Source: Thermomonospora catenispora
GTDB taxonomy: Bacteria; Actinomycetota; Actinomycetes; Streptosporangiales; Streptosporangiaceae
Direction of reading: 5' to 3'
Assembly (NCBI RefSeq): GCF_006363815.1
Contig: NZ_RRYT01000005.1
Location: 124,001-188,000 of the forward strand
Length of the DNA stretch: 64,000 bases
The notes beneath the pieces are model-generated. The model saw only the letters and a program-made list of their open reading frames with translations, was not told the DNA's origin and did not search any database. Numbering within the stretch: the stretch's first letter is position 1; every line of letters begins with the position of its first letter. Shown here piece by piece: positions 1 through 64,000 of this stretch. The position numbers were made by a program, and so were the translations under genes.

Positions 1-11
1 GGCCCGAGCAA

Positions 12-50
12 CGCCGAAGGCCCCGGTCCTCGCGACCGGGGCCTTCGGCG
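12..50 (-). terminator. Hairpin terminator closing the fhaA-pknB operon
   Basis: A perfect 16-bp inverted repeat (arms 12-27 and 35-50) encloses a 7-nt loop and starts 12 nt beyond the pknB stop codon on the minus strand. There is no clear U-run, as is common for terminators in GC-rich actinobacteria. Stem length and position make it the likely transcript end of the seven-gene operon. Confidence 0.75.
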
Positions 51-62
51 TGAGCGGACGGG

Positions 63-1895
63 TCAGTTCCTGCCGGGGAAGGGGAACTCCGGACCATCGT
101 CGTCCCCGCCGCCGTCGGCGCGCTGGGCGACGAAGATGGTGACCGTCGTGCCCGGCGCCACCTGCTGGCCCGGCGGGACGCTCTGCCGCACCACCTTGCC
201 CTCCTGAGCGGGGTGCTGCGGCGGGACCGGCACGACCCGCACGTCCAGGCCGGCGGTGCGCAACGTGGTGTCGGCCTGCGACTCGGTCTGCCCCACCACG
301 TTCGGGACGGTGATGTTCTGCGGGCCGGACGAGACGTACATGACGACCGTCGACCCCTGGGCGGCCTCCTGACCGGGGCCGGGAGTGGTGCGGACGACCA
401 GGCCCTTCTCCACGTCGTTGGAGGGCGTGCTGCGCTGGCTCACCTTGAAGCCGGCCTGCTCCAGCGTCTGACGGGCGCTCTCGGCCGGCTGGCCGGTCAC
501 ATCGGGCACCAGCGCCTTCTGCGGCGGCTCCTTGCCCTTGGAGACGACCAGGTTGACCGACTCGCCCGTGGCCACCTGCTCCCCGGCCGCCGGGTCGGTG
601 CTGATCACCCGGCCCTTGGCGACCTCGTCGCTGTACTCCTCGGTGACCTCGCCGACCTTCAGCCCGGCGTCGGTGAGCGCCTTCTCGGCCTCCTCCCGCC
701 GCTTGCCCTCCACATCGGGCACCTCGACGGCCTGCACGGAGGCCGACGGGCTGTTGCTCGCGCCGCCGCTGGGGCCGGTGCCGCGGGAGAGCGCCACGCC
801 GATCAGCGCGGCACCGCCGATGAACACCGCCACCACCAGCGCCCAGATGGCGATCTGCTTGCCCTTGCCGCCTCGGCGGTCGTCCTCCTCGTCGTACTCC
901 ACCGGAGGCAGGTCGTAGTCGTCGTCGCGAGGCGGCCGGCGCGGCCGGGCGTGCGGCGGAGGACCGCCGGGACCGCCGGGAGCCGGGCTCATCACCCGGG
1001 TGCCCTGCGCGGCGTTGTCCATCAGCATGGTGGACGCCGCGTTCGCCGCCACCGGCATGCCCTGCATGGCCCGCTGGATGTCGGCTCGGAACTCCGCCGC
1101 GGTCTGGTAGCGATGGGCGGGATCCTTGGCCATCGCCTTGAGCACGATGTTGTCGCACCACTGCGGGATCGCCGGGTCCATCCGCGACGGCGGCACCGGC
1201 TCCTCCCGCACATGCTGATAGGCGATCGCCACCGGGGAGTCGCCGGTGAAGGGAGGCTGCCCGGTCAGCAGCTCGTACAGCACGCAGCCGGTGGAGTACA
1301 GGTCGCTGCGGGCGTCGACGCGCTCACCGCGGGCCTGCTCCGGCGACAGGTACTGGGCGGTCCCGATCACCTGCGCGGTCTGGGTCATGGTGGCGGCGGT
1401 GTCGGCCATCGCCCGGGCGATGCCGAAGTCCATCACCTTGACCTCGTGATTGCGGGTGAGCATCACGTTGGCCGGTTTGATGTCCCGGTGGATGATGCCC
1501 CCGCGGTGGCTGTAGTCCAGCGCCCGCAGGATCCCGTCGGTGATCTCCAGCGCGCGCTCGGGCGCCAGCCGGCCCTGTTCGCGGAGCAGGTCGCGCAGGG
1601 TCTGGCCCTCGACGTACTCCATCACGATGTACGGGATGGAGGTGTCGCCCACCTGGTCTTCGCCGGTGTCGTACACGGCGATCACCGACGGGTGGTTCAG
1701 CGAGGCCGCCGACTGCGCCTCCCGGCTGAACCGGGCCTGGAAGATCGGGTCCCGAGCCAGGTCCGAACGCAGTGTCTTGACCGCGACGATTCGGTCCAGC
1801 CGCAGGTCCTTGGCACGGTAGACCTCGGCCATGCCGCCGCGCCCGACGACGCTATCGAGCTCGTAGCGGCCACCGAGCAGCCGAGGCTGAGTCAT
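63..1895 (-). CDS. pknB: Ser/Thr protein kinase PknB with PASTA repeats
   Basis: Transmembrane Ser/Thr kinase of 610 aa that senses cell-wall fragments and phosphorylates cell-wall and division proteins. Visible: glycine loop GRGGMAEV (about 18-25), ATP-binding Lys40, catalytic HRDIKPAN (136-143), DFG (156-158), and a TQT activation-loop pair at 171/173 that matches the autophosphorylated pair known for mycobacterial PknB. A juxtamembrane linker is followed by one membrane segment (about 348-368) and three extracellular PASTA repeats (about 391-455, 460-524, 527-592); mycobacterial PknB has four. The start at 1895 (MTQPRLL) is chosen because the kinase fold begins there; the open frame continues upstream only with low-complexity Arg-rich sequence. 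It is the last gene of the operon, 31 nt after pknA. Confidence 0.96.
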   Translation of the reverse strand: MTQPRLLGGRYELDSVVGRGGMAEVYRAKDLRLDRIVAVKTLRSDLARDPIFQARFSREAQSAASLNHPSVIAVYDTGEDQVGDTSIPYIVMEYVEGQTLRDLLREQGRLAPERALEITDGILRALDYSHRGGIIHRDIKPANVMLTRNHEVKVMDFGIARAMADTAATMTQTAQVIGTAQYLSPEQARGERVDARSDLYSTGCVLYELLTGQPPFTGDSPVAIAYQHVREEPVPPSRMDPAIPQWCDNIVLKAMAKDPAHRYQTAAEFRADIQRAMQGMPVAANAASTMLMDNAAQGTRVMSPAPGGPGGPPPHARPRRPPRDDDYDLPPVEYDEEDDRRGGKGKQIAIWALVVAVFIGGAALIGVALSRGTGPSGGASNSPSASVQAVEVPDVEGKRREEAEKALTDAGLKVGEVTEEYSDEVAKGRVISTDPAAGEQVATGESVNLVVSKGKEPPQKALVPDVTGQPAESARQTLEQAGFKVSQRSTPSNDVEKGLVVRTTPGPGQEAAQGSTVVMYVSSGPQNITVPNVVGQTESQADTTLRTAGLDVRVVPVPPQHPAQEGKVVRQSVPPGQQVAPGTTVTIFVAQRADGGGDDDGPEFPFPGRN

Positions 1896-1926
1896 GTCGA
1901 ATGCACTTTCCCTCGTACGTCTACAC

Positions 1927-3399
1927 CTACTGCGACTGTGTTCCCTCGCCGCCCGGAGGCGCCTCCGGCGGGTCCGGACTGGGAGAGGACTCCCCGTCCT
2001 GCGGTGGAGATGTGGTCGGTGGCCTTTCGGAGGTCGTCGGACTGGGCGGCGGGGTGGTGGCCCTCCCCGTAGAGGACGCACTGGGCGTCGGTGTCGTTGA
2101 CGCGGTGAAGTTGTTCCCGTACGGCGGCCGGCCGGTGGTGGTCGGCGGTCCGTCCGGGTTCGCCGACGACGGTACCTCGGTCGGAACGGTTCGGGGAGCA
2201 CCGGGAGCCGTGGACGGCACCCGCCCCTTGGTCTCCTTCAGCTCGGCCGAGGCGGGACCACGGTCCAGCAGCTCGACCGCGATGAGCCCGAGGAGCAGCA
2301 CCCCGACCGCGGCGGAGGCGGCCACCAGCATGATGCGTCGTCGCATCGGCCCCTGGGCCGGGGTGGCGGCGGTGGCGGACCTCGCATTGCCGTCCGAATC
2401 CGAAGACTTTACTCCCGCGAGGGTATCCGGCGTGTCGTCACCGTCCAACTCGGACCATGCGGTAGAGATCCGAGTGCCGAGAAGATCCTCGGCGTCGGTT
2501 CCGGGCACCGCGGCGGTGGCCCGGTCCCCGGGATCCGCCGGGATCGCGTCGTCGTGCAGGTCCTGCAACGGCGCGCCCGTCACCAGCGCGTCGTGGATCA
2601 GGTACGCCTCGTCGGCGACCTCCTGGGCGCTGGCCGGGCGGTCGGCCGGGTCCTTGGCCAGCAGCGCCCGCACCAGTCCGCGGACCGGCTCGGGCACCTC
2701 CTCGGGCAGCTCCGGCGGCGCCTCCCGGACGTGCTTGAGGGCGATCGCCACCGGCTGCTCGGCGTCGAACGGAGGATGCCCGGTCAGGCACTCATACGCC
2801 ACCACTCCGAGCGAGTACAGGTCGGAGGCGAAGGTGACCTTCTGGCCGGAGGCCTGCTCGGGGGACACATAGTGCGCGGTCCCCATCACCATGCCGGTCT
2901 GTGTGAGGGTGCTCACGCTCAGCCCGCGGGCGATGCCGAAGTCGGTGATCTTGACCGTGCCGTCGGCGCTCACCATCAGGTTGCCCGGCTTGATGTCCCG
3001 GTGCACGATGCCCGCCGAGTGCGCCACCTGCAGCGCCCGTGCCGCCTGCGCCACCACGTCCAGCGTGGTCTGCGGGCTGAGGGGGCCGCGCTGGGCCAGG
3101 ATCCGCGACAGCGGCTCCCCCTCCACCAGCTCCATCACCAGGTAGGCGCGGTCCTCGTGCTCGCCGTAGTCGTACACCTGGGCGATGCCGGTGTGCTGCA
3201 GCGCCGCCGCGTACCGCGCCTCGGCCCGGAAACGCGCCCGCGCCTGCTCGTCGGACACGTGCTCCTGACGCAGGAGCTTCACCGCGACCGGACGGCTGAG
3301 CAGCTCGTCCTCGCCGCGCCAGACCTCGCCCATGCCTCCGGTGGCCAGCCGCTCCAGCAGCCGGTACCGGGAGTCCAGAACGAGGCCTGCCGAGGTCAC
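1927..3399 (-). CDS. pknA: Ser/Thr protein kinase PknA
   Basis: Membrane Ser/Thr kinase, 490 aa, partner of PknB in controlling growth and shape. Visible: glycine loop LATGGMGEVW (about 18-27), invariant Lys in VAVKLL (about 41), HRDIKPGN (133-140), DFG (153-155), APE-type YVSPEQ (178-183) and one membrane helix (about 355-377). The roughly 110-residue extracellular tail is rich in Pro, Thr and Ser and has no PASTA repeat, which separates it from PknB. Its start overlaps the pbpA stop by 4 nt, indicating translational coupling. Gene order pbpA-pknA-pknB is the standard actinobacterial arrangement. Confidence 0.95.
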   Translation of the reverse strand: MTSAGLVLDSRYRLLERLATGGMGEVWRGEDELLSRPVAVKLLRQEHVSDEQARARFRAEARYAAALQHTGIAQVYDYGEHEDRAYLVMELVEGEPLSRILAQRGPLSPQTTLDVVAQAARALQVAHSAGIVHRDIKPGNLMVSADGTVKITDFGIARGLSVSTLTQTGMVMGTAHYVSPEQASGQKVTFASDLYSLGVVAYECLTGHPPFDAEQPVAIALKHVREAPPELPEEVPEPVRGLVRALLAKDPADRPASAQEVADEAYLIHDALVTGAPLQDLHDDAIPADPGDRATAAVPGTDAEDLLGTRISTAWSELDGDDTPDTLAGVKSSDSDGNARSATAATPAQGPMRRRIMLVAASAAVGVLLLGLIAVELLDRGPASAELKETKGRVPSTAPGAPRTVPTEVPSSANPDGPPTTTGRPPYGNNFTASTTPTPSASSTGRATTPPPSPTTSERPPTTSPPQDGESSPSPDPPEAPPGGEGTQSQ

Positions 3400-4877
3400 T
3401 TCTTGAGCACCTCGCGCATGACGCTTGCGGCGATCGGCGCGGCGGCCTCACCACCCGAGCCGATGCCTTGGGTGATCACGGCGAAGGCGTACCGCGGTTT
3501 GTCGGCCGGGGCGAAGCCGACGAACCAGCGGTTGTTGTACTCGACTCCGTCGAAGTCGGCGGTGCCGGTCTTGCCGGCGAGCTGCGGGACGTTCCTGGCG
3601 GTGCCGGTGCGGGTCACCTCGCGCATCATGTCGGCCAGCTGCTCGGCCTGGCCGGGGGACATCGCCCGGGACAGCTCCTGCGGGTCGGCCTCCTCGATGA
3701 CGCTCTGGTCGGCGGCGCGCACCCGCTGCACCAGGTACGGCTTCATGATCCGGCCGTCGTTGGCGGCGGCCGCGGCCACCAGGCACATGTGCAGCGGGGT
3801 GGCGGTGTTGTTGCCCTGGCCGATCGAGGCGAGCGCGGTCTCGGCCTGGTTCATCTCGGGGAACTTGCTCGGCACCGTCCTCAGGTCCGGCTCGACCTCG
3901 ATCCGCTGGTCGTAGTGGAACTTCTTGGTGGTCTCCAGGACCTTGTCGATGCCGAGCTGCTCGGCGCCGAGGATGCCGTAGGTGGTGTTGCAGGACTCGG
4001 CGAACGTCAGGATCAGCGGGGCCTGGCCGGCGCCGCCGCACGCACCGCCCTCATGGCTGTTGGGGAGCTGGGTGTTGGTGCCCGGCAGGGTGTAGGTGGA
4101 CGGCGCGGGCACGGTGGAGTTCTTGTTCAGGCCGTTGTCCAGCGCCGCGGCGGCGATCACCGACTTGAACGAGGAGCCGGGGAAGAAGGTGTCCTCCAGC
4201 ACGTTGTTCACCAGCGGCTTGAGCCGCTTGTTGCGCTCGTTGACCTCGCCCTTGTCGTTCGGCTTGCCCTCCAGCTCCACCAGCCGCTTGGCGCCCTTCT
4301 CGCCGGTCTGCGGGGCGACCTCGTTGGGGTCGAACGACGGGTAGCTGGCCATCACCACGATCGCGCCGGTGCGCACGTCCATCACCACGACCGCGCCGCG
4401 CAGGTTGGGGTTGGCCTGCGCCAGCGCCCGGTAGGCGCGCCGCTGCGCGTTCGGGATGATCGTGGTCTCCACGTCCGCGCCGATCGCCGGCTTGCCGATG
4501 AACTGGTCGAACCAGCGCTGGTTGGTGATCCGCTTGTCCCGGCCGTCCAGCAGCGAGTGGTAGGCCCGCTCGATGCCGCTGGCGCCGCCGTTGAAGAACC
4601 CGGTGACGGGGGCGAAGATCTCGCCGTCCTTGTAGTAGCGGGCGTAGTTCTCGCTGTTGGGCTGCTGCTTGGAGTAGACCAGCACCTCGCCGCCGGCCAG
4701 GATCTTGCCGCGCGGACGCTTGAACACGTCCAGGAACTGCCGGTTGTTCAGCTTGTGCGTCTGCAGCTTCTCGGCCTGGCTGCCCTGGATGTAGTTGACC
4801 TGCACCATCAGGGCGAAGATCAGCAGCAGGGCGAAGATGGTGACCCGCCGCAGCGGCTTGTCCATGTTCAGGTTCAT
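3396..4877 (-). CDS. pbpA: Class B penicillin-binding protein PbpA (transpeptidase)
   Basis: D,D-transpeptidase of 493 aa that cross-links peptidoglycan with its SEDS partner RodA, encoded just upstream. One N-terminal membrane anchor (about 11-29) is followed by an extracytoplasmic domain. Active-site motifs are complete and in order: SSFK (nucleophile Ser235, Lys238), SCN (295-297) and KTGT (436-439). The start at 4877 gives MNLNMDK; a Met at 4868 is an alternative. It lies 37 nt after rodA and overlaps pknA by 4 nt. M. tuberculosis PbpA is a known PknB substrate; whether that holds here is inference. Confidence 0.95.
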   Translation of the reverse strand: MNLNMDKPLRRVTIFALLLIFALMVQVNYIQGSQAEKLQTHKLNNRQFLDVFKRPRGKILAGGEVLVYSKQQPNSENYARYYKDGEIFAPVTGFFNGGASGIERAYHSLLDGRDKRITNQRWFDQFIGKPAIGADVETTIIPNAQRRAYRALAQANPNLRGAVVVMDVRTGAIVVMASYPSFDPNEVAPQTGEKGAKRLVELEGKPNDKGEVNERNKRLKPLVNNVLEDTFFPGSSFKSVIAAAALDNGLNKNSTVPAPSTYTLPGTNTQLPNSHEGGACGGAGQAPLILTFAESCNTTYGILGAEQLGIDKVLETTKKFHYDQRIEVEPDLRTVPSKFPEMNQAETALASIGQGNNTATPLHMCLVAAAAANDGRIMKPYLVQRVRAADQSVIEEADPQELSRAMSPGQAEQLADMMREVTRTGTARNVPQLAGKTGTADFDGVEYNNRWFVGFAPADKPRYAFAVITQGIGSGGEAAAPIAASVMREVLKK

Positions 4878-4914
4878 GCGCGCCGTCCCCCGATCGCTCG
4901 CCGCCCCTCGTCCC

Positions 4915-6471
4915 TCATCTCAGGCTCACCACCTGCGTCATGCCCTCGTCCTGGATCGACTGGGGGGCGGGCTGACGTGCCTGGTGGCTCATGCGCACCA
5001 GCACGCCGATCAAGATCCAGTTGGCCATCAGGGACGAGCCGCCCTGCGCGAGGAACGGCGTCGTCAGACCGGTGAGCGGGATGAGCCGGGTGACTCCCCC
5101 GACGATCACGAACACCTGCAGTGCCAGCACGAACGACACACCGCCGGCGAACAGCTTCAAGAACGGATCTCGGGCCGCGATGGCGGTCTTCATGCCGCGC
5201 TGCACGATCAGCGCATAGATCAGCAGGATCGCCATCAGCCCGGTCAGGCCGAGCTCCTCGCCCATGGAGTCGAAGATGAAGTCGCTGAACGCCAGCGGGG
5301 TGCGCCACGGTTCGCCCTGGCCCAGCCCCTTGCCCAGCACACCGCCCTCGCCCAGCGCGAACATGCCCTTCATCAGCTGGGCGCTGTCGGCGTAGTCGCC
5401 GCCCATCTTCAGGCAGGCGGTCAGCCCGGACCCGATGGTGTTGCCGGCCTGGATGTAGGGCTCGGTGCCCGGCGCCACCGACACCACCTTGCCGTCGGGC
5501 AGCAGGCAGCCGCCGTCGAAGTAGGGCTCGGGGTTCTGCCAGATGCTCAACCGCTGGTTGACGTGCCCCAGGAACGGCAGCTGGGTGGCCACCAGCACGC
5601 CCAGTGCGAGCATCCCCACGCCGATCAGCACCCAGGAGATCCGCTGCGTGGCGATGTAGAGCATCGACACGAACAGCCCGAAGTACAGCAGCGCGGTGCC
5701 CAGGTCCTTTTGGACGAACAGGATGCCCAGGCCGAACAGCCAGATCACCATGATCGGGCCCAGGTCCCGGGCGCGCGGCAGCGACAGCGGGCCGATCTTC
5801 TTGCCGACCAGCGACATCGCCTGCCGCTTCTTGACCAGATAGCCGGCGAAGAACACCACCAGCAGCAGCTTGGCGAACTCGCCCGGCTGCACCGAGAACG
5901 GGCCGATGAAGATCCACACCCGGGCGCCGTTGATCTCCGCGCCCAGCCCCGGCACGATCGGCAGCAGCAGCAGGATGATCGCGCACGCGCCGAGGGTGTA
6001 CATGTAGCGCTGAAGGATCTTGGAGTCCTTCAGCAGCAGCACCGTCACCGCGAACAGCAGGATGCCGACGAAGGTCCACTGCAGCTGGGTGCCCGCGGAC
6101 GCCAGCCCGGAGGTGACCACCTTCTTGCCGTCCCGGATGGCGTCCTGCACGTCCCGGCTGGTGGACAGGTCCAGCCGGTAGATCATCGCCAGGCCCAGCC
6201 CGTTCAGCGCCGTCGCCAGCGGCAGCAGCAGGGGGTCGGCGTAGGGGGCGAAACGGGCCTGCACGTAGTACGCGGCCCCGGCCAGCACCACCAGACCGCC
6301 GCCGTAGCCGAACAGGCCGGTCGGTATCCGGCCGTCACGGGCCAGACCGACCTCGGCGAAGGCCGCCAAGGTCATCACCATGGCGAAGATCAGCAGCGCC
6401 AGGGATGCGCCCTTGCGCGGCTGAGTCGCCACGGGGACCTGTTCGGGGAGCCGGTCGGGGGGTGAGGTCAT
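4915..6471 (-). CDS. rodA: RodA/FtsW-type SEDS peptidoglycan glycosyltransferase
   Basis: Polytopic SEDS protein of 518 aa that polymerises lipid II in the membrane, working with the class B PBP encoded next. There are at least ten hydrophobic segments and the family signature regions, such as the conserved GEFAKLLLV stretch in mid-protein and the FSDFIFDSMGEELG and GLTTPFLAQGGSS regions near the end. The N-terminus carries a short cytoplasmic tail before the first helix. Its start codon at 6471 overlaps the pstP stop codon by one base, so the two are probably translated in a coupled way. Confidence 0.95.
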   Translation of the reverse strand: MTSPPDRLPEQVPVATQPRKGASLALLIFAMVMTLAAFAEVGLARDGRIPTGLFGYGGGLVVLAGAAYYVQARFAPYADPLLLPLATALNGLGLAMIYRLDLSTSRDVQDAIRDGKKVVTSGLASAGTQLQWTFVGILLFAVTVLLLKDSKILQRYMYTLGACAIILLLLPIVPGLGAEINGARVWIFIGPFSVQPGEFAKLLLVVFFAGYLVKKRQAMSLVGKKIGPLSLPRARDLGPIMVIWLFGLGILFVQKDLGTALLYFGLFVSMLYIATQRISWVLIGVGMLALGVLVATQLPFLGHVNQRLSIWQNPEPYFDGGCLLPDGKVVSVAPGTEPYIQAGNTIGSGLTACLKMGGDYADSAQLMKGMFALGEGGVLGKGLGQGEPWRTPLAFSDFIFDSMGEELGLTGLMAILLIYALIVQRGMKTAIAARDPFLKLFAGGVSFVLALQVFVIVGGVTRLIPLTGLTTPFLAQGGSSLMANWILIGVLVRMSHQARQPAPQSIQDEGMTQVVSLR

Positions 6472-8132
6472 CAGGAGCGTTCGCCTCCCTGGCCCGCTCG
6501 CGGGCAGTCGCGGATGTCGGTGGCCGCCGGTTCGCGGCAGGCGTCGCGTCGCTTCTGCAGGTCTTTCAGCTTGTCCTCGGCCTGCTGCCGGTTGGGGAAG
6601 GTCAGCTCGCCGTTCAGCAGCCGCTGCTGATCGGAGGTGGGCAGGTCGCTCAGCCTGATCTGCGACTCGACCACCTTCTCCTCATCGCAGCCGTTCTGGC
6701 GCTGGCCCAGTCCCCTCCAGATGATCACCCTGTCCTTGTCGGGCTGCAGGGTGTAGCGGCACACCTGCTGCGCCAGGTTCCGCCAGCCGTCGGGGCCCTT
6801 GAGGTCGATGACGCCGTTCCGCAGGTCCATCTGCAGGCGCTGGGGCAGATCGGCGACCAGGATCGGGGGGTTGGGCTGCTGGGAGGCCTTGGTGTGGAGG
6901 CTGAGCCCGGCGAGGCTTTCCGGCCGGCCCTTGTAGACCACGATCCGGCCGCCCTCCTCGGTGGCGTAGTAGCCGTCGTTGCGCATCGAGTGCACGGCGA
7001 ACGCGCCGGCACCGGCCAGCCCCACCGCGACCACGCCGAACGCGACGATCAGCCAGGTCCAGCGGCGTCGCGGGGCGCGCACCGTCTCCTGCGGCGGTGA
7101 ACCCGCCGCCCGGCCCATCAGCTGCTGCTCGGACATGGGGGCGGCCGCCTGCGGCGGAGGAGGGGGCATCTCGTCCACCGCCACCGGCGGCTGCGGCATG
7201 GTGTCGCGCAGCTGTGCGGCACGGCCCGCCGGGGTGTCGGACTGCCGTCCCTGCGGGGACGGCGGCGCCGATCCGCCCGCCTGGCCGCCCGGCTGACCTC
7301 CGGGCCGGCCGCCCGGGCCCGCCGGACCGGCGTCCGGCGGCTCGGTGCGCGAGACGTTGGCCGCCGCGCCGACCGCCAGCGGCGAGGACTGCGGCGGCGG
7401 CTGCCCGGGCCCCAGCTCGATCACGTCGGCCACCACGCAGGTGATGTTGTCCGGTCCGCCGCCCCGGTTGGCCAGGTCGATCAGCTGGCGCACCGCGTCC
7501 TCGGGGTCGGCGTACTCGGTCAGCACCTGGAAGATCGTCTCGGCGGTGACCACGCCGGACAGGCCGTCGGAGCACAGCAGGTAGCGGTCGCCGACCTTGG
7601 CCTCGCGCAGGGACAGGTCCGGATCGACCTCGCCGCGACCGTCCAGCGCCCGCAGCAACAGTGAGCGCTGTGGGTGCGAGGCGGCCTCGTCGGGGCTGAT
7701 CCGGCCCTCGTCCACCAGCGACTGCACCAGCGTGTGGTCGTGGGTGATCTGGTACAGGCTCCCGTCGCGCAGCAGGTAGGCGCGCGAGTCGCCGATGTGC
7801 ACCAGCGCCACCTGGCTGCCCGACCACAGCATGGCGGTCAGCGTGGTGCCCATTCCCTGCAGAGCCGGATCGGACTCCACCATCCGGCTCAGCTTCTCGT
7901 TGGCCGCCTTGACGGTCCGCTCCAGCGCCCCCAGCAGCTCGTCCGCCGGCATGTCGGTGTCGAGCTTGCGCAGTTCGCCGATGGCGGCGGCGCTGGCGAT
8001 CTCTCCGCCGACGTGTCCGCCCATGCCGTCGGCGACCGCGAGCAGGTGCGCGCCCGCGTACGCCGAGTCCTCGTTGCCCTCGCGCAGCATGCCGACGTCG
8101 GAGCGTGCGGCGTAACGGATTCCTATGGTCAT
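6471..8132 (-). CDS. pstP: PP2C-family Ser/Thr protein phosphatase PstP
   Basis: Membrane-anchored Mg/Mn-dependent phosphatase (553 aa) that reverses PknA/PknB phosphorylation. The PP2C domain (about 1-240) shows the metal-binding motifs NEDSAYA, ADGMGGHVGGEIAS, HIGDSRAYL, SDGLSGVV and GGPDNITCV in order. A Pro/Gly/Gln-rich cytoplasmic linker leads to one membrane helix and a roughly 170-residue extracellular domain with no motif I recognise. The start at 8132 (MTIGIRYAARSDVG) overlaps the fhaB stop as ATGA; longer readings would run back through fhaB. Confidence 0.95.
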   Translation of the reverse strand: MTIGIRYAARSDVGMLREGNEDSAYAGAHLLAVADGMGGHVGGEIASAAAIGELRKLDTDMPADELLGALERTVKAANEKLSRMVESDPALQGMGTTLTAMLWSGSQVALVHIGDSRAYLLRDGSLYQITHDHTLVQSLVDEGRISPDEAASHPQRSLLLRALDGRGEVDPDLSLREAKVGDRYLLCSDGLSGVVTAETIFQVLTEYADPEDAVRQLIDLANRGGGPDNITCVVADVIELGPGQPPPQSSPLAVGAAANVSRTEPPDAGPAGPGGRPGGQPGGQAGGSAPPSPQGRQSDTPAGRAAQLRDTMPQPPVAVDEMPPPPPQAAAPMSEQQLMGRAAGSPPQETVRAPRRRWTWLIVAFGVVAVGLAGAGAFAVHSMRNDGYYATEEGGRIVVYKGRPESLAGLSLHTKASQQPNPPILVADLPQRLQMDLRNGVIDLKGPDGWRNLAQQVCRYTLQPDKDRVIIWRGLGQRQNGCDEEKVVESQIRLSDLPTSDQQRLLNGELTFPNRQQAEDKLKDLQKRRDACREPAATDIRDCPRAGQGGERS

Positions 8133-8623
8133 GGGCGCAGCTCGATCACGGTCTGGCCGATACGGATCGGGACGCCGAGGGGCACCGGCTGGGGATGGGT
8201 CACTTTCGTGTGTCCGAGATAGGTCCCGTTGGTCGAGCCGAGATCTTCCACGATCCACTGACCGTCCTGCGCGTAAAGTCGGGCATGCCGGCTCGAAGCG
8301 TAGTCGTCGGAGACGACGATCGTGGAGTCATTGGCGCGACCGATGGTGATGGGGGCCCCTGCCGACAGGTCCAGGGTCATGCCCGCCTGATTGCCCTGGG
8401 TGATGACGAGCTGACGCGGCATGCGCGGCTGCGGGGCGGCGGCCTGCCGCGGCTGGCGCGGTTGCCGCTCCCGCCGGGGGGTGCGCGACCGTCTCGCGGC
8501 GCGCGCCACGGCCCGCGAAGAGCCGAACAGGTCGGCCCGGATCACGCCGACGGCGGCGATGACGAAGAGCCATAGCACCGCGAGGAACGCCAGCTTGATC
8601 AGCGTGAGGGTGAATTCGGACAT
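8129..8623 (-). CDS. fhaB: FHA-domain membrane protein FhaB (FipA-type)
   Basis: 164-aa protein with one N-terminal membrane helix (about 6-28), a basic Arg/Pro/Gln-rich cytoplasmic linker, and a C-terminal forkhead-associated domain that binds phosphothreonine. FHA landmarks are present: IGRANDSTIVVSDDYASSRHARL (the Gly-Arg, Ser and His positions) and DLGSTNGTYLG. It probably reads PknA/PknB phosphorylation and links it to division and wall synthesis. The stop overlaps the pstP start; 11 nt separate it from fhaA upstream. Confidence 0.94.
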   Translation of the reverse strand: MSEFTLTLIKLAFLAVLWLFVIAAVGVIRADLFGSSRAVARAARRSRTPRRERQPRQPRQAAAPQPRMPRQLVITQGNQAGMTLDLSAGAPITIGRANDSTIVVSDDYASSRHARLYAQDGQWIVEDLGSTNGTYLGHTKVTHPQPVPLGVPIRIGQTVIELRP

Positions 8624-8634
8624 CGGAGTGGGGG

Positions 8635-9387
8635 CTACTCCCTATCGCGGCGGAACACGAGAGTGGTCCGGCCCATCGTGACCCGGGCCCCGTCGACGAG
8701 GGTCACCCGCCGGACGGGATTGCCGTTCACGAACGAGCCGTTGGTCGACCCTAGATCCACGAGGACGACTTCGGGGCCCTCGACGCGGATCTCGGCATGG
8801 TGCCGGGAGACCCCCGGGTCGACCAGGCGCAGGTCGCAGTCGGTGCCGCGACCCAGCAGCGTGACCGGCGTGGTGATCTCGTAGGTCTGCTGCGCGCTCG
8901 GCCCCGCGTCCTGTGCGGTGGTGACCAGCAGACGCGGCCGCCCGGCGAACCCCCCCGTACGCCCCGGCGGCAGGTCGCTGACCGGCTGACGGATCTCCCC
9001 GCCCTCGACCGTGGACCCGCGGATCACCCCTGACCGGATCCGGAACATGCCCGTCGCGAGGTCGCCCACGTTCTCGAACCGCACCCGCACCGGGCCGACG
9101 AAGGAGTACCCCTGCTCCTTGGCGTACTCGCGGGCCAGGTTGGCCAGCTCCTGGCTCAGGCTGTCGGCGTACACCGCCAGCCGCTGACCGTCGGCCTGCG
9201 AGATCTCCACGACGAAGTCGTTCGGCACCAGTGTGCGTCCGGCCGCTACGATCGCGGCGCGCTCGTCCATCTCGCGCTGAACGGCGCTGGCCACCTCGAC
9301 CGGCTGCAGCTCCGACTTGAACGTACGAGCGAAGGCACCCTCCACAATGCCCTCAAGACGTCGCTCGAAGCGCTGTAGGACACCCAC
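8635..9387 (-). CDS. fhaA: FhaA: DUF3662 plus FHA domain protein
   Basis: First gene of the operon, 250 aa. The N-terminal DUF3662 domain (about 1-115, starting MGVLQRFERRLEG) is followed by a short Pro/Gly linker and a C-terminal FHA domain (LLGRGTDCDLRL, SRHHAEIR, DLGSTNGSFVNG). In mycobacteria FhaA binds phosphorylated MviN and regulates lipid II export. I place the start at the GTG at 9387 because a GGAGG motif lies 5-6 nt before it; the GTG two codons upstream (9393) overlaps that ribosome site. The protein is about half the length of M. tuberculosis FhaA, lacking its long disordered linker. Confidence 0.93.
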   Translation of the reverse strand: MGVLQRFERRLEGIVEGAFARTFKSELQPVEVASAVQREMDERAAIVAAGRTLVPNDFVVEISQADGQRLAVYADSLSQELANLAREYAKEQGYSFVGPVRVRFENVGDLATGMFRIRSGVIRGSTVEGGEIRQPVSDLPPGRTGGFAGRPRLLVTTAQDAGPSAQQTYEITTPVTLLGRGTDCDLRLVDPGVSRHHAEIRVEGPEVVLVDLGSTNGSFVNGNPVRRVTLVDGARVTMGRTTLVFRRDRE

Positions 9388-9415
9388 GGGCACCTCCTTT
9401 CTCCACTGGTAGACG

Positions 9416-9421
9416 ATCGTA
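9416..9421 (-). promoter_or_regulatory. Candidate -10 box for the fhaA-pknB operon
   Basis: On the minus strand a TACGAT hexamer ends 28 nt before the fhaA GTG, giving a leader of about 20 nt that includes the ribosome site. No convincing -35 element is visible. The same intergenic stretch must also hold the tRNA-Leu promoter in the other direction. Confidence 0.35.
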
Positions 9422-9477
9422 TCCGGGCTCGGGTTCGCAGAGAGTATGCGTGTACCGAACCACTCCCTGACTCGTGC

Positions 9478-9483
9478 TAATCT
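9478..9483 (+). promoter_or_regulatory. Candidate -10 box for tRNA-Leu
   Basis: TAATCT lies 17 nt before the mature 5' end of the tRNA, a suitable distance for a short 5' leader. No strong -35 is seen. Confidence 0.4.
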
Positions 9484-9500
9484 TTTCGAGCAACCGGCAA

Positions 9501-9583
9501 GGGCGGGTGGCGGAACGGCAGACGCGCACGGTTCAGGTCCGTGTGTCCTTGCGGACGTGAGGGTTCAAATCCCTCCTCGCCCA
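9501..9583 (+). tRNA. tRNA-Leu (anticodon CAG)
   Basis: Class II tRNA. The acceptor arm 9501-9507 pairs with 9576-9582 (one G-U), with discriminator A at 9583 and no encoded CCA. The anticodon stem CACGG/CCGTG encloses loop TTCAGGT, so CAG is at 9534-9536. A long variable arm contains GTCC/GGAC, and the T arm GAGGG-TTCAAAT-CCCTC spans 9559-9575. It is divergent from fhaA. Confidence 0.96.
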
Positions 9584-9590
9584 CTCGAGA

Positions 9591-9647
9591 ACCAAGGGCT
9601 GCGAGGTCGGAGGCTTTGCCTCCCTCCTCGCAGCCCTTGGTCGTTTT
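9591..9647 (+). terminator. Terminator of tRNA-Leu
   Basis: A perfect 15-bp stem (9591-9605 with 9627-9641) is followed by CGTTTT. The loop itself contains a 6-bp hairpin (GGAGGC/GCCTCC, 9609-9623). Stem plus T-run immediately after the tRNA makes this a clear intrinsic terminator. Confidence 0.85.
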
Positions 9648-10368
9648 CCCGGCGGGCGGCCTTCGGCGCCCCTCGGTCGCGGTGCGCCCGCACCGCGCCG
9701 CCGCGGCGGGGCGGCCGGTGATCGGCCCGGCGACCTGGACGAAGGCCTGAGTGAGGAGCCGCGCGGCGGGCAAGGGCGCGGGCTGTCGGTGGGGCGGGGA
9801 TGCATGGCCTGAAGCGTTCATGGCTCGTCGCTGCTCGGATCGTGGTGAGAGTTCGATCTTCTGGTTGAGATCTTTCGGGTGATATGGGTGGGAAGGTGAA
9901 GGTGGTGGGCGGTTGCGGCCGGGGTTCCGATGCCGGCGAGTATATGTGATGTGCGTCACATGACGTCTCTGGGGGGCGGTGTCGCGGCGTCGGCCCGGCG
10001 GACGGGCGGCCGCCGAAGGGCTCCGTACGGGCCTCGGCGATCGCCCGTCGGTCGCTCATCGATCACCTCACCGCCGCATCGCCTGTCGATCGCTCGCCGA
10101 TCGTCCGTCGATCACCCGTCGATAACCCGTCGACCACCCGTCGATCACCCGCCGGCCGTCCGTGCCGGCCGGCGGGGCGGGGCGCGATGAAGCGGTTTGA
10201 GGGATGATCCGACGGGCGATCCGGCGGGGAAGGACGGTCGTCGGAGCGGTCCGTCGGGAGGCGGCCGCGCCCGGTCGGATCCCGGCGCGGGCGACCGCTT
10301 GGGGGCCGGGGAGGCCGGCCGGGAGAAGGCGTTCCCGGCCGGTGCGCGAGGACGTCAGGGGAGGGCCT
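9648..10368 (+). other. Gene-free stretch of about 720 bp with short tandem repeats
   Basis: I find no credible gene: frames open on both strands have Arg/Pro-rich, low-complexity translations and no start context. The segment around 9790-9960 is less GC-rich than the surroundings. The right half contains the 11-bp repeat array described separately, and the last 30 bases carry the ribosome site of the next gene. Confidence 0.6.
10084..10149 (+). repeat. Degenerate 11-bp tandem repeat
   Basis: Four consecutive units of consensus CGTCGATCACC run from 10106 to 10149 with one or no mismatch each (CGTCGATCACC, CGTCGATAACC, CGTCGACCACC, CGTCGATCACC). Two more degenerate units precede them at 10084-10105, and fainter copies reach back to about 10030. 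A period of 11 places each unit on nearly the same helical face. Confidence 0.8.
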
Positions 10369-11475
10369 GTGGAGCTGGAGCGGTTCCGGGAGGAGTTCCC
10401 GGTGCTGGAGCGGGTGTGCTGGCTGTTCACGCCCAGCTGCGCGCCGGGGGCGCGGCGGGTGGTGGAGGCGGTCCGGGCCGAGCTGGACGCCTGGGACTCC
10501 TCCACCTGGCGGGAACGGGGCCTGCCGGCGCAGCGCACCCGGGAGATGATGGCCCGGATGCTGGGGGCCTCCCCGGCCGACGTGGCGTTGGTGCAGTCGG
10601 TGGCGGAGGGCGCCGCCACCGTGGCCGCCTCGCTGCCCGCCGGAAGCCGGGTGGTGGTGGGGGAGCTGGAGTATCGGAGCGTGCTGTTCCCCTGGCTGGC
10701 GGCCGAGCGGCGCGGAGTGCGGGTGCGGCGGGTCCCGATGCCGGAGGGCGTGCTGCACGGCACGGCGCTGATCGAGGCGATCACCGAGGACACCGCGCTC
10801 GTCGCGGTGAGCGATGTGCAGTCGGCCTCGGGGTCGCGGGTGGATCTGGCGGCCGTCGCGGAACGGTGCCGGGAGGTCGGGGCGCGACTGTTCGTCGACG
10901 CGACGCAGAGCGCCGGGGTGCTGCGGCTGCCGGAGACCGTGCGGCCCGACTTCGTGGCGGTGCACGGATACAAGTGGCTGCTGTCCCCCCGCGGGGCCGC
11001 CTGGCTGTACGTCCGTCCCGACCGGCTCGAGGAGTTGACGCCGCTGGCGCCCACGGTCCGCAACGGGCCCCGGCCGTGGGAGGAGTACTACGGAGGGCCG
11101 CTGGAGTACGCGCCGGACGCCCGGCGGCTGGACATGTCCCAGTGCTGGCCCTCATGGGCGGGTGCGGGCGCGGCGTTGGAGCTGATCGGCGAGCTCGACC
11201 CCGTCGCGCTGGAGGAGCACTGCCTGCGGCTCGCGGGCATGCTGCGCGAGGGCGCGGCCGAGCTGGGGCTGAGGTGCCTGCCGAGCGAGAGGCCGAGCCA
11301 CATCGTCTCGGTGGCCGTCCCGGACGCCGACGCCGCGGTGTCCCTGCTGGAGGAGGCGGAGATCCGGGCGACGGCGCGGGCCGGGGCGCTGCGGTTCGGG
11401 TTCCATGGGTTCAACACCGACGACGACGTCGAGCGCGTGCTGAGCGCGCTGGGCCCGCTCGCCGGGCGCGGGTGA
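10369..11475 (+). CDS. PLP-dependent class V aminotransferase (cysteine-desulfurase-like)
   Basis: 368-aa fold-type I PLP enzyme. Visible: a Ser/Ala-rich cofactor region around SVAEGAATVAASL, FVDATQSAGVL with the cofactor-binding Asp, and HGYKWLLSPRG with the Schiff-base Lys. No catalytic Cys loop of true IscS/SufS desulfurases is seen, so a general aminotransferase or lyase role is likelier than sulfur mobilisation; the substrate cannot be read from sequence. The GTG at 10369 is preferred over an upstream in-frame start because an AGGGGAGGG ribosome site precedes it and the upstream residues are Arg-rich filler. Mycobacteria carry a similar enzyme near bpa. Confidence 0.85.
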   Translation: MELERFREEFPVLERVCWLFTPSCAPGARRVVEAVRAELDAWDSSTWRERGLPAQRTREMMARMLGASPADVALVQSVAEGAATVAASLPAGSRVVVGELEYRSVLFPWLAAERRGVRVRRVPMPEGVLHGTALIEAITEDTALVAVSDVQSASGSRVDLAAVAERCREVGARLFVDATQSAGVLRLPETVRPDFVAVHGYKWLLSPRGAAWLYVRPDRLEELTPLAPTVRNGPRPWEEYYGGPLEYAPDARRLDMSQCWPSWAGAGAALELIGELDPVALEEHCLRLAGMLREGAAELGLRCLPSERPSHIVSVAVPDADAAVSLLEEAEIRATARAGALRFGFHGFNTDDDVERVLSALGPLAGRG

Positions 11476-11615
11476 GCGGAACGCGGCCGGGCGGGAGCGG
11501 ATCGGCCGACGAGGACGAGGCCGAGGACGAGGTCGCCCACCGCCGCGATGCCGGGCCGGCCGCCTCGCCCCGCGATCTGTGGATCGGCCCCGCGGCCCGG
11601 GGCGTCCCGCGACCG

Positions 11616-11951
11616 TCACCGGCCCCGACTCGGGCCGGGGCCGGAGTCGGCGCCCAGGGCGCCGTCGGCGATCTCGCGCAGGGCCGCGCAGTGGGCGGCG
11701 AAGGCGGCGCGTCCCGCGGAGGTGAGGGAGAGCCAGGTGCGCGGGCGCTTGCCCACATATCCCTTGGTGATCTTGACGTATCCGGCCCTCTCCAGGGCGG
11801 CGGCCTGCTTGGAGAGGGCGGAGTCGGTGATCTCGACGGTGTCGCGGACGAAGGCGAACTCGGCCTTCTCCGCGGCGGCCAGCGCGGCGACGATCGCGAA
11901 GCGGACGGGCGCGTGGATGACTTCGTCGAGCCGGTGACGGGGATGGCTCAT
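11616..11951 (-). CDS. Winged-helix transcriptional regulator (HTH_34/MarR-like)
   Basis: 111-aa DNA-binding protein with the pattern LDEVIHAPVRFAIVAAL, AEFAFVRDTVEITDSALSKQAAALERAGYV and WLSLTSAGRAAF, typical of small winged-helix regulators that lack a sensor domain. Its start overlaps the stop of the upstream membrane gene by 4 nt (ATGA), so the two form a coupled unit. A clear paralogue, also coupled to a membrane protein, lies at 26113-26439. Likely an autoregulator acting on the palindrome upstream of the pair; that is inference. Confidence 0.87.
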   Translation of the reverse strand: MSHPRHRLDEVIHAPVRFAIVAALAAAEKAEFAFVRDTVEITDSALSKQAAALERAGYVKITKGYVGKRPRTWLSLTSAGRAAFAAHCAALREIADGALGADSGPGPSRGR

Positions 11952-12355
11952 CGACGGCCCTCCAGACGGGCGCCGATCAGAGCGGGGAGGGCGACGGCGA
12001 CGGCGCCGGGGAGCCACCACCGCAGGTCGCCGTCGAACGCGGTGACGCCCACGGTCACGACGACGGCGTACACGGTCGCCCAGACGCCGATGACGACGCC
12101 GTGGCGGACGCCGAAGCCGTGGCGGGCCACGGGCTGACGGACCGCGTACACCGACAGGCCGATGACGAGGGCGCCCCACAGGCCCGCCGCGACGAGCCGG
12201 ACCGGGGTGCCGAACGCCAGGAGCAGGGTCGTGACGAACGAGCCCGCTCCGAAGAGCCACAGGAAGCGGGCGTACCAGCGGGAGCGATGCCGCACCCGCT
12301 CCTGGAGGGCGCGGGCGCGCGCGAGGGCGGCACGGGCGTCCATGGGTTCTGACAC
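11948..12355 (-). CDS. Small multi-pass membrane protein paired with a winged-helix regulator
   Basis: 135 aa. A basic amphipathic N-terminus (about 1-28) is followed by four hydrophobic segments (about 30-50, 54-70, 82-104, 112-128). I do not recognise a family. The GTG start at 12355 has AAAGGTGAT just upstream as ribosome site. It is the first gene of a two-gene operon with the regulator at 11616-11951; the pair resembles small two-gene modules in which regulator and membrane protein are co-controlled. Confidence 0.8.
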   Translation of the reverse strand: MSEPMDARAALARARALQERVRHRSRWYARFLWLFGAGSFVTTLLLAFGTPVRLVAAGLWGALVIGLSVYAVRQPVARHGFGVRHGVVIGVWATVYAVVVTVGVTAFDGDLRWWLPGAVAVALPALIGARLEGRR

Positions 12356-12378
12356 GGCATCACCTTTCCTCGGCGACG

Positions 12379-12422
12379 GTACTTTACGTTAGAAAAGTAC
12401 TTGCCGAATCGGCAAGTACTTT
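12379..12422. promoter_or_regulatory. Palindromic operator between the regulator pair and the antiporter genes
   Basis: A perfect 14-bp inverted repeat AAAGTACTTGCCGA / TCGGCAAGTACTTT (12394-12407, 12409-12422; 1-bp spacer) is preceded by a third half-site GTACTTT at 12379-12385. It lies 24 nt or more upstream of the 12355 gene and about 100 nt before the divergent gene at 12521. Probable binding site of the regulator encoded at 11616-11951. Confidence 0.65.
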
Positions 12423-12520
12423 CCTGTGTGCGGTGGGCGCGGCGAGTCGCAGCCATGCGGTGCCGCTACCCTCGTCACGGCCGTAAAGAGCAATTTCGCG
12501 CTGTTCAGGAAGAGGTCATC

Positions 12521-13003
12521 GTGGACGTCGAACGGACATCGCTGCCCGGGATCGGACTACAGCACGTGTTCACCACCAGCCGGGGACGGCAGGTGGGGGT
12601 GGTGTCGCACCGGTCGGGCCGCCGGGACCTGGCGGTCTACGACAAGGAGGACCCCGACACCTGCATCGTGACGGTGCAGCTGACCGCCGAGGAGGCCGCG
12701 TTCCTGGCCGAGCTGCTGGGCACCGGCAGGGTGATCGAGCGGCTGAACGAGCTGCACCGGCAGGTGGAAGGACTGGTCACCGAGAAGATCCCGATCGCGG
12801 AAGGGTCGCCCTACGCGGGACGGACACTGGGGGAGGCGCAGGTCCGGTCGCGGACCGGGGCGTCGATCGTGGCGGTCGTGCGCGACGCCGAGGTGATCGC
12901 CAGCCCGCGTCCCGATTTCGTGTTCTCTGCCGGTGACAAGGTCGTCGTCGTGGGAACCGCGGAGGGCACCGCGGCGGCGGCCCGCATTTTTGCGAGCGGG
13001 TGA
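12521..13003 (+). CDS. TrkA-C/RCK domain regulator of a K+/H+ antiporter (KhtT-like)
   Basis: 160-aa cytoplasmic protein. The N-terminal part (PGIGLQHVFTTSRGRQVGVV) matches the KhtT type, and the C-terminal half is a TrkA-C domain (about 75-158: ITEKIPIAEGSPYAGRTLGE-like region, then IVAVVRDAEVIASPRPDFVFSAGDKVVVVG). In Bacillus the homologue binds c-di-AMP and gates the antiporter KhtU. The GTG start at 12521 follows AGGAAGAGG; the frame extends upstream without a better signal. It ends 3 nt before the antiporter gene, so the two are one operon. Confidence 0.88.
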   Translation: MDVERTSLPGIGLQHVFTTSRGRQVGVVSHRSGRRDLAVYDKEDPDTCIVTVQLTAEEAAFLAELLGTGRVIERLNELHRQVEGLVTEKIPIAEGSPYAGRTLGEAQVRSRTGASIVAVVRDAEVIASPRPDFVFSAGDKVVVVGTAEGTAAAARIFASG

Positions 13004-13006
13004 GGG

Positions 13007-14281
13007 ATGCATTCGATCGCGATACAGCTCATCGAAATCGGTGCGATCATCCTGGCCCTCGGCCTGCTGGGGTCGATCGCCACGCGCTTTTCCATCTCCG
13101 CGATCCCGCTGTACCTGATCGGCGGCCTGGCGTTCGGATCGGGCGGGCTGCTGCCGCTGGAGGACAGCGAGCACTTCGTCGAGATCGGCGCCGAGGTCGG
13201 CGTCATCCTGCTGCTGTTCACCCTGGGACTGGAGTACACCGCCGGCGAACTGGTCGGCACCCTGCGCACCTCGGCGCCGGTCGGCCTGGCGGACCTGGTG
13301 CTGAACGCCGGACCCGGGGTCATCGTCGGACTGCTCATGGGCTGGGGGCCGGTGGGCGCGCTGGCCCTGGGCGGCGTCACCTATGTGACCTCCTCGGGGA
13401 TCACCGCGAAGGTCATGGGAGACCTGGGCTGGCTGGGCAACCGCGAGACCCCGGCGGTGCTGTCCATCCTGGTCTTCGAGGACCTGACGATGGCGGTGTA
13501 CCTGCCGATCCTCACCACGGTCCTGGCCGGGGCCGGCCTGGTCGCGGGCATGCAGAGCCTGGCGATCGCGGCGCTGACCGTCACCGTGATCCTCTACATC
13601 GCGCTGCGGCACGGGAACCTGGTGGAGAAGTTCGTCGCCAGCCCCAGCGAAGAGGTGCTGCTGCTGAAGGTGCTGGGCCTGACCGTGCTGGTCGCCGGGA
13701 TCGCCTCGCAGCTGCAGGTCTCGGCCGCGGTCGGCGCGTTCCTGGTGGGCATCGCGCTGTCCGGTCCGCTGGCGCACCAGGCGCAGCGGCTGCTGACCCC
13801 GCTGAAGGACCTGTTCGCCGCGGTGTTCTTCGTGTTCTTCGGACTGCACACCGACCCGGCGGACCTGCCGCCGGTGCTGGGCATCGCGGTCCTGCTGGCG
13901 GTCGTCGGCATCGCCACCAAGCTGGCCAGCGGCTGGCTGGCGGCCCGCCGTGCGGGCGTGCACCTGACCGGTCGGATCCGAGCCGGTGCGGCGCTGGCCC
14001 CGCGCGGGGAGTTCAACATCGTCATCGCCGGGCTGGCGGTCTCCGGCGGCGCCGACTCTCGGCTGGGTTCGCTGGCCGCGGCGTACGTGCTGATCCTCGC
14101 GGTGGCCGGCCCGTTGCTCGCCCGCGGCGCCGAACCCCTGGCCCGCAAGATCAGCGGACGTCGTCGCCCCAGCCCGCAGTTCGACGTCGAGCCCGCCGAG
14201 AGCGAGGCGCAGGTCCCCCTGCAGCCCGGATCCCCCGAAGAGACCCTGCCCACCTCCGGATTCGTCTACAAGAAGGACTGA
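13007..14281 (+). CDS. CPA2-family cation/proton antiporter (KhtU/KefB-like)
   Basis: 424-aa membrane protein with about twelve hydrophobic segments; the family motif region LLLFTLGLEYTAGEL and the GAALAPRGEFNIVIAGL segment are typical of the monovalent cation:proton antiporter-2 family. It should exchange K+ (or Na+) for H+. The cytoplasmic tail of about 45 residues is acidic and Pro-rich and lacks the nucleotide-binding RCK-N domain of KefB/KefC, consistent with regulation by the separate TrkA-C subunit encoded immediately upstream. Confidence 0.92.
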   Translation: MHSIAIQLIEIGAIILALGLLGSIATRFSISAIPLYLIGGLAFGSGGLLPLEDSEHFVEIGAEVGVILLLFTLGLEYTAGELVGTLRTSAPVGLADLVLNAGPGVIVGLLMGWGPVGALALGGVTYVTSSGITAKVMGDLGWLGNRETPAVLSILVFEDLTMAVYLPILTTVLAGAGLVAGMQSLAIAALTVTVILYIALRHGNLVEKFVASPSEEVLLLKVLGLTVLVAGIASQLQVSAAVGAFLVGIALSGPLAHQAQRLLTPLKDLFAAVFFVFFGLHTDPADLPPVLGIAVLLAVVGIATKLASGWLAARRAGVHLTGRIRAGAALAPRGEFNIVIAGLAVSGGADSRLGSLAAAYVLILAVAGPLLARGAEPLARKISGRRRPSPQFDVEPAESEAQVPLQPGSPEETLPTSGFVYKKD

Positions 14282-14300
14282 CGCCCCCACGGCCCCGCCG

Positions 14301-14321
14301 CACCGGCGGACGCCGCCGGTG
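14301..14321 (+). terminator. Probable terminator of the antiporter operon
   Basis: An 8-bp perfect stem (CACCGGCG 14301-14308, CGCCGGTG 14314-14321) with a 5-nt loop lies 20 nt past the stop codon. No T-run follows. Confidence 0.45.
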
Positions 14322-14681
14322 ATGTCGCTGGCGTCGCCGTGGGCGAACCCGAGGGGCCGCCGTCGCCACAGGGCCCGGTCGACGCCCGCCGGACGCGGAG
14401 GGATCACGCCCCGGCGGCGCCCCGGCGTCGACCGCGCGGCCCGACGCCCTGGAGGAGAAGCGTCCTCCGGGACCCGTGGAGCCGATCCCAGGGCCGCCGA
14501 CGAGGAGGTCCGGCTCTCGGGGTCGGCGCCGGACGCGGTCCGGCGTCGGGGCCGGTGAGAGGCGGGTGAGAGGCCGGTGAAGGGCGCAGGTCGGAAGGCG
14601 GGAGCCCGTCCGCCGGACGACCTGGGATGAATTCTGGTCCGGTTTGTGATCACTGACCGGATTCATGTGACACTTGCGGGC
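14322..14681 (+). other. Gene-free stretch before tenA
   Basis: About 360 bp without a convincing gene on either strand. I looked for a TPP riboswitch upstream of tenA and see no recognisable thi-box. The last 40 bases hold a possible promoter: GACACT at 14669-14674, 7 nt before the ATG at 14682. Confidence 0.5.
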
Positions 14682-15296
14682 ATGAGTCTTGCCGCACATC
14701 TGGAGGAGCTCGGGCGGCCGCTGCTCAACGAGCAGCTCAAGCACCCGACGGTGGTCGGCATCGCCAACGGGGACCTGGAGGAGCGGATCTTCCGGTCCTG
14801 GCTGGAGCAGGACTATCTGTTCCTGCTCGACTACGTCCGGGTGTTCTCGAGACTGGCCTGGCAGGCGCCGGACGGGCACCTGGGCGACCTGGTCGATCTG
14901 GCGCATTCGACGCTCCACGAGGAGTTGAACCTGCATCGGTCGCTGTCCGCGGAGTTCGGGGCCGATCTGGAAGGCGCCCGCAAGGGTCCGGTGTGCGCGG
15001 CCTACACCGAGTTCCTGCTGGACTCGGCGGCCTCCTACCGCGACGGGCTGGCGGCGCTCTACCCCTGCATGTGGGGCTACTCCACGCTGGGGGCGATCTT
15101 GGCCGAGAACCCCCCGGACGAACCCCGGTACCGGCGCTGGGTGGACACCTACGCCGACCCCGAGTTCGCCGCGCTGGCCCGCCGGATCGGCGAGATGATC
15201 GACGAGGCCGCCCCCGACCGCGCCCGCGCCGAGCGCCTGTTCCTCGAGGGCATGCGCCACGAAGTGGCGTTCTGGGACGTTCCGCTCGACGAGTGA
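14682..15296 (+). CDS. tenA: TenA family protein (thiaminase II / aminopyrimidine hydrolase)
   Basis: 204-aa all-helical protein of the TenA/PQQC fold that salvages the aminopyrimidine moiety of thiamin. Visible: Asp44 in WLEQDYLFLLDY, the helix VCAAYTEFLLDSAASY, the catalytic Cys129 in LYPCMWGYSTLG, and the C-terminal acidic FLEGMRHEVAFWD helix carrying the second catalytic Glu. The start is set at ATG 14682, which has a -10-like GACACT 7 nt before it; a GTG at 14646 is in frame but has no ribosome site. No other thiamin gene is adjacent. Confidence 0.9.
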   Translation: MSLAAHLEELGRPLLNEQLKHPTVVGIANGDLEERIFRSWLEQDYLFLLDYVRVFSRLAWQAPDGHLGDLVDLAHSTLHEELNLHRSLSAEFGADLEGARKGPVCAAYTEFLLDSAASYRDGLAALYPCMWGYSTLGAILAENPPDEPRYRRWVDTYADPEFAALARRIGEMIDEAAPDRARAERLFLEGMRHEVAFWDVPLDE

Positions 15297-15564
15297 GGCC
15301 GACCGGACCGGCGCCGAGGCGAGGGGACCCGCGGGCCGACGAGCGGGACGCGGCATCTCAGGCGGCATCTCGGGCGACGCGGCGGCCGGGCCGCCGGAAC
15401 CGGGACGCGCGGCCGACCCCGGCGCGCACCCGGCCCGGCCGACCGCCCGGGCCGTTCCACGGCTCTCGTGAACGCGGCGGTGCGGTCCGCCGCGGAACCC
15501 GCCCCGCCGCCCGGAGAACCCCTTCGGCGCGATGACGAGTGAGCGTGCGGCCCGAGGAGGCGCG

Positions 15565-16179
15565 GTGCCCGAACGATTGCGGGACCACTGGTGGTGGCGG
15601 CCCGGCATGCGGCCGGGGCGGAGCATGCTGGTGTGGCATCTGCTGACGGAGGACCGGCCGGAGCTGCGCTCGCTGGCGCGGCGGTACCGGGCACGGCTCG
15701 CCGGGATGCCGGGGCTGGACCCCGTTCCGGACGCCTGGCTGCACATGACCACTCGGGTCGTGGGGTTCGCCGACGAGATCCCCGCCGCCGAGGCGGACGC
15801 GATGGTGTCCGCGGTGACGGAGGCGTTCGGGGCGCTGGCGCCGATCACCGTGCGGATCGGCCGGCCGTACCTGTACGACGAGGGCGTGGCGATGGGGATC
15901 GAGCCGGAAGGCGCCCTGGACCCCGTCCGCGAGGCCATCGACGCCGGCGTCGCGCGCACCGTCACGGCGCACCGCCTCGCCGACCAGCCCGACTGGACCC
16001 CGCATGTGACCGTCGCCTACAGCAACACCGACCTCCCCACCGCCCCCATCCTCCAGGCCCTCGCCGACCCCCCGGCCCCGTGCCGGCTGACGGTCCACCA
16101 GGCCCACCTGGTCGAGCAGGTCCGCGACGGGCGCCTGTACCGGTGGGACGTTCGCGCCTCCGTCCCTCTCGCCGGCTGA
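15565..16179 (+). CDS. 2'-5' RNA ligase / LigT-like 2H phosphoesterase
   Basis: 204-aa protein of the 2H phosphoesterase superfamily. The two catalytic motifs are visible: HMTTRVVG (His-x-Thr) in the first half and HVTVAYS (His-x-Thr) in the second, separated by about 90 residues as expected. Such enzymes open 2',3'-cyclic phosphates or act on 2'-5' linked RNA; the actual substrate is unknown. The GTG at 15565 is chosen for the GAGGAGG four bases upstream; an in-frame ATG at 15532 has no ribosome site. Confidence 0.85.
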   Translation: MPERLRDHWWWRPGMRPGRSMLVWHLLTEDRPELRSLARRYRARLAGMPGLDPVPDAWLHMTTRVVGFADEIPAAEADAMVSAVTEAFGALAPITVRIGRPYLYDEGVAMGIEPEGALDPVREAIDAGVARTVTAHRLADQPDWTPHVTVAYSNTDLPTAPILQALADPPAPCRLTVHQAHLVEQVRDGRLYRWDVRASVPLAG

Positions 16180-16233
16180 CCTCGTCCCTCCTTTGCGGAA
16201 AGACCGAAAACGAGTGGTCGTGTCGCGAGGGCG

Positions 16234-17109
16234 ATGATCACAATGGCGGTCATGCATGTGGACGATCCGGTCAGGCTCGGCGAGACCCGCCTGGGGAACG
16301 GGCGGGTGCTCGGCTGGGCCGAATGGGGACCGCCCAACGGCAGGCCGGTGCTGCTGTCCCCGGGGGCGGCGACCAGCCGATGGCTGGGATTCGGCTGGGA
16401 TGTGCTCGATGAGCTGGGCGTACGGCTGATCTCCGTGGATCGGCCGGGCCTGGGCGTCTCGACGCCGGCGCCCGGGCGGACGTTCGCCGACCACGCCGCC
16501 GACATCAAGGAGCTGGCCGAACGCCGTGACCTGGGGCGGCCGTTGATGGTCGCGAACTCGCAGGGGGCGCCGTTCGGGTTCGCCTGCGCGGTCGAGGGGG
16601 TCGTGGCGGCGCTGACGGTGACCTCGGGAAGCGACGAGATCGCCGACCCCGTGTTCGCGCCGATGCTGCCGGAGGAGCTGCGCGGACTGGTCGAGACGGT
16701 GAAGACCGACCCGGCCCGCGCCGAGGGCGTCTTCGCCGGCTTCAGCCTCCAGGCGATGTGGGACATGGTGATGGGAGGCAGCCCGAAGTCCGACCTCGCC
16801 GTCTACCAGGCCCCGGCGTTCGCCGACGCCTACCGGAAGGCGCTGGAGGAGGGGTTCGCCCAGGGGACGGCGGGCTATGCCCGGGACACGGTGCTGGCCA
16901 TGGGCCGGTGGCCGTTCGACCTGGGGGCCATCACCGTTCCCGTCGATCTGTGGTACGGGGAGGAGGACGCCTCGCACTCCCCCGACAACGGGGCCAGGCT
17001 GGCGACGCGCATCCCCGGCGCCGTCCGCCACGTCGTCCCCGGCATCGGCGGCGCCGTCCTGTGGACCCGCTCTGAAGAGATCCTCCGCACCCTGCTCAGC
17101 CGGGCCTGA
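16234..17109 (+). CDS. Alpha/beta hydrolase family protein
   Basis: 291 aa (starts at 16243 and 16252 are also possible). The fold is clear: oxyanion region LLSPGAATSRW, SVDRPGLGVST, nucleophile elbow ANSQGAPFG with the Ser, and the acid loop WYGEEDASHSPDNG. The position that normally carries the catalytic His near the C-terminus reads PGIGGAVLW, with Gly in place of His, so either a His nearby (as in ASHSPD) serves or the enzyme is altered. Substrate unknown; no operon partner. Convergent with the pirin gene. Confidence 0.82.
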   Translation: MITMAVMHVDDPVRLGETRLGNGRVLGWAEWGPPNGRPVLLSPGAATSRWLGFGWDVLDELGVRLISVDRPGLGVSTPAPGRTFADHAADIKELAERRDLGRPLMVANSQGAPFGFACAVEGVVAALTVTSGSDEIADPVFAPMLPEELRGLVETVKTDPARAEGVFAGFSLQAMWDMVMGGSPKSDLAVYQAPAFADAYRKALEEGFAQGTAGYARDTVLAMGRWPFDLGAITVPVDLWYGEEDASHSPDNGARLATRIPGAVRHVVPGIGGAVLWTRSEEILRTLLSRA

Positions 17110-17170
17110 GGGCTCCTCGTGCGCGCTGAGGCGCCCGGGGCGCGTCCAGGAGCGCATGTCCTCCCCGGCG

Positions 17171-17202
17171 CGCGTTCCGGCCGCCGCGGCGGCCGGAACG
17201 CG
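17171..17202. terminator. Bidirectional terminator (32-bp perfect palindrome)
   Basis: A 16-bp perfect inverted repeat with no spacer lies between the convergent hydrolase (ends 17109) and pirin (ends 17211) genes. Position and symmetry fit a terminator working for both strands; no T-runs. Confidence 0.7.
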
Positions 17203-17210
17203 GGGGCCGG

Positions 17211-18224
17211 TCAGCCGTCGAGGTTCTCGTCGGCGCTGGAGCGGTGGGGGACGCGCCCGGCCGGGACGGTGCCCATGCGGCCGGCGCGGAAGTCCTCGAA
17301 CGCCTGGATGATCTCCTCGCGGGTGTTCATCACGAACGGGCCGTAGCGGGCGATCGGCTCGCGGATCGGCAGGCCGCCCAGCACCAGGACCTCCCAGCCG
17401 TTCTTGCTGGCCAGCGGCTGGGTGTCGGCGGCCTGGAAGGTCAGCGCATCGCCGTGCTCGGTGCGGGGGGAGCCGCCGAAGACGGCGAGCTGCCCCTCGC
17501 TGAGGGGGCGGTTCTCCGGACCGGCGAAGCCGTCGCCGGACAGCACGTACAGCAGGGCGTTGAAGTCCGGCGGCCACGGCATGGTCAGCCGCGCCCCCGG
17601 CGCGACGGTGGCGTGCAGGTAGGTGATCGGGGTGTAGGTGATCCCGGGGCCTTCGTGCCCGGCCAGCTCACCGGCGATCACCCGGACCAGGGAGGCGCCG
17701 TCCGCGCCGGCCAGCAGCTTGATGTCGGTGGCGCGGATGTCCTGGTAGCGGGGCGGCGCCCACTTCTGGGCGCGCGGCAGGTTGACCCACAGCTGCACGC
17801 CGTGGAACAGCCCGCCCTTGGCGACCAGCTCCGGCGGCGGCTGCTCGATGTGCTGGATGCCGCTGCCGGCGGTCATCCACTGGGTGTCGCCGTCGGAGAT
17901 CAGGCCTCCGCCTCCGGTGGTGTCCTGGTGCTGGAAGGCCCCGTCGATGATGTAGGTCACGGTCTCGAAGCCGCGGTGCGGGTGCCAGGGGGTCCCCTTG
18001 GCCTCGCCCGGCGCGTACTCCACCGCGCCCATGTGGTCCAGGAGCAGGAACGGGTCGGCCAGCGACAGGTCCATCCCGGGGAACGGGCGGCGGACCTCGA
18101 AGCCCTCGCCCTCCAGGAAGCGGCGGGCGCGGACGACCTTGGCGACCCGGCGGGCGGTCCGCTCGGACTCCGGCATGCGGGGCAGCCGCGGCAGGGTGAG
18201 GGTGTCGGCGGTGATGGCGGGCAT
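17211..18224 (-). CDS. Pirin family protein
   Basis: 337-aa bicupin. The N-terminal cupin carries the pirin metal signature: DHMGAVEYAPGEAKGTPWHPHRGFETVTY (two His) and then GSGIQHIE with the further His/Glu ligands; the C-terminal pirin domain (about 190-300) is intact. Pirins act as redox sensors or quercetin dioxygenases; which applies here cannot be read. A GGAGGT ribosome site precedes the ATG at 18224. It is divergent from a MarR regulator, with a near-identical sequence element in front of each gene, so control by that regulator is likely. Confidence 0.93.
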   Translation of the reverse strand: MPAITADTLTLPRLPRMPESERTARRVAKVVRARRFLEGEGFEVRRPFPGMDLSLADPFLLLDHMGAVEYAPGEAKGTPWHPHRGFETVTYIIDGAFQHQDTTGGGGLISDGDTQWMTAGSGIQHIEQPPPELVAKGGLFHGVQLWVNLPRAQKWAPPRYQDIRATDIKLLAGADGASLVRVIAGELAGHEGPGITYTPITYLHATVAPGARLTMPWPPDFNALLYVLSGDGFAGPENRPLSEGQLAVFGGSPRTEHGDALTFQAADTQPLASKNGWEVLVLGGLPIREPIARYGPFVMNTREEIIQAFEDFRAGRMGTVPAGRVPHRSSADENLDG

Positions 18225-18269
18225 CGGGACCTCCAGGTAGGTGGATCGTTCCGGCCCTCGGGGAACGTT

Positions 18270-18286
18270 GGTTGAAATCTAAATTA
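18270..18286 (-). promoter_or_regulatory. Operator copy upstream of pirin
   Basis: GGTTGAAATCTAAATTA (18270-18286) is repeated with one change at 18400-18416 in front of marR. It is strikingly AT-rich for this genome and sits 46 nt upstream of the pirin start. Likely MarR-family binding site. Confidence 0.6.
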
Positions 18287-18399
18287 TTCCTGGCTCTGGA
18301 GGAACCCCTCCGCGCCGCCCTCACCGTTCCGGAGCCTCGGGCGCCCGGGCGCTGTCCCGGCGTCGCCGATCCCGTGCCGGGGGTTGCGACGAAGTCAAT

Positions 18400-18429
18400 G
18401 GTTGAAATTTAAATTACCTGTCGTACACT
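18400..18429 (+). promoter_or_regulatory. marR promoter overlapped by an operator
   Basis: TTGAAA (18402-18407) and TACACT (18424-18429) are spaced 16 bp and fit a housekeeping promoter; the ATG follows 6 nt after the -10. The element GGTTGAAATTTAAATTA, with its AATTTAAATT palindromic core, overlaps the -35, so repressor binding there would block transcription. Confidence 0.65.
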
Positions 18430-18435
18430 CGGAGT

Positions 18436-18897
18436 ATGAGCGAACCCCGATGGCTCGACGCCGGGCAGCAGCGGGACTGGCGGGCCTTCATCGACGGCAG
18501 CCTCCGGCTGCACGACATCATGGACCGCGAGCTGAAGGCCAAGCACGGGCTGTCGGGGTCGGAGTACGAGATCCTGGTGCGGCTGTCGGAGGCGCCCGGC
18601 CGCTGCCTGCGGATGGCCGAGCTGGCCGAGCACGCCAGCCAGTCCCGCAGCCGGCTGTCCCACACCTGCACCCGGCTGGAGGCCAAGGGCCTGGTCCGCC
18701 GCGAGTCCTGCTCCAGCGACAAGCGCGGCGTGTTCGCCCACCTCACCGACGAGGGCTTCGCCGTCCTGGAACGCGCCGCACGCGATCACGTCGAAACCGT
18801 ACGAAATTTCTTCATCGACGTCATCGACCCCGACGACCTCAAGGCCATCGGACGCGCGTTCCGCGCCGTCGCCGAGCGCATCGCCCAGTCCCGCTGA
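18436..18897 (+). CDS. MarR family transcriptional regulator
   Basis: 153-aa winged-helix regulator with an N-terminal dimerisation helix, recognition region RMAELAEHASQSRSRLSHTCTRLEAKGLV and wing RRESCSSDKRGVFAHLTDEG. Two nearby Cys-containing turns (CLRM, ESCSSD) could sense oxidants or electrophiles, in keeping with its divergent pirin neighbour; this is inference. It probably represses itself and the pirin gene through the two AT-rich repeats in the intergenic region. The ATG has either GGAG at very short spacing or is leaderless. Confidence 0.92.
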   Translation: MSEPRWLDAGQQRDWRAFIDGSLRLHDIMDRELKAKHGLSGSEYEILVRLSEAPGRCLRMAELAEHASQSRSRLSHTCTRLEAKGLVRRESCSSDKRGVFAHLTDEGFAVLERAARDHVETVRNFFIDVIDPDDLKAIGRAFRAVAERIAQSR

Positions 18898-18934
18898 CCC
18901 CCGCGCCGGCCCCTCCCCGGCCGCGGGGGGCGCC

Positions 18935-19348
18935 TCACCGCATCACGCCGGTGAGGAAGCCCACCGAGATCAAGGTGAGCGCGACCCAGGCGAGCATCAT
19001 CCCGTACCCGAACGGCCGCCACGCCCCGCGCACCTGCCAGGCCAGCAGCCCGCCCAGCCCGAACGCCACCACCAGCAGCGCCACGAACTGCGGCAGCAGG
19101 CTCGACCGGTACACGCCCATCAGCGGCGCGTACATCATCACCAGGTCGACGAAGCAGAAGGTGAGGAACCCCGCCGCCCCGCGCAGCAGATCGGCGCGGC
19201 TCACCGACAGCCGCTCCCAGGGCGGTGTGTCGGGGACCTTGAGGAGAGGCTCGTCGCGCCCCGCATGATCGGCGTCGTCGGACGCCGGTCCGAGCAGCTC
19301 GTCCACGAGCGTCGGAGCGTCTCCTGTGTCCTGTTGCGGGTCGGTCAT
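18935..19348 (-). CDS. Small membrane protein of unknown function
   Basis: 137 aa. An acidic N-terminal cytoplasmic stretch (about 1-50, rich in Asp/Pro) is followed by three hydrophobic segments (about 58-78, 84-106, 110-134). No catalytic motif and no family I recognise. The ATG at 19348 (MTDPQQD) is taken as start; the frame upstream is Arg-rich. Convergent with marR, 37 bp apart across a GC-rich hairpin. Confidence 0.7.
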   Translation of the reverse strand: MTDPQQDTGDAPTLVDELLGPASDDADHAGRDEPLLKVPDTPPWERLSVSRADLLRGAAGFLTFCFVDLVMMYAPLMGVYRSSLLPQFVALLVVAFGLGGLLAWQVRGAWRPFGYGMMLAWVALTLISVGFLTGVMR

Positions 19349-19472
19349 CGCGATCCCCGGACGGTGCGGACGAACGCCATCTATCGCAGCACCGTAGTTC
19401 GGCGTCCCCACCCCCGGCCAGCGGGCACGCCGGGATGACCGCATCCCGCCAGACCCGTGTCATGCTGGGGAA

Positions 19473-20204
19473 ATGGCAAGGAAACCGCTGATCAGCGCGG
19501 TGCTGCTGCTGGGGCTCGCGGCGGCGGCCGGCTGCGGGGGCGGCGGAGACGACGAGGCCGGACGCCGACCGGGCGGCACCGTCGCCCCTCCCACGGCGGC
19601 CGGGACCGCCCGGCCCGAGGAGGACGGGCGGAAGCCGGCACGGTTCACCGCGGAGATCAAGAAGCTGTCGCGTTCGGACCTTCCGCATTCGTGGCGACCG
19701 GGCTGCCCGGTGCCGGTGTCGGGACTGCGGGCGATCGACATGACCCACTGGGGGATGGACGGCCGGGTCCACGAGGGCCGGCTCGTCGTGAACGCCTCGG
19801 CCGCCGAGGACCTGGTGGGCGTGTTCCGCACGCTGTTCGAGCGCCGTTATCCGATCGAACGGATGGAGCCGGTCGACAAGTACCGGGGCAGCGACTTCGA
19901 CTCCATCGAGGCCAACAACACCTCGGCGTTCAACTGCCGGCGCGCCACCGGGTCGAGCAGCTGGTCGCAGCACGCCTACGGACTGGCCGTCGACCTCAAC
20001 CCCTGCCAGAACCCCTACGTCACCGCGAGCGGCCGGGTCGCCCACAAGGACTGCATCAAGTTCAAGGACCGCAGCCGCACCGACCCCGGCGTCATCCACA
20101 AGGGCGACGCCGTGGTCAAGGCCTTCGCCTCCATCGGCTGGGGCTGGGGCGGCTCGTGGACCGGCGCCAAGGACTACCAGCACTTCAGCAGCACCGGACG
20201 GTGA
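19473..20204 (+). CDS. M15-family peptidase lipoprotein (D-Ala-D-Ala carboxypeptidase / endolysin-like)
   Basis: 243 aa. A lipoprotein signal peptide ends at LAAAAGC (lipid Cys21), so it is anchored outside. The C-terminal zinc peptidase domain shows the M15 ligands: SQHAYGLAVDLN (His167, Asp174) and DYQHF (His237), resembling L-alanyl-D-glutamate peptidases. A conserved Cys pair (in FNCRRA and LNPCQN) may be bridged. Likely trims or cleaves peptidoglycan stem peptides. A -10-like CATGCT sits 6 nt before the ATG, with no ribosome site. Confidence 0.9.
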   Translation: MARKPLISAVLLLGLAAAAGCGGGGDDEAGRRPGGTVAPPTAAGTARPEEDGRKPARFTAEIKKLSRSDLPHSWRPGCPVPVSGLRAIDMTHWGMDGRVHEGRLVVNASAAEDLVGVFRTLFERRYPIERMEPVDKYRGSDFDSIEANNTSAFNCRRATGSSSWSQHAYGLAVDLNPCQNPYVTASGRVAHKDCIKFKDRSRTDPGVIHKGDAVVKAFASIGWGWGGSWTGAKDYQHFSSTGR

Positions 20205-20329
20205 CCGCGCGGCCCGGCGTCGGCCGGGACCCGGCCGCGGCGCCGGGCGCCCCGCGGACGCCGCCGGGAGCGCTCGCCGGGAACGGCGATCGCGCCCGCA
20301 GGTGATGTTCCGCCCGGGCGAGAGGCCTT

Positions 20330-20335
20330 TATCGT
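20330..20335 (+). promoter_or_regulatory. -10 box of a probable leaderless transcript
   Basis: TATCGT ends 7 nt before the kinase ATG at 20343 and no Shine-Dalgarno sequence is present, so transcription probably begins at or next to the start codon. Confidence 0.45.
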
Positions 20336-20342
20336 CCGGCAC

Positions 20343-21239
20343 ATGGTCCACGGCCCGGGCACGCTGGTCGCCGGGCGGTACCGCCTGCTCGAGCGGATCG
20401 GCCGGGGCGGGTTCGGCGTGGTCTGGCGGGCCCGTGACGAGCGGCTGGGCCGCCGGGTCGCCGCCAAGCAGCTGCTCCCGCCCGCCGGGGCGGGCGGGAG
20501 CGACCTCGGCGAGCGCGGCCTGCGGGAGGCCAGATTCGCCGCCCGCGTCGCGCATCCGTCCGCCGTCGCCGTCTACGACGCGGCCCACGACGGCGACTGC
20601 TCGTGGATCATCATGGAGCTGGTCCCCGGGCGTCCCCTGAACGCCCTGGTCAGGGAGCATGGGCCGCTGTCGCCCCGGCAGGCGGCCTGGGTGGGGCTGC
20701 AGGTGCTGGGGGCGTTGCGGGCCGCGCACGCCGCCGGAGTGGTGCACCGCGACGTCAAGCCGGGCAACGTCCTCATCGCCCGGCGCCGCGTCGTCCTCGC
20801 CGACTTCGGGATCGCCGCCCTCGCGGGGGAGCCGGCGCTCCCCCGCTCCGGGGTCGTGCCGGGGGCGCCCGCCTACACCGCCCCCGAACGGGCCAGAGGC
20901 GAACCCGCCGTCCCGGCCTCTGACCTGTGGTCGCTGGGCGCGACCCTGTTCTACGCGGTCGAGGGGCATCGCCCCTATCTCGGACCGGGTCCCGCCGCGA
21001 TCGTCCGCGCGATCCTGACCGGGGAGCCCGTCCCGCCGTGCCACGCCGGCCCCCTGGCGCCGGTCATCACCGGACTGATGCGCAGGGAGATCGACGCCCG
21101 CCTCACCGCGCCGCAGGCCGCCGTCATGCTCTGGCGCGTCCTCGACCGCGCACCCGGACGGGCCGCCGTGTCCCGCACGGGCGCACGCCGGCCCCGGGCG
21201 CCTCGACCGCGGGGACCGGAGCACCGGCGGATGCGGTGA
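20343..21239 (+). CDS. Soluble Ser/Thr protein kinase
   Basis: 298 aa, essentially a bare kinase domain: glycine loop GRGGFGVVW (20-28), Lys42, HRDVKPGN (135-142), DFG (154-156), and APE-type YTAPERARG. No membrane segment or sensor domain; a basic Arg/Pro tail (about 268-298) follows. The activation loop is short and lacks the TxT pair of PknB, so activation may differ. It stands alone between the M15 lipoprotein and the tRNA-Ser gene on the other strand; targets unknown. Confidence 0.9.
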   Translation: MVHGPGTLVAGRYRLLERIGRGGFGVVWRARDERLGRRVAAKQLLPPAGAGGSDLGERGLREARFAARVAHPSAVAVYDAAHDGDCSWIIMELVPGRPLNALVREHGPLSPRQAAWVGLQVLGALRAAHAAGVVHRDVKPGNVLIARRRVVLADFGIAALAGEPALPRSGVVPGAPAYTAPERARGEPAVPASDLWSLGATLFYAVEGHRPYLGPGPAAIVRAILTGEPVPPCHAGPLAPVITGLMRREIDARLTAPQAAVMLWRVLDRAPGRAAVSRTGARRPRAPRPRGPEHRRMR

Positions 21240-21295
21240 CGACGGCCCTCGTCTCGGCCGGGCGGGCGCCCGCCCGCGCGCAGAATCCGTTCCAG

Positions 21296-21384
21296 CGGAG
21301 AGTGTGGGATTCGAACCCACGAGGACTGTCCCCAGCCCTGGGCGCTTTCAAGGCGCCTGCACTAGTCCACTGTGCGAACTCTCC
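21296..21384 (-). tRNA. tRNA-Ser (anticodon UGA)
   Basis: Class II tRNA on the minus strand. The acceptor GGAGAGT (5' end at 21384) pairs with ACTCTCC (21297-21303), discriminator G at 21296, no encoded CCA. The anticodon stem GGCGC/GCGCC encloses CTTGAAA, giving UGA (complement of 21348-21350). A long variable arm and the T arm with GTTCGAA are present. Confidence 0.96.
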
Positions 21385-21461
21385 TCCGCCCCCGTGCAAC
21401 GGGGGCGTTCACCACGATAGCGGGGAACGCCCTCCGGATGCGCGGGCGCTTTCGCGCCGGC

Positions 21462-23300
21462 TCAGGCCGGCTGGGCGAAGCCGTCGGCGACCTCGGCGGC
21501 CAGCTGCAGATAGGCCTCCTGACAGGCGGGGGAGAGCTGATCCAGCTCCACCTCCGCGCCCTCCTCCAGGTGGTCGTCGTAGGGGATGCGGACGACGGCG
21601 CGGCAGCGGCTCTCGAAGTGGGCCTGCAGCCGGTCCAGGTCCACGGTGCTCTTGGTGCGGGGCCGCACCATGGACAGCACCACCACGCCGTTGCGCACCA
21701 GCTCGCCGTAGTCGTGCGCCTCCAGCCAGTCCAGGGTGGCGCTGGCGGAGCGGGCGCCGTCCACCGAGGGGGAGCTGACCAGCACCAGCTGGTCGGCCAG
21801 GCTCAGCACGCCCTCCATCGCCGAGTGCAGCAGACCGGTGCCGCAGTCGGTCAGGCAGATGGAGTAGAAGTGCTCCAGCACCTCGGCGACCGCGCGGTAG
21901 TCGTCCGCGCTGAACGCCTCGCTGACCGCCGGGTCCCGGTCGGAGGCCAGCACCTCCAGCCGGGAGGAGCCCTGGGAGGTGAAGGCCCGGACGTCGGCGT
22001 ACCGCTGGATCCGGTGCCGCTCGTTGAGCAGGTCGCGGACCGTCGCGTTGGTCTCCAGCGGGACCTTGTCCGACAGCGTGCCGCGGTCGGGGTTGGCGTC
22101 CACCGCGATCACCCGGTCTCCGCGCAGGGACGCCAGCGTGGCGCCGAGGCCCACCGTCGTCGTGGTCTTGCCGACGCCGCCCTTGAGCGACATCACCGCG
22201 ACCCGGTGGTGGCCCCGGGCGACCGGCGTGCAGGCCCGCTTGATCAGCTCCTGCCGGCGTCGCTCGGCCGGGGACATTCCCGGATGGATCGCTCCGCCCG
22301 TGGCCTTGTAGATCATCTTGCGCCAGCCGCCGGCGGGGGCCTTGCGGCGGGGGCGCAGCAGGTTCTCCGCGCTCAGGCTGTCGGAGGTCGGCGGCTGCGG
22401 CGGATGCTGGTGCGCCGTCCCGGAGGCGGGGGCCTGCACGGGGGCCCCGTAGGACACGGGGGCGTTCGTCCCCGGCTGCCCCATCGGGGTCCCGGGCGCG
22501 TACACGCCGGGCTGGTCGGGCGCCGCGGGCAGGGCGGGCTGACCTCCCGGAGGCGGCACGAGCGCGTACCCGCCGGGGGCCTCACCGGTCGGCTGCGCCG
22601 GAGGCGGAGCGGACGCGCCCGGGGCGGAGGGCGCCGCGGGCGCCGGAGGCTGCCCGGCGGGGGCGGGAGGCTGCACCGCTCCGGGCGGCGGCGGCACGTC
22701 CGTGACCGGGGGACCCTGCGGCGGAGGGGGCATGACGCCGTCCGGCGCCGGGGGCGGCTGGAGGTGCGCGGCCGCGGGACCCTGCGGCGGTGCGGCCGGG
22801 GCGTAGGCGGGAGGCGGCGGCGGTCCCTCCACGGGCGGGCCCGTGGGAGGCGGCGGGTTCTCCGCGGGCGGGAAGTCCGCCAGGACCTCCTCCCGGTACG
22901 CGGTGCCCGGGGCCGGGGTGTCGGGGAGCGGGTCCAGCGGAGGCGGTTCGGAGAAGTCCTGCGGCTGCGGGCCGCCGGGCTCGGGCCGGGCGGGGAGCGG
23001 AGGCGGCTCATAGCCCAGCTGCGCGGGGAAGGGCGGCGGAGAGGCGGGCCAGGGGTTGCCGGGATAGTCGTCCGCCCGGGCGTCGCCCTGGCCGTCTGTC
23101 CGGCCGTCGGCCTGGTCGGCGATCTGACCGGCGGCCGGATCGGCGACCCCGTCGGCGGTCTGACCGTCGTTCCCCGGGGACGCGTCGGCCGGCGCGGGGG
23201 CGTCGGCGGCCTCGTGCGGCGCGTCCTGTTCCTTGCTCATGGCGTCCAGGGAGGCCAGCTGTTCCTCGAGGGAACGGCGATCTTGGTCATTCTTAGCCAC
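21462..23300 (-). CDS. Proline-rich ParA/MinD-type ATPase (EspI/SCO5717-like)
   Basis: 612 aa. The N-terminal 330 residues are acidic, then extremely Pro/Gly/Ala-rich and presumably disordered. The C-terminal 250 residues form a deviant Walker A ATPase: SLKGGVGKTTTTVGLGATLA, switch region VIAVDANPDRGTLSD, and LTDCGTGLLHSAM, LVSSPSVDGARSA. The architecture resembles EspI of ESX loci and related Streptomyces proteins, but no type VII secretion gene is in the window, so secretion, polarity or partition roles are all open. The GTG start has GGGAGAAGCG before it. Transcribed away from the oxidoreductase gene. Confidence 0.85.
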   Translation of the reverse strand: MAKNDQDRRSLEEQLASLDAMSKEQDAPHEAADAPAPADASPGNDGQTADGVADPAAGQIADQADGRTDGQGDARADDYPGNPWPASPPPFPAQLGYEPPPLPARPEPGGPQPQDFSEPPPLDPLPDTPAPGTAYREEVLADFPPAENPPPPTGPPVEGPPPPPAYAPAAPPQGPAAAHLQPPPAPDGVMPPPPQGPPVTDVPPPPGAVQPPAPAGQPPAPAAPSAPGASAPPPAQPTGEAPGGYALVPPPGGQPALPAAPDQPGVYAPGTPMGQPGTNAPVSYGAPVQAPASGTAHQHPPQPPTSDSLSAENLLRPRRKAPAGGWRKMIYKATGGAIHPGMSPAERRRQELIKRACTPVARGHHRVAVMSLKGGVGKTTTTVGLGATLASLRGDRVIAVDANPDRGTLSDKVPLETNATVRDLLNERHRIQRYADVRAFTSQGSSRLEVLASDRDPAVSEAFSADDYRAVAEVLEHFYSICLTDCGTGLLHSAMEGVLSLADQLVLVSSPSVDGARSASATLDWLEAHDYGELVRNGVVVLSMVRPRTKSTVDLDRLQAHFESRCRAVVRIPYDDHLEEGAEVELDQLSPACQEAYLQLAAEVADGFAQPA

Positions 23301-23481
23301 CGCTTCTCCCTTCGGACTGTCCCCGAACGACTGGTCAAGAACAGGTCCTCAGCAGACTAAGGCACCGTATCCTCCACCAATACCGCGCAGCGCCGTGCCA
23401 ACGTCGCGTTCAAGCCAATGTCGTCGCTTCGTCACCCGCGAGTGTCCGGTTTCGGCTTTCTGCCCTGCGCGAGCACGCGGG

Positions 23482-23487
23482 TAGCGT
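23482..23487 (+). promoter_or_regulatory. -10 box of a probable leaderless transcript
   Basis: TAGCGT is followed by 7 nt and then the ATG at 23495; no ribosome site is visible. Confidence 0.45.
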
Positions 23488-23494
23488 GATTCAC

Positions 23495-24451
23495 ATGCGT
23501 GCCATTGCGATCAGGGAGCCCGGCGGCCCCGAGGCGCTGGAGTGGATCGAGGCGCCCGATCCGAAGCCCGGGGCCGGCGAGGTGGTGCTGGAGGTGGCGG
23601 CCGCCGGGGTCAACCGGGCCGATGTGATGCAGCGGCGCGGCCTGTATCCCCCGCCGCCGGGCGCTCCCCCCTACCCGGGCCTGGAGGCGGCCGGCCGCAT
23701 CGTCGAGGTCGGGGCGGACGTGACCAGCTGGCGGGTCGGCGACGAGGCGTGCGCGCTGCTCGCGGGCGGCGGCTACGCCGAGCGGGTCGCGGTGCCGGCC
23801 GGGCAGCTCCTGCCGATCCCGCGCGGGCTCACCACGGTGGAGGCGGCGGCGCTGCCCGAGGTCGCCTGCACCGTCTGGTCGAACGTGTTCGCGCTGGCCG
23901 GGCTGGCCCCCGGAGAGACGCTGCTGGTGCACGGCGGCGGCAGCGGCATCGGCACGATGGCGATCCAGCTCGCCAAGGCGCGCGGCGCGCGGGTGGCCTG
24001 CACGGTGGGGAGCGCGGAGAAGGCCGAGCGGTGCCGCGCGCTCGGCGCGGACGTGGTGATCGACTACACCGCCGAGGATTTCGTCGACTCCGGCCCCTAT
24101 GACGTGATCTTGGACATCATCGGCGCCAAGTATCTGGCGCGTAATGTGGAGGCGTTGCAGACCGGCGGGCGACTGGTGGTGATCGGTCTGCAGGGCGGCC
24201 GGCGCGCCGAGCTCGACTTGAACGCGCTGCTGATGAAACGCGCCGCCGTGCACGCCACATCGCTGCGGGCCCGCCCGCCGGAGGAGAAGGCCGCGATCGT
24301 GGCGGAGGTGCGCGAGAACGTGTGGCCGTTGATCGAGTCCGGCGCAGTCCGGCCGGTGATCGACCGCACCCTCCCGCTGGCCGATGCCGCCGAGGCGCAC
24401 CGCGTCCTGGAAGCCGGCGGCCACGTCGGCAAGATCCTGCTCACCGCGTGA
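23495..24451 (+). CDS. NAD(P)H:quinone oxidoreductase (PIG3-type zinc-independent MDR)
   Basis: 318-aa medium-chain reductase. Order: GroES-like N-terminal domain (MRAIAIREPGGPEALEW; VNRADVMQRRGLYPPPPG), then Rossmann domain with HGGGSGIGTMAIQLAK and the cofactor region TVGSAEKAERCRALGADVVIDY. Zinc-binding Cys residues of alcohol dehydrogenases are absent, matching quinone oxidoreductases of the TP53I3/PIG3 group. A GTG three codons upstream is possible, but the -10 spacing favours the ATG at 23495. It probably shares a transcript with bpa (13 nt gap), an arrangement also known in mycobacteria. Confidence 0.92.
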   Translation: MRAIAIREPGGPEALEWIEAPDPKPGAGEVVLEVAAAGVNRADVMQRRGLYPPPPGAPPYPGLEAAGRIVEVGADVTSWRVGDEACALLAGGGYAERVAVPAGQLLPIPRGLTTVEAAALPEVACTVWSNVFALAGLAPGETLLVHGGGSGIGTMAIQLAKARGARVACTVGSAEKAERCRALGADVVIDYTAEDFVDSGPYDVILDIIGAKYLARNVEALQTGGRLVVIGLQGGRRAELDLNALLMKRAAVHATSLRARPPEEKAAIVAEVRENVWPLIESGAVRPVIDRTLPLADAAEAHRVLEAGGHVGKILLTA

Positions 24452-24464
24452 GACTGGAGAGACC

Positions 24465-25022
24465 ATGAACGAGTCCCCAAGCACCGAATCCGCCCAGAAC
24501 CCTCAGGTCGTGGTGGTCGGCCCCAACGGTGTTCCGGTCGGATCCCGGGACGAATCCGGTGAGGGCGAGGACCGGCCGGTCACCGAGATGGTGGAGCAGC
24601 CCGCCAAGGTCATGCGGATCGGCGGGATGATCCGGCAGCTGCTGGAGGAGGTCAAGGCCGCTCCGCTGGACGAGGCCAGCCGCGCTCGGCTCAAGGAGAT
24701 CCACGCCTCCTCCATCAAGGAGCTGGAGGATGGGCTCGCCCCCGAGCTGGTGGCGGAGCTGGAGAGGCTGTCGCTGCCGTTCACCGAGGACGAGGTCCCC
24801 AGCGAGGCCGAGCTGCGGATCGCCCAGGCCCAGCTGGTGGGATGGCTGGAGGGCCTGTTCCACGGCATCCAGACCACCCTGTTCGCCCAGCAGATGGCCG
24901 CCCGCGCCCAGCTGGAGCAGATGCGCCGCGCCCTGCCCGCCGGGATCATGCACGGCGGCCAGCAGCAGTCCGAGGAGGACCACTCCAAGCGGCCCGGCCA
25001 CACCTCCGGCCCCTATCTGTGA
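24465..25022 (+). CDS. bpa: Bacterial proteasome activator Bpa (PafE)
   Basis: 185-aa ATP-independent ring activator of the 20S proteasome. The disordered acidic N-terminus (about 1-40) is followed by the four-helix bundle (about 45-160; VMRIGGMIRQLLEEVK, LAPELVAELERLSLPF, LRIAQAQLVGWLEGLFHGIQTTLFAQQMAARAQL), and a C-terminal tail ending GPYL. The last residues follow the HbYX-like GQYL docking motif of mycobacterial Bpa with Gln replaced by Pro. Presence implies that proteasome genes exist elsewhere in this genome (inference). A GGAGAGACC sequence precedes the ATG. Confidence 0.95.
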   Translation: MNESPSTESAQNPQVVVVGPNGVPVGSRDESGEGEDRPVTEMVEQPAKVMRIGGMIRQLLEEVKAAPLDEASRARLKEIHASSIKELEDGLAPELVAELERLSLPFTEDEVPSEAELRIAQAQLVGWLEGLFHGIQTTLFAQQMAARAQLEQMRRALPAGIMHGGQQQSEEDHSKRPGHTSGPYL

Positions 25023-25035
25023 GACCGCGCATGTC

Positions 25036-25064
25036 CCGTCCTCTGCTCCCCGGGCAGAGGACGG
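25036..25064. terminator. Terminator between bpa and the HAD gene
   Basis: A perfect 11-bp stem (25036-25046 with 25054-25064) and a 7-nt loop lie 13 nt after the bpa stop, between convergent genes. Confidence 0.7.
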
Positions 25065-25108
25065 TCCGCCGCGGCCGGCCGCGGGCGTGACGCCGCCCCG
25101 GCGATGCG

Positions 25109-25960
25109 TCAGCCGTCGGGGAAGAGCCGCTCCAGCACCTGGGCGACGCCGTCGTCGTCGTTGCGGGCGGTGCGGTGGGTGACCACGTCGAGCACGGCGG
25201 GGTGGGCGTTGGCCACCGCGTAGGAGGTGCCGGCCCAGCTGAGCATCGGCAGGTCGTTGGGCATGTCGCCGAACGCCACCACCTCCTCGGCGGTCACCCC
25301 GTGCTCGGCGCACAGCTCGGCCAGCGCGGTGGCCTTGGTGACCCCCAACGCGCTCATCTCCATCAGCCCCCGGCCCGAAGAGTGCGTGACGGTGACCAGG
25401 TCGCCCACCGCCCGGTGCACGCGTTCGGCCAGATGGTCCGGGTGCGCGTCGGGGTGGAGCGCCAGCAGCTTGGTGCAGCCCCGGCTGACCAGGGTGCGGT
25501 CGTCCACCGCCCGTCCGCCCATCGACTCGGCGTCCCAGCGCCCGGGCCGGAACCGCTCCTCGAAGACGAATCCGTCGGGGTACTCCACCGCGAACCGCAG
25601 CTCCCCGTCCACCGTGCGCAGTCGACGCACCACCTCGGCGAGCACCGGAGGCTCGATCAGCCGGGTGCGCACCACGGTCTCGGTGTGCAGGTCGTAGAGC
25701 ACGGCCCCGTTGGCGCAGATGGCGACGCCGCGATGGCCCACGGCCGCGGCCACGTCGTGCATCCAGCGCGGCGGCCGCCCGGTGACCATGACCAGGATGG
25801 ATCCGGCGCGCTCCACCCGGGCGAGCGCCCGCACCGTGCGGGCCGAGATGGCGCCGTCCGAGCGGACGATGGTCCCGTCCAGGTCGGTCGCGACCAGGCG
25901 GGGCGGCGCCGGCCTCCGTTCGGCCAGGTCGTCCTCCCCGCCTTTGTACGCCCGCCTCAT
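25109..25960 (-). CDS. HAD-superfamily phosphatase (Cof-type)
   Basis: 283-aa HAD hydrolase with the four motifs in order: DLDGTIV (nucleophile Asp), VMVTGRP (Thr), GVTKATAL (Lys) and FGDMPNDLPML (Asp pair). The C2-type cap between motifs II and III places it with Cof/YidA-like sugar or nucleotide phosphatases; substrate unknown. The ATG at 25960 (MRRAYKGG) is chosen for its GAGGAGGGCGGG ribosome site. HAD-serS-pheA order recalls the Streptomyces arrangement. Confidence 0.9.
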   Translation of the reverse strand: MRRAYKGGEDDLAERRPAPPRLVATDLDGTIVRSDGAISARTVRALARVERAGSILVMVTGRPPRWMHDVAAAVGHRGVAICANGAVLYDLHTETVVRTRLIEPPVLAEVVRRLRTVDGELRFAVEYPDGFVFEERFRPGRWDAESMGGRAVDDRTLVSRGCTKLLALHPDAHPDHLAERVHRAVGDLVTVTHSSGRGLMEMSALGVTKATALAELCAEHGVTAEEVVAFGDMPNDLPMLSWAGTSYAVANAHPAVLDVVTHRTARNDDDGVAQVLERLFPDG

Positions 25961-26112
25961 CCCGCCCTCCTCACGCCCCGCGTCCTCGGACAGCGGACCC
26001 ACCATAATGCTGCGCTCAGCAGTGTCCTGTCACTTATGTCCCGATGTGGCCGGGGATCGGGATGGAACATCTCATATGTCCCGCATGGCTCCGCAGACCG
26101 CGCCACGGGCCG

Positions 26113-26439
26113 TCAGGCGTCCTGGTTGCCGCCGACGATGGCCTGGAGGGCGGCCACATGGGCCTTGTAGGCGGAGCGCCCCTCCTTGGTCAGGGACAGC
26201 CAGACCCGTTGGCGGGTGTCGCGGACGGCCCTGGTCTGCTTGACGTACCCGGCGTCCATCAGCACGCTGACGTGCTTGCTGAGCACGGAGGCGCTGACGC
26301 CGAGCCGTTCCTGGACGAAGGAGAACTCCGCCTGGTCGGCGGCGCTGAGCAGGGCGCAGATGCGCAGCCGGTTGGGGGCGTGGATCACGGGGTTGAAACC
26401 GTCGACGGTCTTTCCCACGGTCTTTCCCGCGGCGGTCAT
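26113..26439 (-). CDS. Winged-helix transcriptional regulator, second copy of the HTH_34 type
   Basis: 108 aa. It shares the motif run HAPNRLRICALLSAADQAEFSF, VSASVLSKHVSVLMDAGYV and WLSLTKEGRSAYKAHVAAL with the regulator at 11616-11951, so the two are paralogues. The start overlaps the upstream membrane gene stop as ATGA. It probably binds the TTTCCA/TGGAAA palindromes at 26891-26958 and so controls its own operon. Confidence 0.87.
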   Translation of the reverse strand: MTAAGKTVGKTVDGFNPVIHAPNRLRICALLSAADQAEFSFVQERLGVSASVLSKHVSVLMDAGYVKQTRAVRDTRQRVWLSLTKEGRSAYKAHVAALQAIVGGNQDA

Positions 26440-26897
26440 GCCGATCGGGCGCTCCGCAGGCGCAGCGCCAGGGCGTAGACGATGATCATGGCCCCTTCCA
26501 GCGCGCTGAGGGCCGGCCACATCCAGTCCTCCCCGACGATCCGGGAGATCGGCACGGCGGCGACGGCGACCGGCACCAGGATCGCGGCCATGTGCACCAC
26601 CTGCTTGCGGGAGGGGGAGGGCACCACCCCGGCCCGCGCGGCGCCGAGCCCGACGAGGGCGCCGAGCAGCGCCGCCCACACCGCCAGCGCCGCCACCCCC
26701 CAGAGCGCCTGGGGGAACTCGGTCGGCATCCACGACAGCAGCCCGAGCGGGGTGACCCACGCCCCGAGGGCGACGAAGTACCACATCGGCCACTGGGCGG
26801 TCTCCACCGCGGTCCGGGCCTGCTCCACCGCCGCCAGCGCGTCCGCGGCCTCCTGCCGGGAGGGCAGCGGCCCCTGCGTGAACTCTCGTGTTTCCAT
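26436..26897 (-). CDS. Membrane protein paired with a winged-helix regulator (second copy)
   Basis: 153 aa. A soluble N-terminal helix (about 15-38) is followed by four hydrophobic segments (about 40-58, 65-88, 102-120, 130-145). Similar in size and layout to the protein at 11948-12355, though direct sequence similarity is weak by eye. The ATG at 26897 has no ribosome site; a TACTTT -10 box lies 5 nt before it, so the transcript is probably leaderless and its promoter is covered by the palindrome. Confidence 0.78.
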   Translation of the reverse strand: METREFTQGPLPSRQEAADALAAVEQARTAVETAQWPMWYFVALGAWVTPLGLLSWMPTEFPQALWGVAALAVWAALLGALVGLGAARAGVVPSPSRKQVVHMAAILVPVAVAAVPISRIVGEDWMWPALSALEGAMIIVYALALRLRSARSA

Positions 26898-26958
26898 GTT
26901 GGAAAGTAAAGCACCTCACTTTCCAGGTCGTCAAGTCACGACTTTCCATGGTGGAAAG
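26891..26958. promoter_or_regulatory. Repeated TTTCCA-N3-TGGAAA operators at the promoter of the second pair
   Basis: Palindrome 1, TTTCCA-TGT-TGGAAA (26891-26905), overlaps both the start codon and the minus-strand -10 TACTTT (26903-26908). Palindrome 2, CTTTCCA-TGG-TGGAAAG, lies at 26942-26958, and a single half-site CTTTCCA at 26919-26925 lies between them. Probably bound by the regulator of this operon. Confidence 0.65.
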
Positions 26959-27508
26959 ATGCTGCGCGGGCGCTCCGGCCCGCCCCTGCGACGCCGTCGA
27001 GGCCCCGCCGCGAGGACGGCCGCCGGTCCCCGGACCGCCGAGAGCCGCCGGCCTCGGTGAACGAGTCCACGGGAAGGCCGGAAGAGGCCGACGAGACCGG
27101 TGGAAAGGCCGGACGGGCCGACGGGGCCGGCGGGGATGCGAAGCGGAAGGACCCGCGAGAAGGCGGGGAAGCCCGCCGGTCGCGGCGGGAGGGGCAGGCG
27201 CGGGGCCGGCGGGGTCAGGCGGGCCGGCGGGGAGGGCGTCGTCTCCGGCGGGCGGATCAGGCGGACCGGCGGAACCGGCGGGGAGGGCCGCCGCTCCCGC
27301 CGAGGGGCCGGGGCGGGACCGGCGGAGAGGCCGAGCGAGGAGGCCCGCCGGTCGCGGCGAGGGGCCGGGCGGCGAAGGACCGGACCGGGCGGGGCCGGCG
27401 GCCGGCTGCGACGGGCGAAGACGACGAACGCCGGGCCCGTGGATCCGGGCCCGGCGTCGGACGGACGAACTCGGGCGGTCGAAACCGGTGACGGGACGGC
27501 CGCCGCGC
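26959..27508 (+). other. Gene-free G-rich stretch upstream of the regulator pair and downstream of serS
   Basis: About 550 bp with no credible gene: the open frames translate to Arg/Gly or Pro/Arg low complexity. From about 27160 to 27400 the plus strand is strongly purine-rich with imperfect repeats of the pattern CCGGCGGGGAGGG. The serS terminator lies within it. Confidence 0.6.
27428..27457 (-). terminator. Terminator of serS
   Basis: A 12-bp perfect stem (27428-27439 with 27446-27457) and 6-nt loop lie about 52 nt after the serS stop on the minus strand. Confidence 0.65.
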
Positions 27509-28768
27509 TCAGCGGACCGGCTCGAGGACCTCCTGGCCGCCCAGGTAGGGCTGGAGGGCCTTGGGGACCCGCACGGAGCCGTCGGCCAGCTGGTGGTTCT
27601 CCAGGATGGCGACGATCCACCGGGTGGTGGCCAAGGTGCCGTTCAAGGTGGCGACCGGACGGGTCTTGCCGCTGTCGTCGCGGTGGCGGACGGACAGCCG
27701 GCGCGCCTGGAACTCGGTGCAGTTGGAGGTGGAGGTCACCTCGCGGTAGGTGTTCTGCGACGGGATCCAGGCCTCGCAGTCGTACTTGCGGGCCGCGCTG
27801 GCGCCCAGGTCGCCGGCGGCCACGTCGATCACCCGGTACGGCAGCTCGACCTTGGCGAGCATCTGCTTCTCCCACTCCAGCAGACGCAGATGCTCCTCAT
27901 GGGAGTCCTCCAGCGTGCAGTAGGAGAACATCTCCACCTTGTCGAACTGGTGCACCCGGATGATGCCCCGGGTGTCCTTGCCGTAGGAGCCGGCCTCCCG
28001 GCGGAAGCAGGACGACCAGGCCACATACCGGCGGGGGAGATCGTCGATGATCTCGTCCATGTGGTACGCCGCCAGCGGCACCTCCGAGGTGCCCACCAGA
28101 TACAGGTCGTCGTCGGGCAGCCGGTAGACCTCCGCGGCGTGCGCGCCGAGGAAGCCGGTGCCGTCCATCGCCTCCGGCTTGACCAGCAGCGGCGGATACA
28201 TCGGGACGAAGCCGGCCTCGATCGCCTGGTCCATCGCCAGGTTGAGCAGCGCCAGCTGCAGCCGCGTGCCCACCCCGGTCAGGTAGTAGAACCGGGCGCC
28301 GGAGACCTTCGCGCCGCGCTCGGTGTCGATCGCGCCGAGCAGCTCGCCCAGCTCCAGATGGTCACGGGGCGTGAAGTCGAAGCTCGGCGGCTCGCCCACG
28401 TGCTCCAGCACCACGTAGTCCTGCTCGCCGCCGGCGGGCGCGCCGTCCTCGATGATGTTCGGGACGGTCTTGAGCAGCTCCGCCAGCTCGCCCTCCAGCC
28501 GGTCGGCCTCCGCCTCGGCCTGCTTGACCTGCTGGGCCAGCTCCTTGGCCCGAGCCAGCAACGCCTCGCGTTCGGGACCCTTGGCCTTGGAGACCGACTT
28601 GCCGAAACTCTTCTGCTCGGCCCGCAACGACTCGAACCGCGACAGCGCCGACCGGCGCCGCTCGTCCAGGTCGATCAGCCGATCGACGACGGCTTCATCC
28701 TCACCGCGGGCGCGCTGCGAGGCGCGCAGCCGCTCGGGGTCCTCTCGAAGAGCACGCAGGTCAATCAC
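27509..28768 (-). CDS. serS: Seryl-tRNA synthetase
   Basis: 419-aa class II synthetase charging tRNA-Ser. The N-terminal coiled-coil tRNA-binding arm (about 30-100) is followed by the catalytic core with motif 1 ([10 protein letters not shown] region), [10 protein letters not shown], motif 2 ([28 protein letters not shown]) and motif 3 ([19 protein letters not shown]). The GTG at 28768 gives the standard N-terminus [14 protein letters not shown]; reading further upstream adds only non-homologous residues. No T-box is visible upstream. tRNA-Ser(UGA) is encoded 7 kb away. Confidence 0.97.
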
Positions 28769-28948
28769 ACCCCCGAGGCTACCGGTGCCGCACCCCTCGG
28801 CGCGCGCGGGAATCCGCGGCGACGCCGTGATCGGGTCGATGGGCCGCCTCGCGGGCGGGCGCCCCCTCCGGCGGGGGCAACAGGACATCTGTCATGACAA
28901 CTATTTCATTAGGCCATACGTCATAGAAGGTGACGGGGAAGGGAGATC

Positions 28949-29599
28949 ATGGCGAAGGAGAAGCCGCAGCGGCCCGGTCTGAGCCTCGCGTGGGCGTTGA
29001 GTCCGCTGGTCACCGTGGGGATGGGGACGCCCCTCACGTTCGGGTATGCGGCGGCCCGGCTGAGATCCTGGACGCTGTGGCTGGCGACCGGCCTCTACCT
29101 GATCGCCTGGATCACCATGTTCGTCACCGCCGACTCCTCCGAAGGCACCGCCGAGGACGTCGCCTTCGTGATCGCGTGCGCGATCGGGAGCGTGGGCGCC
29201 ACCGTCCACGCCTTCGCCATCAAGGACCGGGTCTTCCTGGAGCCCGACCGCCGCTCGCTCGCGTTCCGGCGGGCCCAGAAGGAGATCGAACAGCGTCGCA
29301 AGCTGCGCACCGAAGCGGCCGAGATCGCCCGTAACGACCCCGCGATGGCCATCGAGATGCGCATCGGCCGGCCCGACCTGCCCCGCTCCTACGACGACGG
29401 CGGCCTGGTGGACGTCAACCACGCCCCCGCCTCCGCCCTGGTGACGGTGCTGGGGATCACCCCCGAGCAGGCGGAGCAGCTCATCCGGGCGCGCGAGCAG
29501 TGCGGCGGGTTCGTCTCCGCCGAGGAGGCCGCCGCCCTGGCGGACCTGCCCCCGAACCTCACCTCGCGGCTCGCCGAGTACGGCGTGTTCCTGCCCTGA
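28949..29599 (+). CDS. Membrane protein with C-terminal helix-hairpin-helix (ComEA-like) motif
   Basis: 216 aa. Two to three hydrophobic segments in the first 100 residues (about 12-35, 44-65, 70-92), then a charged helix (RRAQKEIEQRRKLRTEAAEIARN), then a helix-hairpin-helix domain VDVNHAPASALVTVLGITPEQAEQLIRARE near the C-terminus. In ComEA this motif binds DNA outside the cell; here topology is uncertain and the domain may face the cytoplasm. GGGAAGGGAG precedes the ATG. Divergent from serS. Function unknown. Confidence 0.8.
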   Translation: MAKEKPQRPGLSLAWALSPLVTVGMGTPLTFGYAAARLRSWTLWLATGLYLIAWITMFVTADSSEGTAEDVAFVIACAIGSVGATVHAFAIKDRVFLEPDRRSLAFRRAQKEIEQRRKLRTEAAEIARNDPAMAIEMRIGRPDLPRSYDDGGLVDVNHAPASALVTVLGITPEQAEQLIRAREQCGGFVSAEEAAALADLPPNLTSRLAEYGVFLP

Positions 29600-29632
29600 C
29601 GCCGAAGGAGCGGCCGAGGGGACGGCCGACGG

Positions 29633-30550
29633 TCACGCGTGGCCGTTGCGGATGGCGGTGAGCCACGCGGCGGCCTCGGTGAAGTCGGCGTCATGGGTGC
29701 CGCGGCGGATCTCCGGGCGGACCTTGTCGGCGCGCGGGTAGGAGCCGATGAAGCGGACGTCGGCGCAGATGCGGCGCAGCCCCATCAGCGCCTCGCCGAC
29801 CCGCGCGTCGGCCACGTGCCCTTCGAAGTCCATCCAGAACAGGTACGACCCCAGTCCCGCGCCGGTGGGGCGGGACTGGATCAGCGTCAGGTTGATGCCG
29901 CGGATCGCGAACTCGTTCAGGATCTCCAGCAGGGCGCCCGGGTGGTCCTCCCCGATGAACGCCACCACCGTGGTCTTGTCCATCCCGGTGCGGGGCGGCG
30001 GGACGCACGGGCGGCACAGCACCACGAACCGCGTCACCGCGTCCGCCACGTCGTGGATGTCCTCGGCCAGCACCGACAGTCCGTAGCGGGCGGCGGCGAA
30101 CGACCCCGCCAGCGCCGCGTCGTAGTAGCCGTCGGCGACCATCTGGGCGGCCTCGGCGTTGGAGGTGGCGGCCCGCCACTCGGCGTCCGGGACGTGCGCC
30201 TCCAGCCAGCGGCGGCACTGCGGCTGGGCGTGCGGGTGGGAGGCGACGGTCTTGATGTCGGCGTACTGCGTGCCCGGCCGGACCAGCAGCGCGAACGACA
30301 CCGGCAGCTGCACCTCGCCGACGATCTGCAGCGGCTCCCCGGTCGCCAGCTCGTCCAGCGTGGTCGGCACCGACCCCTCCACGGAGTTCTCCAGGGCGAC
30401 CACGGCGGAGTCGACCTCGCCCCGGCGCAGCGCGTCCAGGGCGGCGGGCACGGTGGCGTACGGGATGTGCTCGGCGCCGTCGGCCTCCGGAAGGGAGCGC
30501 AGCGCGGCTTCGGTGAACGTGCCCTGAGGACCGAGATAGGCGAATCGCAT
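29633..30550 (-). CDS. pheA: Prephenate dehydratase
   Basis: 305-aa monofunctional enzyme converting prephenate to phenylpyruvate in phenylalanine synthesis. N-terminal PDT domain (FAYLGPQGTFTEAAL; VVALENSVEGSVPTTLDEL; DAVTRFVVL with the catalytic Thr-Arg-Phe) and C-terminal ACT domain (VVAFIGEDHPGALLEILNEFAIRGINLTLIQSRPT; GSYLFWMDFEGH), where Phe binds for feedback inhibition. GGAGGAG lies upstream of the ATG. Neighbouring serS is a conserved actinobacterial association. Confidence 0.96.
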   Translation of the reverse strand: MRFAYLGPQGTFTEAALRSLPEADGAEHIPYATVPAALDALRRGEVDSAVVALENSVEGSVPTTLDELATGEPLQIVGEVQLPVSFALLVRPGTQYADIKTVASHPHAQPQCRRWLEAHVPDAEWRAATSNAEAAQMVADGYYDAALAGSFAAARYGLSVLAEDIHDVADAVTRFVVLCRPCVPPPRTGMDKTTVVAFIGEDHPGALLEILNEFAIRGINLTLIQSRPTGAGLGSYLFWMDFEGHVADARVGEALMGLRRICADVRFIGSYPRADKVRPEIRRGTHDADFTEAAAWLTAIRNGHA

Positions 30551-30724
30551 CTGAGGACTCCTCCGCCGAGGCGAGGAGCAGACCTTCCTCGACGTCGCAG
30601 GCGTCCGGGCCGGGCGCTTGTGGCAATGCCCCGGAACGCCGTTCGTTCGTGGTGAAGGGCCGATGCACGCCGGCCGTGAGACGGAAAGGACGCGGTGTGA
30701 AGGAAGTCTACGCGTTCGCCGTCC

Positions 30725-31180
30725 TCAGGCGTGCGCCGAGGTGGTGTTGCCGCCGAAGTCCGGCAGCGGGTCGTCCATCGACACCTGGGGGCCCTTGCCC
30801 AGCCGGGCTCCGCGCAGCGCCTGGTCCTCCTCCGGCGACAGCACCTCCAGGCTGCGCCCGCCGTGGACGACCTTGGCGTAGGTGCGGGTCTCGGTCCGGC
30901 CGTTGATGGAGCTGATGATCACGCCGTCGCCCAGCGCGTTCAGCAGGGCGAGGGAGAACGACCGGCGCCCGGACATCTCCTTGAGGGCGTCGTAGTGCAC
31001 CACCGCGACGTCTCGGAGCGCCTGGTTGTCCACCGTTCCCTCGAGCGTCGCGAGCTGACGGCGGAGCATCTCCGCGCACTCATCGACGACCCGGTTGACG
31101 CGGTTGTGGGCGACCATGGCGAAGGACAGGCCGGCCACCCCGGCGACCACTCCGGCTAGGGCCACTGCGACGAGGATCAC
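30725..31180 (-). CDS. DUF4446 family membrane-anchored protein
   Basis: 151 aa. One N-terminal membrane helix (about 2-24), a short coiled region, then the conserved DUF4446 core VAVVHYDALKEMSGRRSFSLALLNALGDGVIISSINGRTETRTYAKVV and SPEEDQAL. Function unknown. The GTG start overlaps the GT87 stop (GTGA), so it is translationally coupled to the mannosyltransferase upstream; it also commonly sits next to pheA in actinobacteria. Confidence 0.88.
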   Translation of the reverse strand: MILVAVALAGVVAGVAGLSFAMVAHNRVNRVVDECAEMLRRQLATLEGTVDNQALRDVAVVHYDALKEMSGRRSFSLALLNALGDGVIISSINGRTETRTYAKVVHGGRSLEVLSPEEDQALRGARLGKGPQVSMDDPLPDFGGNTTSAHA

Positions 31181-32490
31181 GGGGCGAGCGTACCCATCTG
31201 CGCGTTTCCTGGAGAAGAAACCGCAGGGTCAGGTTCGGATTGGAGACGGTCGATCAACCACTTGCCCAACAGCAAGATCAGGGCGATCGCGGCCAGCCCG
31301 AAGGCGTCCTGCACCACCCGCCCGGTGAACCGCTCCAGCGCGCTGTGCCCCTCGCCGATCAGCCGGGTCCCCCACCAGGGGATCCGGAACGCGTAGAACA
31401 CCGCCACCGGCGCCGCCACCAGCCAGCGCCGCAGGTCACGACCGTCACCGACCAGCGCCCCCAGCACCGGCACCACCCACACCAGGTGATGCACCCAGCC
31501 GACCGGGGACAGCAGCACCGACAGCAGCCCGGTGATCGCGATCCCGGCCAGCTCCGCGCTGTGAGCGCGCGCCCCCTCCAGGCGGCCGGCGGCCAGCGAG
31601 GCGCGCCGCGCCAGACGGAACCCCACCAGCGCCAGCAGCGCCACGCACGCCGCCCACAGCAGCGAGGTCACCGCGTCCGGCCAGTACAGCCGCAGCAGCA
31701 TCCCGTTGAGGGACTGGTTGGTGGTGCCGTTGTTGGCGCCGACGCGCTCGTTGTCGAGCATCGCGTCGAACCAGAACGCCAGCGAGTCGTGCGGCAGCAC
31801 CATGAACGCCAGCAGCGACGCGGCGGCGGCGGTCAACACGGCGTTCCACGCCGCCTCCCGCCGCCCGGTGACCAGGAAGTAGATCAGAAAGACCCCGGGC
31901 ACCAGCTTGATCGCCGTCGCCAGCCCCACCAGCACCCCCCGCGGCCACCGCGGGGAGGGGGTCAGGCAGTCGGCGACGCACAACGCCATCAGGAACAACC
32001 CGACCTGCCCGAACCGGGTCTGGTCGTGCACCGGCTGCAGATACGCCAGCGCCCCCACCAGGGCGCCCAGCGCCAGCGGCGCATACCGGCCGGCCCTCTC
32101 CAGCAGCGGACGGAAGGCATGCCGGGCCCCCACCGCCAGCGCCGCATAGATGCCCGCGACCCACAGCACCTGCACCACCGCCCAGGGCAGCAGCGCCAGC
32201 GGCACCGCCAGCAGCGCCGCGAACGGCGGATAGGTGAACGGCAGCAGCTGCGGCGGCTCGGTCAGGAACTCGTACAACGGCGCCCCGCGCAGCACCGCCT
32301 CCCCGCCGGACCGGTACACGTCCACGTCCACCAGCCGCTGATCCGGCGGATTGGTCAGCCAGCGCACCGCGATCGGCGCGACCGCCGCCACCGCGACCAG
32401 CACCCCGGCCAACGCGATCGCCGCATCGGCCGGTGACCTGCGGGCGCGCCGCGCCGCCCCGTCGCCGTCTCCTCCAGCCATGCCCCCCAT
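31177..32490 (-). CDS. GT87-family polyprenol-phosphate-mannose-dependent mannosyltransferase
   Basis: About 437 aa (434 aa if the Met at 32481 is used). Integral membrane GT-C enzyme with around ten hydrophobic segments. The first extracytoplasmic loop carries the diagnostic acidic motif LVDVDVYRSGGEAVLRGAPLYEF, and LPFTYPPFAALLAVPLALLPW follows, as in PimE and MptA-like DUF2029 proteins. It should transfer mannose from polyprenyl-phosphate-mannose to a lipid or glycan acceptor outside the membrane. Divergent from the membrane phosphatase-like gene and close to a second GT87 and a GT2. Confidence 0.9.
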   Translation of the reverse strand: MGGMAGGDGDGAARRARRSPADAAIALAGVLVAVAAVAPIAVRWLTNPPDQRLVDVDVYRSGGEAVLRGAPLYEFLTEPPQLLPFTYPPFAALLAVPLALLPWAVVQVLWVAGIYAALAVGARHAFRPLLERAGRYAPLALGALVGALAYLQPVHDQTRFGQVGLFLMALCVADCLTPSPRWPRGVLVGLATAIKLVPGVFLIYFLVTGRREAAWNAVLTAAAASLLAFMVLPHDSLAFWFDAMLDNERVGANNGTTNQSLNGMLLRLYWPDAVTSLLWAACVALLALVGFRLARRASLAAGRLEGARAHSAELAGIAITGLLSVLLSPVGWVHHLVWVVPVLGALVGDGRDLRRWLVAAPVAVFYAFRIPWWGTRLIGEGHSALERFTGRVVQDAFGLAAIALILLLGKWLIDRLQSEPDPAVSSPGNAQMGTLAP

Positions 32491-32559
32491 CCTGGCGCAA
32501 CCTCGGGGTCGTTCCTTCAATAGCCTGGGGGCGGACCGGAACGATGGAGGTAACCGACC

Positions 32560-34746
32560 GTGACGCGCATCGGCGCGCTGTGCGCCACCATGCTGGTGTT
32601 CATGGTCGGCGTGCTCGCCGCCCCCGGAGCCCTCGCCGCCGCCGCGGCCCCCGCCGGAGCCGCCGGCCCCGTGATCGTCGTGGGCGTCCCGGGCCTGCGG
32701 TGGAGCGACCTCGACGAGCACGACACCCCGCACCTGTGGCGGCTCACCCGGGAGGGCTCCGCCGGCGCGCTGAGCGTGCGGACGACCCGGGCGAACACCT
32801 GCCCGGCCGACGGCTGGCTGACGCTGTCGGCGGGACAGCGCGCCCGCTTCGCCCACGGCGAGTGCGCCCTGGCCCCGGCCCCGCACGTCTCCGGCGCCGC
32901 GGCGAGCGTCACCGGCTGGGCCGACATCGTCCGCGACAACGCCGCCACCGCCTACAAGGCGCGCCCGGGCCTGCTGGGCGACGCCGTCCACCGGGCCGGC
33001 GGCTGCACGACGGCGGTGGGCGCGGGCGCGGTGCTCGGAGCGGCCGACGCCGCCGGGCGGGTCGACGCGTACGCCCCGTCCATCGCCCAGGTGCCCGCCG
33101 GCGGATGGACGCGCTGCCCGCTGACGGTCGTGGAGATCGACGACGTGCACCGGGCCCACATCCGCACCGGCGTGGACGTCGACGGGGCCCCGATCCCGCC
33201 CGACCAGCGGGACCGGGCGGCGGCGGTCGCGGCGGCCGACCGGCAGCTGGGGCGGCTGCTGGAGGCGGCGCCGCGGGACGCGACCCTGCTGGTCGCCGGC
33301 CTGTCCGACACCGGCACCGTGCCGCATCTGCACGTGGCGTTGGCCAAGGGCGCCGACTACGGCCCCGGCTACCTGACCTCGAACGCGACCCGGCAGCCGG
33401 GCCTGGTCACGCTGACCGATCTGACCACGACCGCGCTGCGCGCCCTCGGCCTGAACGCCCCCGAGGGGGCGATCGGCTCGGTCTGGCGGGCCGAGCCGAC
33501 CGACGCCGCGGCCGCGGCCAAGGTCCACGACCTGGACGACGAGGACGTGGCCGCGCAGGCGATCCGGCGGGTGCAGCCGGCGTTCTTCATCGTGCTGTTC
33601 GGCGGCCAGCTCGTGCTGTACGGCCTGGCCACGGTGGCGTTGCGGCGCCGCTGGGGCGGGGAGGGCGCGCGTCGGGACCGCCGCCGGATCCTCGCGGCGA
33701 CCAGGCTGATCGCGCTGGTGGGCGCGGCGGCGCCGGTGGCGTCGTTCCTGACGAACCTGCTGCCGTGGTGGCGGTCGGAGCATCCGCTGCCCGCCCTGAT
33801 CGCCGGGGTGACGCTGTGGATCGCACTGGTCACCGGCCTGGCGCTGGCCGGCCCGTGGCGGCGCTCGCTGCTCGGGTCGGGCCTGGTGATCGCCGCGGTG
33901 ACCGTGCTGGTGCTCGGGGTGGACGTGCTCACCGGCTCGCGGCTGCAGCTGAACGCGCTGATGGGCTACACGGCGCTGGTGGCGGGCCGGTTCTACGGGT
34001 TCGGCAACCAGGCGTTCGCCCTGTTCGCGGTGGCGGCGCTGCTGACGGCGGCCTGGCTGGCCGAGCGCCCGCTGCGGGACGGCCGGCGCCGGACGGCGGT
34101 GGCGACGGTGGCGGCGGTCGGCGTCGTGGCGGTGGCGGTCGACGGCTGGCCGGGCTGGGGCAGCGACTTCGGCGGCGTGATCGCGATGGTCCCGGCGTTC
34201 GCCGTGCTGGGGCTGCTGATCGCCGGGCGGCGGGTCTCGGCGCTGCGGATCACGGTGTTCTGCGCGGCCGGCGCGGCGCTGGTGCTGGGCATCGCGTTCG
34301 CCGACTCGCTGCGGGAGGACCCCTCGCATCTGGGCCGGTTCGCCCGCGACCTGGCGGACGGGCAGGCGTGGGACGTGATCGCCCGCAAGGCTGGGGCGAT
34401 GCTGCGCAGCCTGGGCTATTGGCCGTTCACGGTGGCGGCGGTGGGGGCTTTGTGCTTCCTGTACTTCGTGCTGGCCCAGCCGCTGCAGTGGCGGGCGGCG
34501 TTGTTGGAACGTGCCTACCACCGCGGCCCGAGCCTGCGTCCGGCGCTGCTGTCGGCGCTGACGCTGGCCATCGCCGGGATGCTGGTGAACGACTCGGGCG
34601 TGGTGGTCCCGGCGATCGCGTTCAGCCTGGCGGTGCCGCTGACCCTCGCGGTGAGCGTGCGGGCGCTGGAGCTGGACGAGGCCGAGGGGACCGCAGCGCC
34701 GTCACCGCCACCCACACCGGCAGACCGATCAGCAGCCACGGGATGA
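32560..34746 (+). CDS. Membrane protein with alkaline-phosphatase-like extracellular domain
   Basis: 728 aa. A signal peptide (about 1-26, AAPGALAA) is followed by an extracytoplasmic domain (about 36-330) whose opening VIVVGVPGLRWSDLDEHDTPHLWRL resembles the metal-binding start of alkaline-phosphatase/sulfatase-fold enzymes; the usual nucleophile region reads TTRANTCPADGWLTLSAGQRAR. About ten membrane helices fill the rest. Such proteins are conserved beside lipoglycan glycosyltransferases in actinobacteria, and a role in decorating or releasing polyprenyl-linked sugars is inference. GTG start with GGAGG nine bases upstream. Its last 125 nt overlap the convergent GT87 gene. Confidence 0.82.
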   Translation: MTRIGALCATMLVFMVGVLAAPGALAAAAAPAGAAGPVIVVGVPGLRWSDLDEHDTPHLWRLTREGSAGALSVRTTRANTCPADGWLTLSAGQRARFAHGECALAPAPHVSGAAASVTGWADIVRDNAATAYKARPGLLGDAVHRAGGCTTAVGAGAVLGAADAAGRVDAYAPSIAQVPAGGWTRCPLTVVEIDDVHRAHIRTGVDVDGAPIPPDQRDRAAAVAAADRQLGRLLEAAPRDATLLVAGLSDTGTVPHLHVALAKGADYGPGYLTSNATRQPGLVTLTDLTTTALRALGLNAPEGAIGSVWRAEPTDAAAAAKVHDLDDEDVAAQAIRRVQPAFFIVLFGGQLVLYGLATVALRRRWGGEGARRDRRRILAATRLIALVGAAAPVASFLTNLLPWWRSEHPLPALIAGVTLWIALVTGLALAGPWRRSLLGSGLVIAAVTVLVLGVDVLTGSRLQLNALMGYTALVAGRFYGFGNQAFALFAVAALLTAAWLAERPLRDGRRRTAVATVAAVGVVAVAVDGWPGWGSDFGGVIAMVPAFAVLGLLIAGRRVSALRITVFCAAGAALVLGIAFADSLREDPSHLGRFARDLADGQAWDVIARKAGAMLRSLGYWPFTVAAVGALCFLYFVLAQPLQWRAALLERAYHRGPSLRPALLSALTLAIAGMLVNDSGVVVPAIAFSLAVPLTLAVSVRALELDEAEGTAAPSPPPTPADRSAATG

Positions 34747-36307
34747 CGTCCGACCGCAGCACGGTGACCAGCCACATCAACTCCTCCGGCAGGCCGATCA
34801 GCACCGGGTCGCGGGCCGGCAGATAGGCCAGGCTGAGCGCGGCGGTGTGCCCCAGCGCCGCCCAGTCCAGCCGCGACCACGGCAGCAGCGCCAGCACCGC
34901 CCAGCCGAGCCCGTCGTACCAGGGCAGCGCGTACGTCGCCGACCACAGCCAGGCCAGCACCAGCGCCGCCGACAGCACCAGCGCCTCCGCCGTCTCGGGA
35001 TCCCGCCGCGGATCGCGGGGCAGGGCGCGGACCAGCAGCCAGACCAGCGCGGCCAGCAGCGCCAGCGAACCGATCCGGATGACGACGCGGTGCTGGCCGA
35101 CCCCCAGCGCTACGTCCACCAGATGCCAGGGGGTGGCCAGCGACACCGAGTTCGCGGCCCGCCTGACCTGGTCGAACGCATGTCCTCCGGCGAGCGCGTA
35201 GGCGACCCCGGCGACGGCCGCCGCGGCGCCCGTCAGCGCCGCGAGCGGCGCGAGACGCCGCCGCAGCAGCATGCGCAGCGCCGGCCCGCCGCCCGCCAGC
35301 GCCGCCGGGAACTTGATCGCCCCCGCCGCGCCCAGGCACGCCCCGGCCGCCGCCGCCCGCAGCACCGGCCGGGAGGCGCCCGCCGCGACGGCGAGCATCC
35401 CCACCGCCGCGCAGATCGCCAGCGCGTCGTTGTGCGCCCCCGACACCAGCTGGAACAGCAGCAGCGGGTTGCACGTCCACAGCAGCGCCGCCCGCATCCG
35501 CCCCTCCGGCGTCCGGCACGCCCGATGCAGCACCAGACCCGTCAGCACGAACGCCAGCGCGTTCGTCACCGACAGCGCGAACACCGTCAACGCCACCGAC
35601 TCGCCCCCCACCCAGGAGGCGAACGCCTGCTGCGCGGTGGCGATCGGCCCGTACACGGACGGCGCGCCGCGCCACTCCTGCACCGCGTCGGCGATCGGAT
35701 CCCCCGGCATGTCGACCGCCCGCGTGGCGTACGGGTCGTGCCCGGTGACGACCATCCGCCCGTAGGCCGCGTAGTTGAGATGGTCCGCCGACCCGACCGG
35801 CGGCATCATCGCGAACGCCGCCGCCGCCAGCGCCCCGGCGGCCGCCAGCCCTCCGGCAGGGCACCGCCAGCCCCGCCGCACCGCCGCGAAGCACGCCGCC
35901 AGCCCCGCCGTGCCGAGCACGATCCCCGCGGCGGTCAGCCCGATCACCAGATACGGGGAGGCCCCCGCGTCCAGCGAGAAGGGGACGCCTCCGCCGCCCA
36001 GGGCGGGCTGCATCACCGAAGGCCCGAGCAGGGCCACCAGCAGGAAGCACACCAGGCTCCCCGCGCCGAGTCCCAGTCCCAGCCGGCCCCACCGGGTCCT
36101 CCCGGTCCCGCCGGCGGCCTCGGCGCCGCGCCCGTCCGATGCCGCGGCGCGTCCTCGCGGGCCGGCGCCGCGCCGTCCCTCGCCTGTGGCGGGCGACGCC
36201 GCCGGCCGCCCCGGGACGGCGCCGGCCGCCGCGTCCGGTGCGGCCGCGGACCGCTCGCCGGCGAGACCGTCGGGGGGCATGGAGGGATCCGGAGACCGGG
36301 CGGTCAC
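34622..36307 (-). CDS. GT87/MptB-like alpha-mannosyltransferase
   Basis: 561 aa. A long disordered Ala/Gly/Arg-rich N-terminal tail (about 1-70) leads to about twelve hydrophobic segments. The extracytoplasmic loop after the second or third helix reads GSADHLNYAAYGRMVVTGHDPYATRAVDMPGDP, the acidic/HDPY signature of polyprenol-phosphate-mannose-dependent alpha-1,6-mannosyltransferases. The GTG start overlaps the GT2 stop (GTGA), so the GT2 product and this enzyme are co-translated. Its final 42 codons overlap antisense with the end of the 32560 gene. Confidence 0.9.
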   Translation of the reverse strand: MTARSPDPSMPPDGLAGERSAAAPDAAAGAVPGRPAASPATGEGRRGAGPRGRAAASDGRGAEAAGGTGRTRWGRLGLGLGAGSLVCFLLVALLGPSVMQPALGGGGVPFSLDAGASPYLVIGLTAAGIVLGTAGLAACFAAVRRGWRCPAGGLAAAGALAAAAFAMMPPVGSADHLNYAAYGRMVVTGHDPYATRAVDMPGDPIADAVQEWRGAPSVYGPIATAQQAFASWVGGESVALTVFALSVTNALAFVLTGLVLHRACRTPEGRMRAALLWTCNPLLLFQLVSGAHNDALAICAAVGMLAVAAGASRPVLRAAAAGACLGAAGAIKFPAALAGGGPALRMLLRRRLAPLAALTGAAAAVAGVAYALAGGHAFDQVRRAANSVSLATPWHLVDVALGVGQHRVVIRIGSLALLAALVWLLVRALPRDPRRDPETAEALVLSAALVLAWLWSATYALPWYDGLGWAVLALLPWSRLDWAALGHTAALSLAYLPARDPVLIGLPEELMWLVTVLRSDVIPWLLIGLPVWVAVTALRSPRPRPAPAPARSPRGSAAPPG

Positions 36308-37053
36308 CTGCGGGTGCGGGGCAGGCGAGCGGCGATGGCGGGCTCCCGGACGGCCAGGGCGCGGGCCACGTCGCGGAACTGGCGGGCGCGGTGCAGCTGA
36401 GAACGCCAGTCGGTGCCGGTGGCGCGGTGGGCGAGGGGGACCTCGACCTCCTTGACCCGGAAACCGCCGCGGATCAGGTCGATGGTGAGGCCGGTCTCCA
36501 CCCCGAAACCCGGCGCCAGCGGCAGCCCCGCCTCGAACGCGGCCCGGGTCAGGCAGCGCTGACCGTTCAGCGGCTGGGTCGCCTCCCAGCCGGTGGCGCG
36601 GCGGATCCCGTCCCGCGACAGCCGGACCACGAACCCATGGCCGCCGAGCTTGACCGTGGTGGTGAACACGGCGATCGTCATGTCCGCCTCGCCGCGCCGC
36701 ACCGGCTCGATCAGCGGAGCGGCGGCGGACGCCGTCTCCCCCAGATCGGCGTCCAGGAACAGCAGATGGCGGGGCGCCTGGCGGTCCTCTTCCTCCTCCA
36801 GCAGCCGGACGGCCTCCGCCCCGGTCTCCATCGCCGCGCCCTTGCCCCGGTTGCGGCCGTGCCGGACCACGCGGGCGCCGGCCTGCGCGGCGAGCCGGCC
36901 GGTGTCGTCGACCGACCCGTCGTCCACCACCACGACCAGGTCGACCCCGGGCAGCTCCCAGACCGCCTTGACGGTGGCGGTGATCCGCTCACTCTCGTCC
37001 TTGGCCGGGATGATCACCGCGACATCGCCGTCGGAACGCTGCTGTGGCTGCAT
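36304..37053 (-). CDS. GT2-family glycosyltransferase (polyprenyl-phosphate sugar synthase-like)
   Basis: 249-aa cytoplasmic GT-A enzyme: AVIIPAKDESERI, VVVVDDGSVDDTG (nucleotide-binding DDGS), HGRNRGKGAAMETGAE, LFLDADLGE (DxD metal site), then acceptor-side NGQRCLTR and the C-terminal LAHRATGTDW. It could make polyprenyl-phosphate-mannose or -glucose, the donor of the GT87 enzyme encoded right after it; glucosyl-3-phosphoglycerate synthase-like activity is an alternative. A TACGAT -10 box ends 7 nt before the ATG, so the transcript is probably leaderless. Confidence 0.88.
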   Translation of the reverse strand: MQPQQRSDGDVAVIIPAKDESERITATVKAVWELPGVDLVVVVDDGSVDDTGRLAAQAGARVVRHGRNRGKGAAMETGAEAVRLLEEEEDRQAPRHLLFLDADLGETASAAAPLIEPVRRGEADMTIAVFTTTVKLGGHGFVVRLSRDGIRRATGWEATQPLNGQRCLTRAAFEAGLPLAPGFGVETGLTIDLIRGGFRVKEVEVPLAHRATGTDWRSQLHRARQFRDVARALAVREPAIAARLPRTRR

Positions 37054-37060
37054 GCAGCCG

Positions 37061-37066
37061 ATCGTA
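37061..37066 (-). promoter_or_regulatory. -10 box of a probable leaderless transcript (GT2 operon)
   Basis: On the minus strand TACGAT is followed by 7 nt and the ATG at 37053. No Shine-Dalgarno site is present. Confidence 0.45.
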
Positions 37067-37080
37067 GTGGCAGGTCAGAC

Positions 37081-37293
37081 GACCGGAGCGGAGCTTTGCG
37101 GAGTGGAGGGCGGCTGAGCTGCCGGGGGTCGGGGGTTTGGGGGTCGGCCCCCAGGGGTGGTGGGTCAGGCGACCGGAGCGGAGCTTTGCGGAGTGGAGGG
37201 CGGCGGAGCTGCCGGGGGTCGGGGGTTTGGGGGTCGGCCCCCAGGGGTGGTGGGTCAGGCGACCGGAGCGGAGCTTTGCGGAGTGGAGGGCGG
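37081..37293. repeat. 90-bp tandem repeat, 2.4 copies, with G-runs
   Basis: Unit 1 (37081-37170) and unit 2 (37171-37260) are identical except for one T/G difference at 37115/37205; a third partial copy (37261-37293) follows. Each unit holds GGGGGTC-GGGGGTTT-GGGGG on the plus strand, a G-quadruplex-type arrangement, and a GGGGG-TCGG-CCCCC hairpin. It lies between the GT2 promoter and the end of the STAS gene. The length is a multiple of three, so frames stay open through it, but no real gene is seen. Confidence 0.9.
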
Positions 37294-37415
37294 TCGACCC
37301 CTCGCAGGGGGGTCGGGCCGGTCTCGGAGGGGGACCGGTCGGATGGGCGCGGTGGATCCGGGCGGAGCGGGGCGTCGGTCCGCCGTGCGGGTTCGGGCGG
37401 GGAGGGGCGGCGGGG

Positions 37416-37760
37416 TCAGCGGGTGTCGAAGGCGGGGACCGCGTCGAGCACGGTGAACACCGTGTCCAGGCCGGTGACCTGGAGGATGCGCCGCACGGTG
37501 GAGGTCGGCGCGGCCAAGGCGAGGGAACCGCCCTGGTCGGCCAGTCGCTGGTGCGCGGCGAGCAGGACGTTGACCCCGGTCGAGTCGCAGAACTCGACGC
37601 CGCCCAGGTCGACCACCACCCGCTCGGCGCGGTCGCGGATCAGCGCCGCCAGCTCCTGTTGCAGCCGTGGCGCGGTGTACAGGTCGAGCTCGCCGGTCAC
37701 GGTGACGACGGCGTGCCCGGCCCGATGCGTGGTCGAGACGTTCAGCTCCACGCTCGGCAC
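37416..37760 (-). CDS. STAS-domain anti-sigma factor antagonist
   Basis: 114 aa, a single STAS domain of the SpoIIAA/BldG kind: VVTVTGELDLYTAPRLQQEL, VVVDLGGVEFCDSTGVNVLLAAHQ with the phosphorylatable Ser in DSTG. It should bind an anti-sigma kinase when unphosphorylated and free a sigma factor. No cognate sigma or anti-sigma gene is adjacent; the HATPase protein at 52952-53461 is a candidate type of partner but there is no direct link. GTG start with GGAGGGGGG upstream. Confidence 0.92.
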   Translation of the reverse strand: MPSVELNVSTTHRAGHAVVTVTGELDLYTAPRLQQELAALIRDRAERVVVDLGGVEFCDSTGVNVLLAAHQRLADQGGSLALAAPTSTVRRILQVTGLDTVFTVLDAVPAFDTR

Positions 37761-37992
37761 ACTATCCCCCCTCCAGGCCCGGGGGCCAGGGTCCGCGACG
37801 AGGATGGCGAGGCATTGAGCCTGCGTTGGGTTTCCGTTCGGATTCGCCCCGGTTCTGCTCCGGCGGGCATGGCGGGAATTTTGCGACAGATCCCTTCTTT
37901 GCGCAGGTCAAGGACCGGTGAACTGCGGAGTTTCACTCTCGTGCGGCGGCCGGGTACGGAATGCTGTCCACGTGTATCCACGGACCGGCCAC

Positions 37993-38352
37993 ATGGAGGA
38001 AGATCCCCGCCGGGTGCGGCTCCGCGAACGGCTGGAGACCATCCGCGCACGGTCGGAGAAGTCCAGCCCGTGGCACGCCGCCGGGCGCTACCTGACCCCG
38101 CTGATCAACCGGGAGGGCGTGGTGCCGATCTCGGCCCGGCTGTCCCGTGCGGATCTGGTGTTCTTGACCGGCGCCCGAGACGAGGTGATCGCGTTCGCGG
38201 ATCTGGCGTTGCGGCTGGTCGAGCTGCATCAGCCGCGGGACGCCGGAGGGATCTCCAGCGACCCCGGCTTCCCGATCCTGCGGTGCCGGGCGTGCATGTG
38301 GCGGTGGCCGTGCCCGACGTTTCAGATCATCGACGAGGCCGTGGGCGGCTGA
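37993..38352 (+). CDS. Conserved actinobacterial hypothetical protein with Cys-rich C-terminus
   Basis: 119 aa (an in-frame GTG at 37918 would add 25 residues). An N-terminal charged helix, then WHAAGRYLTPLINREGVVPISARLSRADLVFLTGARDEVIAFADLALRLVELH, and a C-terminal LRCRACMWRWPCPTF with three Cys in a CxxC...C pattern that might bind metal. I do not recognise a named family, and the function is unknown. Isolated between the STAS gene and the SUKH gene. Confidence 0.65.
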   Translation: MEEDPRRVRLRERLETIRARSEKSSPWHAAGRYLTPLINREGVVPISARLSRADLVFLTGARDEVIAFADLALRLVELHQPRDAGGISSDPGFPILRCRACMWRWPCPTFQIIDEAVGG

Positions 38353-38518
38353 CCCGCCGGCCGGGACGGACGTCGACGGCGCCCCGGACCGGCACCGGCG
38401 CGCCGCTCGGCCCGTCGTACGTCTCGACGAGACGAGGAACGGTCGACGAGGCGGAGGACGGACGCGGGCGCCGGTGCGATCGGACGCGGCCGCCCGCGCG
38501 CGAGGACGAGGGGCGGAG

Positions 38519-39235
38519 ATGGATCTGACGGCCGCGCTGCGGCAGGCCCGGTCGACGGAGGAGCGGTATGAGTTCATCCGCCGCTATGTGACCGAGTGGC
38601 TGGGCGTCCCGCTGCAGGACTGGTACGGCTACACCGAGCGGGAGCTGTGCAAGGCCGAGGAGCTGCTGGGCGTCCGGCTGCCTCCGGCCGTTCGGGACTT
38701 CTACCTGATGCTGGGGCGGCGCAGGGAGCTGACCGGCAACCAGGACCAGGTGGTGCCGCCGGGCTGGGAGGACGAGTCCGCGCAGGTCCTGGTCTTCCGC
38801 GTCGAGAACCAGCACTGCGCCGAGTGGGGGATCCCGGCCCATCTGCTGCATCTGGCGGATCCGCCGGTGTGGTACTGGGCGAACGGGGCGCCCGGCGAAC
38901 CGGAACCGTGGCGGCCGTTCCTGGAGTCCTTCTCGCTCGCCGCGGTGGAGATCGTGCTCAGCGAGAGCCTGTTCGCCGACCACGGGCTCTGCGACAACCG
39001 GGAGTGGGACGAGGACGCCGGGCGGGCCCTGCGGGAGAGGTACGAGCGGCTGCCGATCCCCGCCTATCCGGCGTGGTGGGCGACGTCGGACGAACCGCCG
39101 ATCCGCTGGTATGCGGGACCGGACGTGATCCTCCGGGAGGACGCCGAGCAGTGGGTGTGGGTGCGCGCCCGCACGGCCCGGGCGTTGCGGTCGGCGCGGG
39201 AGGCGCTGCTCGGGGAGTGGAACCTGGACCGCTGA
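38519..39235 (+). CDS. SMI1/KNR4 (SUKH) family protein
   Basis: 238 aa. The family signature is visible: CKAEELLGVRLPPAVRDFYLMLGRR (the E..LG..LP..YR..L.... pattern), then VLVFRVENQHCAEWGIP, DPPVWYWA and WRPFLESFSLAAVEI. SUKH proteins often neutralise polymorphic toxins, yet many are housekeeping orphans; no toxin gene lies nearby, so an immunity role is unproven. The ATG at 38519 follows GGGGCGGAG. Confidence 0.88.
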   Translation: MDLTAALRQARSTEERYEFIRRYVTEWLGVPLQDWYGYTERELCKAEELLGVRLPPAVRDFYLMLGRRRELTGNQDQVVPPGWEDESAQVLVFRVENQHCAEWGIPAHLLHLADPPVWYWANGAPGEPEPWRPFLESFSLAAVEIVLSESLFADHGLCDNREWDEDAGRALRERYERLPIPAYPAWWATSDEPPIRWYAGPDVILREDAEQWVWVRARTARALRSAREALLGEWNLDR

Positions 39236-39418
39236 CGCCCGCCGACCGGAAGGACCCGCACCGGTCCCCGGCCCGCATGAGCCCTCCGGTCCCCGCGGAC
39301 CCCGGCTCCCATGACCCGGTCCGCACAAGCCCCGGTCCGCACGGCCCTGCCCCGGTCCGGGGCGAGGGGCAGGGGGATGTGGCCGGCGGAGGAGCGTGAC
39401 GGGACGGTGGAATCGGGT

Positions 39419-39424
39419 TAGGTT
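39419..39424 (+). promoter_or_regulatory. -10 box of a probable leaderless transcript
   Basis: TAGGTT is followed by 6 nt and the ATG at 39431; no ribosome site. Confidence 0.45.
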
Positions 39425-39430
39425 GCGCGC

Positions 39431-40936
39431 ATGGCCACCACGGCGCGGGCGGCCGAACGCCCGACACCGGCCGCCTTTGCCCGGCGGCCGGTGCTGATGG
39501 TGGCCGGGGCCGCGGGCCTGCTGCTGGCGGTCTTCAGCGGCCGGTACGGCTACCACCGGGACGAGCTGTACTTCCGGGTGGCCGGGCGGCACCCGGACTG
39601 GGGGTATCCCGATCAGCCGCCGCTGGTGCCGCTGCTGGCGCGGGGGATCACCGAGGTCTTCGGGGACTCGCTGGTGCTGCTGCGGCTGCCGTCCGCGCTG
39701 GCGGTGGCCGCCGGGGTGGTCGTCGCCGCGTTGACGGCCCGGGAGCTGGGCGGCGGCAGGCGGGCGCAGCTCATGACGGCCGGGGCGTTCGCGGTGTGCC
39801 CGTTCTTCCTGGCCGTCGGGCATCTGCTGTCCACGGCGACGTTCGACCTGCTGTCGTCGGCGGTGCTGGTCTGGCTGGCGGTCCGCTGGGTGCGCACCCG
39901 TGACCAGCGGCTGCTGCTGGTGATCGGGGCGGTGGCGGGGCTGGCGTCGAACGTCAAGTACCTGGCGGGGTTCCTGCTGGGGGCGCTGGTCTGCGGGCTG
40001 CTGGCGGTCGGGCCGCGGGACTTCCTGCGGCGGCCGATGACGTACGCGGGGGCGGCCGTGGCGGTGGCCGCGATGCTCCCCGGGCTGCTGTGGCAGGCCC
40101 GGCACGGGTGGCCGCAGCTGGAGATGTCGGAGCGGATCGCCGCGGAGGGGGACTTCGGCGGCCGGGTCGGGTTCCTGCCGTTCCAGCTGATCCTCACCGG
40201 CGTGGTGCTGTCTTGGCTGTGGCTGTATGGGCTGTGGCGTCTGTTCCGTTCTCCGGAGCTCGCGCCGTTCCGTTTCCTCGGCTGCGCCTATCTGCTGTCG
40301 TGCGGGGTCTTCCTGCTGACCGCCGGGAAGCCGTACTACCTGGCGGGACTGTGGCCGGCGCTGTGGGCGGCGGGCGCGGTGGAGGTGGAGCGCCGTTCGG
40401 CGCCGCGCGGCTGGGCCTGGGCGGTCTCCCCGCCCGCCTATGCGATCACCGCCGTGGTCGCGGCGGCCCTCACGCTGCCGGTGTATTCGGTGTCCGTGCT
40501 GGCCGACACCCCGCAGCCGGCGATCAACGCCGACGCGGCCGAGACGGTGGGCTGGCCGCGGCTGGTCGCCGAGGCGGCCAGGGTCCACCGGTCGTTGCCG
40601 CCCGCCGAACGCGCCCGGGCGGTCGTGTTCACGGTGAACTACGGCCAGGCGGGGGCGCTCGACCGGTACGGCCCCCGGTTCGGGCTGCCCCGGCCCTACA
40701 GCGGCCACAACGGCTACTGGCATTTCGGGCGCCCGCCGGAGACGGGCGGCCCGGTCATCGTCGTCGGCGGGGAGGCGCCGCTGCTGCGGCGCCATTGGTC
40801 GGAGGTGACGATGGCGGGGCGCGTCGACAACGGAGTGGGGCTCGACAACGACGAGCAGGGGACCCCCGTGTGGATCTGCCGCGGGCAGCGGGAACCGTGG
40901 GCCGTGCTGTGGCCGCGTCTCAAGCACCTCGACTGA
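39431..40936 (+). CDS. GT39-family (ArnT/PMT-like) membrane glycosyltransferase
   Basis: 501-aa GT-C enzyme with about ten to twelve hydrophobic segments. The first extracytoplasmic loop has the family motif YGYHRDELYFRVAGRHPDWGYPDQPPLVPLLARG, with the acidic Asp-Glu pair expected for a polyprenyl-phosphate-sugar-dependent transferase. A soluble C-terminal domain (about 350-501) follows. Probable role: moving a sugar from a lipid carrier to a protein or wall acceptor; acceptor unknown. Single-gene transcript. Confidence 0.88.
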   Translation: MATTARAAERPTPAAFARRPVLMVAGAAGLLLAVFSGRYGYHRDELYFRVAGRHPDWGYPDQPPLVPLLARGITEVFGDSLVLLRLPSALAVAAGVVVAALTARELGGGRRAQLMTAGAFAVCPFFLAVGHLLSTATFDLLSSAVLVWLAVRWVRTRDQRLLLVIGAVAGLASNVKYLAGFLLGALVCGLLAVGPRDFLRRPMTYAGAAVAVAAMLPGLLWQARHGWPQLEMSERIAAEGDFGGRVGFLPFQLILTGVVLSWLWLYGLWRLFRSPELAPFRFLGCAYLLSCGVFLLTAGKPYYLAGLWPALWAAGAVEVERRSAPRGWAWAVSPPAYAITAVVAAALTLPVYSVSVLADTPQPAINADAAETVGWPRLVAEAARVHRSLPPAERARAVVFTVNYGQAGALDRYGPRFGLPRPYSGHNGYWHFGRPPETGGPVIVVGGEAPLLRRHWSEVTMAGRVDNGVGLDNDEQGTPVWICRGQREPWAVLWPRLKHLD

Positions 40937-41045
40937 GCCCCTCGGTCCCGGACCTCCCGGGCCGGTGCGCGTCCGCCGGCGGACACCGGGGCGGCGGGGC
41001 GGCCGCTTCGCCGCCCGGCGTCGACGGTCCTGGGGCGGCGCCGGG

Positions 41046-41786
41046 TCAGCCGGGGGCGGGATCGCCGGTGAGCGGGCGGCGGATGTAGTACTCGGTGCCG
41101 AGGAGACGGACCCGCTGCTCCTCGGAGAGCCCGCTGAGCATGGCCGGGCCGGCGCCGCGTTCGGCCTCGGACTCATGGGCCTGGAGCGCCCGCCACTTGC
41201 GGCCGGTCCACGGGCGCACGTCGACCGTGAGGGCGACCATCTCGTCGGGGACGCCGGGCAGCGCCCGGTCCGGCTCGGGCGGTGCGCCGAGCAGCTCCTC
41301 CCACAACGTCCGGACGACGGAGAGCGGGAACGTGACCAGGTGCAGTTCCCGCACCCGCCAGGGATCCCCGGCCTCGGGGTGGAGCCGGGGATGGGCGGCG
41401 GCCTCCACGGCGGCCAGGGTGACCCGGTGAGCGTGGATGTGATCGGGATGCCCGTAGCCGCCGTAGGCGTCATAGGTGATCACGGTGTCGGGCCGGAAGT
41501 CGCGGATGTGCGCCACCAGCCGTCCCACCGACTCCTCCAGGGGAGCGTCCACGAACCTCGACGGCCCCGACTCGGGCACCTCGGCGTCGGCGTAGCCCAG
41601 CAGGCGGGGCCGGCCGGCGCCGAGGATCTCCAGCGAGCGGGCCAGCTCCGCCGCCCGCCGGGTGCCCTCGGTCCACGTGCAGGTGACCACCGCGGTGCGG
41701 ATCCCCTCGTCGGCGGCGCGGGCGAGCACCCCGCCCGTCCAGATCGCCTCGTCGTCGGGGTGCGCGTGCACGCACATCAGTCCCAT
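41046..41786 (-). CDS. PIG-L/LmbE-family zinc deacetylase (MshB/Mca-like)
   Basis: 246 aa. The N-terminal zinc site AHPDDEA (His, Asp, Asp) and the second ligand in GHPDHIHAHR identify an N-acetylglucosaminyl deacetylase. In actinobacteria this family includes MshB (mycothiol synthesis), Mca (mycothiol-S-conjugate amidase) and antibiotic-pathway deacetylases; length and TYDAYGGYGHPDHI fit any of the first two or an uncharacterised subgroup. The ATG at 41786 has GGAGGAGGCGCC upstream. Confidence 0.9.
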   Translation of the reverse strand: MGLMCVHAHPDDEAIWTGGVLARAADEGIRTAVVTCTWTEGTRRAAELARSLEILGAGRPRLLGYADAEVPESGPSRFVDAPLEESVGRLVAHIRDFRPDTVITYDAYGGYGHPDHIHAHRVTLAAVEAAAHPRLHPEAGDPWRVRELHLVTFPLSVVRTLWEELLGAPPEPDRALPGVPDEMVALTVDVRPWTGRKWRALQAHESEAERGAGPAMLSGLSEEQRVRLLGTEYYIRRPLTGDPAPG

Positions 41787-42052
41787 CGGCGCCTCCTCCG
41801 CCGGGCCGGACGGCCATGATGGCAGGTCGGGCGGCGGGGCGGGCGGGCGAATGCGCGAACGGGAACGCATGAACGGAACAACGCACCGGCCGAACACGGC
41901 GACGTCTACGGCACTCCCAGATACACAGACGATCACATCACGCCACGGGGGCTTCCCATGAATCGGCGGCCTCTCGCACGATGTGGTGCGCCGGGCCCAT
42001 GGGCGACCTGTGGGCGTGCTCCGTGACCGGTGACGGGCTGGGAGGAAGGGAC

Positions 42053-42802
42053 ATGCGCAGACCGGCCGCGTTCGCTCTCGTCGCAACCTTTCTGGCGGCC
42101 CTCGTGACCGCGCCGGCGGCTCATGCCGCGGACGACTCTACGACCCCGGTGGACCTCGGCTGCACTCGCAAGGGACAGGCCAGGGTCGAGGTCGATGCCA
42201 GCTGGATGGGACACGAGAACCTCTATGTGAGGGTGCGGCTGCAGGCGTGGGGGTTCGATCCGGCGGTGCTGGCCCAGCCGGACGGGAAGACGTTCGTTCT
42301 GGAGAAGGGGGTGTCGGCGAATCTGCGCCTGTCGGCGGTGCTGCAGGGGGAGGGAGGCTCCTCCTATGCGTATGACTTCACCGTCTTTCTGCAGGGCAGA
42401 TCCGGCGGCGAGCTCGCCAAGGGCGGCGGGCGGGCGGAGCTGATGGGCTCGACGACCGTCTACGGCGACGACTGGGATCCCAAGTTGGGCCGGTACCACG
42501 TGCTCCTCAAGTCTCCCGCGGTGTCCCTTCCTCCTGTCGGCGAGTGCAGCCCTTCGCCGGGGAACGCCAAGGTCGACGAATTCTCCATCTGGAACCACGA
42601 GGCCCTCATCAGCCCGCTGGACAGAGTGGCGGCGATCACGATCGTGGCGGCGGCCGGGGTGACCGTCGTCTCGATGGTCGGCACGGTCGTCGCCCTCGTG
42701 ATGAGGCGTCGTCGCGGCCGCCGGGGGACGCCGCCGTCCGGCCTCCCGCCCGAGGAGCCCACCGCGCCGCCGGGATCCCCCACCCGGCCCGCGGCCCGGT
42801 GA
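42053..42802 (+). CDS. Secreted, C-terminally membrane-anchored protein of unknown function
   Basis: 249 aa. Signal peptide (about 1-28, ending APAAHA), extracellular domain with two Cys (LGCTRK, GECSPS) and no motif I recognise, one membrane helix (about 190-215), then a basic Arg-rich and Pro-rich cytoplasmic tail. A surface protein of type I topology is likely. The ATG at 42053 follows GGAGGAAGGGAC. Isolated. Confidence 0.75.
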   Translation: MRRPAAFALVATFLAALVTAPAAHAADDSTTPVDLGCTRKGQARVEVDASWMGHENLYVRVRLQAWGFDPAVLAQPDGKTFVLEKGVSANLRLSAVLQGEGGSSYAYDFTVFLQGRSGGELAKGGGRAELMGSTTVYGDDWDPKLGRYHVLLKSPAVSLPPVGECSPSPGNAKVDEFSIWNHEALISPLDRVAAITIVAAAGVTVVSMVGTVVALVMRRRRGRRGTPPSGLPPEEPTAPPGSPTRPAAR

Positions 42803-43105
42803 GGCCCTCGACGCCCGCCGCCGGCGGCCGCGCCTTCGGGCTCGCGTCGGGCGGCGGGAGCGATGCCCGGGCGGCCGCCGCACCGGGGCACGGCCGTCAC
42901 CGGACGCCGACGTCCGGCGTATCGGCTCAGGGCTCCGGTGCGTCGCGTCTCCGCCCGGGGCGCCCGCCTCGGAGCCGAGACGACGAGGGGGACGAGGGGG
43001 TCGTGCGGCTCCGGCAGGGGCGCCCCGGCATCCACGGCCCGTGGGCGGCGTCCGGCGTCGCGGGGCTCTCCGGCGGTTCGGCGGATCGCGCCGTGAGGGC
43101 GGGTC
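42803..43105 (+). other. Gene-free stretch of about 300 bp
   Basis: Between convergent genes. GC-rich with GCCGCCGGCGGC-type self-complementary runs just after 42815 that could terminate the upstream gene. No gene seen. Confidence 0.45.
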
Positions 43106-43516
43106 TCAGGAGATGAAGGGCGCGGCGTGGCCGATGCCGACGGTCAGCCCGCAGAGCGCGACCAGAAGGACCACGAACGAGAAACAGCCAGGCCGGCCGA
43201 CGGGCTGATGGTCCAGCGCGCCCGACCCGAACCCGAACGAAGGGGCGTAGTAGAGGGTCGCGGGCTGCCCGTTCGTGGTGTCCACGGTCGTGGAGGCCCG
43301 GCTCCACCTGGAGTTGCTGCGCGCGTACCCGTACCAGACCTCCACGGGCCATACGCCCGGGGGCATGTCGATGCGGTTGGGGCCGGGCTGCAGCTCCACC
43401 ACATGGCCGCCGATCGACGCCATGAGCTTGGGCGGGCCCAGGAAGCTGCCGCCGCTCGTCGGGTACTTGGCGTCGATCATGATCGGGACGGTCCCGTGTC
43501 CGTGGGGTGGGTACAC
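43106..43516 (-). CDS. Hypothetical protein with C-terminal membrane helix
   Basis: 136 aa. A beta-rich cytoplasmic or surface domain (about 10-100; IDAKYPTSGGSFLGPPKLMASIGGHVVELQPGPNRIDMPPG, then VWPVEVWYGYARS) is followed by one hydrophobic helix (about 111-131) close to the C-terminus, so it may be tail-anchored. The phrase after GPNRI resembles small bacterial proteins with a jelly-roll or carboxypeptidase-regulatory fold, but I cannot assign a family. GTG start with GGAGG seven bases upstream. Confidence 0.65.
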   Translation of the reverse strand: MYPPHGHGTVPIMIDAKYPTSGGSFLGPPKLMASIGGHVVELQPGPNRIDMPPGVWPVEVWYGYARSNSRWSRASTTVDTTNGQPATLYYAPSFGFGSGALDHQPVGRPGCFSFVVLLVALCGLTVGIGHAAPFIS

Positions 43517-43621
43517 CCGGCCTCCTGTTCGCTCTGGGTCGACTTCGCGTCCGTTCAGACGTTCGGAGCCGCTCGTCGGCTCCGCGGGCGGGGCCGGCTT
43601 TCCCGGTGCACGGCCGGGGGC

Positions 43622-45163
43622 TCATGCCCCCGGTGACGGCCCGGGATCCGGCCGCGACCCGGAGGGCTCGTCCGCGGCGTTCCCGGCCGCCCGGCCGGGC
43701 GGGGCGCCGAGGGCTTCCAGGACGGTGCGCGCCGCTTCGCGGACATGGGGGGCGTCGTCGTCGCGGGCCAGGTCGGTGAGGACGCCGACCGCACCGTCGC
43801 GGGCGTTCGGCGGAAGATCCCCATGGGTCCGCACGCAGCGGAGGAGGCCGTACAGGGCCTGGTGGCGGACCGCGGGGACCGGGTCGTTCAGATGCGCCAG
43901 GAAGTAGTCGACGTCGTGGGGCTCCAGCAGCGAGAGCGCCGCGGCGCGGACCTGGTGGCTCGTCGTCGTGGCCGTCAGCCGCCGCAGCCGGGGAAGCGCC
44001 TCGGGATAGTGGGCGAGCGCGTTCCTGGCGAACCAGACCAGGGCCGGGTCGCCGGTCAGACGGTCGAGGAGCACCTCGGTGATCATGCGGCGTTCCCGGC
44101 GTGGCCGCCGCCGGTCGCCCAGGAGCGCCATGCCGTCCATCGCGCCGTACCGCACGGTCAGGTCGGGGTCGTGAGCGAGGGCCGCCAGGGTGGCGGCGGC
44201 GTGCCGGTCGCCCAGCCGGGCCAGGGTCCGGGCGGCGGCCGCCCGGACGGAGGGGACGTTCCGCCACCGGGTGAGGGCGGACCTGATCCGTTCCACGGCG
44301 CCGGGCGCGTCGATGTCGGCCAGCGCGTGCATGGCCCATGCGGCCACGTCCGGATGGTCGAGCCAGCGCACCGCCGTCGGAGCGAGACGGTGTTCCCCGC
44401 GGCGGCCCAGAACGCTCAGCAGGGCCTGCGCGACCTGCGGTGCGCGTTCGGCCTCCAGCGCCGTCACCAGGGCGTCGGTGGTCTGCGACGCCGGGTCGTG
44501 ATGCAGGGCGCACACCGCCGCGAGCCGTACGTCGGGGGATCGGGACCGCAGGCCTGTGAGCAGGCATCGGCGGGCCTCGGCCGTGGGCGGGGCGGGCAGC
44601 ATCCGCAGCGCCGCGGCCCGGGCCCGGTCAGGACCGTGCCATGCCGTGCGCAGCACCGCGGCCGACACGGTGTCGTCGTCGGGCATCAGAGCGCTGACCA
44701 GTGCGTGCGCATGTCCCCGGACCTGGGGGTGGGGATCGTCGAGCAGCCGCAGCAGCGCGTCGGCGTCGCCGGGGACGCCCAGGCGGCGCAGCCCGGTGAC
44801 CGCGTTCAGCCGCACGTGCCATTCCTCGTCGGTCAGCAGCCTCGCGAACGCTTCGACGACCTGAGGGCCGGTCAGGGCCAGCCGGTTGACGGCGCGCGTT
44901 GCCTGACGGCGCACCTGGGGGGCGTCGTCCGTCGTCAGCGTGATCAGCACGTGATCCGTTCCGGGGGCGCCGAGGCGGCCCAGTCCGATCGCCGCGGCGG
45001 TGCGCACGGCCGGGTCGGGGTCGCGGGCCGCCTCGGTGAGCGGTGCGGCGTGTTCGGGGCCTCCGAGCCGCCCGAGCCCTTTCGCCGCCGCCGCGCGCCG
45101 TTTCGGATCGGTCGCCTGCGACAGTTCCCGCACAAAGAAAGCGATCTGGTGTCCGGTTCCCAT
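43622..45163 (-). CDS. HEAT-repeat scaffold protein
   Basis: 513 aa built almost entirely from about 12-14 helical HEAT/PBS-lyase-type repeats (for example RRAAAAKGLGRLGGPEHAAPLTEAARDPDPAVRTAAAIGLGRLG, then DAPQVRRQATRAVNRL and EEWHVRLNAVTGLRRLG). No catalytic motif, signal peptide or membrane helix; an acidic Pro/Gly tail ends it. Such solenoids bind partner proteins; partner unknown. GGGGGCGG precedes the ATG. Confidence 0.85.
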   Translation of the reverse strand: MGTGHQIAFFVRELSQATDPKRRAAAAKGLGRLGGPEHAAPLTEAARDPDPAVRTAAAIGLGRLGAPGTDHVLITLTTDDAPQVRRQATRAVNRLALTGPQVVEAFARLLTDEEWHVRLNAVTGLRRLGVPGDADALLRLLDDPHPQVRGHAHALVSALMPDDDTVSAAVLRTAWHGPDRARAAALRMLPAPPTAEARRCLLTGLRSRSPDVRLAAVCALHHDPASQTTDALVTALEAERAPQVAQALLSVLGRRGEHRLAPTAVRWLDHPDVAAWAMHALADIDAPGAVERIRSALTRWRNVPSVRAAAARTLARLGDRHAAATLAALAHDPDLTVRYGAMDGMALLGDRRRPRRERRMITEVLLDRLTGDPALVWFARNALAHYPEALPRLRRLTATTTSHQVRAAALSLLEPHDVDYFLAHLNDPVPAVRHQALYGLLRCVRTHGDLPPNARDGAVGVLTDLARDDDAPHVREAARTVLEALGAPPGRAAGNAADEPSGSRPDPGPSPGA

Positions 45164-45333
45164 GCGCGCCGCCCCCTTCGAAGGATGGGACGCTCGGACG
45201 GCACGCCTGGTGCGCGCCAGGGCGTCGGCCGTTTCCGGCCAGGGGTGCTTTCGCCCCCCCTGGAAAGGGGTTTTCAGGGTCCCCTCAGGGGGATCTCATC
45301 CTGCAGAGGGATGCGACGCGGTAATCGGATGCA

Positions 45334-45339
45334 TACGGT
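45334..45339 (+). promoter_or_regulatory. -10 box of a probable leaderless transcript
   Basis: TACGGT followed by 6 nt and the ATG at 45346 of a 56-residue membrane protein. Confidence 0.4.
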
Positions 45340-45345
45340 GAACCC

Positions 45346-45516
45346 ATGGGTGCAACGGTTCTGAAGGTCGCGGGGATCGTGTTGGCGCTGTGGCTGGTGC
45401 TGGCGGTCCTCGGTGCGATCCTGTCGATGCTGAAGTTCTTTTTCACGGTCGGTCTGGTGGCGGTCGTGGTGATGCTGGTCGTCACGCTGGTCGCCAAGGC
45501 GGGGGCGCGAACCTGA
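45346..45516 (+). CDS. 56-residue two-helix membrane protein
   Basis: Short gene encoding MGATVLKVAGIVLALWLVLA... with two hydrophobic helices (about 8-29 and 32-51) split by MLKFFF, ending KAGART. Codon third positions are GC-rich like real genes. Similar small two-helix proteins are widespread in actinobacteria but unnamed. A -10 hexamer 6 nt upstream supports a leaderless start. Ends 87 nt before the acyl-CoA ligase gene. Confidence 0.6.
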   Translation: MGATVLKVAGIVLALWLVLAVLGAILSMLKFFFTVGLVAVVVMLVVTLVAKAGART

Positions 45517-45603
45517 CCGGCGCTTGCTCAGGGGCTTGTGGGAAGTGTCCGCTTATCGCAGGATGTAGGTCACCGTCACGCCGGGTGAAAGGGGCCTCCA
45601 CCC

Positions 45604-47166
45604 ATGCAGCCTCTGAGCGATGTTCTGCGGGAGCGCGCCCGCGCCGTTCCGGACAAGATCGCCTTCTTCTATGGTGATCGAGAGATCACGTATCGTGAGT
45701 TCGATGAGCGGGTGGACCGGGTGGCCTCCGCTCTGCATGCCGCAGGCGTCGTTCCGGGCGACCGCGTGGCCATTTTGGACAAGAATTCAATTGAATACGT
45801 AGAGCTGCTGTTCGGGGCCGCCCGGATCGGCGCGGTGCAGGTCCCGGTCAACTACCGGCTGGCACCGGCAGAGGTCGCCTACATCGTCAACAACGCCCGC
45901 GCCAAGGTGTTCGTCGTCGGGCCCGAGTTCGTCCCGGTGCTGGACGCGATCGCCGGCGACCTGGAGCACACCACCCACCTGGCGGTGATCGACGGTGAGG
46001 GCACCGCCGAGCCCCGGCTGGACTACGCCGACTGGGTCGCCGCGCACGATCCCGCCCCGCCCGCCCACCGGGGCGCGACCTCGGACGTGTTCGTCCAGCT
46101 GTACTCCTCGGGCACCACCGGGCGGCCCAAGGGGGTGATGCTCACCCACGACAACTTCTTGTCGATCCTGCCCAAGAGCCGAGAGCTGTGGGAGATCGAC
46201 GAGAGCACCCGCATGATGATCGCGATGCCGATGTACCACATCGCCGGGAACGCGCTGAGCGTGGCGGTGATCTTCGACGGCATCACCGGCGTGATCAGCC
46301 GGGAGCCGGATCCGGTCGGCATCGCCCGCGAGATCGAGCGTCGCCGGGTCACCCACATCTTCCTCGTCCCGGTGCTGCTGCTGTTCTGGCAGAGCATCCC
46401 CGAGGTCGCCGAGTGCGACCTCTCCAGCCTCCAGATGCTGCTGTACGGGGCGTCCCCGATCAGCCAGGAGGTGCTGCGCGGCGCCATGAAGCTGCTGCCC
46501 GGCACCAAGTTCATGCAGGTGTACGGGCTGACCGAGACCACCGGCGCGGTCACCGCGCTGCCTCCCGAGGACCACGACCCCGACGGTCCCAACGCGCACC
46601 GCCTGGCCAGCGCGGGCGTCCCCAACGAGGGCACCGAGCTGAAGATCGTCGACCCGGCGACCGGCGAGGAGCTGCCCACCGGCCGGGTCGGCGAGATCCT
46701 GGTGAAGTCCCCGCAGAACATGATCGGCTACTGGGACCTGCCCGAGGCCACCGAGGCGGCCCTGCTGGACGACGGCTGGTTCCGCACCGGCGACGCCGGC
46801 TACCTGGACTCCGACGGCTACCTCTACATCCACGACCGGGTCAAGGACATGATCATCTCCGGTGGGGAGAACATCTACCCCGCCGAGGTCGAGAACGTCC
46901 TGATGAGCCACCCCAAGGTGGCCGACTGCGCCGTCATCGGCGTCCCGCACGACAAGTGGGGCGAGACCCCCAAGGCCGTGGTGGTCGCCTCCGGCGAGGT
47001 CACCGAGCAGGAGATCATCGACTACTGCCGGGACCGCCTGGCCCACTTCAAGTGCCCCACCTCCGTCGACTTCGTCGACGCCATCCCCCGCAACCCCACC
47101 GGCAAGGTCCTCAAGCGCGAGCTCCGCGCCCCCTACTGGGAGGGCAAGGAGCGCGCCGTTCACTGA
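45604..47166 (+). CDS. Acyl-CoA synthetase (fatty-acid CoA ligase)
   Basis: 520-aa ANL-superfamily enzyme. Motifs in order: YSSGTTGRPKGVMLTH (P-loop), MYHIAGNAL, YGLTETTG, RTGDAGYLDSDGYLYIHDRVKDMIISGGENIYP (hinge), and NPTGKVLKREL with the catalytic Lys. It activates a carboxylic acid as adenylate and forms its CoA thioester; overall pattern fits medium- or long-chain fatty acids. Monocistronic, ending at a terminator. Confidence 0.92.
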   Translation: MQPLSDVLRERARAVPDKIAFFYGDREITYREFDERVDRVASALHAAGVVPGDRVAILDKNSIEYVELLFGAARIGAVQVPVNYRLAPAEVAYIVNNARAKVFVVGPEFVPVLDAIAGDLEHTTHLAVIDGEGTAEPRLDYADWVAAHDPAPPAHRGATSDVFVQLYSSGTTGRPKGVMLTHDNFLSILPKSRELWEIDESTRMMIAMPMYHIAGNALSVAVIFDGITGVISREPDPVGIAREIERRRVTHIFLVPVLLLFWQSIPEVAECDLSSLQMLLYGASPISQEVLRGAMKLLPGTKFMQVYGLTETTGAVTALPPEDHDPDGPNAHRLASAGVPNEGTELKIVDPATGEELPTGRVGEILVKSPQNMIGYWDLPEATEAALLDDGWFRTGDAGYLDSDGYLYIHDRVKDMIISGGENIYPAEVENVLMSHPKVADCAVIGVPHDKWGETPKAVVVASGEVTEQEIIDYCRDRLAHFKCPTSVDFVDAIPRNPTGKVLKRELRAPYWEGKERAVH

Positions 47167-47173
47167 CCCCCAG

Positions 47174-47214
47174 GGGTCCGGCCGCCGGGCTCGTGCGGTG
47201 CGGCGGCCGGACCC
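47174..47214 (+). terminator. Terminator of the acyl-CoA synthetase gene
   Basis: A 14-bp perfect stem (47174-47187 with 47201-47214) and 13-nt loop begin 8 nt after the stop codon. Confidence 0.75.
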
Positions 47215-47345
47215 GTGCGGCTCCGTGCGGCGTTCCGCGGCCGCCGGGGTGAGCCGGCGACGAGGCGCTCGTCGCCGGCCGCCATGCCGCAGACGATGTC
47301 TCGACGTTGCGCGGGCACGCGGATCCCGCGACGGTGCGGTGGTCG

Positions 47346-48023
47346 ATGAGGAACGAGGGATGGAGCATCACCTGGCGGATCGGCCGGGTGCGCTGGGCGA
47401 TCGCCTGGATGGTCCTGACACTGACCGTGGGCGGGACGTTCCTGGTGCTGGGAACCGTCGAGGCGTGGGCGGGCCTGCGGGTCGAGCGGGGCGAGGGCGT
47501 CAAGGGCCGGTTCGTCGCATCGGACTGGCACTGCCCGAGGATCTGCCACTGGCGGGGGCAGTGGATCCCCGACGACGGCACGCCCGAGCGTTCCGCCGAG
47601 TTGTTCGGCTACGGCGAGGACGACCTGACGCCCGGACAGACGGTGCCCGCCATCGATCCCGGCGGGGTGGGGCCGTCCGTTCATCCGCCCGGCAGATATG
47701 CCCGTTGGGGCGGGGTGGTGCCCACGCTCCTGTTCGGCTCGTTCCTCACGTGCGGCGGCCTGTACGGGCTGTGGACGCGGTGCCGTGAGCTGAGGTCCTT
47801 GCGCCGGGACCGCCGCCTGATCGAGGCGGACGACCGCTCACCCGATCCCCCGGCGGCCGTCCCCGATCCCCCACCGGCCGTCCCGGAGGAGACACCCGTC
47901 CGGGACGGGCGCCCGCGTCGGCGGTCGGGCGTCCGGTGGACGCATGCCGCCGGCGCGGTCACGGCCGGGATCCTGCTCACCGCCGTGAGGGCACGGCGGA
48001 GCCGGCGCGGTGCGGGCGAGTGA
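47346..48023 (+). CDS. Membrane protein of unknown function
   Basis: 225 aa. Two hydrophobic segments (about 14-38 and 115-135) flank an extracytoplasmic loop containing DWHCPRICHWRGQW, whose two Cys could form a disulfide. The C-terminal part (about 150-225) is charged and Pro-rich, with a weak third hydrophobic stretch. The frame opens earlier (47307) but MRNEGWSITWRIG is the more natural beginning. No family recognised. Confidence 0.65.
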   Translation: MRNEGWSITWRIGRVRWAIAWMVLTLTVGGTFLVLGTVEAWAGLRVERGEGVKGRFVASDWHCPRICHWRGQWIPDDGTPERSAELFGYGEDDLTPGQTVPAIDPGGVGPSVHPPGRYARWGGVVPTLLFGSFLTCGGLYGLWTRCRELRSLRRDRRLIEADDRSPDPPAAVPDPPPAVPEETPVRDGRPRRRSGVRWTHAAGAVTAGILLTAVRARRSRRGAGE

Positions 48024-48128
48024 TCGAGCGGTCCCCGCCCCGAAGGGCGGTCGGCGCGGCGGGCGTGGCGGGTGGAGCGGCAGGGCATGGGCGGCGATCG
48101 GCCGGATGACGGCCGTCGGCGCGGCCGG

Positions 48129-48539
48129 TCAGCCGCTGAGCGCGTTCGCCACCGTCAGGCTGTCCTCGTAGATGCGGTACCGGCTGATCAGCCCGTTCTC
48201 CACGGTCAGGTGCACCGCGAACGGCGACTCGTACGCACGTCCCGTGGCCTTGACCACCTGGACGATCCGCCCCAGAACCACCGCGTCCGCCCCGTCCACC
48301 ACGATCCGGTCCACCGTGGTGCCGTTCCGCTCCCGCACATGGGCCGCGTCCAGCGAACGGAAGTGATCGGCGACGTCGGCCCGCGTGCGGCGGGGCCGGA
48401 TCCAGGGCACCGCCGGATGCCCCTCGTCCGGCCAGCTCAGGCCCCAGTCGACCGGCTCGGCGAACATCTCCGCGATGCGTTCTGCATCTCCTGCGCCGAT
48501 CCGGGCCAGCAGTTCCGCGACGGTCTCTTCGGTGCTCAT
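48129..48539 (-). CDS. SnoaL-like / NTF2-fold protein
   Basis: 136 aa, an alpha+beta cone-fold protein: ETVAELLARIGAGDAERIAEMFAEPVDWGLSWP, then RADVADHFRSL, and paired strands VDRIVVDGADAVVLGRIVQVVKATGRAYESPFAVHLTVENGLISRYRIYED. Members are polyketide cyclases, hydratases or orphan binding proteins; no biosynthetic cluster surrounds it. Convergent with the 47346 gene. Confidence 0.83.
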   Translation of the reverse strand: MSTEETVAELLARIGAGDAERIAEMFAEPVDWGLSWPDEGHPAVPWIRPRRTRADVADHFRSLDAAHVRERNGTTVDRIVVDGADAVVLGRIVQVVKATGRAYESPFAVHLTVENGLISRYRIYEDSLTVANALSG

Positions 48540-48666
48540 GCCCCCAAGCCTCCGGGACGCGCGTCACGGAATCCATGACCTCTCAGGTCATCGGGTCAGG
48601 TCACCGGCGGAGTCCCGGTGTCGTCCGCCGTGCGGGCGGGTCGGGGCGCGGCGACCGTCCGGACGG

Positions 48667-48702
48667 CACCGGCGGCCGTCCCCGTGGGGACGGCCGCCGG
48701 TG
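48667..48702 (-). terminator. Terminator of the EF-Tu gene
   Basis: A 17-bp perfect inverted repeat (48667-48683, 48686-48702) starts 8 nt after the tuf stop on the minus strand; the innermost pairs must open to give a loop. Confidence 0.8.
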
Positions 48703-48709
48703 GTCGCGG

Positions 48710-49897
<1,188 letters not shown>

Positions 49898-50379
49898 GAT
49901 CGCTGCGTCCTCACGGGAAATCGGGAAAAGGAATGTGAGAACCTCCGGGAAGGCCGGGGAAAGGCCTTTGCCGGTGCAGGGCCACCCTCCTCCGACGGTT
50001 CTCGCGGGACGGCTCGGAGGAGGGTCAGCGTCGCAGGCCGTCAAATGCGTCGGAAGATGCCTTCCGGGCCGCCGTGACCACGGTGGAGAACACGGCCGAC
50101 AGCGCGCTCGACGGAACGAATTCCGCGCGCGTTTCGAGGTCGGCCGTGGGGAACATGTTTGTGAGCGTAAAAGATCGTTCCGCTCCGGTCCATCGAATTA
50201 ATGTCCGGTGCGCTTCGTGCGGTCCGGGAGGCGGATCTCCTCATCCCTCGCCGCGGGGGCGGCCGCGCCCGCGGAGGGGCCGGCGAGAGCGGGGTGGGGA
50301 TGTTCTCGCCGTACGCGGGTCGGCCGCGTCCGCGGAGGAGCCGGGGGAGCCTGCGGGGCGGACCCGTCCGTGGCGCGGA
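49898..50379 (-). other. Long 5' region of the EF-Tu gene, no gene seen
   Basis: About 480 bp between tuf and the MFS gene, both on the minus strand. It includes the leader hairpin, a relatively AT-rich patch at 50150-50210 that may contain the tuf promoter, and three GC-rich direct repeats near the MFS stop. Confidence 0.5.
49984..50025 (-). promoter_or_regulatory. Leader hairpin of the EF-Tu gene
   Basis: A 12-bp perfect stem (49984-49995, 50014-50025) whose 18-nt loop is itself partly self-complementary lies 87 nt upstream of the start codon in the probable 5' leader. The left arm of the minus-strand transcript is ACCCTCCTCCGA, complementary in part to ribosome-site sequences. A second short palindrome AAAGGCCTTT lies between it and the gene. 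Could be an attenuator or RNA-stability element. Confidence 0.5.
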
Positions 50380-50397
50380 TCAGCCGCGCCCGCGCAG
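50260..50397. repeat. Three degenerate direct repeats with a 60-61-bp period
   Basis: GGCCGCGCCCGCGGAGG (50260-50276), GGCCGCGTCCGCGGAGG (50321-50337) and AGCCGCGCCCGCGCAGG (50381-50397). The third lies in the last codons of the MFS gene, so the 3' end of that gene appears partly duplicated downstream. Confidence 0.6.
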
Positions 50398-51591
50398 GAG
50401 CAGGAGCGCTCCGGCCGCGGCGCCCAGCAGCTGGCAGGCGGCGATGGCCAGCAGCAGCCCGACGGCGCCGAGGGGGGCGGCCAGGGCGCCGGTGAGGGCC
50501 GCGCCGAGCGCGGCGGAGCCGATCTTGAGGCTGCCGCCGGTGGTGTTGACCTGGCCGAGCCGGTCGGCGGGCGCCTCGCGCTGGCGGAGGGTCAGCGTCG
50601 CGGCGAACACCGGTCCGTCGAACACGCCCGCCAGGACGAACCCCGCCAGCGCCCAGGACGGTGACGGGGCCGCGACGATCGACGCCAGCGCCAGCCCGAA
50701 CGCCACCATCCCGCCCAGCAGCACCCCTTCGGCCCGCCGCGCCGACAGCCAGCGGGCCGAGGCCAGCGACCCGATCAGCGACCCGACGGCGAACGCGGCG
50801 ATGAGCCGGCCGCCCATGCCGGCGGACTCCCCCAGATGCTCGGCGAACAGCACGGCGGTGACCGCCACGCCGCCCACCCCGAGGAACGCCACCGTGGTCG
50901 CGCAGGTCACGGCCCGCAGCACCCGGTTGGCCAGGAGCACCACCAGGCCGCCGGCGATCACCTCCAGAGCCGGCCACCGGCCGGTGGCCGGCGGGGCCTC
51001 GGCGGGCGGTCCGGACGACGTCGGGGAGGGCGGGGGAACGGCCCACAGCGGCAGCAGGAGCAGCCCGAGCGCGGCGCTGCCCACGACCGCCGGCCCCGCG
51101 TATTCGGCGCCCGGCCCGGCGGCCATGGCCGCGGCCAGTCCGGGGCCGGCGATGGCGGCGATGTTGTAGGTCGCCGCCTCCAGCCCGTAGGCGCTGGTCA
51201 GCCGGTGGGCCGGGACGAACCGGGGCAGCAGCCCGGTGAACGCCACCACGATCGGCTCGGCGCAGCCGACCGCCACGGCCACGGCGAGCGCCACGGCCAG
51301 CGGCACCCGCCCCGCCGTCAGCATCAGCGACGCGGCGGCCAGCACATAGCAGCCCGCCAGGGCGAGGGCGAAGGCCCGGGGGCGTCCGGTCCGGTCCAGC
51401 GCATGGCCCACGACCGGGCCGGCCACCACGTACGGGAGCATCACCGCCGCCTGCAGGAACCCGGCCAGCGCGGGCTGCCCGGTGCGCGCCTGGACGACCA
51501 GCACCAGCCCGGCCCCCAGCCCTTCGGCGGACACGCGCAGCAGCGTGGCCGCGCCCAGGTGCACCGCGTGGACGGGGACGCGCCGGCTCAT
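50380..51591 (-). CDS. Major facilitator superfamily exporter
   Basis: 403 aa with about twelve hydrophobic segments in two halves joined by a Pro/Ser-rich cytoplasmic loop (about 190-215). The HALDRTGRPRAFAL sequence after helix 2 is the MFS loop 2-3 motif. It resembles actinobacterial drug-efflux or macrolide-type exporters; substrate unknown. The ATG at 51591 has no ribosome site, but a 12-codon frame stops exactly across it (ATGA), so translation may be coupled to that leader ORF. Neighbours: the extra EF-Tu downstream and divergent arcA. Confidence 0.85.
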   Translation of the reverse strand: MSRRVPVHAVHLGAATLLRVSAEGLGAGLVLVVQARTGQPALAGFLQAAVMLPYVVAGPVVGHALDRTGRPRAFALALAGCYVLAAASLMLTAGRVPLAVALAVAVAVGCAEPIVVAFTGLLPRFVPAHRLTSAYGLEAATYNIAAIAGPGLAAAMAAGPGAEYAGPAVVGSAALGLLLLPLWAVPPPSPTSSGPPAEAPPATGRWPALEVIAGGLVVLLANRVLRAVTCATTVAFLGVGGVAVTAVLFAEHLGESAGMGGRLIAAFAVGSLIGSLASARWLSARRAEGVLLGGMVAFGLALASIVAAPSPSWALAGFVLAGVFDGPVFAATLTLRQREAPADRLGQVNTTGGSLKIGSAALGAALTGALAAPLGAVGLLLAIAACQLLGAAAGALLLLRGRG

Positions 51592-51626
51592 CGGCGCCGC
51601 TCGATGGTGTCGGGGGGAGTGCGCAT
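51588..51626 (-). CDS. Possible 12-residue leader peptide of the MFS gene
   Basis: Frame encoding MRTPPDTIERRR; its TGA overlaps the MFS ATG. A TATGCT -10 hexamer lies 10 nt before its ATG. Spacing and overlap suggest a translated leader, perhaps with regulatory pausing at the terminal Arg codons. It could also be chance. Confidence 0.3.
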   Translation of the reverse strand: MRTPPDTIERRR

Positions 51627-51735
51627 GCCGATCCCGAGCATAAACGGCGGTCCGGGAGGGACTCGTCGTACGGGAGGAGGGGCCTTGCCGGGGAAGGTTC
51701 GTCCCGGTTCGACGGGCCGATGGGACACCACGGAA

Positions 51736-51741
51736 TAGGCT
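51736..51741 (+). promoter_or_regulatory. -10 box of a probable leaderless transcript (arcA)
   Basis: TAGGCT followed by 7 nt and the GTG at 51749; no ribosome site. Confidence 0.45.
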
Positions 51742-51748
51742 GGACAAA

Positions 51749-52942
51749 GTGACCGCTGATTATCGGGTCGACAGCGAGGTCGGCAGGCTCCGCACCGTGC
51801 TGCTGCACCGGCCGGGGGCCGAGCTCAAACGGCTCACCCCGCGCAACAACGACAAGCTGCTGTTCGACGGGATCCCCTGGGTCGACCGGGCGCAAGAGGA
51901 GCACGACGCCTTCGCGCAGGCGCTGCGCGACCACGGCGTCGAGGTGCTGTACCTGCTGGAGCTGCTGCAGGACGTCCTGGAGTACGACGACGCCCGCCGG
52001 GAGGCCATCGCCGATGCGGTGGACGATCGGCGGCTGGGCGACCGGCTCCGCGCCGTGGTGAAGAGCCACCTGCAGGAGCTGGACCCCGAACGGCTGGCGC
52101 ACATCCTGGTCGCCGGGCTGGCCCACGAGGAGCTGAAGGCGGGGCACGGCCTGGTCTACCGGCTGATGGATCCGCGCGACTTCATCATCGACCCGCTGCC
52201 GAACCTGCTGTTCACCCGGGACTCCAGCGCCTGGATCGGCCCGCGGGCGGCGGTGACCAGCCTGGCGATGCGGGCCCGCCGCCGGGAGAGCTCGCTGACC
52301 CGGCTGATCTATGAGCACCATCCCCGGTTCCGCGGCGTGGAGCTGGTCTACCGGCCCGAGCTGGAGCATGTGGAGGGCGGCGACATCCTGCTGCTGGCGC
52401 CCGGGGTGATCGCGGTCGGCACCGGGGAGCGCACCACTCCCGCGGGGGTGGAGCGGCTGGCCCGGCAGGTCTTCGCCGCCGGGGCGGCGCACACCGTGCT
52501 GGCCGTCCCGGTCGCGCAGGAGCGGGCCACCATGCATCTGGACACCGTCTGCACCATGGTCGACGTCGACACCGTGGTGATGTATCCGCCGGTGGCGCAC
52601 TCGCTGACCGCCTACACCGTCCGCCCGGGCGAGGAGGATCTGCGCATCGAGGAGGAACGGCCGTTCCTGGAGGCCGCCGCCGAGGCGATGGGCGTGGACC
52701 GGCTCCACGTCATCGACACCGGCCTGGATCCGGTCACCGCCGAGCGCGAGCAGTGGGACGACGGCAACAACACCCTCGCGATCGCCCCCCGCCTGGCCGT
52801 GGCCTATGAGCGCAACACCGAGACCAACGCCCGGCTCGAGGCGGCGGGCGTCGAGGTGATCCGCATCGCGGGCAGTGAGCTGGGCAGCGGCCGCGGCGGC
52901 CCGCGCTGCATGTCCTGCCCGATCCGGCGCGACCCGATCTGA
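51749..52942 (+). CDS. arcA: Arginine deiminase
   Basis: 397-aa enzyme hydrolysing arginine to citrulline and ammonia. Catalytic landmarks: [24 protein letters not shown] (His/Glu and Asp), [13 protein letters not shown] (His) and the nucleophilic Cys in [17 protein letters not shown]. Full length. The other ADI-pathway genes (ornithine carbamoyltransferase, carbamate kinase, antiporter) are absent from the window, so the role may be arginine catabolism or acid or nitrogen stress rather than fermentation. GTG start, probably leaderless. Confidence 0.96.
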
Positions 52943-52951
52943 GCGGGGCGC

Positions 52952-53461
52952 TCAGCCGCCCGCGAAGCGGGTGTGGTGCCACGACGCGGAGTCGGCGACC
53001 TCGGCGTCGTCGGCGAAGGCGGCGGTCTGGGCGAGCTTGGGCACCGAGCCGCCTTGCGGATGGGGGTCGCAGGGGGCGCTGAGCACGGCCCAGACGGTGG
53101 TGCGGTCGCCCTCGTGACGCACGCCCCAGTGCTCGGCGAGGGCCTCCACGATGCCCAGGCCGCGTCCGCCGAGCGAGGAGAGGGTGGGCTGGCCGCGGCG
53201 GGGCTCGGTCATCGCGCCGCCGTCGCTGACCGCGACCTCCAGGACGTCCCCGGTGCGGGTCCAGCTCACCTGGATCTGTCCGGACGGCAGGGGCCGGGCG
53301 TGGCGGAGCGCGTTGCTGAGCAGCTCGCTGACGATCACCGCCGCGTCGTCCACCACGCTGGACCGCACTCCACAGGCCCGCAGCTCCGAGCGGAGGCGCC
53401 GGCGGGCGATCGCGACGCTCGACGGCGCGTGCGGCAGCAGTACGGCGCTCGACGCCCTCAC
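52952..53461 (-). CDS. Anti-sigma-type HATPase domain protein (SpoIIAB/RsbW-like)
   Basis: 169 aa. GHKL ATP-binding fold with N box ELLSNALRHA, G1 VSDGGAM and G2 GGRGLGIVEAL. Such stand-alone proteins bind a sigma factor or phosphorylate STAS antagonists. A C-terminal extension of about 40 residues (PHPQGGSVPKLAQTAAFADDAEVADSASWHH) is unlike the core family. The GTG at 53461 coincides with a GGGGGAGG stretch that would be its own ribosome site, so the exact start is uncertain. Ends 9 bp from arcA, convergent. Confidence 0.87.
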   Translation of the reverse strand: MRASSAVLLPHAPSSVAIARRRLRSELRACGVRSSVVDDAAVIVSELLSNALRHARPLPSGQIQVSWTRTGDVLEVAVSDGGAMTEPRRGQPTLSSLGGRGLGIVEALAEHWGVRHEGDRTTVWAVLSAPCDPHPQGGSVPKLAQTAAFADDAEVADSASWHHTRFAGG

Positions 53462-54075
53462 CTCCCCCGGCCCGGTAGCGATCCGTCGGACATGCTACGA
53501 CCGAAATGCCCTGATGCAGACGACCGGAAACACGCCTGACGTGCGCCGACGAGGCCCGTCCGGCCGGTGCGGAGCGTCCGACCCGGTGAGGACCTCCTCG
53601 GTCCGCTGGCCGGGCGACGACCCGTTCGACAAGGGTGACATGTCGCTCTTTCCGAGACGACGGGTGACCGACCCCTCGCCACGGCCAATCACCCCCAAAC
53701 CCATGTCGATGGTGAGCGAGTCCGCAACGTGACCTATCCACCTGTGACCGGGATTACTCCTAACATCGGCGTTTCATTGGTCACACATCAGACATCGCAG
53801 GCAAATTGCCTGCTCGTGTCCTGCCCGGCCCGGCGAGGGCGGGGGCCGCTCGCGTCAACGGATCCGGCGGCCGCGCGGGGTCCCGATCACCGGGCGCGGG
53901 ACGGGAGCCGTTCCGGGCGGTGGATCCGGCGGCCGCGCGGAGTCCGGATCGCCGGTCACCGGCCGGGCCGCGGGGACGGGACCGCCTCCGCCGGCGGGCC
54001 CGGCGGCCGCACCGTGCGCCGACGACGCCGGACCCCGGGACGCCGGAGCCGGACGCCGGGATCCCCGCCCGCCGG
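53462..54075 (-). other. Gene-free stretch of about 610 bp with an AT-richer island
   Basis: No credible gene. From about 53660 to 53815 the composition is less GC-rich than anything nearby and holds repeated GTGACC (53664, 53729, 53744) with the inverse GGTCAC at 53779, plus a near-perfect palindrome GCAGGCAA-A-TTGCCTGC at 53797-53813. Probably a promoter/operator region, perhaps for the HATPase gene. The remainder is GC-rich and featureless. Confidence 0.55.
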
Positions 54076-55941
54076 TCAGTCGGCCGGGCGGAGGGTCAGT
54101 CGCAGGGTGGCGCCCCTGCCGGGGCGGGAGTGCGCCGAGACGTCCCCCTCCTGGGCCTGGGCCAGCCGTTTCACGATGTACAGGCCCAGCCCGATGCCGC
54201 CGAACCGACGACGGTCCCCCGCCTCGCCCTGGACGAAGCGCTCGAAGATCCGTTCATGGTCGCCGGGGGCGATGCCCACGCCCTCGTCGGAGACCGTCAC
54301 CACCACGTCCCCGCCCTCGGCCCAGGCCCGGACCGACACCGTGCCGCCCTCGGGGGAGTACTTGAAGGCGTTCTCCAGCAGCTGGCCCACGATGATGTCG
54401 GTGGCCATCCAGTCCCCTCGCACCGGCGGCAGGTCGTCGGCCACCTCCAGCTCCACGGTGTGCCGGTCCGACAGCGAACGGAACCCGGCCACCGCGGTCT
54501 CCAGCAGCCGGGCCAGATCGAACTTCTCGATCGTGACCTTCAGCTCCCCGGCCCCGGCGCGCGAGCCCAGCAGCAGATGCTCCACCAGCCGGGCCAGCGC
54601 CCGGGCCCGTTCGGCGATGGTCTCCACGGCGGCACGGCGATCGGCGTCCGAGAGCTTGTCCCACCGGTTGACCAGGGTGCTGGCGAACCCCTGCACCACC
54701 GTGATCGGAGTGCGCAGCTCGTGGCTGGTGGTGGCGAGGAACAGGTCCTTGGCCTCCTCCAGGTCCTTGGCCTCGGTGACGTCCCGGAAGTCCACCACCA
54801 GCTCGCCGGTCTCGGTGACCTCGGCGCACAGCACGTTCAGCCACACCCCCGACGGCAGCCGCTGGGTGAGCGTCTCGCCGGGGGCGGGCACCTCGAACGG
54901 AGGCGGCCGGCCGATCGCCTCCGAGGCCGGGACGCCGGTCAGCCTGCGGGCCGCCGGGTTCCACTGGCGGACCAGCCCGCCGCGGTCCAGGACGGCGATG
55001 CCGTCCGCGCTGGAGTCGATCACCGCGCGTTCGTGGGCGCGCTGGCGGACGACCTCGGCGTAGGCGACCGCGTTGCCGACCGCCACTCCGGCGTGCCCGG
55101 CCAGCAGCTCCAGCAGCTCCAGCTCGGCGTGCCCCACGTTCTGGCCGGAGAACAGCGCGTACAGCGCGCCGTAGGGCTTGTTCTGCAGATACGACAGGCC
55201 GAGCGCGATGGTGTGCAGGCCCGGAAGTCGCGACCAGATCGGATCGCCCGGCCGGGGCTCCCCGGTGGCCATCATCACCGTCTTGCCCGACCGCAGCAGC
55301 TCGCCGACCAGGCTGGGGCGCAGCTCGGCGACCGCGCCGCGCATGCGCTCGGGCAGGCCGTGCATGCTGACCAGCTCCAGCCGCTCCCCGTCGATCCGCA
55401 CGAACCCGCCGGCGTCCGCCCCGGTCAGCTCGATCAGCGCGGTGGTGATCCGGTCCAGCACGGTGCCCAGGTCCAGCTCGGCGTTCAGGTCGGCGACCAC
55501 CTCGTTGAGCCGCCGCACCAGCCGGGCCCGTTCGGCCATGTGGTGCTGCGCCCCGTCGGCCTCGCCGACCGGGTGATAGACGCCGACCCAGCCGAGCAGC
55601 CTCCCGGACGGGTCGTGCAGGGCGCTGGTGTCGATCCGGACGTCGATCAGCCGCCCGTCGCGGCGGAACCGCCGGGTCGCGATGGAGATCTGCCCGCCCT
55701 GGCGGACCCGCTCCAGCACCGCGTTGTGCTCGGCCTGGAGCTCATGCGGAATGATCGGCGGAATGCGGCCCAGCACCTCGGCGGCCGACCAGCCGAACAT
55801 CCGCTCGGCCGCCGGGTTCCACAGCGACACCCGCATCCGCTCGTCGACCGCGACGATCGCGTCGGCGGCGCATTCGATGACCGCGCGGACGATCGCGTCC
55901 TGGCCGTCCGGAGGGTCTGGAGGGGGAACCACGCCTGTCAT
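54076..55941 (-). CDS. PAS-GAF-PAS sensor histidine kinase, orphan
   Basis: 621 aa, no membrane segments, so cytoplasmic. Order: PAS (about 15-125, CAADAIVAVDERMRVSLWNPAAERMFGWSAAEVLG), GAF (about 150-300), second PAS (about 310-395), HisKA with phospho-His in ATTSHELRTPITVVQG, and HATPase with N box LLENAFKYSPEGG, DEGVGIAP and GGIGLGLYIVKRLA. Senses a small ligand or redox state. No response regulator gene is adjacent, so the partner lies elsewhere. Confidence 0.93.
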   Translation of the reverse strand: MTGVVPPPDPPDGQDAIVRAVIECAADAIVAVDERMRVSLWNPAAERMFGWSAAEVLGRIPPIIPHELQAEHNAVLERVRQGGQISIATRRFRRDGRLIDVRIDTSALHDPSGRLLGWVGVYHPVGEADGAQHHMAERARLVRRLNEVVADLNAELDLGTVLDRITTALIELTGADAGGFVRIDGERLELVSMHGLPERMRGAVAELRPSLVGELLRSGKTVMMATGEPRPGDPIWSRLPGLHTIALGLSYLQNKPYGALYALFSGQNVGHAELELLELLAGHAGVAVGNAVAYAEVVRQRAHERAVIDSSADGIAVLDRGGLVRQWNPAARRLTGVPASEAIGRPPPFEVPAPGETLTQRLPSGVWLNVLCAEVTETGELVVDFRDVTEAKDLEEAKDLFLATTSHELRTPITVVQGFASTLVNRWDKLSDADRRAAVETIAERARALARLVEHLLLGSRAGAGELKVTIEKFDLARLLETAVAGFRSLSDRHTVELEVADDLPPVRGDWMATDIIVGQLLENAFKYSPEGGTVSVRAWAEGGDVVVTVSDEGVGIAPGDHERIFERFVQGEAGDRRRFGGIGLGLYIVKRLAQAQEGDVSAHSRPGRGATLRLTLRPAD

Positions 55942-56137
55942 CGTGCCACCGGTCCCCTTCCCGCGCCGGGCGAAGCCGGAGGGAAAGTTCCCACGTGAAC
56001 GGCCATGTCACCGCAGGATCACCACCGAGGCGGCGGATCCGGCCCGGTCGGGTCCGCCCTCGCGGGCGCGTTGTCCGGTTGCGGTCACCGAAGGCGTGCG
56101 GCGGTGATATTTCCGTGCTGCCGTCAGACGTCCGGTT

Positions 56138-56143
56138 TACGCT
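56138..56143 (+). promoter_or_regulatory. -10 box of a probable leaderless transcript
   Basis: TACGCT followed by 6 nt and the GTG at 56150; no ribosome site. Confidence 0.45.
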
Positions 56144-56149
56144 GCCCTC

Positions 56150-56530
56150 GTGACACGCGCCTCCATCGCCCTGCCCGTGGCCGTCGCCCTGCTCGCCCTC
56201 ACCGGTTGCGGAGAAGTCGGCCAGGCCGCCAAGGAGGGCTTCGAGATCGGCAAACGTCAGGGCATGCTCCAGGTCGCCGGCGCCGAGGCCATCGAGCAGC
56301 GGACGGGCATCCCCCTCAAGGGCGACCTGTCCTGCGACGTGGAGAACGAGGACCCCTCCGCCACGGCGTTCACCTGCCGGGGCGCCGCCGAGGACGGCCG
56401 GGAGATCACCCTCATCGCGATCGTCACCTCCACCGCGCCGCTGAGCAGGTCGGACTGGGTGCGCGGCGAGTTCGTCGTCCGGTCGGGCGAGGAGGAGCTG
56501 TTCCGCGCCGACTGCCTGGGCAACTGCTAG
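56150..56530 (+). CDS. Small lipoprotein (DUF4333-like)
   Basis: 126 aa. Signal peptide with lipobox LALTGC (lipid Cys at about 20). Mature part: a short helix, a conserved Cys in LSCDVENEDPSATAFTCRG, and beta strands ending DCLGNC. The DLSCDVENED...FTCRGAAEDG pattern resembles actinobacterial DUF4333 lipoproteins, which carry Cys pairs. Function unknown. Convergent with the rhodanese gene. Confidence 0.78.
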   Translation: MTRASIALPVAVALLALTGCGEVGQAAKEGFEIGKRQGMLQVAGAEAIEQRTGIPLKGDLSCDVENEDPSATAFTCRGAAEDGREITLIAIVTSTAPLSRSDWVRGEFVVRSGEEELFRADCLGNC

Positions 56531-56573
56531 GCGATCACGGGCGTGCCCCGGCCGGGCGGTTCCGGACGCGTCC

Positions 56574-56909
56574 TCAGGCCACGTAGGGCTCCTCGGAGGT
56601 CTCCGAGACCATCGGCAGGCCGGCCGCGGCCCACCGCTGCATCCCGCCGTCGACGTTGCGGGCGGTCCAGCCGACCCGGTTGAGCGCCGCCGTCACCTGG
56701 GCGGAGCGGCCTCCCGACCGGCACACCACGTACACCTCGCGGTCCCGCGGGATCTCCGCCGCCCGCTCGTTCAGCTCGCTCATCGGGATGTGCACGGCGC
56801 CCGGGGCGTGGCCGGCGTCCCACTCCTCCTGCTCGCGGACGTCCAGCAGGTACGCGTCCTGAGGAAGGTCGGTCACGCCCACGGCCGGGACGCTCTGTCC
56901 GAAGAACAT
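56574..56909 (-). CDS. Single-domain rhodanese
   Basis: 111-aa sulfurtransferase: YLLDVREQEEWDAGHAPGAVHIP, then active-site VVCRSGGRSAQVTAAL with the Cys, and NVDGGMQRWAAAGLP. It shuttles sulfane sulfur, for example to cyanide or thiols. The ATG at 56909 follows GGAGG four bases upstream; the adjacent GTG at 56912 would overlap that site. Confidence 0.93.
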   Translation of the reverse strand: MFFGQSVPAVGVTDLPQDAYLLDVREQEEWDAGHAPGAVHIPMSELNERAAEIPRDREVYVVCRSGGRSAQVTAALNRVGWTARNVDGGMQRWAAAGLPMVSETSEEPYVA

Positions 56910-56955
56910 CACACCTCCATGGAACCTTGTCGTGCCCGTGCACGTCGAATCCTCC

Positions 56956-57390
56956 ATGGGGTACTGGAGGTCGTTGACCGCCGCGGCGGGCGCGGCCGCG
57001 TTCGCCGCCGTCGTCCTGGGCGGCTGCGGCGCCGAGGACTCCGCGGACGCCCCGCCCGCGAGCGTGTCACCGGCGCCGCGGACCGAGCTGACCGTCGAGG
57101 TCCGCGCCGAGCCCGGGGCGTCGGCCGTCGTGTGGACCCTCACCTGCGATCCCGCCGGCGGCGCCCATCCCGACCCGCAGGCCGCCTGCCGGGCCCTCGC
57201 GGCGGCGGACAAGCCCTTCGAGCCGGTCCCCGCGGGCGCCGTCTGCACCCAGATCCACGGCGGCGACCAGACCGCCAGGGTCACCGGCACCTGGCGCGGC
57301 GCGAGGGTCGACGCCCGCTTCACCCGCTTGAACGGCTGTGAGATCGACCGCTGGCAGCGGGTCGCCCCGCTCTTCGGCCCCACCGGCTGA
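56956..57390 (+). CDS. Subtilisin-inhibitor-like (SSI) lipoprotein
   Basis: 144 aa. Signal peptide ending VVLGGC gives a lipoprotein. Mature domain matches the Streptomyces subtilisin inhibitor fold: LTCDPAGGAHPDPQAACRAL, reactive-loop Cys in VCTQIHGGDQTARVTGTW and the closing LNGCEIDRWQRVAPLF, with four Cys for two disulfides. The residue aligned with the P1 Met of SSI appears to be Gln, so target specificity may differ or be lost. The ATG at 56956 is preferred; an in-frame GTG at 56932 would add 8 residues. Confidence 0.88.
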   Translation: MGYWRSLTAAAGAAAFAAVVLGGCGAEDSADAPPASVSPAPRTELTVEVRAEPGASAVVWTLTCDPAGGAHPDPQAACRALAAADKPFEPVPAGAVCTQIHGGDQTARVTGTWRGARVDARFTRLNGCEIDRWQRVAPLFGPTG

Positions 57391-58197
57391 CCGGGCGATC
57401 ATCGACTCGTCCCGGACCGGTGAGGATCGCGCCCGGCGTTCCGGGTGCGCGGCGCGCCGGGCGGCCGTATCGTGTCGCCGGCCGGCGGCCCCTCCGCCCG
57501 CGGGCGCCCGGCGAGGGGGCGCGCCGCGGGGTCGGCGGGCGTTGTCCACCGTGTCCACGTCCCTGTGGATTGCTGTGGACAAGCCTGTGGATAACTTCGG
57601 AGGCCCGCTGTCCCCCTGTCGTGTGCATATGCATACCTGTGCATATGTCCCGCACGTCTCGGCCCGCCTCCCGCCCCGACATCCCCAGCCCTGTGGATAA
57701 CGGACGCGCAACGGGCCGTGTCGCGCTTGACGATCCGGCCGCGGGCGCGACGACGTGCGGCGGGCGTGAGGCGGGTGCGCCACGGCGCGCGGCGGGCGCG
57801 GGGACGGGGCGCGCGGCGGCGCGGTCGCCCGACCTCCGGGGCGGGCGCGCTCCGAGAGGGTGCGGCGCCGCGATGCGGGCCCCGCGGCGGAGCCGGGTGC
57901 GAGGCGGCGCACGGCGGCCCCTGCCGTGGGCGAGGCCGTGGGGCGGCCGTGCGGAGCCGTGCACGGGGGCGTCGCGCGGGCCGGGCGGCGCGCCGGCTCC
58001 GCCGCCCGGGGGCGGGTTTCGGCCCGGCCGCCGGCGCGGATGGAAGCACCGCCGCCCGCACGGTGTTGCACCCCATGGCGGGTGAAGGGGGCCGTTACCC
58101 CGTCCCGGTATGTGAGCACCTATGATGCAAGTCTCATAAACGGGTAGGGGGTAGGGGTTGCCGGTGAGGCCGCGGTCCTGCAGCATGGAGTGCAACA
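57391..58197 (+). other. Gene-free stretch of about 810 bp upstream of the copper operon
   Basis: No credible gene. The left part holds the DnaA-box-like cluster and TGTGCATATG repeats described separately. From about 57715 to 58040 the plus strand is strongly G-rich (GGCGGGCG-type runs) with no open frame of gene-like composition. The last 150 bases carry G-rich direct repeats (GGGTAGGGGGTAGGGG near 58142) and lead into the operator of copZ. Confidence 0.6.
57542..57700. other. Cluster of DnaA-box-like sequences
   Basis: Exact TTATCCACA boxes (as TGTGGATAA) at 57586-57594 and 57692-57700, exact TTGTCCACA (as TGTGGACAA) at 57574-57582, and near-matches TTGTCCACC at 57542-57550, GTGTCCACG at 57551-57559 and TGTGGATTG at 57564-57572. 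Between them a 10-bp direct repeat TGTGCATATG occurs at 57622-57631 and 57638-57647, the first extended into the palindrome TGCATATGCA. No dnaA or dnaN is nearby. Confidence 0.75.
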
Positions 58198-58212
58198 TAC
58201 CCCCCAGGGGTA
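58198..58212 (+). promoter_or_regulatory. CsoR-like operator upstream of copZ
   Basis: TACCCC-CCA-GGGGTA, a GC-rich inverted repeat typical of copper-sensing CsoR repressors, centred about 25 nt before the copZ start. No csoR gene is in the window. Confidence 0.65.
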
Positions 58213-58229
58213 AATGAGGAGGGTTTCGG

Positions 58230-58436
58230 ATGAGCACGAGCACCTACACCGTCGTCGGGATGACCTGCGGACACTGCGTCGCCTCGGTCAAGGAGGAGGT
58301 CGGCCAGGTGCCCGGCGTGACCGCCGTGGAGGTCGACCTGGACAGCGGGCGGATGACCGTCACCGGCGAGAGCGCCCTCGACGACGCCCGGATCCGGGCC
58401 GCCGTCGAGGAGGCCGGCTATCGCGTGAAGGACTGA
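58230..58436 (+). CDS. copZ: Copper chaperone CopZ (HMA domain)
   Basis: 68-aa heavy-metal-associated domain with GMTCGHC (MxCxxC Cu(I) site), ferredoxin-like fold pattern ending in AVEEAGYRV. It passes Cu(I) to the CopA ATPase encoded two genes on. GAGGAGGGTTTCGG precedes the ATG. First gene of the copper operon. Confidence 0.95.
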   Translation: MSTSTYTVVGMTCGHCVASVKEEVGQVPGVTAVEVDLDSGRMTVTGESALDDARIRAAVEEAGYRVKD

Positions 58437-58442
58437 TCCATC

Positions 58443-59375
58443 GTGAACACCCCGACCAAGCTGGGAGCCTACGTTCTCGGCCTGGCCGTGGTCTTCGCCG
58501 GCGCGCTGGGCGTCGGCCGGCTCGCCGGCCCCCTCGGAGCACAGGGGACGGCCCGCGCCCACGGGCACGAGGCGCGGACCGCCGAGCACCACGACGGCGG
58601 ACCGCCGCTGCCGGGCGGGCTGCAGATCTCACAGAACGGGTACACGCTCGTCCCGCACTCGGATCCGCTCCGCGCGGAGCGGCGAGGCGAGCTCCGCTTC
58701 GCCGTGCACGGGCCGGACGGGCGACCGGTCACCCGGTTCGCCACGATCCACGACAAGCCGCTGCATCTGATCGTCGTCCGCCGCGACCTGCGGAACTACC
58801 GACACCTGCACCCCCGGATGGACTCTCAGGGCACATGGTCCGTCCCGCTCGCGCTGCCCGACCCGGGGCCGTACCGGGTCTTCGCCGACTTCCGGCCGCA
58901 GGAGGCCGCCGAGCAGCTCACCCTCGGCATGGACCTCACCGTGCCCGGCGACTATCGGCCCCAGGAACCGCCCCCGGCGGAGCGGACCGCCACCGTGGAC
59001 GGCTACCGGGTCACCCTGACCGGAGCCCTCGTCCCCGGACGGCCCGGCCGGCTGACCCTGTCGGTGAGCCGGGACGGCGAACCGGTCACCGACCTGGAGC
59101 CCTACCTGGGCGCCTACGGGCATCTGGTGGCGCTGCGCGGCGGCGACCTGGCGTACCTGCACGTCCACCCCGACGGCGGGACCGGGGCCGGCCCGGACAT
59201 CGCCTTCCACGCCGAGGCCCCCGGCGCCGGCGCCTACCGGCTCTACCTGGACTTCAAGCACCGGGGGAAGGTGCGCACCGCCGAGTTCACCGTCGTCGCC
59301 GGACCGGACGCCGCCGCCCCCTCCGCCCGGCCCGCCCCGCCCGACGACGGCCACGACCACGCCCACGGCCACTGA
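58443..59375 (+). CDS. His-rich membrane-anchored copper-operon protein
   Basis: 310 aa. One N-terminal membrane helix (about 8-30), a His-rich linker (HGHEARTAEHHDG), then two related extracellular segments: LHLIVVRRDLRNYRHLHPRM (about 100-120) and GHLVALRGGDLAYLHVHPDG (about 225-245), each an H-hydrophobic-D-L-Y-x-H-x-HP pattern, and a C-terminal DDGHDHAHGH tail. The duplicated motif suggests two beta-domains arisen by repetition that may bind copper outside the membrane. GTG start 6 nt after copZ, hence same transcript. Confidence 0.82.
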   Translation: MNTPTKLGAYVLGLAVVFAGALGVGRLAGPLGAQGTARAHGHEARTAEHHDGGPPLPGGLQISQNGYTLVPHSDPLRAERRGELRFAVHGPDGRPVTRFATIHDKPLHLIVVRRDLRNYRHLHPRMDSQGTWSVPLALPDPGPYRVFADFRPQEAAEQLTLGMDLTVPGDYRPQEPPPAERTATVDGYRVTLTGALVPGRPGRLTLSVSRDGEPVTDLEPYLGAYGHLVALRGGDLAYLHVHPDGGTGAGPDIAFHAEAPGAGAYRLYLDFKHRGKVRTAEFTVVAGPDAAAPSARPAPPDDGHDHAHGH

Positions 59376-59453
59376 CCCCCTCCGACGGCCCGTTCCCGGG
59401 CCGGCGGCGATGCGGAAACCGTCCACGACACCACCGAAGCGACAGGAGGGACG

Positions 59454-61769
59454 ATGAGCACCGGCACCGCGTCCGGGCGGATCGAGCTGACGATCGGCGG
59501 GATGACCTGTGCCTCCTGCGCGGCCCGCATCGAACGCAAGCTGAACAGGCTGGACGGCGTGACCGCGACGGTCAACTACGCCACCGAGCGGGCCACCGTC
59601 ACCGTCACCTCCGGGAACGTCACCGTCGAAGACCTGATCGGCACCGTCGAGAAGGCCGGGTACACCGCCGCGCTGCCCGAGCCCCCGGCCGCCGAGACCG
59701 AACCCGACGCCGCACCCGATGAGCTGACCCCGCTGCGGCAGCGGCTGATCGTCTCGATCGCGCTGTCGGTGCCGGTCATCGCGATGGCGATGATCCCGGC
59801 CCTGCAGTTCGACAACTGGCAGTGGCTGTCGCTGACCCTGGCCGCCCCCGTCGTGGCGTACGGCGGATGGCCGTTCCACCGGGCGGCGTGGATCAACCTG
59901 CGGCACGGCGCCGCCACCATGGACACGCTGATCTCCCTGGGCACGCTGGCGGCGTTCGGCTGGTCGCTGTGGGCGCTGTTCTTCGGCGAGGCCGGGACGC
60001 CGGGACTGCGGCACGGCTGGGAGCTCTCCATGACCCGCGGCGACGGGTCGATGAACATCTACCTGGAGGCCGCCGCCGGGGTCACCATGTTCATCCTCGC
60101 CGGCCGTTACTTCGAGGCCCGCTCCAAGCGCCGCGCCGGAGCCGCCCTGCGGGCGCTGCTGGAGCTGGGCGCCAAGGACGTGGCGGTGCTGCGGGACGGC
60201 CGTGAGGAGCGCATCCCCGTCGAGCGGCTCACCGTCGGCGACCGGTTCGTGGTCCGCCCCGGAGAGAAGATCGCCACCGACGGGGTGGTCGAGGAGGGCT
60301 CCTCGGCGGTGGACGCCTCCATGCTGACCGGCGAATCCGTGCCGGTCGAGGTCGGTCCCGGCGACCCCGTCGCGGGCGCCACCGTGAACACCGGCGGGCG
60401 CATGGTCGTCAGGGCCACCCGGGTCGGCTCCGACACCCGGCTGGCGCAGATGGCCCGCCTGGTGGAGGAGGCGCAAAGCGGCAAGGCCCGGGTGCAGCGG
60501 CTGGCCGACCGGATCTCCGGGGTCTTCGTCCCGGTCGTGATCGCGCTGGCGGTGGCGACCCTGGGGTTCTGGCTGGGGAGCGGCGCGGGCGCGGCGGCGG
60601 CGTTCACCGCGGCCGTGGCGGTGCTGATCATCGCCTGCCCGTGCGCGCTGGGCCTGGCCACCCCCACCGCGCTGATGGTCGGCGCGGGCCGGGGCGCCCA
60701 GCTCGGCATCCTCATCAAGGGCCCGGAGGCGCTGGAGGGCGCCCGCGCGATCGACACCGTGGTGCTGGACAAGACCGGCACCGTCACCACCGGCACGATG
60801 AGCCTGGTCGAGGTGTTCACCGCCGACGGGGTGACGGTCGAGGAGGCGCTGCGGCTGGCGGGAGCGCTGGAGGACGCCTCCGAGCACCCCATCGCGCGGG
60901 CCGTCGCCCAGGGCGCCCGCGAACGGGTGGGCGGACTGCCGGCCGTGACGGACTTCGCCGCCCTCGAAGGGCTGGGCGTGCAGGGGACCGTGGACGGACG
61001 CGAGGTGCTGGTCGGCCGCCCGAGCCTGCTGGAGGAGCGGTCCTGGGGGTTGCCGCCCTCCCTGCGGCGGGCCCTGGAGGAGGCCCGGTCCCACGGGCAC
61101 ACCGCGGTCGCGGTCGGCTGGGACGGGGCGGCCCGGGCGGTGCTCACGGTCGCCGACCGGGTCAAGCCGACCTCCGCCGAGGCCGTCGCCCGGCTTCGGG
61201 AGCTGGGCCTGCGGCCGGTGCTGCTGACCGGCGACAACGCCGCGGTCGCCCGTGCGGTGGCGGCCGAGGTCGGCATCGACCCCGAGTCGGACGACGTGAT
61301 CGCCGAGGTGCTGCCCGCCGACAAGGTGCAGGTGATCAAGCGCCTGCAGGCCGAGGGGCGCACCGTGGCGATGGTCGGGGACGGGATCAACGACGCCGCC
61401 GCGCTGGCCCAGGCCGACCTGGGCCTGGCCATGGGCACCGGCACCGATGCGGCCATCGAGGCCTCCGACCTGACCCTGGTGCGCGGCGACCTGCGGGCGG
61501 CGGCCGACGCCATCCGCCTGTCGCGCCGGACGCTGGCCACCATCAAGGGCAATCTGTTCTGGGCGTTCGCCTACAACGTCGCCGCTCTGCCGCTGGCCGC
61601 CGCGGGCCTGCTCAACCCGATGATCGCGGGTGGCGCGATGGCGTTCTCCTCGGTGTTCGTGGTGGCCAACAGCCTCCGCCTGCGCCGTTTCACGCCGCTG
61701 ACCGCCGACGTCCCGCGGCGGCCGGCGCCGGCCGCGGCCCCGGAGAAGGCCGCCGCCACCGCCCCCTGA
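59454..61769 (+). CDS. copA: Cu(I)-exporting P1B-type ATPase CopA
   Basis: 771 aa. One N-terminal HMA domain with GMTCASC, two leading helices, TGES actuator loop, CPC ion site ([13 protein letters not shown]), phosphorylation motif [14 protein letters not shown] (the P1B His-Pro pair), GDGIND hinge, and the C-terminal helices with YN ([12 protein letters not shown]) and [15 protein letters not shown], all residues expected for Cu(I) specificity. It exports cytoplasmic copper. Preceded by CACAGGAGGGACG-type ribosome site. Confidence 0.96.
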
Positions 61770-61875
61770 GCCCCGTCCCGGCCGGATGAGGGGCCGGCGG
61801 AACGGGAAGACCGTATCGCCTGCACAGGACCCGGCCCGGCCTGTGCGGTCGCATCCGGTGAGGCGAACGGGACCG

Positions 61876-61910
61876 CCCGCACGCCGCCGGGATACGGGGC
61901 GGCGTGCGGG
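61876..61910 (+). terminator. Terminator after copA
   Basis: A 13-bp perfect stem (61876-61888, 61898-61910; one more pair outside) and 9-nt loop, about 107 nt past the copA stop and before the DUF202 genes. Confidence 0.65.
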
Positions 61911-62074
61911 CCCGACCTCCGCGTCCCGGCGGCGGGATGAGCGGGGTCGTCCCGCCGCGGGCCGGCGGCGGGGACGGACGGAGCCGGTCCCGCCGCGACG
62001 TCGCCTCGGCGCGGCGGTCGGCGCGCGGCGGGCGCGGCGGGCGCAAGGCTTTCGACGGTTTCACTGGAGGGCGG

Positions 62075-62425
62075 ATGGACGATGCCGACCGGCGGCGGGA
62101 CACGGTGGTGGACTACCGGTTCTCGCTGGCCAACGAGCGGACCTTCCTGGCGTATGTGCGCACCGCCCTGGCGCTGAACGCCGGGGCGCTGGCCGTGGTG
62201 CAGCTCCTTCCGGACGTGGCGACCGCCGGGTGGCGCCGTCTCGCCGCGGTGGTGCTGGCCGCCCTGGGGCTGGTGGTCGTGGTGGCGGGCTATCGGCGCT
62301 GGTCGGTGAACGAGCGGGCCATGCGCCGCGGCGAGGCGCTGCCGGACTCGTGGCTGACCCCCGTCCTGGCGGTCGCCGTCACCGTGGTCTCCGCGGTGGT
62401 CGTCGTGCTGGTGGTCGTCGAATGA
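62075..62425 (+). CDS. DUF202 membrane protein
   Basis: 116 aa. Motif FSLANERTFLAYVRTALAL at the N-terminus, characteristic of the YidH/DUF202 family, then three hydrophobic segments. Function unknown; often paired with a second DUF202 protein. GGAGGGCGG before the ATG. Its stop overlaps the next start (ATGA). Confidence 0.88.
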   Translation: MDDADRRRDTVVDYRFSLANERTFLAYVRTALALNAGALAVVQLLPDVATAGWRRLAAVVLAALGLVVVVAGYRRWSVNERAMRRGEALPDSWLTPVLAVAVTVVSAVVVVLVVVE

Positions 62426-62745
62426 CGGCCCCGCTCGCCGACCCCGGCGCCCAGCTTGAGCGCACCGCCCTGGCCTGGCAGCGCACGTCGCTGCTGATCG
62501 CCGTCAACGGGGCCCTGCTGACCCGGGCGGTCCCCGGTCTGGGGCCCGCGGCCGTGGTCGTCGGGGTCGCCGTGATGGCGATCGCCGCGCTCATCTGGCT
62601 GGCGGCCGCCCGCGGCTATCGGCGGGGCCGCGGCCGGACGGCCGCCGGCGTGCTGACCGCGCACGCCCGGGCGACCCGGGCCCTCACCGCCGTCATCTGC
62701 GTGGTCGCCCTGCTCGATCTGATCGCCGTGCTGCTGCACGGGTAG
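62422..62745 (+). CDS. DUF202 membrane protein, second of a coupled pair
   Basis: 107 aa beginning MTAPLADPGAQLERTALAWQRTSLL, a DUF202 signature (LERTxLAWxRT), with three hydrophobic segments (about 20-40, 43-65, 82-105). Translationally coupled to the preceding DUF202 gene, so the products probably form a hetero-oligomer. Link to copper resistance only by position. Confidence 0.85.
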   Translation: MTAPLADPGAQLERTALAWQRTSLLIAVNGALLTRAVPGLGPAAVVVGVAVMAIAALIWLAAARGYRRGRGRTAAGVLTAHARATRALTAVICVVALLDLIAVLLHG

Positions 62746-62776
62746 GGGGCGAGCGGTGAGCGCGGGCGGAGGCGGG

Positions 62777-63637
62777 TCAGGGAGTGAAGTCGGCGGCGTG
62801 TTCGCGCGCCCACTCCCGGAACGGGCGGGCGGGACGGCCGGTGACGCGCTCGACCGTCGTGGTGACCGGTTCCGGTCGTTCGACCAGCGAGGCCCAGTAG
62901 GCGAGGGACCGGTCGGCGAGCTCTTCGCCCATGAAGGCGGCCACCTCCGCGCGGGCCTCCTGCGGCGGCTGCTCCTCCCAGCGCAGGGCGCGCCCGATGG
63001 CCTCGCCGATGATGCGGACCTGCTCGTGCTGCGTGATCGTCTCCGGGCCGGTGAGCACGTAGCGTCGTCCCGCGTGCCCGCTCTCGGTGAGGGTCCGGGC
63101 CGCGACCTCGGCGATGTCCGCCTCGTGGATCAGCGAACGCGCCGCCCGGCCGTACGGCGCCCGCACCGTGTCGCCGGCCTTGATCTGCCCGGCCCACTGC
63201 AGGGTGTTGGCGGCGAATCCGCCGGCGCGCAGGAAGGTCCACTCCGCTCCCGACCGTTCCACCAGCCGCTCGACCCGTCCCCACACGCCGCCGTCGGGGA
63301 ACAGCCGGTCGTCGAGGACGGCGGAGGAGGACAGGTAGACGATGCGGGGCACGCGCTCGGCGACGGCCTCGATCACCGGCGCCGCCCCGTCCGCCGTGAA
63401 GAACGGCCACAGCAGGAACACCGCATCGACGTCGTCCAGGGCGTCCCGCCAGCCCGCCGAATCGGTGAGGTCGCCGCCGACGATCTCGACGCCCTCCGGC
63501 GGCGGGTCGGCGGAGGCGGACCGTGGGCGGCGGGTCAGCGCGCGGGTGCGGACGCCGCTTTCGGCCAGCAGGGGCACCAGGCGGCGGCCGACGTTCCCGG
63601 TGGCGCCCGTGACGAGGACGGTGGTGTGTTCGCTCAT
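62777..63637 (-). CDS. NmrA-like NAD(P)-dependent reductase/epimerase
   Basis: 286-aa Rossmann protein: VLVTGATGNVGRRLVPLL (GxxGxxG), cofactor-selecting Arg in ALTRRPRS, GDLTDSAGWRDAL, YLSSSAV and the later FLRAGGFAANTLQWA, typical of NmrA/HSCARG-type atypical SDRs that act as NADPH sensors or quinone reductases. The ATG at 63637 is preferred: a TTG at 63658 is in frame but lies inside the operator. A SoxR-like promoter covers its start, suggesting induction by redox-cycling compounds. Confidence 0.9.
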   Translation of the reverse strand: MSEHTTVLVTGATGNVGRRLVPLLAESGVRTRALTRRPRSASADPPPEGVEIVGGDLTDSAGWRDALDDVDAVFLLWPFFTADGAAPVIEAVAERVPRIVYLSSSAVLDDRLFPDGGVWGRVERLVERSGAEWTFLRAGGFAANTLQWAGQIKAGDTVRAPYGRAARSLIHEADIAEVAARTLTESGHAGRRYVLTGPETITQHEQVRIIGEAIGRALRWEEQPPQEARAEVAAFMGEELADRSLAYWASLVERPEPVTTTVERVTGRPARPFREWAREHAADFTP

Positions 63638-63643
63638 GGGGTC

Positions 63644-63674
63644 ATGTTGGTTCCTCAACCAAGGTTGAGGTCAA
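63644..63674 (-). promoter_or_regulatory. SoxR/MerR-type promoter of the NmrA-like gene
   Basis: On the minus strand TTGACC (63669-63674) and CAACAT (63644-63649) are separated by 19 bp, the long spacer typical of MerR-family activators, and the inverted repeat CCTCAACC-TT-GGTTGAGG (63653-63670) sits in that spacer. It matches the CCTCAA-N6-TTGAGG form of SoxR boxes. The -10 ends 6 nt before the ATG. Confidence 0.65.
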
Positions 63675-63771
63675 TTCCGGACGTTCTCAGCATGAAAATC
63701 GCGATATTTCGCCCTCCGTACGGGCCCGGTGGGTGAATCATGGTGGGGTCGCGTCGGACCGTGGAGGGACC

Positions 63772-64000
63772 ATGAGCTTGCGGGACCACCTGTGGCGGGC
63801 CGGGGAGCGAGCCGTGGAGTCCGTTCCGGAAGAGCTCCGGGGCGACGTCTACGTCGTGTCGTTCCGGATCTCGCACGGTGAGCACTCGATCCGGACCGAC
63901 GACTTCACCTACCCCTACGACCCGTATCTGGCGATCGGGTACAACACCGAGGAGCACTGCCGGCGCATGGTGGACGAGACCTCGGCCGAGGAGGACGAGG
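63772..64000 (+). CDS. Partial gene, hypothetical protein (5' end only)
   Basis: ATG at 63772 after GTGGAGGGACC; 76 codons before the window ends. The product begins MSLRDHLWRAGERAVESV and continues with ELRGDVYVVSFRISHGEHS, DDFTYPYDPYLAIGYNTEEHC. No family recognised; GC-rich third positions support coding. The rest lies outside the window. Confidence 0.7.
   Translation, partial: MSLRDHLWRAGERAVESVPEELRGDVYVVSFRISHGEHSIRTDDFTYPYDPYLAIGYNTEEHCRRMVDETSAEEDE

Follow-up and report, generated by a model that had tools for sequence, protein, structure and literature searches.

The limits on replication initiation are less well known in actinobacteria than in Escherichia coli. Smulczyk-Krawczyszyn et al. 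reportedly described an oriC-proximal DnaA-box cluster in Streptomyces coelicolor in 2006, naming it "D78", and Okumura et al. are said to have described oriC-proximal DnaA-box clusters in Bacillus subtilis in 2012. Passages of two reviews portray the S. coelicolor and B. subtilis clusters as repressing untimely initiation (PMC5742627, PMC4585315). The same excerpts of the second review present E. coli datA as an oriC-proximal site with boxes on both sides of a spacer whose spacing is important, and report that spacer distances are conserved in the E. coli DARS sites (PMC4585315). According to an excerpt on mycobacteria, DnaA binds five regions, two of which lack an obvious counterpart elsewhere; the sites at Rv0010c-Rv0011c (~13.6 kb in the genome) and Rv3843c-RVnc0040 are outside oriC and described there as unsettled in role, and DnaA also binds upstream of dnaB (PMC7738170). 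Our literature searches found nothing on DnaA boxes in Actinomadura or Thermomonospora; for DnaA-box clusters in actinobacteria the only match concerns Epsilonproteobacteria, and for D78 with DnaA nothing was relevant by title among the matches listed.

We analysed a 64,000-nucleotide stretch of the Thermomonospora catenispora genome, referred to here as the window, in which a preliminary description had pointed to a cluster of DnaA boxes next to a copper operon. The cluster is flanked by a gene for a subtilisin-inhibitor-like (SSI) protein and by the first of the copper genes. Its parts and neighbours are as follows, in window coordinates.

56932-57390, plus strand: SSI-like protein gene, flanking the cluster
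57542-57550, plus strand: additional near-match TTGTCCACC, outside the conserved architecture
57551-57559, plus strand: inverted box E, near-match GTGTCCACG
57564-57572, minus strand: box D, near-match CAATCCACA with the conserved TCCACA core, starting 10 bp past the start of box C
57574-57582, minus strand: DnaA box C, TTGTCCACA, starting 12 bp past the start of box B
57586-57594, minus strand: DnaA box B, TTATCCACA, by direct sequence reading
57595-57691, minus strand: spacer of 97 bp between boxes A and B
57622-57631 and 57638-57647: two copies of TGTGCATATG flanking the central motif
57633-57637, minus strand: GGTAT, the central motif of the spacer, with its start 43 bp ahead of box B
57692-57700, minus strand: DnaA box A, TTATCCACA, by direct sequence reading
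58230-58436, plus strand: CopZ-like HMA protein gene (copZ), first copper gene, flanking the cluster
58443-59375: second copper-cluster gene, with a 310-aa product without a Pfam or NCBIfam match
59454-61769: P-type ATPase gene

Direct reading of the sequence confirmed the three exact boxes and three near-matches of the preliminary description, and its gene-free interval measures 839 bp (57391-58229) if the SSI-like ORF is taken to end at 57390 and copZ to start at 58230. The 10-bp direct repeat TGTGCATATG that it had noticed among the boxes is present as well; among the rows compared, this repeat/palindrome is partly common to one close relative only (G120), and GGTAT is the more widely conserved feature of the region. 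The plus strand does turn G-rich on the right (GC skew of about +0.13 to +0.19 and GC of 0.84-0.88 in 200-bp windows over 57700-58099), a feature to which we give no role. Beyond the SSI-like gene, the window carries a rhodanese gene and a PAS histidine kinase gene.

The cluster is genuine, exceeds chance by a wide margin and is conserved. A genome-wide count of exact TTRTCCACA, a check named beforehand, gave 26 sites in the 5,346,804-bp assembly (109 contigs), and the 215-kb contig that holds both the window and dnaA (C54, 4.0% of bases) has nine of them (binomial P = 4.5e-7). With sites placed at random, the expected number of triplets as tight as that of the window is 4e-6 to 7e-6. The preliminary description had named similar clusters at many loci as evidence that would count against it; in this genome the 26 exact sites form only two groups of three within 200 bp, and both of these are on the contig with dnaA. 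Its claim of an excess beyond chance is upheld by the clustering statistics, and the whole-window count is less striking: with one mismatch allowed there are 7 TTATNCACA matches against a mean of 2.85 in dinucleotide shuffles, and 5 of 100 shuffles reach 7. Since this count is only mildly above the shuffles, the strength of the case rests in clustering. A chance cluster without function would suit the mild excess, but the minute expected number of triplets and a spacing that is fixed across several genera make that reading extremely improbable. At one mismatch or fewer, C54 has 49 sites, and its densest 500-bp box groups are these.

C54 start 92232: 8 sites
C54 start 75358: 7 sites, in the dnaA-dnaN interval
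C54 start 181542: 4 sites, the window cluster
C54 start 18926: 4 sites, upstream of dnaB

Relatives share one rigid layout, in which box A is followed by a spacer, by boxes B, C and D at 12- and 10-bp steps, and by the inverted box E. Across 38 distinct elements, found with a spacer of 92-104 bp allowed, the spacer measures 97 bp in 10, 98 bp in 21, 99 bp in 5 and 100 bp in 2. In 35 of the 38, the starts of boxes C and D lie 12 and 22 bp past that of box B, and in 32 box E (TGTGGA) starts 35 bp past the start of box B; the window, with CGTGGA as its box E core, is not among the 32. GGTAT starts 43-44 bp before box B in 25 elements and is absent from the spacer in 10. The patterns used for relatives require an exact box A, so its invariance there is by construction. 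Among 36 non-redundant rows, the boxes carry ~1.5-2.2 bits of information per column, the central motif ~1.1 bits, and the other spacer columns mostly 0.1-0.8 bits.

A wider re-scan that allowed 40-220 bp returned 53 pairs of box A with boxes C-D, one of which is the oriC of another genome (G199), leaving 52. The A-to-C distance is 117-121 bp in 48 of these and off the mode in L083 (88 bp), L066 (110 bp), L104 (110 bp) and L043 (131 bp, G075). Box positions give distances of 109 bp for L081 and 108 bp for L087, where the re-scan missed the D box. Relative to 119.5 bp, these six shifts correspond to -3.0, -0.9, -0.9, +1.1, -1.0 and -1.1 turns of 10.5 bp, respectively. Because the variants are shifted by near-whole helical turns, they hint at looping, with box A and the array in helical phase, in a post hoc comparison of six variants related by descent. 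In 20 of the scanned loci no exact box A plus C-D was found; among them are reduced versions, loci from outside the group and two fetches of flanks alone. A subset that includes A. madurae (L063, L069, L075, L077, L078, L091) keeps boxes C-D-E and lacks an exact box A at the typical spacing.

The element was found in Thermomonospora, Actinomadura and Actinocorallia relatives. A strict pattern, TTATCCACAN{92,104}TTRTSCACAN{6,8}TCCACA, was searched in 341 genomes of the family and matched once each in 35, while the reversed pattern, used as a control in the same genomes, gave 0 matches. The match in G199 is an oriC beside dnaA and dnaN and was taken out of the counts. The other 34 matches fall in 5 of 5 genomes of the window's genus, 26 of 65 of genus g38, 2 of 3 of g17 and 1 of 2 of g49; the remaining 39 of the 65 g38 genomes fail a pattern that misses degenerate boxes. 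Gene neighbourhoods of the 34 were read for the part that coincides with the examined loci. In a sample of the class, 7 of 394 genomes match the strict pattern, 4 of 41 within the family and 3 of 353 outside it. Two of these three outside matches adjoin dnaA, and the third (L182) lies in a 3.1-kb locus without a match to DnaA or DnaN. A search of the order gave 0 matches in the 4 genomes outside the family, the other 293 of 297 belonging to the same family.

A DNA similarity search of 150 family genomes gave a match in 84. The loci read besides the window's own were L017-L021, L031, L041 and L043, and the genomes kept were G120, G098, G067, G140, G103, G016 and G075. One further genome (G060) was dropped: although it has boxes, neither the A-B geometry nor shared genes were found. 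In L022-L030, L032-L040, L042, L044 and L045 the similarity falls mostly at query positions outside the boxes.

The usual site of the element in relatives is between divergent copZ and a gene for an Fpg-like glycosylase (fpg), which in G120, G098 and G067 lies between the SSI gene and the cluster. The best NCBIfam scores of the Fpg-like protein, 158 and 153 bits, are under the curated cut-offs of 212 and 203. Named genomes were also scanned with an alignment of four of these Fpg-like proteins. Of 499 confirmed relatives the best 80 were kept, which biases the sample toward similar, fpg-bearing loci. In 42 of 47 loci from Actinomadura, Spirillospora, Thermomonospora and metagenome-assembled genomes (L058-L104, with one strain counted twice as L068 and L071), at least two boxes with one mismatch or fewer lie within 450 bp upstream of fpg. 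Of the remaining five, L103 lacks a group, and L079, L081, L082 and L092 carry three or four boxes at other places in the locus. The other 33 loci (L105-L137, from Actinocorallia, Actinoallomurus, Streptomyces, Kitasatospora, Kribbella and others) have one box at most; one of them, L105, is from the strain of G075, whose array sits ~16 kb from fpg. A regular expression finds the full geometry in 33 of the 47 loci, C-D-E alone in 9 and neither in 5, against 0 of the 33. Given these 9 and 5 loci and the 39 failures in g38, the full architecture is not indispensable.

An alternative reading is that DnaA would regulate transcription of the divergent Fpg-like gene, of the copZ operon or of both, and so couple DNA repair or copper handling with the replication cycle. 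In most of the 47 loci the space between copZ and fpg is taken up by the element. Relatives that have fpg show a conserved GATAC immediately ahead of its ATG, and box E stands ~16 alignment columns upstream of this GATAC, a placement expected of a site that regulates the promoter; according to part of a published account, DnaA regulates promoters in other bacteria (PMC8203912). However, the array also occurs where these genes were not found alongside. No fpg was found beside the element in the window or in G140, no cop genes in the element's locus in G103, L100, L102 and L104, and neither in G016, whose 13-kb locus (L052) nonetheless keeps the array next to the SSI gene. The best Fpg-family matches of the window genome are on other contigs and reach 106.6 and 47.4 bits, so the fpg ortholog is taken as lost. 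The array lies 530 bp from copZ in the window, and in some species it is apart from fpg (0.7-5 kb away and closer to copZ in L079, L081, L082 and L092) or inverted (between copZ and fpg in Actinomadura fibrosa, L066 9676-9804). In addition, the 450 bp upstream of the genes for Fpg relatives in Streptomyces, Kitasatospora and Kribbella (240 bp for L119) are free of boxes, even with one mismatch allowed. The INDEPENDENCE from neighbours, seen in arrays that persist without fpg, without cop genes or without either, weighs most heavily against a simple promoter site, and we consider a transcription-factor role unlikely. The earlier suggestion of DnaA control of neighbouring promoters keeps some force for relatives whose box E closely precedes the fpg start; the window element, however, has no fpg next to it. 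A promoter role for the copper operon was rejected: no sigma-70-like promoter or terminator site was found in 57380-58300, and arrays occur without adjacent cop genes. As a separate observation, GTCTCATAAACGGGTAGGGGGTAGGGG upstream of copZ (window 58131-58157) is identical in G140 (L181) and is probably part of the control region of the copper genes.

The cluster had been placed far from dnaA and dnaN, which holds within the window but not on the scale of the contig: C54 holds the only Bac_DnaA_C match of the assembly, and the element is ~107 kb from dnaA and 106 kb from the dnaA-dnaN interval with its boxes. Because nine of the 26 exact sites and dnaA share the contig of the cluster, we regard it as an oriC satellite and not as a stray cluster. 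In 15 genomes with both on one contig, the element lies 40-191 kb from dnaA: at 107 (window), 191, 120, 93, 40, 79, 50, 79, 79, 106 and 67 kb on the dnaA-downstream side (in C54, the dnaN side) and at 134, 122, 60 and 57 kb on the opposite side. Three of the 17 handles in this count repeated genomes already counted, and G067, G279, G283 and G319 fall outside it, with element and dnaA on separate contigs. Provided that the named record of each is contig C1, L074 (full element) and L063 (reduced) would add distances of ~123 and ~154 kb. General synteny around oriC accounts for part of this closeness to oriC.

That the cluster is not an ordinary oriC, as originally noted, agrees with the distance to dnaA and with base composition, the lowest 40-bp GC being 0.45 in the gene-free interval versus 0.375 at oriC (the dnaA-dnaN interval). 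A second or relic replication origin had also been raised, and a box cluster in a non-coding interval with GC below its surroundings (0.616 versus 0.764 for the entire gene-free interval) would suit one. That option is nevertheless very improbable, given the boxed dnaA-dnaN interval 106 kb off, the lack of a comparably AT-rich stretch, a fixed geometry of the element's own that is conserved in several genera, and no dnaA, dnaN or repA noticed alongside.

The persistence of the element without fpg, copper genes or both, and its nearness to dnaA, speak more for an autonomous DnaA-binding element than for a promoter site or a second origin. Our main reading, drawn from comparative sequence analysis, is that it is a conserved, autonomous oriC-satellite DnaA-binding element with a role like that of datA or the Streptomyces cluster, with a probability of about 0.6. 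Among the three options originally offered, a datA-like DnaA reservoir is the best supported, as the element is conserved, oriC-proximal and tied to neither neighbour gene; its function is inferred. It resembles the clusters of Streptomyces and Bacillus in that several boxes are clustered in non-coding DNA outside oriC and close to it (107 kb from dnaA in the window genome). The S. coelicolor cluster is, moreover, an actinobacterial one, and the B. subtilis clusters, like it, repress untimely initiation according to the reviews. By analogy, the element probably helps to keep chromosome copying in check.

The oriC-satellite element resembles E. coli datA in having boxes that flank a spacer and in its oriC-proximal position. 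One difference is that datA needs an IHF site between its boxes 2 and 3, and the central motif here is GGTAT. The IHF consensus WATCAANNNNTTR was found on either strand in 0 of 38 spacers, so the element is not datA proper; another bending protein may act at GGTAT. We know of no DARS in actinobacteria. A DARS-like site, which would reload DnaA with ATP and promote initiation, might likewise have several close boxes, one of them inverted, at conserved spacing, as the spacer distances of E. coli DARS are conserved. However, from the portion of the review that deals with these sites (PMC4585315), an oriC-proximal position would suit a datA-type dosage effect better, and a DARS-like role appears quite unlikely.

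The copZ-fpg site is a different place from that of the comparable Streptomyces cluster. Streptomyces sp. MJM8645 has a three-box cluster, possibly D78, between serS and pheA orthologs, ~132 kb from an oriC-like box group; its further box groups are near the ortholog of C54:120447-121352, upstream of dnaB, and in a dense group taken as oriC. Neighbourhood and box spacing both differ from those of the window element. Positional homology between the two was rejected: in the window, serS and pheA are 28 kb from the element, with no boxes between them. The mycobacterial sites Rv0010c-Rv0011c and Rv3843c-RVnc0040 are also outside oriC, in yet other neighbourhoods. Judged from the sequences of few genomes, satellite sites seem to turn over while the distal one recurs near 100 kb.

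A mechanism for the oriC-satellite element can be proposed by analogy. DnaA would fill boxes B-E cooperatively and would contact DnaA on box A across the spacer; the A-to-B start distance is usually 106-109 bp, about ten helical turns, and a protein at the central motif could aid the contact. Excerpts of one source report dimers of actinomycete DnaA domain I and mention that long-distance contacts have been proposed between DnaA molecules on distant boxes, which would suit such a loop (PMC13270200). Copied soon after initiation, the element would double early and thereby titrate DnaA or promote loss of its ATP form, and premature re-initiation would be restrained, as with E. coli datA and the Streptomyces and Bacillus clusters. 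A more specific and tentative version would be a bridged DnaA switch, in which box A and array B-E, whole helical turns apart (usually ten, with variants that differ by about one or three), are looped by domain I dimers around a GGTAT-bound protein and form an inactivation site that replaces the IHF-dependent datA. Actinobacterial lineages might then have re-established satellites ~100 kb from oriC at unrelated places, such as copZ-fpg here and serS-pheA in Streptomyces. The fixed box spacing and central motif, present in many species of one group, make the element a concrete target for dosage and looping models, and its full, reduced, inverted and phase-shifted versions among relatives provide a natural comparison.

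Other box groups in the window genome correspond to 3 of the 5 mycobacterial regions listed in the excerpt cited above (PMC7738170), namely dnaA-dnaN, just upstream of dnaA (the putative rpmH side) and upstream of dnaB. The putative crgA region, recognised by eye at C54 ~121.7-122.3 kb, has no box at one mismatch or fewer. A cluster denser than that of the window lies at C54:92232-92530 (L003 8233-8531), ~18 kb from dnaA, with 8 sites at one mismatch or fewer, 3 of them exact; it adjoins genes for a HemK-like methyltransferase and a DUF418/YeiB-like protein and has a counterpart in G120 (L178, site starts 5767-6058). The dnaB-upstream group (C54:18926-19002, L010) has TGTGCATA sequence between its boxes, and Streptomyces (L173) and Actinocorallia (L180) have similar groups ahead of their dnaB genes. 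In L180 (8431-11958, G103) the dnaB ortholog matches in separate blocks, which suggests an intein or insertion.
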